Source: an uncultured Gammaproteobacteria bacterium
GTDB lineage: Bacteria; Pseudomonadota; Gammaproteobacteria; Pseudomonadales; Litorivicinaceae
Direction: 5' to 3'
Assembly (NCBI GenBank): GCA_913057215.1
Contig: CAJXNQ010000015.1
Coordinates: 1-38,164, forward strand
DNA length: 38,164 nt
The notes beneath the pieces were generated by a model. That model made no database searches and was not told the DNA's origin. It was given only the letters and a program-made list of their open reading frames with translations. The first letter of the stretch is position 1, and every line of letters begins with the position of its first letter. Positions 1 to 38,164 of the stretch are shown in pieces. The position numbers were made by a program, and so were the translations under genes.

Positions 1-408
1 CCGTTTCATCAGATCGTAGATTCCGGCCGTCTTGCGGTCGCGCTTGTCGACGCGGTCCCTGCGGGGATGTATGCGAAATCAGCGTTAGAAACTCTCGGGC
101 ATTGGGATACAGTCGAGCCTCGAATCGCGCAAGCAGACAACGTTCGAGCTGCGCTCCAGTTGGTCGCACTGGGAGAAGCCCCCTATGGAATTGTCTATGT
201 GACAGACGCCAAAGCCGAACCAAGCGTCTATCAGCGGGGGATCTTTCCAGCGGAGACCCACCCGGTCATCGAATACCTGTCCGCATTGACTGCAAGACCG
301 CGTGATCCGAATCAGGATGCACTGGCGAGAGCATTTCATACGTTTCTTCACTCAGATACTGCGAAACGCGTTTTTTCCGAGCACGGGTTTTTGGTTGATT
401 TGCCATGA
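1..408 (+). CDS. modA: Molybdate ABC transporter periplasmic binding protein ModA, 3' part
   Basis: This is the C-terminal part of the periplasmic molybdate-binding protein that delivers the oxyanion to ModB. The reading frame is open from base 1, so the 5' end with its signal peptide lies outside the window. Visible are the second-lobe features of the family: the VALVDAVPAGMYAK stretch, the DNVRAALQLVALGEAPYGIVY segment that normally contributes to the oxyanion site, and the closing region with HTFLHSDTAKRVFSEHGF. Its TGA stop overlaps the modB start (ATGA at 405-408), so modA, modB and modC are translationally coupled. Identity is firm from these motifs and from the order modABC. Confidence 0.93.
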   Translation, partial: PFHQIVDSGRLAVALVDAVPAGMYAKSALETLGHWDTVEPRIAQADNVRAALQLVALGEAPYGIVYVTDAKAEPSVYQRGIFPAETHPVIEYLSALTARPRDPNQDALARAFHTFLHSDTAKRVFSEHGFLVDLP

Positions 409-1100
409 TTGAGGGATTGTCGCCAGACGAGATTGAAGCCGTTTTATTATCGCTTCGTGTCGCAACCTGGGCGACCCTTGTAAGCCTGCCCTTGGGGATT
501 TGGGTTGCATGGGTGTTGGCTCGGAAGGAATTTTGGGGGAAACAACTTCTGAACGGGCTGGTTCATCTTCCACTGATTCTCCCACCGGTGGTCACAGGTT
601 ATCTGCTGTTGATGCTATTTGGCACGCAGGGCACGATCGGGCGTTTTTTAGCCGATATTGGAATCGTATTTGCATTCTCCTGGACCGGAGCCGTTCTGGC
701 TGCAGCTGTGATGGCGTTTCCACTGATGGTGCGCGCCATCCGGATGTCCATTGAGAGTATTGATCAGCGCTTGGAAGACGCCGCACAGACATTGGGCGCC
801 AACGGACTCCAACGCTTTTTCATCATCACACTGCCGCTGGCGATGCCTGGCATTTTAACTGGCGCGATTTTGGCATTTGCAAAAGCGCTGGGAGAATTCG
901 GTGCCACCATCATGTTTGTCTCAAATATCCCAGGTGAGACGCGTACCGTCCCGTCCGCCATTTATTCCTTCATGCAAGTCCCAGGCGGTGAAGAGTCGGC
1001 AATGCGCTTGGTCGTGTTCGCCATCCTCTTATCAATGGCGGCGCTTCTCTTATCTGAGTGGCTCGCAACACGTGTTGCACGGATTGTGGAGGGGCGATGA
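405..1100 (+). CDS. modB: Molybdate ABC transporter permease ModB
   Basis: Inner-membrane permease of the molybdate importer; 231 residues, close to the usual length of about 230. It has five or six hydrophobic segments. The cytoplasmic coupling (EAA) region is followed by the family signature around AKALGEFGATIMF and the conserved segment IPGETRTVPSAIYSFMQ, which are typical of ModB. The start ATG overlaps the modA stop, and its own TGA overlaps the modC ATG (ATGA at 1097-1100). Nothing is missing or unusual. Confidence 0.96.
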   Translation: MIEGLSPDEIEAVLLSLRVATWATLVSLPLGIWVAWVLARKEFWGKQLLNGLVHLPLILPPVVTGYLLLMLFGTQGTIGRFLADIGIVFAFSWTGAVLAAAVMAFPLMVRAIRMSIESIDQRLEDAAQTLGANGLQRFFIITLPLAMPGILTGAILAFAKALGEFGATIMFVSNIPGETRTVPSAIYSFMQVPGGEESAMRLVVFAILLSMAALLLSEWLATRVARIVEGR

Positions 1101-1750
1101 CACTGACTGTTGACCTTCTACATCGGTTTCCTGACTTTGAACTGCGCGCCGCGTTTCAAGCGCCCCGAGGTCTGACCGCGATTTGCGGACCCTCCGGCGC
1201 CGGGAAGACGACCTTGATCAATAGCTTGGCAGGCACGATCTCGCCGTCCCAGGGCTATATCGAGATCAATCAACGCGTGCTCTTTGACTCGAAACAGCAC
1301 ATCAACCTGCCTCCCCAGGAACGTCGAGTTGGCTATATCTACCAAGACGCTCGGCTGTTTCCTCATTTGACAGTCGGACAAAACTTGCAACTTGGGCGTT
1401 GGTTCAGAAAGCTGCCCACAGCGCCTGAAAAAACAGAGCACATCATTGCAATGCTCGGCTTAGATGGTCTCAACAAGCGCCGTCCTTCCACCCTCTCTGG
1501 TGGCGAAAAACAACGTGTGGCGATTGGGCGGGCACTCTTATCAGAACCTGAATACATTTTGGCTGATGAGCCACTGTCCTCACTGGATCTCCCACGAAAG
1601 CTCGAGATCATCCCCTACTTCGAACGACTGCGTGACGAGATGCAAATTCCCATTATCTATGTCTCGCATCATGTTGAAGAAATTGAGCGATTGGCGACAA
1701 CAGTTCTCTCACTCACGGGTGGCCAAATGGCCGACTCGATAAAGATATAG
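1097..1750 (+). CDS. modC: Molybdate ABC transporter ATPase ModC, short form without Mop domain
   Basis: Cytoplasmic ATPase that powers molybdate import; 217 residues against about 350 for E. coli ModC. The ATG at 1097, overlapping the modB stop, is preferred over an upstream in-frame start at 1058. Walker A is GPSGAGKTT (residues 31-39). A Q-loop YQDARLFPH, the signature LSGGEKQRVAIGRALL, Walker B ending in ADEPLSSLD and the switch His in YVSHHVEEIE are all present, so the ATPase should work. The C-terminal TOBE/Mop domain that normally binds molybdate is absent. The bases after the TAG, read in the same frame, contain a segment resembling part of that domain (see separate entry), which suggests loss by deletion. 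Confidence 0.93.
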   Translation: MTLTVDLLHRFPDFELRAAFQAPRGLTAICGPSGAGKTTLINSLAGTISPSQGYIEINQRVLFDSKQHINLPPQERRVGYIYQDARLFPHLTVGQNLQLGRWFRKLPTAPEKTEHIIAMLGLDGLNKRRPSTLSGGEKQRVAIGRALLSEPEYILADEPLSSLDLPRKLEIIPYFERLRDEMQIPIIYVSHHVEEIERLATTVLSLTGGQMADSIKI

Positions 1751-1849
1751 CGCGCATGTGGGCAAACACTTGAGACCCGACTGGTCACGACCAATGACGT
1801 CTCGATCTCAAACTGCGGGATAAATTCCCAGATTTTATCCCGCAAATGA
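1751..1849 (+). pseudogene. Possible relic of the ModC Mop/TOBE domain
   Basis: Reading on in the modC frame past its TAG gives 32 open codons up to TGA at 1847-1849. Within them is RLVTTNDVSIS, which resembles the TOBE segment of full-length ModC (pattern R-hydrophobic-x-A-x-DVSL). It is followed by INSQILSR, comparable with the usual TSIRN stretch. About 90 residues that would normally separate this from the ATPase domain are missing. The match covers only about a dozen residues, so chance similarity is possible. Confidence 0.35.
1814..1844. terminator. 11-bp perfect inverted repeat downstream of modC
   Basis: The arms TGCGGGATAAA (1814-1824) and TTTATCCCGCA (1834-1844) pair perfectly around a 9-base loop. 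Position after modABC suggests a transcription end signal. No run of T follows the stem, so it is not a textbook intrinsic terminator and could also serve as an RNA 3'-end stabiliser. It lies inside the possible Mop-domain relic. Confidence 0.45.
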
Positions 1850-1910
1850 TTGATAATTTCCTGAAAAATCATCTAGCATGTTTTCACGATTCGTTTGCGA
1901 GGAGAGTCCA

Positions 1911-2243
1911 GTGCGTTCATGTTCCGTCTGCGGTGCAGAAATTGATAAAACAACGGCTTACACCATCTCTGGCGAGCAGAAGCCTCAAGGTCGCCGCTGC
2001 ATTAATTGTGTGGATGGAGCTGCAAAGCCAGCACCTGAAAAGCCACAGGAAGCACCCATGGCAGAACCTGCATCAGCGCCCACACCTGAGCCCAGTGTAT
2101 CGACACCATCTGAGCCAACACCCGAGCGAGCGACCCACACCTCGACTCAGAACGAGCCTGAAGCCTCAGAAGGTAGCTCGAATACAACCTACATCATTGC
2201 TGCAATCGTCATCATTGCAGTCATTGTTCTGATCGCGAGTTAA
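1911..2243 (+). CDS. Small zinc-ribbon protein with C-terminal membrane anchor
   Basis: I do not recognise a named family. With the GTG start at 1911 (GAGGAG at 1899-1904, six bases upstream) the protein has 110 residues. An in-frame ATG at 1878 has a poorer ribosome site. The N-terminus holds a CxxC-x22-CxxC zinc ribbon (Cys4, Cys7, Cys30, Cys33). A low-complexity Pro/Glu/Thr/Ser linker of about 50 residues follows. The end is a single hydrophobic helix (about residues 89-108) finishing in IAS with no tail beyond it. The layout fits a tail-anchored inner-membrane protein with a cytoplasmic zinc ribbon. Its stop directly abuts the stop of the convergent TSUP gene. No function can be assigned. 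Confidence 0.75.
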   Translation: MRSCSVCGAEIDKTTAYTISGEQKPQGRRCINCVDGAAKPAPEKPQEAPMAEPASAPTPEPSVSTPSEPTPERATHTSTQNEPEASEGSSNTTYIIAAIVIIAVIVLIAS

Positions 2244-3005
2244 TCAACTCGTGAACAGCGCGGCGCCACCAGCTAAGACAGTGGCGCCAAAGACGATCCA
2301 GCGTAATAGGTGAGGGTCGGCGAAGACTGCCATCTTCACCCCAATAAAGGCACCTGCGACATAGCCGACCGACAGGATTAAGCCGATCTGCCAGTCCACT
2401 TGGTCCTGCCAAATAAAAATGACTAATGACACAGTCGTAAATGCGAGCGTACACACGAGCTTCAGTGCATTGGCGCGAACCATGTCATATTTCAATGTGC
2501 CCGCGAGCGCAGCCAACAGCAGAAACCCGACACCGGCCTGCACAAATCCTCCATAGAATCCTGCAATGAACAAACCGAGCCATGCGACTGGCGTGTCTTT
2601 CATCGCGAGTATTTGAGTTCCGCTTGGCGGTGAAATGACAGCCGGTCTCACCAGTACGACGCAAGACATGGTCAGCATCGTACCGATCAATAGCGGTTTG
2701 AGGATGTCAGAGGGCGCAAAGGCAGCAACCAGGGCACCAAATAACCCACCAATGCCGATGGGAATTAAAATGGCCTTCAAATCGAAGGTCTCTAATTTTT
2801 TGTGGCGTCTGAATTCAGACACGGCGACGACAGACTCGATCCAGATGCCAACTCGGTTGGTGGCATTGGCAACCTCAGGCGGCATGCCAAAAATCATCAA
2901 GGTCGGCACCACCAAATTGGAACCGCCGCCGGCAATTGTATTGATTGCACCTGCAACCAACGACAAAACAATGATCGCGACAATTTCAAAGCCAGCCAGT
3001 TCCAT
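2244..3005 (-). CDS. TSUP (TauE/SafE) family membrane transporter
   Basis: 253-residue integral membrane protein with about eight hydrophobic segments. The family's two-repeat organisation is visible: GAINTIAGGGSNLVVPTLM near the N-terminus and GFYGGFVQAGVGFLLLAAL in the second half, both glycine-rich signatures of the TSUP family. Members export sulfite or move sulfur-containing organic anions, but the substrate cannot be read from sequence. It is a single minus-strand gene with its 3' end abutting the zinc-ribbon gene. The start at 3005 has only a weak ribosome site (GGGTGA). Confidence 0.88.
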   Translation of the reverse strand: MELAGFEIVAIIVLSLVAGAINTIAGGGSNLVVPTLMIFGMPPEVANATNRVGIWIESVVAVSEFRRHKKLETFDLKAILIPIGIGGLFGALVAAFAPSDILKPLLIGTMLTMSCVVLVRPAVISPPSGTQILAMKDTPVAWLGLFIAGFYGGFVQAGVGFLLLAALAGTLKYDMVRANALKLVCTLAFTTVSLVIFIWQDQVDWQIGLILSVGYVAGAFIGVKMAVFADPHLLRWIVFGATVLAGGAALFTS

Positions 3006-3056
3006 CGAATCACCCGCAAAAACTGCGAGGATACGTCAGTTCAGCGAGAGACCACA

Positions 3057-3833
3057 CTACATCTCAAGAATCGCGGGCATATCCTGAGCTTTCAGCCATT
3101 CAGACAATTCATCAGCCACCGACTTGCCATGCTCTTTGAGGAATCCGAGCAATCGGGCGGGGTTCATCGTCACAACCTGTGCCTCTGGAAACCCAATCGC
3201 ATCAACTTTCGACAGGGCAACATCCACATCACCGATGGTGTAGTGCACATGAGAGTCGCTGGCGAGCGCCACTTTCCAATCCAAGCGTTGAACCGTTTCT
3301 AAGATCTCTACGCAAATGGGCGCGCTGCCACTGCGCGATGAGACAAAGGACGAATTATTGATCTCGATGAGCACATTATTATCCCGAGCAGCGCGCACCA
3401 CTTCTTCGATATGGATGGGGTAATTGGGATTTCCCGGATGGCCCAAGATTTGAATCCGCCCTGTTTCCATCGCCGCAATCATGGCCTGCGTATGGGTTTT
3501 TGCGTCCACCGGCGGAAACACCGGTTCATGCAAGCTTGCAATACCAAAATCCATGAAGCTCATCAGGGTTTCATTGGCATCGATTGCCCGCGGCTCAGGC
3601 AATATGTTGGCCTCGATGCCGCGCAGCATGGCAACGCCATATTTAATCCGAGGCAGTACGCGCATATTTCCAAAATGCCACGGGTGCGGCGCATCCGGCA
3701 TCTCGGGGCCATGGTCGGTCACACTAAACAGTTGCAAACCTTTTTCAGCCGCCTCTCGGAAATACTCATCGACCGTGGAATAGGCGTGTGTACTGGCCAC
3801 GGTATGAGCATGGGTGTCCGTCAAATGTCGCAT
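3057..3833 (-). CDS. ycdX: PHP-domain phosphatase, YcdX-like
   Basis: 258 residues, similar in length to E. coli YcdX (245). The trinuclear metal site of the PHP family is intact: THAHT at residues 6-10, VTDHGPE, GIEANI, ILGHPGNP and ASDSHVH provide the His, Asp and Glu ligands. The NNSSF segment after IEI is typical of the YcdX group. Members hydrolyse phosphate esters and in E. coli influence swarming; the physiological substrate is unknown. AAGGAG lies five bases before the ATG. The gene is divergent from the acyltransferase at 3907 with a 73-base gap. Confidence 0.88.
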   Translation of the reverse strand: MRHLTDTHAHTVASTHAYSTVDEYFREAAEKGLQLFSVTDHGPEMPDAPHPWHFGNMRVLPRIKYGVAMLRGIEANILPEPRAIDANETLMSFMDFGIASLHEPVFPPVDAKTHTQAMIAAMETGRIQILGHPGNPNYPIHIEEVVRAARDNNVLIEINNSSFVSSRSGSAPICVEILETVQRLDWKVALASDSHVHYTIGDVDVALSKVDAIGFPEAQVVTMNPARLLGFLKEHGKSVADELSEWLKAQDMPAILEM

Positions 3834-3906
3834 TGAAGCTCCTTATCTTGATTTTCCGAGTGTATGCAGGTTTTATTGCAGAGTCTTGACGTAGGATCCA
3901 AGTCAC

Positions 3907-4710
3907 TTGAAAGCACAGACCATTTCATATGCCGAAGATTGGATGCCGGCACCGCAACGTTTTTTAATCAAAACGATGGAAACAGTGAGCGGACGCGGAC
4001 GCTTAATGCGACGCTACCGTGGGTTTCAACAGGTTGCAAACACACTGCAAAGTCCTGAGGTCTGGGATGCTGCCATGGATTATCTCGGCGCCCGCGGACC
4101 ATCGAGCGAGACCATGGTGTTGCCAAAACGGCGTCCGGGTCGGGGGCTCTTGTTGGTTGCCAACCATCCATTTGGAGTGGCTGACGGCGTTACGCTGGCA
4201 TGGATTGCCTCGAAAATTGATCCTCAATTTCGGGTGATTGCCAACGGTGTCCTTCGGCAAGAACCTGCATTGAATCCAAACATCCTGCCAATCGAGTTTC
4301 AACCTGGACGCGCTGCCACGCGCATCAATGTTGAAACCCGCAAGAAATCCATCGAGACACTTAAAAATGGGGGCGTTGTTGCGCTGTTTCCGGCCGGTGG
4401 CGTCTCGTGGTCACCCAAACGCGGCGTGCCAGTGCGTGACGATGTTTGGAAACCACTCGTCGGGCGCCTGATCCGAGCCAGTGGGACGGATGTACTGCCG
4501 ATTCGATTTCTTGGGACCAACTCAGCACTCTTTCAGCATGCCTCTCGGACTGCGCTGACACTCCGACTCGGTCTGTACATGCACGAGGTACGGCGTCGAC
4601 TTGATCAGCCGATCGAATTCCAACTCGAGCCGGTCATCGAGCACGAGCGATTTCCAGATCTACCCGATCAAAGTTTGGCCACCTGGCTTCGCGATCAGAT
4701 TCTGGATTAA
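3907..4710 (+). CDS. PlsC-like lysophospholipid acyltransferase family protein
   Basis: Putative glycerolipid acyltransferase of 267 residues. The catalytic block is NHPFGVADG, the spaced His/Asp variant found in the hemolysin-like branch of the PlsC family. The substrate block is LFPAGGVSW (in place of FPEGTRS), followed downstream by VLPIRFLGTNS. There is no obvious membrane segment, so association is probably peripheral. The chosen start is TTG at 3907, preceded by AGGAT; the next in-frame ATG is at 3943, so the N-terminus is uncertain. Its stop shares TTAA (4707-4710) with the convergent pirin gene. The acyl acceptor is not predictable. Confidence 0.82.
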   Translation: MKAQTISYAEDWMPAPQRFLIKTMETVSGRGRLMRRYRGFQQVANTLQSPEVWDAAMDYLGARGPSSETMVLPKRRPGRGLLLVANHPFGVADGVTLAWIASKIDPQFRVIANGVLRQEPALNPNILPIEFQPGRAATRINVETRKKSIETLKNGGVVALFPAGGVSWSPKRGVPVRDDVWKPLVGRLIRASGTDVLPIRFLGTNSALFQHASRTALTLRLGLYMHEVRRRLDQPIEFQLEPVIEHERFPDLPDQSLATWLRDQILD

Positions 4711-5579
4711 TCCGCCGGCAGCGGGATCCATTCGGTCTCACCAGGCACTCTCGCAAACCGGTCCTCAACCCAATCCCGCTTCGCTTGCTCAAGTCGCTCG
4801 GGATCGGATGCAACAAAGTTCCACCAGAGGTGTCTCGGTCCATCAAGCGGCTCACCACCAAAAACCAGCACACGTGCACCCTGCGGCGCCTTCAATGTCG
4901 CTGCATATCCAGGCGCAAGCACCAAGAGTTCAGATCCCGCATATTGAATACCATCCAACTCAATGGGTTGATCGACACTGAAGATTGCACGCTCGGTGAA
5001 ATCTGCGGGAACCTCGAGCGTGCTGCCTCGATCGAGCTGGAAATCGACATAGACACTTGGATGTGGAAAAACCACGGGGCTGACCAACCCAGACCACTGA
5101 CCCATCACCACGCGCCCGGCAATACCCGCCTCATGAAACGTCGGAATGGTCGCATCCGCGTAATGGACAAAATCCGGATCTTGCTCCTCAAACTGCCGCG
5201 GTAAAGCGAGCCAACTCTGGATCCCAAATAAGCGACTCACAGCAGCCCTCGAAGCCGCGTCAGAACGTTCCGAGTGCACGATACCAGAGCCTGCCGTCAT
5301 CAGATTGACTGCACCCGGTCCAATGATCAGATCAGAGCCCAGACTGTCGCGGTGCTGGATATGCCCATTAAACAAATAGGTTAAGGTCGCAAGGCCAATG
5401 TGTGGATGTGGCCGAACATCAATGCCCTGATCAGACAATAACTCACCTGGCCCAAATTGATCCCAAAACACAAAAGGACCCACCGAGCGACATTGCCGAG
5501 AGGGCAGTGCACGCTTGACCTCTAAGTTACCAATGTCGGTCGTTCTCGGAATCACGTGATGCAGTGGTGTGTTAGACAT
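4707..5579 (-). CDS. Pirin family protein
   Basis: 290-residue bicupin protein. The ATG at 5579 is chosen because AGGAGG lies five bases upstream; the open frame extends further to 5642. The pirin metal site is visible in HPHIGLAT, IQHRDS and GIVHSE, supplying His, His, His and Glu, and the GPFVFWDQFGPG segment is typical of the family. Bacterial pirins are non-haem iron cupins; some have quercetinase activity and others bind metabolic enzymes. Which applies here cannot be told. It is a single gene, divergent from trmL. Confidence 0.9.
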   Translation of the reverse strand: MSNTPLHHVIPRTTDIGNLEVKRALPSRQCRSVGPFVFWDQFGPGELLSDQGIDVRPHPHIGLATLTYLFNGHIQHRDSLGSDLIIGPGAVNLMTAGSGIVHSERSDAASRAAVSRLFGIQSWLALPRQFEEQDPDFVHYADATIPTFHEAGIAGRVVMGQWSGLVSPVVFPHPSVYVDFQLDRGSTLEVPADFTERAIFSVDQPIELDGIQYAGSELLVLAPGYAATLKAPQGARVLVFGGEPLDGPRHLWWNFVASDPERLEQAKRDWVEDRFARVPGETEWIPLPAD

Positions 5580-5712
5580 AGCTTCCTCCTGATCCGAACT
5601 ATGGCGCTTCCAATGACTGCCGCCCAGCTCAGTCATGGGCATAGTTTCAGTCCATTTTGGACCGGATATGCCTCTGCTTTCTTTTCACCACATTCCAGCG
5701 TATTGTCTCGCC

Positions 5713-6177
5713 ATGCTCACTGTGTGCCTGTACGAACCGGAAATTCCTCCTAACACCGGAAACATTATTCGTTTGTGTGCCAACACAGGGAGCCAACTCC
5801 ACTTAATTGAGCCACTTGGGTTTTCACTTGATGAAAAAGCAGTCCGTCGCTCGGGGCTTGACTATCATGATCTGGCTCACGTGACTCGCTTTGAAAACTG
5901 GTCGAGTTATGTTGAACAGACCACGGGGCGCCGATTTGCCCTGTCAACGAAAGGCACAGTTGATTACACAGACATTGAGTTTGCACCCACCGATACACTG
6001 GTGTTCGGACCAGAGACAAGAGGTCTGCCCGATGATGTCAGAGACAGCTCGGATTTTGAGGCAGTGGTGACCATCCCAATGCGTCCAAACAATCGCAGTC
6101 TGAATCTTTCGAATTCCGTTGCCATTGTGTTGTTCGAGGCTTGGCGGCAACTCCAATTTCAAGGACGAAATCAATGA
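5713..6177 (+). CDS. trmL: tRNA (cytidine/uridine-34-2'-O)-methyltransferase TrmL
   Basis: SPOUT-family methyltransferase that 2'-O-methylates the wobble base of tRNA-Leu; 154 residues against 157 in E. coli. The ATG at 5713 begins the conserved N-terminus MLTVCLYEPEIPPNTGN; the longer frame from 5635 adds residues not seen in the family. SPOUT motifs are present: NTGNIIRLCANTG, LVFGPETRGLP and IPMRPNNRSLNLSNSVAI, which build the knotted SAM site. Its TGA overlaps the uup start (ATGA at 6174-6177), so the two genes are coupled. Confidence 0.95.
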   Translation: MLTVCLYEPEIPPNTGNIIRLCANTGSQLHLIEPLGFSLDEKAVRRSGLDYHDLAHVTRFENWSSYVEQTTGRRFALSTKGTVDYTDIEFAPTDTLVFGPETRGLPDDVRDSSDFEAVVTIPMRPNNRSLNLSNSVAIVLFEAWRQLQFQGRNQ

Positions 6178-8069
6178 GCCTACTCACGCTTAAAGGAATC
6201 ACGGTCAGCTTTGGCGGCCCGTCAATTCTCGAGGGGATCGCACTGACGATCGAGCCGCGCGAGCGTATTGGGCTTCTTGGGCGAAATGGAGCCGGAAAAT
6301 CGACCCTCATGAAGCTGATCGCTGGTGAGTTAACAGCCGACCAAGGTGAGATGAATCGCAGCCAGACGCTTCGCGTTGCACGCTTGATTCAGGACGTGCC
6401 GATGGGGGACTCACGCACTATTTTTCAGGTTGTGGCCGCCGGCCTTGGTGATTTAACGCCACTACTGGAGCAATATCACCAGGTCTTGCACGACGTCTCT
6501 CAAGATCCATCGGATCAAATGCTTTCGAAACTTGAGCAGATCCAACATGCGCTCGAGGATGCCAATGGCTGGCGCGTTGAGCAGATGGTTGCTCAAACCT
6601 TGTCGAAATTTGGACTCGACCCAGATGCATCCTTTGATCGACTCTCAGGCGGCATGAAACGCCGGGTGCTGTTGGCACAAGCCTTGGTGGTTGAACCCGA
6701 TATCTTATTACTCGACGAACCAACCAACCATTTAGATATTCCAGCCATCGAGTGGCTCGAAGAACAAATCCGTCAATTTCAAGGCGCTGTCTTGTTCATC
6801 ACGCACGATCGACGCTTTTTGCAGTCCTTAGCCACCCGAATCGTCGAGCTCGACCGTGGAGTCCTTCGCTCCTATGCCTGCGATTACCCCACCTATCTCA
6901 TTCGGCGCGATCAGGAACTGGCTGCGGAGCTCGAACAGTTTCAACAATTTGATAAGAAATTGGCAAAGGAAGAGGACTGGATTCGCCAGGGGATCAAAGC
7001 CCGACGTACCCGCAATGAAGGTCGAGTCCGTGCGCTTGAGCAACTCCGTCGAGAACGTGCCCAGCGCCGAGAGCGACAACGATCAGCGGATCTCACCCTG
7101 GTTGATGCGTCAAAATCTGGGAAGTTGGTGTTTGAGGCTGACTCGCTGTCACTCACGCTGGGCGAGCAGACATTATTTAAAGACTTCTCAACCACGGTCC
7201 TTCGAGGTGACCGGATCGGCGTCATCGGCCCGAATGGCGCGGGCAAAAGTACGCTCATTAAAACCCTTCTCGGTGACATCAAACCCACCGCTGGGTCTGT
7301 CCGGCAGGGGACCAATCTGGAAATGGCGGTTTTCGATCAATTACGGGAACAGCTCGATGATGACGCAAGCGTGATCGATAACCTGCAGCACGGGTCAGAC
7401 TTTGTTGAGATTGGCGGGGGTAAAAAGCACGTCATTGGGTATTTGCAGGATTTCTTGTTTTCACCAGAACGCGCCCGAGGCCCTGCACGCATGCTGTCTG
7501 GTGGTGAACGCAATCGCCTCATGCTGGCCCGCTTATTTTTAAAGCCGGCCAACTTACTGATCATGGATGAGCCCACCAACGATCTGGATCTCGAGACCCT
7601 CGACTTACTGAGAGACACCTTACTGAACTATCAGGGCACCTTGATTATCGTGAGCCACGACCGCGACTTTCTGGATTCGGTGGTTACAAGCCTGTGGTCA
7701 TTTGATGAGGATGGCGGACTCAGAGAATACGTCGGGGGCTATTCAGATTGGTTGCGCCAAAAGCCGCCTGAGCCCACGTCGACAAAAACAGTGGATACAA
7801 CGGCTGCGCCAAATAAGCCTCGGGAGCCAATACAAAACCCCACTCGCAAACTTTCGTATAACGAGCAACGCGAATACAAACAGCTCGAAGACACCATGGC
7901 AGCGCTTGAGCACGACATCGAAGCACTTGAACAAGCCATGGCGACCCCGGAATTCTTCACACAAGATCCAGCGGAGGTCGCGCGGGAGACCACCCGGTAC
8001 CAAGATCTCAAAGAACGCTTGGATGCTGCATTTCTCCGGTTTATGGAACTGGATGAGCATTCCACCTGA
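6174..8069 (+). CDS. uup: ABC-F ATPase Uup
   Basis: Cytoplasmic tandem-ATPase ABC-F protein without membrane segments; 631 residues against 635 in E. coli Uup. Domain 1 has GLLGRNGAGKST, LSGGMKRRVLLAQAL and LLLDEPTNHLD. Domain 2 has GPNGAGKST, LSGGERNRLMLARLF and MDEPTNDLD. Between them lies the charged interdomain linker (EEDWIRQGIKARRTRNEGR). The C-terminal ~80 residues form a predicted coiled coil, the extension that separates Uup from EttA. Uup acts on ribosomes and affects precise excision and branched DNA. The ATG at 6174 overlaps the trmL stop; an FNR-like palindrome overlaps the 3' end. Confidence 0.95.
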   Translation: MSLLTLKGITVSFGGPSILEGIALTIEPRERIGLLGRNGAGKSTLMKLIAGELTADQGEMNRSQTLRVARLIQDVPMGDSRTIFQVVAAGLGDLTPLLEQYHQVLHDVSQDPSDQMLSKLEQIQHALEDANGWRVEQMVAQTLSKFGLDPDASFDRLSGGMKRRVLLAQALVVEPDILLLDEPTNHLDIPAIEWLEEQIRQFQGAVLFITHDRRFLQSLATRIVELDRGVLRSYACDYPTYLIRRDQELAAELEQFQQFDKKLAKEEDWIRQGIKARRTRNEGRVRALEQLRRERAQRRERQRSADLTLVDASKSGKLVFEADSLSLTLGEQTLFKDFSTTVLRGDRIGVIGPNGAGKSTLIKTLLGDIKPTAGSVRQGTNLEMAVFDQLREQLDDDASVIDNLQHGSDFVEIGGGKKHVIGYLQDFLFSPERARGPARMLSGGERNRLMLARLFLKPANLLIMDEPTNDLDLETLDLLRDTLLNYQGTLIIVSHDRDFLDSVVTSLWSFDEDGGLREYVGGYSDWLRQKPPEPTSTKTVDTTAAPNKPREPIQNPTRKLSYNEQREYKQLEDTMAALEHDIEALEQAMATPEFFTQDPAEVARETTRYQDLKERLDAAFLRFMELDEHST

Positions 8070-8079
8070 TCTCGATCAA
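8066..8079. promoter_or_regulatory. Possible FNR/ANR-type operator
   Basis: CTGAT-CTCG-ATCAA matches nine of the ten defined bases of the FNR/ANR consensus TTGAT-N4-ATCAA, and the core TGATC-TC-GATCA is a perfect palindrome. It starts in the last codons of uup, about 90 bases upstream of the small ORF at 8160, a reasonable distance for an activator site. I see no convincing -10 element where one would be expected (around 8102-8107), so the assignment is tentative. Confidence 0.4.
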
Positions 8080-8159
8080 GTCGGCATACTCTGAGCCAAG
8101 CGCATCCTTTGGAAGCTGGCGTACGCTCAAGGCATGCACTTCGAAAAGGAGACTGTGCC

Positions 8160-8318
8160 ATGTTCGGAATCGATATTGAAACCTTCCACACCCTCTGGCC
8201 AAGCCTTTTAGTCGTCCTCATGATGGTCGGGGCGATGGTTTGGGGCGTGATGAAAGTCAGCCAACTCATTACTCAAAGTGATGTCCAGCAGACGAAGACA
8301 CAGCATGGTGCACATTAA
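8160..8318 (+). CDS. 52-residue single-pass membrane protein, unknown
   Basis: Short ORF with a strong ribosome site: AAGGAG at 8146-8151, eight bases before ATG. The protein begins with a short polar N-terminus (MFGIDIETFHTLW), has one hydrophobic helix at about residues 13-32, and ends in a hydrophilic Gln/Thr/His-rich tail. It is not part of a recognised family. It is flanked by uup and by a secreted unknown protein, with an FNR-like site upstream, which would suit a small membrane protein made when oxygen is low; that is inference only. Confidence 0.6.
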   Translation: MFGIDIETFHTLWPSLLVVLMMVGAMVWGVMKVSQLITQSDVQQTKTQHGAH

Positions 8319-8356
8319 GAGTGTTTTTGGTGATCAAGACTTGCTAGCCTAAGCAC

Positions 8357-8710
8357 ATGAGATATTTCACGATCTATTGTGCATGCCTGTGCATGGCCGT
8401 GGCAGCCACTCAAGCAGAGGCTCGAAGCTTCACGAGCTCCGACACGAGCCAAGAGTTCTGCCAAGACATCGTCGCAAACCTCAAAGAGGTTGGAGTCAGT
8501 GTCACCGCACGTTCGATGACCGAATGCTCGTTGCAAGTTCTCGGTGGCGCGACTGCGAAATTCGAGCGCTCATATGGGACGGCCCTGAATGTCCGAGTGA
8601 AAAGTAACCCGTATCGGATGTTTGTCACCCGTGGCGACAGCGACGTCGGAACCTGTTACGTGTTGCATCCACGTAAAACAACACGTCGGGTGAAAGATCG
8701 CGACTGCTGA
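8357..8710 (+). CDS. Secreted hypothetical protein with four cysteines
   Basis: 117 residues. The N-terminus (about residues 1-22, with hydrophobic core FTIYCACLCMAVAA followed by TQAEA) looks like a signal peptide cleaved near AEA-RS. The mature part of about 95 residues has four cysteines (35, 57, 99 and the final residue 117), compatible with two periplasmic disulfides. I recognise no domain. The stop overlaps the ModE-like start by one base (TGATG at 8708-8712), so the two are probably co-translated. Function unknown. Confidence 0.72.
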   Translation: MRYFTIYCACLCMAVAATQAEARSFTSSDTSQEFCQDIVANLKEVGVSVTARSMTECSLQVLGGATAKFERSYGTALNVRVKSNPYRMFVTRGDSDVGTCYVLHPRKTTRRVKDRDC

Positions 8711-9060
8711 TGAACGCGCCGCGTTTAAAGCTCAAAGTCGTGATCGGTGATAACGACACCGTTCTTGGTCCTGGTAAAATTGCACTGCTCGAAGCCATCG
8801 CACAAGAGCGCTCTCTGTCGAAAGCAGCCAAGTCTATTGGCATGTCCTATAGACGCGCGTGGCTGTTGATCCAAGAGCTGAACGAGACCCTCAAGGAACC
8901 AGTACTGATCACGCAAACCGGAGGTCAATCAGGGGGTGGCAGCCAGTTGACCGCAATGGCAGCTGAGCTGATCGAGGTGTATCAGCAACTGACAGATGAA
9001 GCCGAAGCCGCGACCGAAGCCACTCGTACCCGAGTGGCCTCAATGATCAAAACGCCTTAA
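8710..9060 (+). CDS. ModE-type winged helix DNA-binding protein without Mop domains
   Basis: 116 residues corresponding only to the N-terminal DNA-binding domain of ModE, the molybdate-responsive repressor (about 260 residues in E. coli). The match runs through ALLEAIAQERSLSKAAKSIG, MSYRRAWLLIQELNE and the wing segment TGGQSGGGSQLT, which parallels TGGKGGGGAVLT in E. coli ModE. The C-terminal di-Mop molybdate-binding region is absent, so the protein cannot sense molybdate in the classical way. Short ModE-like proteins are widespread, and targets could be modABC or unrelated genes. The gene is coupled to the secreted protein upstream and ends in TTAA shared with tpx. Confidence 0.85.
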   Translation: MNAPRLKLKVVIGDNDTVLGPGKIALLEAIAQERSLSKAAKSIGMSYRRAWLLIQELNETLKEPVLITQTGGQSGGGSQLTAMAAELIEVYQQLTDEAEAATEATRTRVASMIKTP

Positions 9061-9554
9061 AGGGCCGCCAAGGCTGCTTGATAATCCGGTTCTTGACCGA
9101 TTTCTGGGACCAACTCAACGTGCTTCACCACGCCCTCGGGTCCAATCACAACCACAGCGCGCGTTGTCAGTGCTTCAAGCTTGCCTGACAGGATCTGTAC
9201 CCCGTAATCAGTCGCGAATGAGCTTTTGAATGTTGAACCGGTTTGCACTCGCTCAAGCCCTTCTGCGCCGCAGAATCGAGACTGCGCAAAGGGCAAATCG
9301 GCACTGACACAGAGCACTTCAGTGTTCTCAAGCGACGCCAGCTCTTCGTTGAATTGACGTGTGCTCTGTGCGCACGTCGGGGTATCAATCGATGGAAAAA
9401 TATTGAGAATCAGGTTTTTCCCTGCATAGTCAGCCAATGTGATCTCTGACAAATCATTGGCCGTCAATTTAAAATCCGGCGCTTGGCTACCAACAACCGG
9501 TAAGTTTCCATCAACTTCAATACTCGTGCCGCGGTGTGAAATTGTAACAGGCAT
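9057..9554 (-). CDS. tpx: Thiol peroxidase Tpx
   Basis: Atypical 2-Cys peroxiredoxin that reduces lipid and alkyl hydroperoxides with electrons from thioredoxin; 165 residues against 168 in E. coli. The peroxidatic Cys61 lies in DTPTCAQSTRQFN and the resolving Cys95 in SRFCGAEG; the third family cysteine, Cys82, is also kept. AGAGGA lies seven bases before the ATG. The gene follows msrAB on the same strand with a 59-base gap, so co-transcription or a separate promoter are both possible. Confidence 0.96.
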   Translation of the reverse strand: MPVTISHRGTSIEVDGNLPVVGSQAPDFKLTANDLSEITLADYAGKNLILNIFPSIDTPTCAQSTRQFNEELASLENTEVLCVSADLPFAQSRFCGAEGLERVQTGSTFKSSFATDYGVQILSGKLEALTTRAVVVIGPEGVVKHVELVPEIGQEPDYQAALAAL

Positions 9555-9613
9555 AACAAATCCTCTTTGGATGACAAGAACTTACACAATAAGACCGATT
9601 CTAAGGGTTTCAA

Positions 9614-10711
9614 TCAACGCCGGCCGGCCATCTCAAAGCTCCGCAAGTAAGCCCCGTAACCGCGAGCGGCCATTTCATCGACCGGGATAAATTCCAGCGC
9701 GGCTGAATTGATGCAATAGCGAAGCCCCGTGGGTGCTGGGCCATCTTCAAAGACGTGTCCCAAGTGTGAATCACCGAAGCGTGAGCGAACTTCTGTACGC
9801 TTCATCCACAACTTAAAATCATCCTTCTCAACGATATAGTCCGCCTCAAGGGGCTGCCAAAACGAGGGCCACCCCGTGCCTGAGTCGTATTTGTGTAATG
9901 AGCTAAACAGCGGTTCTCCAGAGACCACGTCCACATAGATCCCATCATCTTTTAAATCCCAATAAGGATTTTGAAACGGTGGCTCAGTTCCATCTTGTTG
10001 CGTGACTTCGTACTGGATCGGTGTCAGCAACCGTTGAATCGTGGCGTCATCGGGCCGTCGATATGGAGACTCCGACGTATCGGCGAGGTCCGTCTGTGCC
10101 TCGGCAACTGTATCGAAAATCGTATACGCGTCTAAATCGGCCCAGGTCCGATCCAGAAACTGATCGCGCCCTGAGCGAAATCGATAAAAGTTATAACGCA
10201 CTGTATTGGTCTTGTAGTAATCCTGATGGTACTCCTCAGCCGGATAGAACGCGCCCGCTGGCTCGATCTCAGTCACAATCGGCCCGTTGAATATCTGATC
10301 GGACTCAAGCCTCTGCTTGGACTCAAGCGCCAATGCCAATTGATCGGCGGTTGTGGTGTAAATCGCGGTCCGATAGTGACGCCCCCGATCCACAAACTGC
10401 CCATCGGCATCTGTCGGATCAATCTGCCGCCAAAAAGTCTCCAGAAGCGCCTCATAAGACACCAACTTGGGATCGTAGGTCACCTCAACCACTTCAGTAT
10501 GTCCTGTCTGACCAGATGTCACCTCGCCATAGGTCGGGTTCACCTCGGTGCCACCTGAAAACCCAGACACCACGTCCAAGACACCGGTCATTCGCTCAAA
10601 AGGGGGCTCTAGACACCAAAAACATCCACCGGCAAAAATGGCGGTTTGCGTACTCGCGACACTGGCCGTTGACATTAAAAGCAACAGGCTGGCCAACAAT
10701 CGACGCATCAT
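9614..10711 (-). CDS. msrAB: Secreted bifunctional methionine sulfoxide reductase MsrA-MsrB
   Basis: 365-residue fusion repairing both S- and R-methionine sulfoxide. Residues 1-20 are a signal peptide ([16 protein letters not shown]), so the enzyme works in the periplasm. The MsrA domain starts at about residue 23 with GGCFWC (Cys30, Cys33). The MsrB domain begins at about residue 220, with [14 protein letters not shown] and the catalytic Cys333 in RYCINSAAL. The zinc CxxC pairs of many MsrB proteins are absent, as in other fusions. AAGGAG sits three bases before the first ATG and six before the second, so translation may start at 10708. The frame is minus strand, upstream of tpx. Confidence 0.95.
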
Positions 10712-10737
10712 GGTCTCCTTGAGATTTAAACGATGTC

Positions 10738-11643
10738 TTAAGTATGCGACTTTAGTCTGAATAATCCAAGGGCTCTCACAATACGGCCGTCAATGACCGC
10801 CAACCCGCTTGCAATGAGCCCGTAAGCCAACAGATCCTGGCTCCCCAATTGCTCACCAAGAAATAGAATCCCAAGCGCTGATGCCGATACGGGAACCAAA
10901 AATGTGACCAACACCACATTGCTTGCACCTGCGGTCTTCAACACCTGAAAGTAAAGATAGAAGGCAAAGGTCGTCGACAACAGCCCAATGGCAAGCATTG
11001 ATAACCATGCGCCGCTTGAGGGCATCGGGAGCATCCAAGGCATGTCAACCCAGAGCACGACAGGCAACATCCACAGGGTGGCATAGACCACCTGCCCGGT
11101 TGCGTTCAGCATGGGTGGGTTGTGTTTCAGCCGCTTGGAATAGACCGAGCCGAAGGCATAGCACAGTGTTGCCGTCAGCCCAGCGGCCATGCCCCAAAAG
11201 GTTGCGTCTGCCGACCAGGCCGCCGGTCCAAACAACACCAATACGCCACAAAACCCCAAACCGATGCCAACAACTTTATGCCAACTCAATCGCTCATCGG
11301 CAGTCAGCCAATGCGCGACCAGTGCCGTCATAATCGGTGTTGATGCATTAATAATCGAGGCCAGGGAGCCGGTAATCTGAGTCTGGCCGAAGGCAATGAG
11401 GCTGAATGGAATGGCATTATTGATCAAGCCAATCCATGCAAACTGACGCCAGTGGACCCACAATGGCGAAAAGCCATGTCCAAGCACTCGAAGCATGACG
11501 AATAAACCGGCAAGCCCCATGACCAAACGCCCAAATACGGCGGTCAATGGTGGCATCGACTCGAGCATGACTTCGATAAAGAAAAAAGAACCGCCCCAGA
11601 CGGTGGATAACACCAGAATCCGGACCCAATCGTTCAGTGACAT
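10738..11643 (-). CDS. EamA/DMT family transporter
   Basis: 301 residues with about ten hydrophobic helices forming two EamA repeats (roughly residues 5-135 and 145-290). The repeat features [38 protein letters not shown] and [20 protein letters not shown] are typical of the drug/metabolite transporter superfamily. Most such proteins export amino acids or metabolites; the substrate is unknown here. GAGGT lies a few bases before the ATG. The gene is divergent from oligopeptidase B with only about 40 bases between start codons, so promoters must overlap or lie in the neighbouring genes. Confidence 0.9.
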
Positions 11644-11683
11644 AAGACCTCACAACCAACAGCGGCTAGTGTACGCTACGCGC

Positions 11684-13741
11684 ATGCAAAGCCGAAATCC
11701 TGACACAGCCTGGCTCAAAGCCGACAACTGGCAATCTGTTCTTGAGGACCCAGAGACACTGCCTGAAACAATCCGCACCCATCTGGAAACTGAAAATACG
11801 CGTGCAGAGCAATGGCTCGGTGGTTCTGATGCTCGATCTTGGATCATCGACGAACTTAAAGCCACGATTCGAGATCAGGATGACTCAGTCCCCGTGATCG
11901 ATGGGGCCTTTCGCTATTGGCAACGCTTCGTAGCGGGCGCAGAGCATCCAGACTTTCTCAGACAACGCCTTGATTCAACACACACAGAAGTGCTGCTCTG
12001 TGGCGATCAAAGAGCCGATGGCTGTGCGTATTATGACGTCGGCTCGGCAGATCATTCGCCAGACCATCGCTGGTTTGCGGTTTCAGAAGATACACAGGGT
12101 GCCGAACGCTACGTGCTGACACTCTTTGACACACAGACCGGCGAATGGCTGCCCGAGCAATTGACAGATTGCCGCGGCGATTTCGAATGGGGCGCCATGA
12201 GTGATCGGCTTCTCTACACCCGACTCGATGAGAATCAGCGGCCGTCATCGGTCTGGTGCCATCGCATCGGCACATCGCAAGACGAGGATCAGTGCGTTTT
12301 TCGCCAGACAGAGGCCGGTCGCTTTATTGGTCTTGGCAAGACCAGCTCACAAGCGCTGATCACCATTGACAGTCATGACCATCAAACCAACCAAGCGTTT
12401 GTATTGGATGCATCACTGAACGATCTCGAGCCCATTCCAGTCACAGCCTGGATCTCGGGACTTGAATACGAGCTGGAGCAGATTCCAGAGGGCCTACTGA
12501 TTCGCTCCAATCACGAGCACCCTGACTTTGCCTTGTTTCATGCCCCACTGCCAATTGCCGGCAGGCCACTCGACCCCAGCGATTGGACGCTGTTGTGGGC
12601 ACCAGACACCGGCATGTTATTCAGTGACTATGAGGTCTTACACGACTTCTGGGTCTTTGAAATTTCAACCGAGGGAGTGCCTCAGTACTGGATCAGCGGC
12701 ACACAGATCAATGCCTTTTCGCTGAGTCACCCACTTCAGTTGGGCTCAGAGATCCATGATGCGCACTTGGAGCCCTTGCCAGATTTCACACGAGATCGAA
12801 TCCGTATGCGATATTCGACGCCCGCGCAGCCACCCCGCGTTCTCGAAATTGATCTCCGCACCGGCGACATCGAGACCCTGAAAATCTCTGCACCCCCCAA
12901 TGGCCACACAGATTCAAACTATCGCGTCGAACGCGCCTATGGCATCTCCGGGGACGGCGTGCGCATCCCAATGACGCTGACCTACCACCGTGATCTGAAA
13001 CTGACCAACGACACCCCGGTTGTACTCACGGGCTATGGTGCATACGGCATGAGTTTGACACCTGGATTCAGTGCCACCCGTAGAACACTTCTGACGCGCG
13101 GCGTTTTGCACGTCACTGCTCATGTTCGCGGTGGAATGGAAAATGGGTATCACTGGTATACCAGCGGTCGCATGGCTGACAAGGACAACTCATTTAACGA
13201 CTTGATTGGGGCGGCAGAGAGTTTAATCCGCAATGGCTTCACCCGAGCCGGTCGCATCATATTACATGGCGGCAGTGCTGGAGGACTTTTAGTCGGCACT
13301 GCGGTAATGCGCAGGCCCGAATTATTTGCCGGCGTCATTGCCGATGTTCCGTTCGTGGACGTGCTTGACACCATGCTGGATGCGGATCTCCCGCTGACAC
13401 CACCTGAGTGGCCAGAGTGGGGCAATCCCGCAGAATCAATGGATGCTCGCAGACGCATCATGCACTATGCGCCCACCGAAATCGCAGCACCCAATTCCTA
13501 CCCCTGTATTTTGGCAACAGCCGGCTTAACCGATCCCCGCGTGACCTACTGGGAGCCCGCACGATGGATTGCCACACTGAATCGAGAAGCAACTGGCGGT
13601 CCTTTTTTGCTGTATACCGAATTGCACGCAGGTCATGGCGGACCGAGTGGTCGCTACGCGGGCCTTGACGATCTCGCGCGGATTTATCAAGCGGTGATGC
13701 GGCTATTTAACCTGCCAAAGGACGCGCTCTATGCCCTATGA
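11684..13741 (+). CDS. ptrB: Oligopeptidase B (S9 family serine peptidase)
   Basis: 685-residue cytoplasmic peptidase that cleaves short peptides after basic residues; E. coli PtrB has 686. An N-terminal seven-bladed propeller (about residues 60-400) precedes the alpha/beta hydrolase domain. The triad is Ser531 in GGSAGG, Asp617 in LTDPRV and His651 in GHGGPSG, almost the E. coli numbering. The family block VIADVPFVDVLDTMLD is present. The start is ATG 11684; an in-frame GTG at 11669 is possible and neither has a strong ribosome site. The 3' end overlaps yrfG by 11 bases, making this the first gene of a six-gene overlapping run. Confidence 0.93.
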   Translation: MQSRNPDTAWLKADNWQSVLEDPETLPETIRTHLETENTRAEQWLGGSDARSWIIDELKATIRDQDDSVPVIDGAFRYWQRFVAGAEHPDFLRQRLDSTHTEVLLCGDQRADGCAYYDVGSADHSPDHRWFAVSEDTQGAERYVLTLFDTQTGEWLPEQLTDCRGDFEWGAMSDRLLYTRLDENQRPSSVWCHRIGTSQDEDQCVFRQTEAGRFIGLGKTSSQALITIDSHDHQTNQAFVLDASLNDLEPIPVTAWISGLEYELEQIPEGLLIRSNHEHPDFALFHAPLPIAGRPLDPSDWTLLWAPDTGMLFSDYEVLHDFWVFEISTEGVPQYWISGTQINAFSLSHPLQLGSEIHDAHLEPLPDFTRDRIRMRYSTPAQPPRVLEIDLRTGDIETLKISAPPNGHTDSNYRVERAYGISGDGVRIPMTLTYHRDLKLTNDTPVVLTGYGAYGMSLTPGFSATRRTLLTRGVLHVTAHVRGGMENGYHWYTSGRMADKDNSFNDLIGAAESLIRNGFTRAGRIILHGGSAGGLLVGTAVMRRPELFAGVIADVPFVDVLDTMLDADLPLTPPEWPEWGNPAESMDARRRIMHYAPTEIAAPNSYPCILATAGLTDPRVTYWEPARWIATLNREATGGPFLLYTELHAGHGGPSGRYAGLDDLARIYQAVMRLFNLPKDALYAL

Positions 13742-14411
13742 AATCAATTGGAATCAGATTGATGACGTGTTGCTGGACATGGACGGAACACTCCTTGACC
13801 TCCACTACGACGCCACTTTTTGGCTTGAGAATGTACATCGGATTGTGGCGGAGCTTACCGGTCAATCTGAAAGCGAAGTCCGTGCCGCATTTTTAAGCGA
13901 ACTCAAACAGCACGAGGGCACATTGGCCTGGTACTGCACCGATCGATGGGCCCAATTTTTTGGCATTGATCTCCTGGCTGCCAAACGCGAATTGGCGCAT
14001 CTCATTCGATTTCGCCCGCATGCACGTGCGTTTTTGGATGCACTTGCCTCGACCGATATGAGAACGCTGATCGCCACCAATGCGCACCCCGATGTGATCC
14101 AACTCAAATTGGATGTTGTGCCATTAGAGTCCATGGTCGACGGTATCGTTTCAAGCCACAACTATGGCGTTGCTAAAGAGCATCCTGAGTTTTGGCGGCA
14201 ACTGTTTGCTGAGCACGACATTAATCCCAAGCGCGCCGTCTTTATGGATGACTCGCCGCGGGTCTTAGACGCAGCTGATCGAGCCGGCATTCGTGAGGTG
14301 ATTGAAATCCGCCACCCAAATCTCGCCGAACCACCTCGGTCAACGTGGAAACAGGGCATTGATGACTTTGATGTCCTCCTTCCAAGTCTGACTGCGTGGA
14401 TGCGATCATGA
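13731..14411 (+). CDS. yrfG: HAD hydrolase, GMP/IMP nucleotidase YrfG
   Basis: 226-residue HAD-superfamily phosphatase. Motif I is LLDMDGTLLDL (nucleophile and acid/base Asp), motif II is IATNAH, and motifs III/IV are seen as VAKEHPEFW and FMDDSPRVLDAA. The length and the neighbouring hslR and hslO genes match E. coli yrfG, whose product hydrolyses GMP and IMP. The start ATG lies inside the end of ptrB, and the TGA overlaps the hslR ATG (14408-14411). Confidence 0.93.
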   Translation: MPYEINWNQIDDVLLDMDGTLLDLHYDATFWLENVHRIVAELTGQSESEVRAAFLSELKQHEGTLAWYCTDRWAQFFGIDLLAAKRELAHLIRFRPHARAFLDALASTDMRTLIATNAHPDVIQLKLDVVPLESMVDGIVSSHNYGVAKEHPEFWRQLFAEHDINPKRAVFMDDSPRVLDAADRAGIREVIEIRHPNLAEPPRSTWKQGIDDFDVLLPSLTAWMRS

Positions 14412-14794
14412 GTGGGGTACGACTCGATAAGTGGCTGTGGGCAGCCCGATTCTTTAAAACTCGGGGACTGGCGCGTGAGGCCATCGACGGTGGGAAAATC
14501 CGCATCGATGGAGTCAAGGCCAAGCCGTCAAAAGTGGTGATGCCGGGTCTGCAAATTGAAATCTCCAAGGGTCAGATGGTGATGGTGGTTGACGTTGTTG
14601 ATGTCCGCGAGGATCGGAGGCCGGCTTCGGAAGCCGCATTGCTTTACGCAGAGACGCCCGATTCAATCAAAGCGCGCGAAGCCGAGGCCGACATTCGAAA
14701 ATTTGCGCGTCAAGGCTTCCAACCCACCGATCATCGCCCCAATAAACGCGAGCGGCGCCAATTGACGAAGTTAAAAGGAATTTTTGATGACTGA
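14408..14794 (+). CDS. hslR: Heat-shock protein 15, ribosome-associated S4-domain protein
   Basis: 128 residues. The S4 RNA-binding domain occupies residues 4-60 (VRLDKWLWAARFFKTRGLA, then GGKIRIDGVKAKPSKVV), followed by a basic tail ending near RPNKRERRQL. Hsp15 binds stalled 50S subunits carrying nascent chains and helps recycle them. The ATG at 14408 overlaps the yrfG stop; a longer frame from 14396 is less likely. It overlaps the start of hslO by eight bases. Confidence 0.95.
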   Translation: MSGVRLDKWLWAARFFKTRGLAREAIDGGKIRIDGVKAKPSKVVMPGLQIEISKGQMVMVVDVVDVREDRRPASEAALLYAETPDSIKAREAEADIRKFARQGFQPTDHRPNKRERRQLTKLKGIFDD

Positions 14795-15677
14795 ACTCAC
14801 TGCTGACCAGGATGTGGTGCGCCGTTATCTGTGCGACCAGGCACCAGGCTCGCGGGTGGTCTCAGCACGCTTGACCGAGACCGCGCGAGCGCTGGTTGCA
14901 CACCAGCAGATGCCGCCTCAGGTCGCCGCACTGTGCCAAGAAATGTCCTTGGCTGCGAGTCTTTTAACCAGTTGCCTGAAGTTTGAAGGCGAAATGACGA
15001 TACAAGCCAAATCAGATGGGCCCGTCAGCCTCTTAGTCGCCGAGTGCACCTCTGATGGACAACTTCGCACCACCGCGCAATGGGATCCCGAGTTGAGTGC
15101 CACGACCTTTCGAGAGTTGGTTGGCGAGGGATATTTTGCAGTGACGGTGGACCCCAAACAGGGCGAACGCTATCAGGGCATCGTTGCCTTAGATGCAGAT
15201 TCGATCGGAGGCTGCATGAATCAATACTTTTATCAATCTGAGCAGTTAGCCACTGAAATGTGGCTTGCCGCTGATGGGACCAGCGCGGGCGGTCTTCTGA
15301 TTCAACGCTTGGCCACAGAGGGCGGCCATCAACCCACCGAGGCAGCAGGCTTGGACACCCTGAAAGCGCTGGCGCACACGGTGCTTGCTGAGGAGCTCAT
15401 CGTCGATGCGGGTCCAAAGCTCGTGTATCGGTTATTCCATGAACTGAAGCCAAGGCAATTTGAGCCCTGGCCCGTGTATTTTGGGTGTTCATGTTCAAAA
15501 GCACGTTCAGCGCGCGCAATCCGTGCCTTGGGTGCCGAAGACGTGAAACGGCTGTTTGAAGATCAAAAAGAGGTCCGAGTGGATTGTCATTTTTGTGGAC
15601 AGGTATACGAATACGATCAGGCTGACTTAGAATGGCTACTCTCTGATCAGCCACCAGGGTCTGACACACTGCAATGA
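14787..15677 (+). CDS. hslO: Redox-regulated chaperone Hsp33
   Basis: 296-residue holdase activated when its zinc is lost on oxidation. The C-terminal redox switch has the canonical CxC-x30-CxxC pattern (Cys234, Cys236, Cys267, Cys270), in FGCSCSKARS and DCHFCGQ. The N-terminal domain shows SLLVAECTSDGQLR, typical of the family. ATG 14787 is preferred over the preceding TTG at 14784; AAAAGGAA is upstream. The TGA overlaps the next gene's ATG (15674-15677). Confidence 0.96.
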   Translation: MTELTADQDVVRRYLCDQAPGSRVVSARLTETARALVAHQQMPPQVAALCQEMSLAASLLTSCLKFEGEMTIQAKSDGPVSLLVAECTSDGQLRTTAQWDPELSATTFRELVGEGYFAVTVDPKQGERYQGIVALDADSIGGCMNQYFYQSEQLATEMWLAADGTSAGGLLIQRLATEGGHQPTEAAGLDTLKALAHTVLAEELIVDAGPKLVYRLFHELKPRQFEPWPVYFGCSCSKARSARAIRALGAEDVKRLFEDQKEVRVDCHFCGQVYEYDQADLEWLLSDQPPGSDTLQ

Positions 15678-17176
15678 AGCATCAAGGGGCGAGCCGTTTC
15701 GACGACCTCACCTTCGCAGAACTCCTCGAGCATGCCTTGGCAGCGCGCGAGGGACAGCTCTCAGCACAGGGCGCACTGGTTGTTCAAACCGAGCGTCATG
15801 TCAGCGTGCGTCGTTACCTCGTCAACGAACCCTCCGTGACCGACGTCATCCGCGCCGACGCTCAATTTCAATTGTTAGATCCAGGCGTCTTCAAAGGTCT
15901 GTGGGAGCGCGTGAAAGACTCCACAGTCGAGCGCACTCGATATCGCCTGCACACACACATGGGTGTCGATCCAGACATTGCAGTTCCACTTGAGATCACG
16001 ACCTTACAAGCATGGCATGCAATGAGCTGCCATCAGCTCTGTCATATTCCAGAGGCGTTCAACCCCAAAGAAAAACCTGTTTGGAAAATCATTTGGGCAT
16101 CCACGGATGCTCTCGGTGAAGCCGAGGTGCTGAACGAAGGAGGTGGCGTCGTTCTGATGCACGTCGGCAAACGCCGAGTACTGATCGGAGGCGATCTATC
16201 GACGGGGGAAATGCGTCGCACGTTGCTGACGGTGCTTGGGCTCTTGTTACCAGAAAAGCAGACCTTACCCCTACATGGCGCAGCCGCCGAGAGTGATGGA
16301 GAGGTCACTTTATTTTTAGGTCCAGCTGGGACCCAAAAAACAACCTGGGCTCTGAAATGTGGTCATTTGATCGGCGATCGCGGATTGTCATGGTCCAGTG
16401 CAGGGCTTCACCGTCTGGCCGATGGGTGTCGTCTGCACCTCGACCAAAATCTACCAATCTCATTGGATGACGCACTGAGCTTTGGAACCTTGGCAGAAAA
16501 TCTACCCTTGGGGCTCGATCGTCAGCCAATCCCAGCCGAGGAAACGACCGACCCGGAGAACCCTGTTCATTTGGTGCTGCCGTTGTCACGGTTGCATGCG
16601 ACTGAGGCGTCGGACACACGCGGACCGAGCCAGCTGGTGATACTCGCGACTGATCCACTCGGTGTCCTGCCGCCCTTGGCTCGGATCACACAAGAACAAG
16701 CCCTTGCCTGGTTCATTCTTGGCTATGGCAATCACCTCGGACCACTTGAGTCCAGAGATGCTGAAATTGACATCCGTTTCACGCCCGGCTTCATGGATAC
16801 CTTGCTACCGAGAAACCTGGATGACTACATCTATATTCTTGAAGACCTGATGCAAGCCCATCAAACCCGCTGTTTCTTGGTGAATGCCGGTTGGCATGGT
16901 GAGAAAGCCACACGTGGTGAGCCCCTGTCCGCCTCAGAAGAAAGTGCTGTGATCACCAGTCTTTACTACTGTACGGACTGGGAGAGTTTTGGCGCTCTTG
17001 GCCTCGAGGTCCCCGCCGGGCAGTCGGAAACGGCTGGCCCCTGGCACCCCAAAGCACGGTGGGAGTCTGAAGAAAAATACCTACACCGACTGCGTGAATT
17101 AACGCATGCAATTCATGAGGAGCTGATACGGCGCGTCGACTCGGCCCGTTGGCTCACTGCACTGGACCTCGAATGA
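15674..17176 (+). CDS. PEP carboxykinase (ATP)-like protein, probable pseudoenzyme
   Basis: 500 residues, homologous over its length to ATP-dependent PEP carboxykinase (540 in E. coli) and in the position after hslO where pckA normally lies. Recognisable blocks are GGDLSTGEMRRTLLTVLGLLL (about 172-192, for YGGEMKKGMFSMMNYLL), LPLHGAA (198-204), a P-loop GPAGTQKTT (216-224, for GLSGTGKTT), LATDPLGVLPPLARIT (about 324-339) and FLVNAGWHG (401-409). Key positions differ: the FTGRSPKDK substrate loop is not recognisable, Lys of EMKK is Arg, the metal-binding GDDEHGW reads GDRGLSW, and the RVSYP adenine-side motif is absent. P-loop Lys222, Thr223 and His201 remain. Full catalysis looks unlikely. 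The ORF is intact and coupled by ATGA overlaps to hslO and gshA, so it is probably expressed and selected. Its role is unknown. Confidence 0.82.
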   Translation: MKHQGASRFDDLTFAELLEHALAAREGQLSAQGALVVQTERHVSVRRYLVNEPSVTDVIRADAQFQLLDPGVFKGLWERVKDSTVERTRYRLHTHMGVDPDIAVPLEITTLQAWHAMSCHQLCHIPEAFNPKEKPVWKIIWASTDALGEAEVLNEGGGVVLMHVGKRRVLIGGDLSTGEMRRTLLTVLGLLLPEKQTLPLHGAAAESDGEVTLFLGPAGTQKTTWALKCGHLIGDRGLSWSSAGLHRLADGCRLHLDQNLPISLDDALSFGTLAENLPLGLDRQPIPAEETTDPENPVHLVLPLSRLHATEASDTRGPSQLVILATDPLGVLPPLARITQEQALAWFILGYGNHLGPLESRDAEIDIRFTPGFMDTLLPRNLDDYIYILEDLMQAHQTRCFLVNAGWHGEKATRGEPLSASEESAVITSLYYCTDWESFGALGLEVPAGQSETAGPWHPKARWESEEKYLHRLRELTHAIHEELIRRVDSARWLTALDLE

Positions 17177-18744
17177 CCCCACTCCTGCCGATACTGAGCC
17201 CGCGCCTCGAAGATGCGCTGGCACACCCCGATTGCCTGGAAAGCCTGAAAGGCATGCGTTTTGGACTTGAGAAAGAGGGGCTTCGTGTCGACAAAAACAC
17301 GGGCGCATTGGCACAAACACCACATGCAAAGGCCCTGGGATCGGCACTGACACACCCGAATATCACCACTGATTATTCAGAAGCACTGCTTGAGTTCGTT
17401 ACAGCGACCCATGAAACGCCGCAGGCTGCGCTTGCTGAACTCGAATCACTGCAAGCCTATTCTGCAAGCGTTTTAGGCGATGAGCGCATTTGGCCGCTGT
17501 CCATGCCCTGTCTATTACCCGAATCTGACAGCGACATCCCACTTGCCTACTACGGCGAGAGTTACCTGGGGCGGCTCAAAACCGTGTACAGACGCGGACT
17601 CGGCTTTCGGTATGGACGGCAAATGCAAACCATTGCGGGCGTGCACTTTAATCTATCCTGGGATGATGCATTTTGGCATTGGCGAGCCAACCTTGATGGT
17701 CACGCGGCTGACAATGACCATCGGCAGATTCGGGACACGGGCTACTTTCACACCATCCGCAATTATCGTCGGATCCAATGGCTCTTTATGCTCCTCACGG
17801 GCGCCTCACCGGCTGTGGATGCAAGTTTCCGGCTGCTTGCCATGGATCGATTCCAGATGTCCGATCGGACTCGGATTGCAGCCGACGCGACCAGTTTGCG
17901 CATGAGCGATCTGGGCTATCAATCTGCCGCGCAAGAATCGATCAATATTTGCTTTAACCATCTCGACACCTATTGCGAGACGCTGGCGCGTGCGGTTCAC
18001 CAGCCCTGGCCGACCTACGAGGGCCTTGGCCTTAAAGATCAGGCAGGCTACAAACAACTCAACACAGCAGTATTGCAAATTGAAAACGAGTACTACTCAA
18101 GTATTCGTCCAAAACGCGTTCAAAAAGCGTCCGAGCGGCCGGTTCGGGCATTAATCAACCGTGGTGTGGAATACCTCGAGATCCGTGCCATTGATCTCAA
18201 TCCCTATGCACGAAACGGCATTTCTGAAACGGAGGCCTGTCTCATCACACTGCTGATGACCGCGTGCGCAATCGCCGACAGCCCACATAATTCAGATGCA
18301 GAATGTATTGCGATCAATGGACTCAATGCGCGTGCCACCTGGGCCGGCCGACACGGCTCACAGCACTTTGATGCCAAGCGCACGTTTCGACAAGCCGGCC
18401 TTGAAGTTCTGGCTTCATTGGATGGATTGGCCGAGGTGCTGGATCGGGCGCAGGCAACTCAGGGACACACGCATGCACTTCAGGATGCGAGAGTGCGCTT
18501 ACAGGGGGATTGTCCACTCGTATCAGAAGACGTTGAGGCATCCTCGATCACGCCGGGTCACCTGGAATTTGGTCTCGCCCAAGCTGAATTACACCACGGT
18601 CATCTCATTGCACAGACAACAACCGAGGGCCGCGCTGAATTTGCGAAGACTGCCGAGCAGAGTTTACGGGCTCAGCAGGACATCGAGGCTCAGGATCAAG
18701 GCAGCTTCGATGACTTCGTCACTGCCTTTATCAATCAACCCTGA
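17173..18744 (+). CDS. gshA: Glutamate-cysteine ligase (gamma-proteobacterial type)
   Basis: Cytoplasmic first enzyme of glutathione synthesis, joining glutamate and cysteine with ATP; 523 residues against 518 in E. coli. Visible blocks are GLEKEGLRVDKNTG, ITTDYSEALLEFVT, the substrate/ATP segments MQTIAGVHFNLSW and YEGLGLKDQAGY, and EYLEIRAIDLNPY. ATG 17173 overlaps the preceding TGA; an upstream in-frame start at 17149 would run into the previous gene. It is the last gene of the plus-strand run and its stop abuts the convergent FKBP gene. Confidence 0.96.
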   Translation: MTPLLPILSPRLEDALAHPDCLESLKGMRFGLEKEGLRVDKNTGALAQTPHAKALGSALTHPNITTDYSEALLEFVTATHETPQAALAELESLQAYSASVLGDERIWPLSMPCLLPESDSDIPLAYYGESYLGRLKTVYRRGLGFRYGRQMQTIAGVHFNLSWDDAFWHWRANLDGHAADNDHRQIRDTGYFHTIRNYRRIQWLFMLLTGASPAVDASFRLLAMDRFQMSDRTRIAADATSLRMSDLGYQSAAQESINICFNHLDTYCETLARAVHQPWPTYEGLGLKDQAGYKQLNTAVLQIENEYYSSIRPKRVQKASERPVRALINRGVEYLEIRAIDLNPYARNGISETEACLITLLMTACAIADSPHNSDAECIAINGLNARATWAGRHGSQHFDAKRTFRQAGLEVLASLDGLAEVLDRAQATQGHTHALQDARVRLQGDCPLVSEDVEASSITPGHLEFGLAQAELHHGHLIAQTTTEGRAEFAKTAEQSLRAQQDIEAQDQGSFDDFVTAFINQP

Positions 18745-18759
18745 TCAGGATTCAGGGTT
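18737..18759. terminator. Hairpin containing both convergent stop codons
   Basis: The arms AACCCTGA (18737-18744) and TCAGGGTT (18752-18759) pair perfectly around a seven-base loop, and pairing can continue outward after one mismatch. The left arm ends in the gshA TGA and the loop begins with the FKBP gene's stop (TCA on the plus strand). The hairpin forms in both transcripts and could end or protect each 3' end. There is no strong T run, so classical intrinsic termination is doubtful. Confidence 0.45.
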
Positions 18760-19431
18760 AATCGCCAGAAGTTCAACCTCAAACACCAGCACAGAGTTTG
18801 GTGGAATGGGTCCAGTTCCAGACTCACCATAGGCCAAGGCTGCCGGAATCGTGAATTCATATTTGGCACCTGGCTTCATGAGCTGCACGCCCTCAGACCA
18901 GCCCGGAATCACTCCATTCAAAGGGAAGCTCACCGGCTCACCGCGCTGAAGTGAGCTGTCAAATACCTCACCTGTGATCAAACGACCTTCATAGTGCACC
19001 TGTACAGTATCCGTGACAGATGGCGACTCACCAGATCCCGACTCAAGGACTCGGTATTGCAATCCGGAGGCGGTCACTGTGACCCCGTCTTTCGACGCAT
19101 TTTCAGCGAGGAAGTCTTCACCCGCTTTTAAATTGTTATCCGCCAATGCCTGCATTTGTGCTTGCTGCTCTTGTTGCGCGCGTGCCTGTGCAGCCTGGAC
19201 AGCTTGGTTGATAGCAGGTCGATCCATCTTCCACGTGTCAGGATTTCCACTGTCCATCAATCCTTGTAAGACGAACTCAGGATCCAAGGTGCCAAAATCG
19301 TTTTGAATGCGCTCACCTAAGATGATGCCAAGGCTATAACTTAATTTTTCAAGATCGGATCCTGGCTCATTGGCAAATGCAGGTGTCGCGATCAAAGAGG
19401 CGGCGACAAGGCCTCGCAGTAGTGTTTTCAT
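18745..19431 (-). CDS. FKBP-type peptidyl-prolyl isomerase, Mip/FkpA-like
   Basis: 228-residue periplasmic prolyl isomerase. A signal peptide spans residues 1-20 (LLRGLVAASLIATPAFA). Residues 25-110 resemble the helical dimerisation domain of Mip/FkpA (KLSYSLGIILGERIQ, then a Gln/Ala-rich helix), and 120-225 form the FKBP domain (VQVHYEGRLITGEVFDSS, GVIPGWSEGVQLM, PPNSVLVFEVELL). AGGAG lies six bases before ATG, and the upstream ynjF-like stop TAG is part of that ribosome site (nine-base gap), so this is probably the last gene of the ydj/ynj-type operon. Confidence 0.93.
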   Translation of the reverse strand: MKTLLRGLVAASLIATPAFANEPGSDLEKLSYSLGIILGERIQNDFGTLDPEFVLQGLMDSGNPDTWKMDRPAINQAVQAAQARAQQEQQAQMQALADNNLKAGEDFLAENASKDGVTVTASGLQYRVLESGSGESPSVTDTVQVHYEGRLITGEVFDSSLQRGEPVSFPLNGVIPGWSEGVQLMKPGAKYEFTIPAALAYGESGTGPIPPNSVLVFEVELLAINPES

Positions 19432-19440
19432 GGAAGACTC

Positions 19441-20085
19441 CTATTGAATTGAGCGTGTGTGGTCTGAGGTCTGCGCCTCCACCTGTTTTAATTGCTGTAC
19501 ACCCTGCCAGATTCGGGTGGCCGTTGTCACCAGACAAAGTATCCCAAAGCCATAGGCCAAGACCGAAAACCACGCTGGAAAAAGCATCATCAAGGCAAGC
19601 ACCACCAAGGTCTCGAACCCTTCGGTCAGGCCTTCTAAGTAGTACATGGATTTTTCGACCAAGCGTTGGTTTGTCAAGCCAACTTCTTTTGCAAAAATCG
19701 AAAATGCCAAAAACGAGGAGCCTGTTCCGACAAAGCAAAAGATCAAAAACGCAGCCGGCAAGGCATCTGAACCATCACGAATCGCAAATGACAGCGGAAT
19801 CAGGCTGTACATCAAAAAATCAAACACGATATCCAAAAAAGCGCCATAACGCGTGGGATGCGTCAGTCGCGCCAGAGCACCATCTAAGCCATCGCACAGG
19901 CGATTCGCAGCCAACCCAGCCAATGCCCATAACAACCAATCTTGAGTGACACAGAACGCACTGATCAGACCACATAGAAATCCGACAAGCGTGACCTGAT
20001 TGGCGCTGACCCCTGCATGCAATAGCGGCTTCGCAAGGCGCGCCAGTGGTGCTTTCAGATGCGCTGTTAAGACCGCGTCAAGCAT
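19441..20085 (-). CDS. ynjF: CDP-alcohol phosphatidyltransferase, YnjF-like
   Basis: 214-residue membrane enzyme with about six helices. The CDP-alcohol phosphotransferase motif DG-x2-AR-x8-G-x3-D-x3-D is complete, reading from CDGLDGALAR through YGAFLDIVFD. Such enzymes join a CDP-activated lipid to an alcohol; the acceptor is unknown. In E. coli ynjF also ends the ydj/ynj operon. The ATG lies inside the end of the ATPase gene (19-base overlap). Confidence 0.87.
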   Translation of the reverse strand: MLDAVLTAHLKAPLARLAKPLLHAGVSANQVTLVGFLCGLISAFCVTQDWLLWALAGLAANRLCDGLDGALARLTHPTRYGAFLDIVFDFLMYSLIPLSFAIRDGSDALPAAFLIFCFVGTGSSFLAFSIFAKEVGLTNQRLVEKSMYYLEGLTEGFETLVVLALMMLFPAWFSVLAYGFGILCLVTTATRIWQGVQQLKQVEAQTSDHTRSIQ

Positions 20086-20696
20086 AGGACCTGTCCTGAG
20101 TCTGATATCGGTCGATCATCCTCGGAGTGGGTCACGAGAATGACATGGGAGCCGGCCAGACGCGCGCGCTCAAACACCACATCACGCACAGTGTCGCGAG
20201 TATTGGCATCAAGCGCACTGAATGGCTCATCCAAGAGTAACAGTGTCGGTGGCCTCACCAGCGCACGCGCAATACTGACTCGCATCATTTGTCCTCGTGA
20301 CAGTGCGTATGGATCTGAAGTCTGTAGCGTACCCAAGCCCACTGCATCCAATATGTCATCCACTGCCTCGAGGCGTTTTTCGCGCGACCAGCCATGTAAT
20401 GAAAGGCCCACATTGTCACGGATCGAGAGATGTGGGAACAATAGGGCGTCCTGAAAAACCGTCTGACTGAGACTGGCAAACCGCGCATCCGGGTCGATCG
20501 GGCGCCCATCGAGGGACACCTCACCAGAGATTTCAACACCGGGCTCGGCCATAACCAATGCATGCAGAAACGTCGACTTACCAAGCCCTGAGGCGCCGAG
20601 CAAGGTCATAACCTGACCCGGACCGAGCTCAAAGGTGACCGGCCTAAAAAGGGGCACCCCATCACGCTTCACCGACACATCAACGCACCTGAGCAA
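20067..20696 (-). CDS. ynjD: ABC transporter ATP-binding protein, YnjD-like
   Basis: 209 residues when started at TTG 20696, which gives an N-terminus LLRCVDVSVKRDG typical of ABC ATPases and has GGAGG five bases upstream; the open frame extends to 20768 without similarity. Walker A is GASGLGKST, the Q-loop is TVFQDALLFPH, the signature is LSRGQ rather than LSGGQ, and Walker B ends in LLLDEPFSALD. It overlaps the permease gene by 17 bases. The importer formed with YnjB and YnjC has no proven substrate. Confidence 0.88.
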   Translation of the reverse strand: MLRCVDVSVKRDGVPLFRPVTFELGPGQVMTLLGASGLGKSTFLHALVMAEPGVEISGEVSLDGRPIDPDARFASLSQTVFQDALLFPHLSIRDNVGLSLHGWSREKRLEAVDDILDAVGLGTLQTSDPYALSRGQMMRVSIARALVRPPTLLLLDEPFSALDANTRDTVRDVVFERARLAGSHVILVTHSEDDRPISDSGQVLCLTRS

Positions 20697-22275
20697 ACCC
20701 ACCTCCACGCATTCCAAGCCGCTTTGCACCCATCCGCGAGACCACCGCCAGGGCCAATACAAAGGCAATGAGCGGCAGTCCCATCAAAATCAATCCAGAG
20801 AGGGCAGCTGCGCGACGATCAGCGTGCGCAAAGGCCACAAGCTCAAGGGCCAGCGTTTCAACCCGTCCACCGCCTAATAACCAGGTGTGGGTATACAAAG
20901 CCACACTGACTGAAAATGACACTGCCAACGCGACAACAATTGATCCAAGATGCCTCGGGATCCAAATCCGGACTAGTGCGGTCGCGCGACCCATTCCGAT
21001 CTGTCTCAGTAACATCTGATAGCGAGCATCTCGATCAAACCAGGATTCACTCAGCGCAATGAGTGCATAGGGTGTTGCGATGAAGCAATGCCCAAGCACC
21101 ACAGCCCACCACGCGGGCGTGCCTCCAAAAACAGTCACAACATACAGCAGCCCCGCTGCAAGCGGCAGTTGCGGCAACCATAAAAGAGCCCACCAAATCC
21201 AATGCACACGCGGCTGGCCACGTGCCATTTGTCGCTCCAAAACAACAACCGCCATTGCCACAGACATCAAAGCAACCAGGCAGCCAAGCCACACTGTGGT
21301 GACTGCCAGGCCAACGAGCCGCTCGATCTGAAATGCTGACGGCAGACCCCACACAGGCCATGCCTCCGTGACCGGGTACCGAAGCGCAAATGACCACAGC
21401 ACCAAGGCGACCGTTGCCATCAAAAGCGACACACCGATCAATACGACTGACCATTTCACTGACAGGCTCGGAAACCACCACGCGCGTGGTCGCTTGACCA
21501 GCCAACCGGTGATGAACCATAGACCCGCGGTTGCAATCAGAAGCCCTAATAATCCCATCGCGCCGGCGGCCCGCATACTCGGATCGGCATCGGTTAGAAA
21601 ACGCGCCAACCGGACAGCAACGAACTGTGGCTGATCTGGACCAACCACCATCGCGACTTCGAGATTCGTGAGGCCATAAACGACCACGATCAAAATCGCC
21701 GGTCTCAACTTCATCACCACCTGCGGCCAAATCAGCGTATGCCACGCCTGTTGACTTGAGAATCCCGCTTGGTACCCGACAACCTGAATTTGCTGCCTTG
21801 GCAACTGTCGCGCAATCGGCAAGGCAATCAAGGTGAAAAACGCCGTCTCCTTGATCACCAAGATCAGCACCGATCCCATCCCCCACGGATCTCTGGGGAA
21901 CAAATAATCAAGCGGTGCTTCGATCAGACCGACGGCCATGGCCCATCGCATGGCGATGCCGCCCGAATCAATAAACAACAGGAGACCGAGTGCAAGTGCC
22001 GCATGTGGAATCGACAACACAAGCGGTAAGACTCCTCCATGTGCAGGTTTGGTGACCAGATGGCTCGTCAAGGCCTGCGCGCACACCAGTGACAACCAAC
22101 AGGCCAGAATGCTCACCACCCATGCCAGCCATACCGATGCGCCAATCGCGGGCGCCTCGAGCAATTGATGAACCCCAGACCACAGAAGAGGCAATCCACC
22201 ATGCGACGACTCATACACAAGACCTGCGACTGTCAACGCCAGGAAGACAGCCAGTATCCGCTCAATGAGCGTCAT
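20680..22275 (-). CDS. ynjC: ABC transporter fused permease, YnjC-like
   Basis: 531-residue inner-membrane protein with about twelve hydrophobic helices arranged as two tandem binding-protein-dependent permease domains. Each carries a coupling loop: FSSQQAWHTLIWPQVVMKLRPA around residue 180, and LRQIGMGRATALVRIWIPRHL in the second half. The two-in-one layout and order after a YnjB-type binding protein match E. coli YnjC (511 residues). ATG 22275 is preferred over TTG 22278; the gap to the ynjB stop is three bases. Confidence 0.88.
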   Translation of the reverse strand: MTLIERILAVFLALTVAGLVYESSHGGLPLLWSGVHQLLEAPAIGASVWLAWVVSILACWLSLVCAQALTSHLVTKPAHGGVLPLVLSIPHAALALGLLLFIDSGGIAMRWAMAVGLIEAPLDYLFPRDPWGMGSVLILVIKETAFFTLIALPIARQLPRQQIQVVGYQAGFSSQQAWHTLIWPQVVMKLRPAILIVVVYGLTNLEVAMVVGPDQPQFVAVRLARFLTDADPSMRAAGAMGLLGLLIATAGLWFITGWLVKRPRAWWFPSLSVKWSVVLIGVSLLMATVALVLWSFALRYPVTEAWPVWGLPSAFQIERLVGLAVTTVWLGCLVALMSVAMAVVVLERQMARGQPRVHWIWWALLWLPQLPLAAGLLYVVTVFGGTPAWWAVVLGHCFIATPYALIALSESWFDRDARYQMLLRQIGMGRATALVRIWIPRHLGSIVVALAVSFSVSVALYTHTWLLGGGRVETLALELVAFAHADRRAAALSGLILMGLPLIAFVLALAVVSRMGAKRLGMRGGGFAQVR

Positions 22276-22278
22276 CAA

Positions 22279-23466
22279 TTATTGCCCGAAATAACGCGCT
22301 TTCCAGGCACGCTCAAGCGGCTCAGTCCAAGACGCATGGGGCTCTGGTAGTGGGCGCCCAAGCGCCTCAGCCGACAACGTAGCCGCTCCAATGGGTAAGG
22401 CATCGAAGAGTTGACGATCTGACGGAGTCAGTAATGCCATCGACAACACGGTTGGATCGCCCCAAACCTCTGGGTTGGCTTTATCGGCTTGCGCCTCAGG
22501 GCTCAGCAGCAAATTAATAAAGACCCGTGCGCCAGCGCTCGCCTGCGCATTGAACGGAATCGCCAAAAAATGAGTGTTTCCGATGGTTCCAGACTGATGC
22601 ACATAGGTCCGTACGGTGGGTGCAAACTCACCAGATTTGATTTTTCGCGAAGCGTCATTTGGATTAAAACTCAGCGCAAAGTCGATCAAGCCATCCGCAA
22701 ATAAACCCATCAAATCTTCAGCACTGTCCGGAAAACTTTGCGCCTGACGCCAAGCAACCGGATGTAAGGCATCCAAAAACTGCCATACACCCTGAGTGGC
22801 TTGATCAAAGCGCTCTTCACGATAAGGCTCCATCAGCCACTCAGGATGTGACGTCGTCTCAAGCAACACCTGCTTTAAAAAGGTGGTGCCATGGAAGTTC
22901 GGTGGCTCGGGATAGGTGACACGCCCAGGATGTGCCTCCGCATAGGCGAGTAACGCATCCAGTGAACGCGGCGGTTCGGCAATGCGGTCGCTGTCATACA
23001 TCATCACCAGTTGGGCGCGCCCCCAGGGCGCTTCCAGTCCATCGGTTGGTACCGAAAAATCAAAGGCAATGGATGGATCGGTTAGATCGACGAACGCGGT
23101 ATTGGGAAGTGTCTCGACAAAGGGCTCACTCAAGAGACCGCCCCGTTTCATCCGCGCAAAGTTCTCACCATTAATCCACATCAGATCGACACTGCCTTGA
23201 TCTGCGCCGCCACCTGCACGTTTCGCTGTCTCGATTGCACTAATAACGGCACCCACGTCATTGACCTTGACGTGGCGCACGTCGATGCCATAACGGGATT
23301 TTGCGATGTCCGCCCAATTCTGGATGTAGGTATTGATGGCCGGCGAACCACCCCACGCATTGAAATAGACGGTCTGGCCCTCTGCCTCAGTCAAAGTCTG
23401 GCTCCAATCCGCCTGGACCGTGAACGGCCAAACCAACATCCAGAGGAGTAATCGCGTTATATGCAT
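22279..23466 (-). CDS. ynjB: ABC transporter periplasmic binding protein, YnjB-like
   Basis: 395 residues (E. coli YnjB 388). Residues 1-19 form a signal peptide (RLLLWMLVWPFTVQA). The mature protein begins with WSQTLTEAEGQTVYFNAWGGSPAINTY, a YnjB-family hallmark, and continues with the iron/thiamine-type binding fold (VDLMWINGENFARMKRGGLL, GTTFLKQVLL). The substrate of YnjBCD systems is unknown. It lies 16 bases after the MerA-like gene. Confidence 0.9.
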   Translation of the reverse strand: MHITRLLLWMLVWPFTVQADWSQTLTEAEGQTVYFNAWGGSPAINTYIQNWADIAKSRYGIDVRHVKVNDVGAVISAIETAKRAGGGADQGSVDLMWINGENFARMKRGGLLSEPFVETLPNTAFVDLTDPSIAFDFSVPTDGLEAPWGRAQLVMMYDSDRIAEPPRSLDALLAYAEAHPGRVTYPEPPNFHGTTFLKQVLLETTSHPEWLMEPYREERFDQATQGVWQFLDALHPVAWRQAQSFPDSAEDLMGLFADGLIDFALSFNPNDASRKIKSGEFAPTVRTYVHQSGTIGNTHFLAIPFNAQASAGARVFINLLLSPEAQADKANPEVWGDPTVLSMALLTPSDRQLFDALPIGAATLSAEALGRPLPEPHASWTEPLERAWKARYFGQ

Positions 23467-23482
23467 GTCTGTCTCAACTTAG

Positions 23483-24880
23483 TCAGGGCAACAACCGACA
23501 CAAGATTTGCACCAGCAATCGCATTGGCTTCGAAAATAGTTTGGCTTGATAAAATTGTCCTGCGACACGCTTTGAGAGCTCACCCCGGGTCGGATAGGGA
23601 AACACCAATCCAGCCATCGTCGACAATTTACCCCCTTGTTGCATCAACAGCACCCACGGCATGATCAAATCACCGGCACCCTCAGACACGATGGTGACAG
23701 ACAACACCTCACCACGTTTGGTGGCCACAACCCAAATACCGCCATCCACCGAACTTTCGGTCATCGCTCGGTCATTGTCAGCCATCGGCACATGCAATCG
23801 CCTCAGTCCACCGGCGTCAGGCCGCGCTGTCAATTCCGCTTCGGTCATTCCGGCATGCGCGATCTCAGGATGGCTGTAAATGACGCGCGGAACAATGGCC
23901 TGATCAACACGTGCAGGAATCCGAAATAACGCATGACGCAGCACGATCGATGCATGATGTGATGCGAGATGCGTCAGACCACCTCGCGTCGTGACATCGC
24001 CAAGGGCGTAAATGGACCGATTGGAGGTTTGCATCCGCACATTGGTCTCAATCCGGCCGCCGGTGCACTGCACCCCTGCAGATTCCAAGTTCAATCCATC
24101 TGTGCAGGGGGTCCGTCCGCTTGCGAGTAGCAGGGTATCGACCTCAATGGCAGGCTGTGACCGAAACGCGACATTGATAGCGCCCTCATGCACATTCACT
24201 CGCTCAGGCTCCCAACCCTCCAGCACTCGGACACCCGCTTCAGTGAGCATGGTGCGGATACAATCGCCGGCAGCAGTGGGTAGTTGCGGCGCCAACTGTG
24301 CCTGCTCAACCAGGACTACAGAGGCACCCAGTTTCTGATGGGCAAGCGCCAATTCGATTCCGACCGGTCCTGCGCCGATGATCATTAGTCTGCGCGGATG
24401 GGAGCCGTGCGACCAGAGGGTGTCGGTTGTCAAATACGGGACCTGCTCAAGGCCCGGAATATCTGGGATGGCAGGTTCTGCGCCTGTCGCAATGACCGCA
24501 CGCTTAAATCGGACGCTGTAATCCGCTGAGACCAGATGTCGCATCCCATCAAAGCGCGCATGTTGATTGATCACCGTGACGCCCAAGGATTCAAATCGCT
24601 CAACCGAGTCATGCGGTGAGATTGCCGAAATCACGCGCGCCACCTCCTGCATTGCATCGCGATACGCCGTTTCAGGAGTCAGTCGAGCCTCCACTTCACG
24701 AGCGGCCGCTTCAGCGAGAAGGGTTTTACTTGGAACGCATCCCGTGTTGAGACAGTCACCGCCCATCTGCCCAGACTCAAACAACACAACGCGCGCGCCC
24801 ATTTGCGCGGCGCCCGCGGCAATCGAGAGCCCCGCGGCGCCACCACCAATGATGGCAATGTCAGCTTTGAGATGGCGCAT
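23483..24880 (-). CDS. MerA-like pyridine nucleotide-disulfide oxidoreductase
   Basis: 465 residues from ATG 24880 (GAGGG eight bases upstream); the frame opens earlier at 24931. The FAD site is IIGGGAAGLSIAAGAA, the redox disulfide is GGDCLNTGCVPSK, the NAD(P)H site is IIGAGPVGIELALA and the second FAD contact is IYALGDV. Thus it is a class I flavin disulfide reductase. The N-terminal HMA domain and C-terminal vicinal cysteines of true mercuric reductases are absent, so mercury reduction is unlikely. Pairing with a TVP38 protein is common in bacteria; the substrate is unknown. It overlaps the TVP38 gene by 20 bases. Confidence 0.9.
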   Translation of the reverse strand: MRHLKADIAIIGGGAAGLSIAAGAAQMGARVVLFESGQMGGDCLNTGCVPSKTLLAEAAAREVEARLTPETAYRDAMQEVARVISAISPHDSVERFESLGVTVINQHARFDGMRHLVSADYSVRFKRAVIATGAEPAIPDIPGLEQVPYLTTDTLWSHGSHPRRLMIIGAGPVGIELALAHQKLGASVVLVEQAQLAPQLPTAAGDCIRTMLTEAGVRVLEGWEPERVNVHEGAINVAFRSQPAIEVDTLLLASGRTPCTDGLNLESAGVQCTGGRIETNVRMQTSNRSIYALGDVTTRGGLTHLASHHASIVLRHALFRIPARVDQAIVPRVIYSHPEIAHAGMTEAELTARPDAGGLRRLHVPMADNDRAMTESSVDGGIWVVATKRGEVLSVTIVSEGAGDLIMPWVLLMQQGGKLSTMAGLVFPYPTRGELSKRVAGQFYQAKLFSKPMRLLVQILCRLLP

Positions 24881-25550
24881 TCTGTTGCCCTCTAAATCGA
24901 GTGGACAGCGCACTGAGTATCGCCAGTGCAATTAACGGACCCCACACTTCAGGTGCCGACAGAATTGTCAGATCTGGGACTGATCCCTGTTGAAACACGT
25001 GATCCAAACCTCGACCCAGCCCAACGTAAATCGCAGTCCCGGGCAGAATGCCAATCGCAGTTGCATAGAAAAAGGGCAGAACACGCATGCCAAGAAGCGC
25101 TGGGATGATATTTGCCGCCCAAAACGGCATCACGGGGATCAGTCGCATCGTCAGACACCAGCGCACAGGGCTTTTCCGAAATTCAGACTCCACACGCTCG
25201 ATCCAATACGATACGCGCGTTTTCAACATCTCTCTCAACAGTGAATGTGCCAGCATAAACACCAATGCCGCACCGATGGATGCTGCCAAGACGATTACCG
25301 GCAGTGCAGCCCAACCAAAGAGCGCAGCGCCACCAAGCGTCAGTACAGCGGCAACTGGGATCGACAAGGCGACGATCAGTACATAGACGACAAAAAAGCC
25401 GATCAAGGACTGTATGAAATAGCCATCCGCGAACGCTTTCAGCTCCTGATAATGGGACGCAAATTGTTCAAACGACAACCACTGTGGTGCAAGAACGATT
25501 GCACTGGCGGCCACGCACGCAAGGAGGGCATAGAGGATGCGTTGTTTCAT
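24861..25550 (-). CDS. TVP38/TMEM64 family membrane protein, YdjX/YdjZ-like
   Basis: 229 residues with about five or six hydrophobic helices. The VTT (DedA-superfamily) signature is visible: VVALSIPVAAVLTLGGAALFG, then RLIPVMPFWAANIIPALLGM with the conserved Arg and Pro residues. DedA-superfamily relatives move lipids across membranes, but no activity is established for bacterial YdjX/YdjZ. It is the first gene of the probable minus-strand operon running to 18745 and is divergent from hemB across a 103-base gap. Confidence 0.88.
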   Translation of the reverse strand: MKQRILYALLACVAASAIVLAPQWLSFEQFASHYQELKAFADGYFIQSLIGFFVVYVLIVALSIPVAAVLTLGGAALFGWAALPVIVLAASIGAALVFMLAHSLLREMLKTRVSYWIERVESEFRKSPVRWCLTMRLIPVMPFWAANIIPALLGMRVLPFFYATAIGILPGTAIYVGLGRGLDHVFQQGSVPDLTILSAPEVWGPLIALAILSALSTRFRGQQNAPSQS

Positions 25551-25620
25551 GGTGTTGAGATCTCAGTCATTCAGCACCTTTCGTTCTCTTCACAGTAGAA
25601 GTATTTCAGATACCCTATGA

Positions 25621-26658
<1,038 letters not shown>

Positions 26659-26682
26659 CACAACGAAGCCAATGAGGAAGCC

Positions 26683-27009
26683 ATGAGCGATCAAATTACG
26701 ACACTCACAAACGAAAACTTAGACAGCGTGTTGAAAGAGTCCACCACGCCTGTGTTGGTCGATTTTTGGGCTGAATGGTGCGGACCATGCAAAATGATCG
26801 CTCCTGTGCTTGAAGAACTCGCAACGGAATACGCCGGTCGCCTGACGATCGCCAAGCTCAATGTCGATGACCATCGCGAAGCCACTGAGCAATTTAATAT
26901 TCGTGGGATTCCGACGCTTATCCTGTTTAAAAATGGGGAAGCTGAAGCAACAAAAGTAGGCGCCCTGTCAAAAAGTCAGTTGGCTGCATTTTTAGACTCA
27001 AACCTGTAA
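26683..27009 (+). CDS. trxA: Thioredoxin 1
   Basis: 108-residue cytoplasmic disulfide reductant with the active site WCGPC (Cys33, Cys36), preceded by VDFWAE and followed by the cis-proline segment RGIPTLILF. It supplies electrons to Tpx and Msr enzymes, also encoded in this window. AGGA lies six bases before the ATG. The trxA-rho neighbourhood is conserved in gammaproteobacteria. Confidence 0.97.
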
Positions 27010-27022
27010 AAGACTAGACACA

Positions 27023-27052
27023 CACACCAAAAGCGCCTACGCTTTTGGTGTG
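27023..27052. terminator. 13-bp perfect hairpin between trxA and rho
   Basis: The arms CACACCAAAAGCG (27023-27035) and CGCTTTTGGTGTG (27040-27052) pair perfectly around a four-base CCTA loop, a very stable hairpin starting 14 bases after the trxA stop. Two T runs follow, but only about 20 bases further on (27074-27078 and 27082-27088). It is either the trxA transcription end or part of a rho leader; rho is autoregulated by attenuation in E. coli. Confidence 0.6.
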
Positions 27053-27144
27053 GATGCACTCCACGACCCACCCTTTTTGTATTTTTTTGTCGATAACCAA
27101 CCCAAATAACGCCCAAATTCCATCCTGTGGCGATCAGAGAACGC

Positions 27145-28404
27145 ATGAACCTCACTGAACTTAAGAAAAAAACAATGCCGCAACTGCTTGAGATTGCGGA
27201 AAGTATGAATCTTGACAATCTTGCCCGATCGCGGAAACAAGATGTCATTTTCTCCATCCTGAAAGCACACGCGAAAAGTGGTGAAGATATTTATGGCGAT
27301 GGCGTCCTAGAGATCCTTTCAGATGGTTTTGGATTCCTTCGATCAGCGGACTCCAGTTTCTTGGCGGGCCCAGATGATATTTATGTCTCGCCCAGTCAAA
27401 TTCGCCGGTTCAATTTACGAAAAGGTGACTCCATTGCAGGCAAGATCCGACCACCAAAAGACAGCGAGCGGTATTTCGCATTACTTAAGGTGGACGAAAT
27501 CAATTTCGATCAGCCTGAAAATGCAAAAAACAAAATTTTATTTGAAAACCTCACTCCGCTGTTTCCCCAAGACCGAATGGTTATGGAGCTCGGTAACGGC
27601 TCGACTGAAGATCTGACCGCGCGCATCATTGACTTGTGTTGCCCACTGGGTAAAGGCCAGCGCGCATTGATTGTCTCTCCGCCGAAAGCGGGTAAGACGC
27701 TGATGTTGCAGAACATCGCCAACTCCATCACACGAAACAACCCAGACTGTTACCTGATCGTACTATTGATTGATGAGCGGCCTGAAGAAGTCACAGAGAT
27801 GCAACGGACAGTGCGCGGTGAAGTCATTGCGTCCACATTCGATGAGCCGCCTGCGCGCCACGTGCAAGTCGCTGAAATGGTGATCGAAAAAGCCAAGCGT
27901 CTGACTGAGCACAAGCGCGATGTTGTGATTCTACTGGATTCCATTACACGACTCGCGCGTGCCTACAACACAGTGCAACCGTCCTCTGGAAAAGTACTGA
28001 CTGGGGGTGTCGATGCACATGCATTAGAGCGCCCCAAACGCTTCTTTGGCGCGGCTCGAAATATTGAAGAAGGCGGCAGTCTCACGATTATCGCAACCGC
28101 ACTGGTTGATACCGGCTCGAAGATGGATGAAGTGATTTTCGAGGAATTCAAAGGAACCGGTAACAGTGAGCTGAATTTGGAGCGACGCGCTGCCGAAAAA
28201 CGCATCTTCCCAGCGATTAATATCAGGAAGTCCGGAACGCGCCGCGAGGATCTGCTGACGACCGAAGATGAACTGCAACGGATGTGGATTTTGCGGAAAC
28301 TGCTCGATTCCATGGAAGACCTCCAAGCCATCGAATTCCTGGTGGACCGGATGAAGACCACCACCACAAACGAAGAATTCTTCCAATCGATGAAAAAGCG
28401 TTAA
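27145..28404 (+). CDS. rho: Transcription termination factor Rho
   Basis: 419-residue hexameric RNA-dependent helicase, same length as E. coli Rho. The start ATG 27145 gives the conserved [19 protein letters not shown]; an in-frame GTG at 27127 is less likely. The N-terminal RNA-binding domain contains [23 protein letters not shown], followed by Walker [10 protein letters not shown], Walker [17 protein letters not shown] and the R-loop region [11 protein letters not shown]. Its TAA shares TTAA (28401-28404) with convergent hemY. Confidence 0.98.
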
Positions 28405-29240
28405 GACACGCTGGGGATGTACTGAGCGCGCATGTGCTCGAGTGCATCCGAAGTGCCTGCTGCCTTTTCAATCTCCAATAACAAAACCAGCGGATGATCG
28501 GGATCGAGTGCTTTGGCACGCTCGATATGGTGTCTCGCCTCAGCCTCGAGTGAAGCACGCAATGCCAGACGTGCCTGCACAATCTCCAAGGACACCGACG
28601 ATTGGATTTGCTGCGTCAAAGCGGTGAGCTGTGACAACCGCGTCAGCGCGTCCTCTGAACCCACGGACTCCAGCAAGAGCGCCCAATCCTCTCGCCAGTG
28701 TTTTTTAAGCGATTTCATGAGTGTTTTAAATTCAGTCGGCGGGTGCTCGACCGGTAATGGCTTCGGAACATGCGGGATCAGCTGTTCGGCCTTGGCCAAG
28801 TAGGCCTCAGACACTGCATATTCCTCATTCCGACGCGCTGCCTCGGATGCAAGCAACCAGTGAAGTGCCGGTAAGGACTCGCTGTTCGCATCTTTTTTGA
28901 GGACGTCGAGCGCCCGCTTGGGCGCGTCTCGCCTGAGCCATAAAGCGCCTTCGATCAACCGCCCATCTGCGCGACGATGTCGGGCGCGACCAAATAGACG
29001 CCACATCGACAACGGAGCTTGGCCGAGCATTTGGCCGATTCCAAATAAGATCCAGAGCATCACGGACACTGCGATGAAAACGATGACAAAGGTCCATAAC
29101 GACATCTCAACGGTGACTCCGGCGTAAGCAAACAACACATAGCCAGGATCTGTTTGCACGCGCTCGCCCAAATACAGGCCGAGCGCCAGCAATCCACCGA
29201 AGAGACCAAGCCCAATGAGTAGGCGAATCAAGCGGCTCAC
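28401..29240 (-). CDS. hemY: HemY family membrane protein, short form
   Basis: 279 residues, against about 400 for E. coli HemY. Two N-terminal membrane helices (about 5-24 and 44-70) are followed by [28 protein letters not shown], the family's hallmark entry into a TPR-like helical region. The later TPR part is shortened. HemY is a membrane protein of unknown biochemical role encoded with hemCD. GTG start; the hemX stop overlaps it (GTGA, 29237-29240). Confidence 0.85.
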
Positions 29241-30373
29241 TCTGAAACCTCAGATGTCAGCGCACGGTCGGCGAGCCGCGCCTCGCGATATCGTTTTAAC
29301 GCGCGAAGCCCGCTGGCTGCATCTGGGATGACCTGGACCACGGGTGTCCCTTGTAACCCCTGTAATGCACCGAGGACTGAGGCGCCTGCCGGATCTTGCA
29401 CTGAAAAATAGTGCGCGGTCAGGCGCAAAGCTTGGGTGATGCCTGCATCGAATAAGCGTTGATCTTCACGAATCAGTGCGACCTTAATCTGCTCTAAATT
29501 CAAGCGCAAAATCTCACGCGCTCTGCCAGCATCTGAGGCAGTCACCAGGGGCGCGATGGGCGCATCCACTTCGCGAATCCGAATGTACTCCTGAAGTCTC
29601 GCCAACCATTGATCGGCCAGCGCCTCAGAGGCTACACCAGTGTCTTCGACAGGCTCCATCAGCCGACGGACTGGGAGGGTCAGGTCATCCAATGCGCTGT
29701 CGAGTGCGAGCAGTTGCGCTTGTACACCCAAAACATCCACCGTTTCGACACGGTCCAGTGCCTGAATATCGGCTGCGAGCGCTTCGCGCACCGGTAACAG
29801 CCGACCATCTTCGAGCTGACCTAGCAGTTGCTGGGCGGTGCGCATGAGGGTCTGAGCAGTCTCTGGATTGCGCTCAACCAACAGCCTTTGGTCCGCGATC
29901 TTCAACAGATATTCAGCTTCAGCCAGCGTATAACTCGTACGTGTATCAACCTGCGCACGGGCCAGTGCGTCAGCCACTGATTCAACCCGATCGATGACCG
30001 CCTGATTGCGCGCATCGGATCGCTGAATCTCGCCACCCAATCGAGACAGTTCATCAGTCAGCCCTTGAAGGCGATTGTCTGTTGCAGCCAATTGGGCCTG
30101 GATCCCACTGACCGACTCAACCTGTTGCGCCAGCGACTGAATCTGTTGCTCGAGACGTGCGAACTCGGTCCAACCGAACCAGCCCACGCCGGCGGTTGCA
30201 AGCATCGCAAGGCCAGCCAACAGCATGGGAAGCCAACGGCCTTCTGACGTGGGTGTTTGATCTGATACCTGCACATCGGCCTCTGATGAGGCGGCGGTCT
30301 CAGAAGTCTCAGGCACCTCCGGCTCGATGTCCGCGTCGGTCGCTGTTTGGGTGTCTTCAGATTCCTTTGACAC
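29237..30373 (-). CDS. hemX: HemX family protein
   Basis: 378 residues (E. coli HemX 393). An acidic, low-complexity N-terminus (about 1-45) precedes one membrane helix (about 48-68, LPMLLAGLAMLATAGVGWFGW) and a predicted coiled coil (about 70-130), then a helical domain with YTLAEAEYLLKIADQRLLVERN, a HemX hallmark. It has no SAM-binding methyltransferase domain, so the old name uroporphyrinogen methyltransferase is misleading. The start is GTG 30373 with AAGGAG six bases upstream. It overlaps hemD by 17 bases. Confidence 0.9.
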   Translation of the reverse strand: MSKESEDTQTATDADIEPEVPETSETAASSEADVQVSDQTPTSEGRWLPMLLAGLAMLATAGVGWFGWTEFARLEQQIQSLAQQVESVSGIQAQLAATDNRLQGLTDELSRLGGEIQRSDARNQAVIDRVESVADALARAQVDTRTSYTLAEAEYLLKIADQRLLVERNPETAQTLMRTAQQLLGQLEDGRLLPVREALAADIQALDRVETVDVLGVQAQLLALDSALDDLTLPVRRLMEPVEDTGVASEALADQWLARLQEYIRIREVDAPIAPLVTASDAGRAREILRLNLEQIKVALIREDQRLFDAGITQALRLTAHYFSVQDPAGASVLGALQGLQGTPVVQVIPDAASGLRALKRYREARLADRALTSEVSE

Positions 30374-31085
30374 GGGGCTCTCCTTGAATCACGGTCTGAA
30401 CATGGTGCGGTGTTGGTGACTCCAACCGATGATAACGGGTTCCGGCCGGAAGCAGTAACTCCGCATCGGTACTCGTGACCAAGTGAGTGACTCGGTGCGT
30501 CTGCTGCCGTACGGACTCAGGGAGTGCAAGCCAGGCCTCAAGCAGTGAGGCTGAGCCATGTAATACATGGGTCAGCCGCCCGAGCTCCGGCAAGTCAGGC
30601 TCAGCCACTCGCATCAGCCGGTACAATTCCAAATGACGCAGCGACGCCACACAATCAGACAGCGCATCAAATTGTCTCCCACCGCCAACTTGGCTGCAGA
30701 TCAGGAGGCGAGCAGCCGAGTCGAGCGCGTCATACATGCGTGGAATGAGCCCTTGGGAGCCCGGGGGGTGTGCAACCTCAACGCGACGGTCTGGTGGTAA
30801 TGCATCGGCAGTACTCTGACCAGCAGCCCAAAAACGAATACCGACAGGCCATTGTGGCCAACGTTGATTCAGTGCATCCGTCAGCGCCTTGGCTGCCATC
30901 GGCGAAGTCACAACAACGTCGGTCAGTTGGTCAAAATCAATGATGACCGCTTGTGCATCGACATCCTCAGGCACTGCCTGCACCAACCCAATGCCCACCA
31001 CTTGAATCGGCGTCTCAGTCCATGCTGCGAGGGCTTGAGGCAGCACCTCGACCACCCGATTGAGGCCGATCAAACAATCTGTCAC
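30357..31085 (-). CDS. hemD: Uroporphyrinogen-III synthase
   Basis: 242 residues (E. coli 246). It cyclises hydroxymethylbilane with inversion of ring D. HemD sequences are poorly conserved; support comes from the two-lobe pattern (VIIDFDQLTDVVVTSPMAAKAL in one lobe, VTHLVTSTDAELL in the other), length and position between hemC and hemX. It starts with GTG overlapping the hemC stop (GTGA, 31082-31085). Confidence 0.88.
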   Translation of the reverse strand: MTDCLIGLNRVVEVLPQALAAWTETPIQVVGIGLVQAVPEDVDAQAVIIDFDQLTDVVVTSPMAAKALTDALNQRWPQWPVGIRFWAAGQSTADALPPDRRVEVAHPPGSQGLIPRMYDALDSAARLLICSQVGGGRQFDALSDCVASLRHLELYRLMRVAEPDLPELGRLTHVLHGSASLLEAWLALPESVRQQTHRVTHLVTSTDAELLLPAGTRYHRLESPTPHHVQTVIQGEPRVKGI

Positions 31086-32017
31086 AGCCCTGCCTGTGCC
31101 AGGAGTTCTCGCGCACCTTGAGCGACCAAATCCTCGGCCACAGACACACCCAAGGCCTCGGGATCATCCAAAGATCCCAGCCCCTCAGCACAGAGGAGGG
31201 TGCCACAATCTGCTGATCCAACCAGTGCGCGGAGCCACAGGCTGTCATCACGTTCAATCGCATAGGCGGCAATCGGTACCTGGCAGCCGCCATTTAAGTG
31301 ACGATTCAAGGCACGCTCACACCGCCCTGCGCGCGCACCGACAGTGTCTTGGAGCGGCATCACGCACTCGCGTGTCTCCTTGTCGGAGCTCCGAATCTCA
31401 ATCCCCAGAATGCCTTGGCCACAGGCCGGCAATACGTCTTCTGGGGCGGTTTCAAAGGCAATGCGGTGCGCCATGTCCAACCGATGCAGGCCGGCGGCAG
31501 CCAGAACCAAGCCATCAAATTCACCTGAATCGAGTTTTCTCAACCGCGTTCCGAGGTTCCCGCGCACTGGCGACAGCTTGAGATCCGGACGAAGTGCCCG
31601 GATTTGCGCCATCCGTCGAAGACTGGATGTGCCCAGATGCGCACCCTCGGGAATTGCATCAAAATTGGCCCAGGGCGCCAGTCCATCTCGGGTGACAACC
31701 GCATCAAATGGTGTCTCCCGTGCCGTGAAGCAGCAGAGCTCGAGTCCCTCAGGCAACTCCATGGGCACATCTTTGAGTGAATGCACCGCGAGGTCCGCGC
31801 GGCCATCGTATAGGGCCGTTTCGAGCTCTTTCACAAAGACGCCCTTGCCACCGATTTTTTGTAAAGACACATCCAATCGCTCATCCCCCTGCGTGGTCAT
31901 TTCCAGCAGCTCAACGGTGAGATCAGGATGCATGGCCTCAAGTCTGTCGCGGACGTGATAGGCCTGCCACAGGGCCAACGGACTTTTCCGGGTGGCGATG
32001 GTCAATGATTTTTGCAT
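31082..32017 (-). CDS. hemC: Hydroxymethylbilane synthase (porphobilinogen deaminase)
   Basis: 311-residue cytoplasmic enzyme (E. coli 313) polymerising four porphobilinogens. Start ATG 32017 gives [19 protein letters not shown] and has AAGGA seven bases upstream; the frame opens earlier at 32059 in the divergent promoter. The dipyrromethane cofactor cysteine lies in [16 protein letters not shown], and the substrate-binding [12 protein letters not shown] segment is intact. It is the first gene of hemCDXY, divergent from argH by 51 bases. Confidence 0.97.
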
Positions 32018-32040
32018 GTGTGGTCCTTCCTTGGGCGAAG

Positions 32041-32046
32041 TATACT
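32041..32046 (+). promoter_or_regulatory. Possible -10 element for argH
   Basis: TATACT, a five-of-six match to TATAAT, lies 22 bases before the argH ribosome site AAGGAG-TCCCT-ATG. The -35 region at the correct distance (about 32018-32023) is poor, so the call is weak. The element lies in the 51-base hemC-argH gap. Confidence 0.35.
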
Positions 32047-32068
32047 GGAGGCAACACAAGGAGTCCCT

Positions 32069-33481
32069 ATGAGTCAGGAAACGCCAAAAGCGCTTTGGGG
32101 TGGTCGTTTTTCAGAGTCCACCGACGCGTTTGTCCAAGCATTTACAGCATCTGTCAGTTTTGATCAGCGTATGGCCGCTGAGGATATTCGCGGATCGATC
32201 GCGCACGCCACCATGTTGACAGAACAAGGCATCCTGACAAAACCCGAGTGCGAACAAATTCTGTCCGGTCTCGAGACCATTCGCTTAGAAATCGAAGCAG
32301 GAACCTTTGCCTGGTCTGTCGCACGCGAAGATGTGCATATGAACATCGAATCCAGGCTGATCGATCTCATCGGCGATGTGGGTAAGAAACTCCACACCGG
32401 TCGCTCCCGAAACGATCAGGTGGCAACCGACATCCGTTTATGGCTCCGCGGCACCATCGATCTCGCAGTCGCTGAACTCGGGCGCCTCCAATCAGGCCTG
32501 GTGCATTTGGCTGATGCTGAATCGGAGACCATCATGCCGGGCTTCACCCACTTACAAGCCGCACAACCCGTCACATTCGGGCACCACATGTTGGCTTGGA
32601 ACGAGATGCTTGAACGCGATGCTGGGCGTCTCTTGGATTGCCGAGTACGGCTCAACCAATGTCCTTTGGGGGCAGCGGCCTTGGCTGGAACCAGTTACCC
32701 AATCAACAGAGCACGGACTGCAGAACTCCTCGAATTCGAACGACCCACCGAAAACAGCTTGGATTCAGTCTCCGATCGCGACTTTGCCATCGAATTCTTA
32801 AGTGCTTCGAGCCTTGTGATGATGCATCTCTCTCGGTTCTCTGAGGAGCTTATCAACTGGAACTCAACTGCATGGCAGTTTATTGATCTTCCAGATAAAT
32901 TTTGTACCGGCTCTTCGATCATGCCACAAAAGAAAAACCCAGATGTTCCAGAGCTGGTGCGCGGAAAAACCGGGCGATTGTATGGCCATCTCATCAATCT
33001 ACTGACCCTGATGAAAGCCCAGCCACTGGCGTATAACAAGGACAATCAAGAAGACAAAGAACCACTGTATGATGCCGCCGACACCTTGCTTGGCTGCCTG
33101 CGCGCGTTTGCTGACATGATTCCAGCCCTCGTGGTGCAGCGCGACACTCTGAAGCAGGCCGCTGTCAGTGGATTCTCAACCGCCACCGACCTTGCCGACT
33201 ACCTGGTTAGAAAAGGGCTCCCATTCCGTGATGCCCATGATGTCGTCGGCCAGGCTGTTGCCCTCGGCGTGCGCACACAGCGTGACCTGGCTGAGATGAC
33301 CCTCGATGAGCTCCAAGGATTTAGCCCACTGATCGAGTCAGACGTGTTTCAAGTCCTGACCGTTGAGGGCTCAGTGCAAGCGCGCGATCACATCGGTGGC
33401 ACCGCGCCGAATCAGGTCCGGGCAGCGGCTGCTCGAGCACGTCAACGTATTTCGGAACGATTGGACTCACTTAAGATGTGA
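32069..33481 (+). CDS. argH: Argininosuccinate lyase
   Basis: 470-residue cytoplasmic enzyme that splits argininosuccinate to arginine and fumarate (E. coli 457). The fumarase/aspartase superfamily signature [15 protein letters not shown] carries the catalytic Ser loop; [14 protein letters not shown] holds the catalytic His, and [13 protein letters not shown] is the substrate-binding block. ATG 32069 has AAGGAG five bases upstream. The last 40 bases overlap the end of convergent waaA. Confidence 0.97.
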
Positions 33482-34695
33482 AGAATCTGTGTGGCCTGTC
33501 GATCCGACGAGCCCTGATTCGATTCGATCCATTGTTGGCTGCGTCGGGCACCATCCGCCGCTTCTGAGGACTCCGCCCAAATTAAGGCGTTCAGGAGCGT
33601 ACTCGGGTGTACGCGCTTCAAACCACCGACAGCTTCAAGCGCATCGCTGATCGCTTGGAAGTTATACATCGATGCGCCTGCGAGGATTGGTTTGGCCAGC
33701 GACGCAGGCTCCACAGGATTCTGCCCACCCCGTCCTGCGAAGCTCCCACCGATGATCACCACGTCGGCAGCCGCTAAATAGTCAGCCATCCGCCCAAAGG
33801 TATCCCCGATCAAGACATCAACCGTGGTCTCAGGGAACCCTTCTGACAATCGAGCCGCTGACAGCGTTCGCTGTACACATGCCTCAACGACGTCAGCAGC
33901 TCGATGCGGATGCCGTGGCACGATCAATAAACGAGGGACCTCGGGGTCGCTCCAGTCCAACGCGTCCAAGATCGCGAACTCATCCTGTGCATGACTACTC
34001 ATCAACACGGCCAGTCGTCGGGGCTCCGTTTGACGTCGTAATGCCTCGACAGCTGCTGTCTCAGGAAGCGCCATCGTTTGGTCAAGTTTGATCGATCCCA
34101 CTTCAGAAATCACGGCCCTCGGGACACCCAAGTGTTGGGCACGTGCAGCGTCCTCTGCAAACTGCATACAGGCAGCCGAGAGCGTCGCCCACATTGGCTG
34201 AAACAATCTTGAAAAACGTTGATATTGGCGATAAGACTTCGGACTCAATCGACCGTTGGCCAAAATGACTGGGACCGCGTGAGCCCTACATTGTGCAATC
34301 AGGTTTGGCCACAGTTCTGTCTCAATCACCACAAGCGCACTGGGAGACTGTCTGAGCCATGTATCCCACACCCAAGGCAAGTCCCAGGGAAATACCACAG
34401 GTGAGCGATTGGCATCGGACAGATGGGCGAACCCAGCAGGCGTTGTCGTTGTAAATAGGAATGTACTTTCGCCACGTTGATGTTCGATCGATTCTGCAAG
34501 CTTAAGCGCCACTTTCGCCTCACCCAAGCTGCAGGCATGGATCCAAATCGCTCCTTTTGGAATGTGTGGCGGATGAACACCCAGGCGTGCCCGCAGATGG
34601 ACGGGCTCACCTTGAGCTCGGTATTTTCGGATGACATGCCAGACCAATGCAGGCACGAGTGCTGTGAGCACGATGGAATACAGATGTCGCCACAT
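33442..34695 (-). CDS. waaA: 3-deoxy-D-manno-octulosonic acid transferase WaaA
   Basis: Inner-membrane-associated GT-B glycosyltransferase that adds Kdo to lipid A precursor; 417 residues from ATG 34695 (E. coli 425). This start gives [15 protein letters not shown], like other WaaA membrane anchors; ATG 34713 is an alternative. Family blocks are [44 protein letters not shown] and [16 protein letters not shown]. In an ungapped alignment the catalytic-base Glu of the N-terminal GERYG-type motif (Glu36 in E. coli) is Ala36 here (RARLG), which is unusual. The start is 24 bases from the divergent FAD gene. Confidence 0.92.
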
Positions 34696-34719
34696 GGGGA
34701 GGAATGCTAGCATGCCTGC

Positions 34720-35841
34720 ATGAAAATCATCGTTGGCGGCGGAGTTTCCGGTCTTTGGCTTGCAGCCGAACTGAAAGCTCGCGGGATTCATTGTTGTGTC
34801 TTAGATCGTGGGCCTCTTGGTCAGGGGCAGACATTGGCAAGCCAAGGCATGATCCACGGCGGCACAAAATACGCGTTGAATGGATTGCTGACCCGCGCCG
34901 CCGATGTCATTGGCGCAATGCCGAAACGCTGGCGAACTGCTCTGAACGGAGAAGGGTCGGTCAATTTGAGTGCGGTGACACTGGAGCGGTCTGATCAGCT
35001 CTTGTGGTCAACCGACTCCATGGCCTCGAACCTCGTTGGTTTTTTTGCAAGCCAAGCAATGCGCTCACGCATGACACGCATCGATGCAACATCTGAACCG
35101 GCCTTTGAAAGCTCAGCATTCAAAGGGCATCTGTATCGACTGATGGAGCCTGTTTTAAAACTCGACACGCTCATTCCGGCCTTCCAACAACAACTCTCCG
35201 GACAGCTGTTTGAAGCCACGGTCTCTGCACTGACATGCCGACATGGGCAGGTGATTGGCGTCGAGACTGATCAGGGGGCGCTCGAGGGAGAGGTCATATT
35301 GACTGCAGGTGAGGGTACTGAAGCCCTACTTCGGTCTGCAGGTTTCGAGACTCCGCGGATGCAACGCCGTCCGTTGGCCATGGGAGTCATTGCACTGAAA
35401 CAGCCGATTGCAGGCATTTTTGGGCATCAACTGGGTGCCACATCAAAACCCAAGATCACACTTTCAACCCATGAAATTGACTCAACCCAATATCTCTATG
35501 TTGGCGGACAGGTGGCTGAAGATGGCATTGATAAAACAGACACCGAGCAACAGTCCGCCATTCAAGAGGCGGTGACCCGTGGATTGCATTGGCTGGATTT
35601 AAAGATCGATTCAGTGGACGTCTTTCGCATCAATCGGGCAGAGCCTGATGCGTCTGGACATCGCCCTGATCACGCATTTGTTGACGCGATTGCCGGGTGC
35701 TGGGTGTGTTGGCCAACCAAACTGGCGCTGGCGCCTGCCCTGGCCGATGCAATTTTGCCACGATTACAGCCGAACCCGCAGACTCCTCTGCCAACATGGC
35801 CAGTCGCAACAACCGGACGGTATCCATGGCGCTTGAACTGA
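34720..35841 (+). CDS. FAD-dependent oxidoreductase (DAO/GlpA-like)
   Basis: 373 residues. The N-terminal dinucleotide fold IIVGGGVSGLWLAAELKARG, followed by the GQGQTLASQGMIHGGTKYA segment, is typical of glycerol-3-phosphate dehydrogenase and D-amino-acid oxidase relatives. The C-terminal part has NRAEPDASGHRPDHAFVD. I see no membrane anchor and cannot name the substrate. The end overlaps the aldo/keto reductase by 16 bases, implying coupled expression. A comparable gene pair lies near waaA and hldE in Pseudomonas, as far as I recall. Confidence 0.85.
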   Translation: MKIIVGGGVSGLWLAAELKARGIHCCVLDRGPLGQGQTLASQGMIHGGTKYALNGLLTRAADVIGAMPKRWRTALNGEGSVNLSAVTLERSDQLLWSTDSMASNLVGFFASQAMRSRMTRIDATSEPAFESSAFKGHLYRLMEPVLKLDTLIPAFQQQLSGQLFEATVSALTCRHGQVIGVETDQGALEGEVILTAGEGTEALLRSAGFETPRMQRRPLAMGVIALKQPIAGIFGHQLGATSKPKITLSTHEIDSTQYLYVGGQVAEDGIDKTDTEQQSAIQEAVTRGLHWLDLKIDSVDVFRINRAEPDASGHRPDHAFVDAIAGCWVCWPTKLALAPALADAILPRLQPNPQTPLPTWPVATTGRYPWRLN

Positions 35842-36596
35842 GATCACTTGGTCGCTCGCAACTCAAGCTCAGCCAGCTTGGCTTGGGGACGGTCAAGCTC
35901 GGGCGAAATACAGATGTTAAATACCCAGCTGGGTTTGAGTTGCCCTCCGACGAGGCTGTTGTCGAATTACTCAATGAAGCAAGCCGCTTGGGAATTAATG
36001 TGCTCGACACGGCCCCTGCCTACGGACACTCTGAAACGCGTCTTGGTGATCTGCTGCCACGGGTATCGGGTCAATTCCAGATCATCACCAAAGTCGGTGA
36101 AACCTACGATCCCACAACCGGAAGTCAGTACGATTTCAGTGAACGCGCCATCCAAGAATCACTGGAGACCAGTCTCAAACGACTGAATAGAGACCAACTC
36201 GATGTGGTGTTACTGCATTCCAATGGACAGGACACTGAAATTCTTAAGGCTGGCGCGCTAGATAGTCTGTTAAATGCGCGCGACCAAGGACTCATCCGAG
36301 CCGTTGGCCTCTCAGGAAAAACAGTGGAAGGCGGTCAATTGGCATTGGAGCTTGGAGCCGACTGCTTAATGATCACCTTGAATGCCAATGAGCAACACGA
36401 GCGCCCCCTCATCGAGGCAGCCGCCGCACATCAGGCGGGTATCCTGATTAAAAAAGCACTTGGCAGTGGGCATTTAGCCACCGATTCCCAAAGTCAGTTG
36501 CGACAGTTGTTTCAGGATCCTCGGATCACATCGGCCATTATTGGTACCACCAATCTCGAGCATTTAAGGCATAATTGCGCCGCATTTGATGAATAG
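35826..36596 (+). CDS. Aldo/keto reductase
   Basis: 256 residues, a compact NAD(P)H-dependent reductase of the AKR barrel family. The catalytic tetrad is present: Asp and Tyr in VLDTAPAYGHSE, Lys in IITKVGE and His in VVLLHSNG. The cofactor segment AIIGTTNLEHLRHN is near the end. ATG 35826 gives the conserved start MALELRSLGRSQLKLSQLGLG; the frame is open back to 35697 inside the FAD gene. The substrate is unknown. Confidence 0.9.
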   Translation: MALELRSLGRSQLKLSQLGLGTVKLGRNTDVKYPAGFELPSDEAVVELLNEASRLGINVLDTAPAYGHSETRLGDLLPRVSGQFQIITKVGETYDPTTGSQYDFSERAIQESLETSLKRLNRDQLDVVLLHSNGQDTEILKAGALDSLLNARDQGLIRAVGLSGKTVEGGQLALELGADCLMITLNANEQHERPLIEAAAAHQAGILIKKALGSGHLATDSQSQLRQLFQDPRITSAIIGTTNLEHLRHNCAAFDE

Positions 36597-36606
36597 GAAT
36601 CCACTG

Positions 36607-37185
36607 ATGAGTCTCGACACCATTCGCGCCACCTTTGCCGCCAGCATTGCCACCAAAGAAGCGCTTCTCGCGGACGAGTCACGTCTTGAGACACTGTTGG
36701 CTGTCGCCGGTGTCACGGCCTCAACATTGCAAGCCGGACACAAGGTGATGCTGTGTGGAAATGGCGGCTCAGCCGCTGACTCTCAGCACATTGCAGCAGA
36801 GCTGATTGGACGCTTTGAAAAGGAACGTGCATCCATGGCGGCCATCGCACTGACAACAGATACTTCAGCGCTCACCGCCATCGGCAACGATTATGGGTAT
36901 GATCAAGTGTTTTCTCGCCAGGTCGAGGGCATCGGACAGCCGGGTGATCTGCTCATCGGGATATCCACCAGTGGCAACTCACAAAATGTCGTGCGCGCCA
37001 TGCAAGTCGCAGCAGACAAAGACATTCGGACGGTGGCCTTGGTAGGTGACAAGCCAAATGGAGCGATGCAGCAAATCGCAGATTATGTCCTGGCCGCGCC
37101 CTCGACCAACACAGCTCGCATCCAAGAGTGTCACATTTTAATGATGCATACGCTGTGTCAGCTTGTGGAATCCGAATCCGTCTGA
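36607..37185 (+). CDS. gmhA: Sedoheptulose-7-phosphate isomerase
   Basis: 192 residues, identical in length to E. coli GmhA. It converts sedoheptulose 7-phosphate to D-glycero-D-manno-heptose 7-phosphate for LPS core. The SIS-domain blocks MLCGNGGSAADSQHIAAELIGRF and GISTSGNSQNVVRAM are typical. ATG 36607 has AGGAA seven bases upstream; an in-frame start at 36586 overlaps the previous gene. It overlaps the end of convergent hldE by 28 bases. Confidence 0.96.
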   Translation: MSLDTIRATFAASIATKEALLADESRLETLLAVAGVTASTLQAGHKVMLCGNGGSAADSQHIAAELIGRFEKERASMAAIALTTDTSALTAIGNDYGYDQVFSRQVEGIGQPGDLLIGISTSGNSQNVVRAMQVAADKDIRTVALVGDKPNGAMQQIADYVLAAPSTNTARIQECHILMMHTLCQLVESESV

Positions 37186-38164
37186 CGGATCTTGGCAATC
37201 AAGTGGCTGGTTGAAAGATCAGCCACTTCGCCCAGCACGCGGACAACGCCACCATAGGCCTGAACGCGGTCATACCCAACGACTTCTGTAATGGACTTGT
37301 AGTCGCCCCCTTTGACCAAGACGTCTGGTTTCAATGCCTCGATTAAAGGGATTGGCGTATCGTCCTCAAAGGCAATCACCGCATCCACAGCCTGTAAGCC
37401 CGCCAAGACGTCCAGCCTCCGATTGACTGGATTGACAGGCCGCTCTGGACCTTTCAAGCGGGCCACTGAGGCATCGGAATTCACAGCCACCACCAACCGA
37501 TCACCCAAGGACGCAGCTTCTTTCAGGTAGGCCACATGTCCAGCATGGAGGATGTCAAAACATCCATTGGTCATCACCACCGTTTCGCCCGCGGCTTGGT
37601 GCGCTTGTACCCAACGCGTCAGTGCCTCTTGGGACTGAAACACGCCGCTATCCGCCTGCAATGCACGTTCAAGCTCATAGCCACTGACTGTCGCCGTACC
37701 AAGCTTTGACACCACCAATCCAGCCGCACGATTGGCAGCCTCAGCAGAATCCGCCAAGCTCAAGCCAGCAGCCAAGGCCGCTGCCAGTGTCGCAACCACG
37801 GTATCACCGGCACCTGTGACATCAGAGACTTCGCGAGCAGTTGCTGCATAATGATGCACCTCCCCATCAGCAAGGACCAAGGTCATGCCTTGTTCAGAAC
37901 GCGTAATCAAAAGCGCAGACAAGGCAAAGTCAGCGATGCAGCGCATCGCCTGTTCGATCAACAGGGAGTCGTGCGGACATGGTCCGTACACAGCCTCAAA
38001 CTCTTTAAGATTCGGGGTTAACAGCGTGGCACCTGAGTATTTTGAAAAATCATCGCCTTTCGGATCCACAATGACTGGGATCTGTGCGTCCGTGGCTTTG
38101 GCAATCAGTGGCTGGGCATCGAGACTGCCCTTTGCGTAATCACTCAACACCAGAGCGCCTGCGC
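37158..38164 (-). CDS. hldE: Bifunctional heptose-7-phosphate kinase / heptose-1-phosphate adenylyltransferase, 3' part
   Basis: The frame is open to the window edge, so about 335 C-terminal residues of a protein that is normally about 475 are seen. The first part is the end of the PfkB-type kinase domain, with DVTGAGDTVVATLAAALAAG (anion hole and catalytic Asp). The second is the nucleotidyltransferase domain, with TNGCFDILHAGHVAYLKEA (HxGH) and VLVKGGDYK. It acts directly after GmhA in ADP-heptose synthesis. Confidence 0.96.
   Translation of the reverse strand, partial: AGALVLSDYAKGSLDAQPLIAKATDAQIPVIVDPKGDDFSKYSGATLLTPNLKEFEAVYGPCPHDSLLIEQAMRCIADFALSALLITRSEQGMTLVLADGEVHHYAATAREVSDVTGAGDTVVATLAAALAAGLSLADSAEAANRAAGLVVSKLGTATVSGYELERALQADSGVFQSQEALTRWVQAHQAAGETVVMTNGCFDILHAGHVAYLKEAASLGDRLVVAVNSDASVARLKGPERPVNPVNRRLDVLAGLQAVDAVIAFEDDTPIPLIEALKPDVLVKGGDYKSITEVVGYDRVQAYGGVVRVLGEVADLSTSHLIAKIRQTDSDSTS

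Follow-up and report, generated by a model that had tools for sequence, protein, structure and literature searches.

PckX, a protein derived from phosphoenolpyruvate carboxykinase with a replaced set of catalytic residues, encoded between hslO and gshA in the Litoricola/OM252 lineage

In the textbook enzyme phosphoenolpyruvate carboxykinase (PEPCK or PCK), the catalytic residues are nearly invariant, as was the case for all 71 sequences of the sample used here. The text of Aich and Delbaere (2007; PMC2684135) describes a PEPCK-specific KK motif, the second lysine of which binds the metal, and a kinase-2 motif, XDD, conserved in all PCKs; in its alignment, A-per is without the second Lys of XKK, and the row C_gra has Arg preceding the P-loop Lys. 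Compared with these single departures, the protein described here, named PckX, has G-D/E-R at kinase-2 and, in addition, a changed KK motif and nucleotide region. Point mutants of the E. coli enzyme with solved structures are available for R65Q (6crt), K213S (2py7), D269N (6com) and S250A (6v2l). PckX is altered at all four positions together, with one fixed replacement at each except the R65 column, and the S250A change is found in it exactly. The roles ascribed below to residues of E. coli PCK, other than those covered by the above review, are general background. Literature searches brought up no earlier report of such a PEPCK-derived protein.

The window, a stretch of 38,164 nucleotides of contig CAJXNQ010000015.1, contains the PckX gene at positions 15674..17176 of the + strand; it encodes 500 aa and was characterized by homology search, its orthologues and a structural model. 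All features given below are on the same strand. The upstream gene hslO (Hsp33; 14784..15677), recognized by a profile match, shares four nucleotides (ATGA) with the PckX start, and the ATG of the downstream gshA (glutamate-cysteine ligase; 17173..18744), at 17173, overlaps the PckX stop, again by four nucleotides (ATGA). The intact reading frame with ATGA overlaps at both ends, pointed out in the initial annotation, was therefore confirmed. Among the neighbours, the glutamate-cysteine ligase scores 466 bits, above the NCBIfam cut-off of 393, while HslO (231 bits, cut-off 244) and Hsp15 (124 bits, cut-off 148) are slightly below theirs. The order hslO, PckX, gshA is found in all 16 named loci of the genus (hslO is partial in L060 and L061). 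The 4-nt overlap of hslO and PckX is present in the window and in these 16 loci (17/17), and PckX and gshA, as called, overlap in 16/16.

PckX matches the Pfam family PEPCK_ATP (PF01293) with an E-value of 4.3e-64 and 217 bits over residues 10-430, and it matches solved ATP-PEPCKs at the sequence level. It is below the cut-off of all six NCBIfam PEPCK models, the best of which is the Pseudomonas-type NF006823 (235 vs 815 bits). An AlphaFold model was constructed from an alignment of 32 sequences, comprising the window protein, 16 orthologues and 15 PEPCKs from viral contigs; it has a pLDDT of 86.5 and a pTM of 0.88, whereas the model from the 17 close orthologues alone has a pLDDT of 37. The best 35 PDB matches of the model, which include a PckA-QOX2 model, are all of the ATP type, with a TM-score to the query of 0.77-0.86, and GTP-type PEPCKs rank after them. 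Both the profile and the predicted fold thus bear out the full-length alignment with ATP-PEPCK noted at the outset. Pseudomonas-type ATP-PEPCK and PckX have in common the fold, the length, the residues H232, K254, T256, G251 and W273 and the slot downstream of hslO; they differ in the catalytic, metal, substrate and nucleotide residues, which are replaced in PckX, and their identity is 28-33%. It can also be noted that the relatives of PEPCK used for the model are encoded by 15 contigs classed as viral (L124-L138).

Seventeen PckX sequences were compared with 71 canonical ones, 49 of the Pseudomonas type and 22 of the E. coli type; the canonical set consists of 70 loci picked by score and by hand and of E. 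coli K-12. Six substitutions separate the two groups completely, being fixed as the first residue in 71/71 canonical and as the second in 17/17 PckX proteins: K212R, K213R, S250A, G253Q, D269R and R333H. The KK motif is RR in all PckX (R181-R182, 16214..16219), R236 (16379..16381) stands in place of D269, turning the kinase-2 GDD into G-D/E-R in 17/17, and H299 (16568..16570) replaces R333. Y207, likewise invariant in the canonical set, is T in 15 and S in two PckX proteins; we take Y207 and R333 to be substrate residues of PEPCK. The P-loop of the window protein is GPAGTQKTT (16319..16345), with L249P, S250A and G253Q and with K254 kept, and the family pattern GPAG[TA]QK[TS] departs from the kinase-1a GxxGTGKT. 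Other states found in 17/17 PckX are P at L249, L at H271 and P at E297, whereas H232 (H201 in PckX, 16274..16276), K254 and T256 are retained in all of them; the T255 column contains T or S, and the D268 column D or E. The motifs EMRR, GTQKTT and GDRGLSW read in the initial annotation are present as quoted, its statement that most catalytic positions are changed extends to the 17 proteins compared, and the P-loop Lys222 and His201 that it named as retained correspond to the K254 and H232 columns. A mere shift of the catalytic residues to other positions was also considered and was rejected for KK, H232, the P-loop, GDD and R333; in the alignment with the 71 canonical sequences, the changes at KK, the P-loop, GDD and R333 sit at the catalytic columns.

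In three regions the placement of alignment gaps is uncertain. The substrate loop (codons 39-47, 15788..15814) is three residues shorter than the canonical TGRSPKD with R65; the R65 column has no Arg, and R41, present in 16 of the 17 proteins, is one residue from an alignable position. The stretch of canonical K288 is also shortened by three residues and has the sequence GCRLH[LF] in 17/17; MAFFT shows K288 as a gap, and the invariant R253 (16430..16432), which could stand in for it, is located there. R449 is a gap as well, and its approximate stretch (16907..16930) contains no Arg conserved across the 17 proteins. Possibly, the lost arginine and lysine roles are taken over in part by R41, close to R65, and by R253, close to K288. 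The initial suggestion of persisting nucleotide binding is weaker overall: the retained K254 and H232 and the possible substitute R253 still speak for it, but Q at G253 in 17/17 and the R449 stretch without a conserved Arg lower the likelihood that a nucleotide is bound in the old pose.

Of the 122 columns that both canonical types conserve, PckX keeps 40 and swaps 30 (each at ≥95%) and deletes seven; the other 45 are not fixed to this degree, and the canonical residue is still the majority in many of them. The new invariants include C119, H120, C123 and H124, found in 17/17, which form a C-H-x-L-C-H cluster (codons 119-124, 16028..16045) where a helix of the N-domain (113-122) ends in the AlphaFold model and may be a metal or thiol site.

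With K213, D269, Y207, R333 and the P-loop glycine lost, PckX can hardly be expected to carry out ordinary PEPCK chemistry and, judging by these residues, very probably has no PEPCK activity. A variant that is still active with an unusual catalytic set would agree with the preserved fold, with the retained P-loop Lys, His232 and Thr256, with R41 and R253 as conceivable substitutes for two lost residues, and with PckX being the sole PEPCK homologue of its genome. Such a variant is nevertheless very improbable: K213, D269, Y207, R333, S250 and G253 are replaced in 17/17 proteins whatever the gap placement, and the window protein is far below the six NCBIfam cut-offs.

PckX was found in 20 of the 25 genomes of the window's family, and all 20 belong to the genus Litoricola/OM252, represented by 22 genomes. 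Seventeen copies are full-length and intact, two are contig-end fragments (G005 and G021), and one (G012) is disrupted. In the latter (L139, G012:C24:7000-15500), the reading frame changes at about 4380-5320 of the locus, a region that begins in the 3' part of hslO and reaches the N-terminal half of PckX, while gshA is matched over its length; this is either an assembly error or local decay. Neither PckX nor hslO was found in the genus genomes G006 and G016, so the PckX locus is probably absent from those assemblies. Record titles of the PckX-bearing genomes include Litoricola, Litorivicinus, HIMB30 and LSUCC0096, which corresponds to the OM252 clade as presented in the text of PMC8269220. A peptide-pattern scan of the genome contigs yielded 18 loci, all attributable to genus genomes, and a class-wide search with the family profile at E 1e-70 matched only the window's genome, leaving the 142 other sampled genomes without a match (1/143); distant kin could escape both searches.

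A second, canonical pckA was also sought. In the window's genome, which is 93% complete, PckX is the only match to PF01293, and no second ATP-type enzyme was found in five further genus genomes; GTP-type PEPCK (PF00821) was found in none of the 22. Within the order, PEPCK_ATP was detected in 135 of 145 genomes. The scores are 203-235 bits in six genomes of the genus and 618-706 bits for full-length proteins elsewhere, with a few fragments scoring lower. In the same sample, G046, G063, G120 and G143 have two full-length PEPCKs, and 10 genomes have none.

The other intact PckX proteins are 62-75% identical to that of the window. Pairwise dN/dS within the family ranges from 0.020 to 0.225 among the 14 closest pairs, with a median of 0.076 in 19 pairs (raw pS < 0.65), a range like that of the neighbours and indicative of purifying selection in the genus: the medians are 0.085 for hslO (16 pairs; 15 of 17 rows were used, without the partial L060 and L061), 0.095 for gshA (13 pairs) and 0.053 for hslR (17 pairs). 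The mean dN of PckX is 0.18 vs 0.24 for hslO. PckX can hence be credited, with little doubt, with a selected function. A decaying pseudogene, for which one might cite the single disrupted copy of the 20, is hardly credible in view of the 17 intact copies and these dN and dN/dS values, and the view that the gene is not in decay, already put forward from the window alone, holds for the genus.

Columns of the former active site tend to be invariant more often than average. In a shell of 30 columns that we take to line the active site, 22 are invariant, whereas the whole protein has 197 invariant columns of 500 (Fisher p 1.5e-4); this list omits R65, K288 and R449, for which PckX offers no fixed counterpart, and therefore leans towards a reading of the cleft as repurposed. 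In a fuller shell of 38 columns, 21 differ from the Pseudomonas type, and 13 of these are invariant, vs 96 of 320 such columns elsewhere (p 0.006). A count confined to the columns that both canonical types conserve gives 12/18 and 18/41, and the difference is not significant (p 0.16). These figures bear on whether PckX could be a structural or partner-binding scaffold without a small ligand, acting, for example, on Hsp33 or glutamate-cysteine ligase. The gene overlaps on both sides would suit such a role, and the new C119-H120-C123-H124 cluster could serve it as a metal or thiol site; however, the cleft of a scaffold should drift, yet its columns are invariant more often than average, and the adjacency to hslO is older than the residue change. 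We consider a scaffold quite unlikely, and a ligand-binding cleft in PckX somewhat better than an even guess.

PckX most likely descends from a resident Pseudomonas-type pckA. Scores of the window protein are 167-214 bits with the 49 loci of the Pseudomonas type but only 92-115 bits with the 21 of the E. coli type. Upstream of pck and on the same strand, hslO was found in at least 31 of the 49 and at least three of the 21 loci, respectively (18 of the 21 are without it within the flank); these counts are lower bounds, since only 1.5-2 kb of flank was covered. The initial annotation had placed pckA directly after hslO in E. coli, which is not the case in K-12, where yhgE lies between them; within the order, hslO and pck are directly adjacent in 31 of 49 Pseudomonas-type loci. 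Within the fetched stretch, gshA is present in six of the 49. The proposed growth of the protein out of pckA is thus supported by synteny and scores, which also disfavour the import of an older divergent PEPCK, an origin with which the tree described next would be compatible.

The parent canonical group was not resolved by a quick tree with 12 of the 22 E. coli-type rows: PckX forms a single clade (SH-aLRT 100) with a long saturated stem and a compact crown and is not placed inside the Pseudomonas type. Measured through the midpoint root, the stem sums to 6.78 + 3.22 changes per column, while branches within the family do not exceed 0.64. In the three sister genomes, no PF01293 match reached the cut-off (14-16 bits only). 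The order in G023 (L118) is HAD hydrolase, S4 protein, hslO, 118 bp and gshA, without pck; the 118-bp junction (L118 5848-5965) is the slot of pckA in relatives. The contig of G022 ends inside hslO, and hslO was not found in G024.

These data can be explained as follows. Once the lineage could do without PEPCK, its Pseudomonas-type ATP-PEPCK would have remained at the old chromosomal position and been rewritten there for another task. By homology, PckX would be a two-domain protein in which a basic, histidine-containing cleft is held fixed, now with R181, R182, H201, K222, R236, R253 and H299, as placed by the alignment. The cleft would bind a small ligand that bears a phosphate or carboxylate group, with neither Mn2+ nor a nucleotide held in the former pose, and its closure on the ligand may work as a switch for sensing or regulation; with lower likelihood, it may support a new metal-free reaction. 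In general terms, that PckX is a former PEPCK rewritten in place into a metal-independent anion-binding protein, either a sensor/regulator or a new enzyme, appears probable, and between these two roles the balance is nearly even, tilting slightly to the sensor.

Taken by itself, a new enzyme, whose cleft would convert a carboxylated or phosphorylated substrate without a metal, by means of H201, H299 and the Arg/Lys set, is rather unlikely. It is favoured by ionisable residues fixed in 17/17 at former active-site columns and by the invariance of the shell, but there is no clue to a substrate or pathway, the neighbourhood being at least partly ancestral (hslO 31/49, gshA 6/49). The hslO-gshA context suggests redox physiology, although it carries little weight because its hslO part is ancestral. 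Only tentatively do we envisage the rewritten protein in its fullest form, as a whole PEPCK orthologue rather than a spare paralogue turned into a metal-free, nucleotide-independent ligand sensor or an enzyme with a reaction of its own; it would be coupled to hslO and gshA as redox genes and might bear a Cys/His metal or thiol site.

As for the lost PEPCK step, it could be covered by the route from malate via pyruvate to PEP with malic enzyme and PEP synthase. Malic enzyme was found in 18 of the 22 genus genomes and a PPDK_N protein in 19, mostly in frames of about 800 aa; that of G001, the one checked, clears the two cut-offs for PEP synthase (1270 and 1196 bits). PPDK_N is also present in two of the three sister-genus genomes but was not found in the most complete one, G023 (97%), which shows neither PEPCK nor PPDK_N, so the bypass explanation is not clean. 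The genome paper of the OM252 clade reports gluconeogenesis, and phosphoenolpyruvate, carboxykinase and pckA do not occur in its main text (PMC8269220).

PckX replaced residues that are otherwise nearly invariant and then froze the replacements, and the family is a natural test of active-site reassignment in which the fold and gene order stay. Homology-based annotation could label such genes pckA. HIMB30 and LSUCC0096, which according to the text of PMC8269220 are cultured, carry PckX, and the gene is therefore accessible to experiment.
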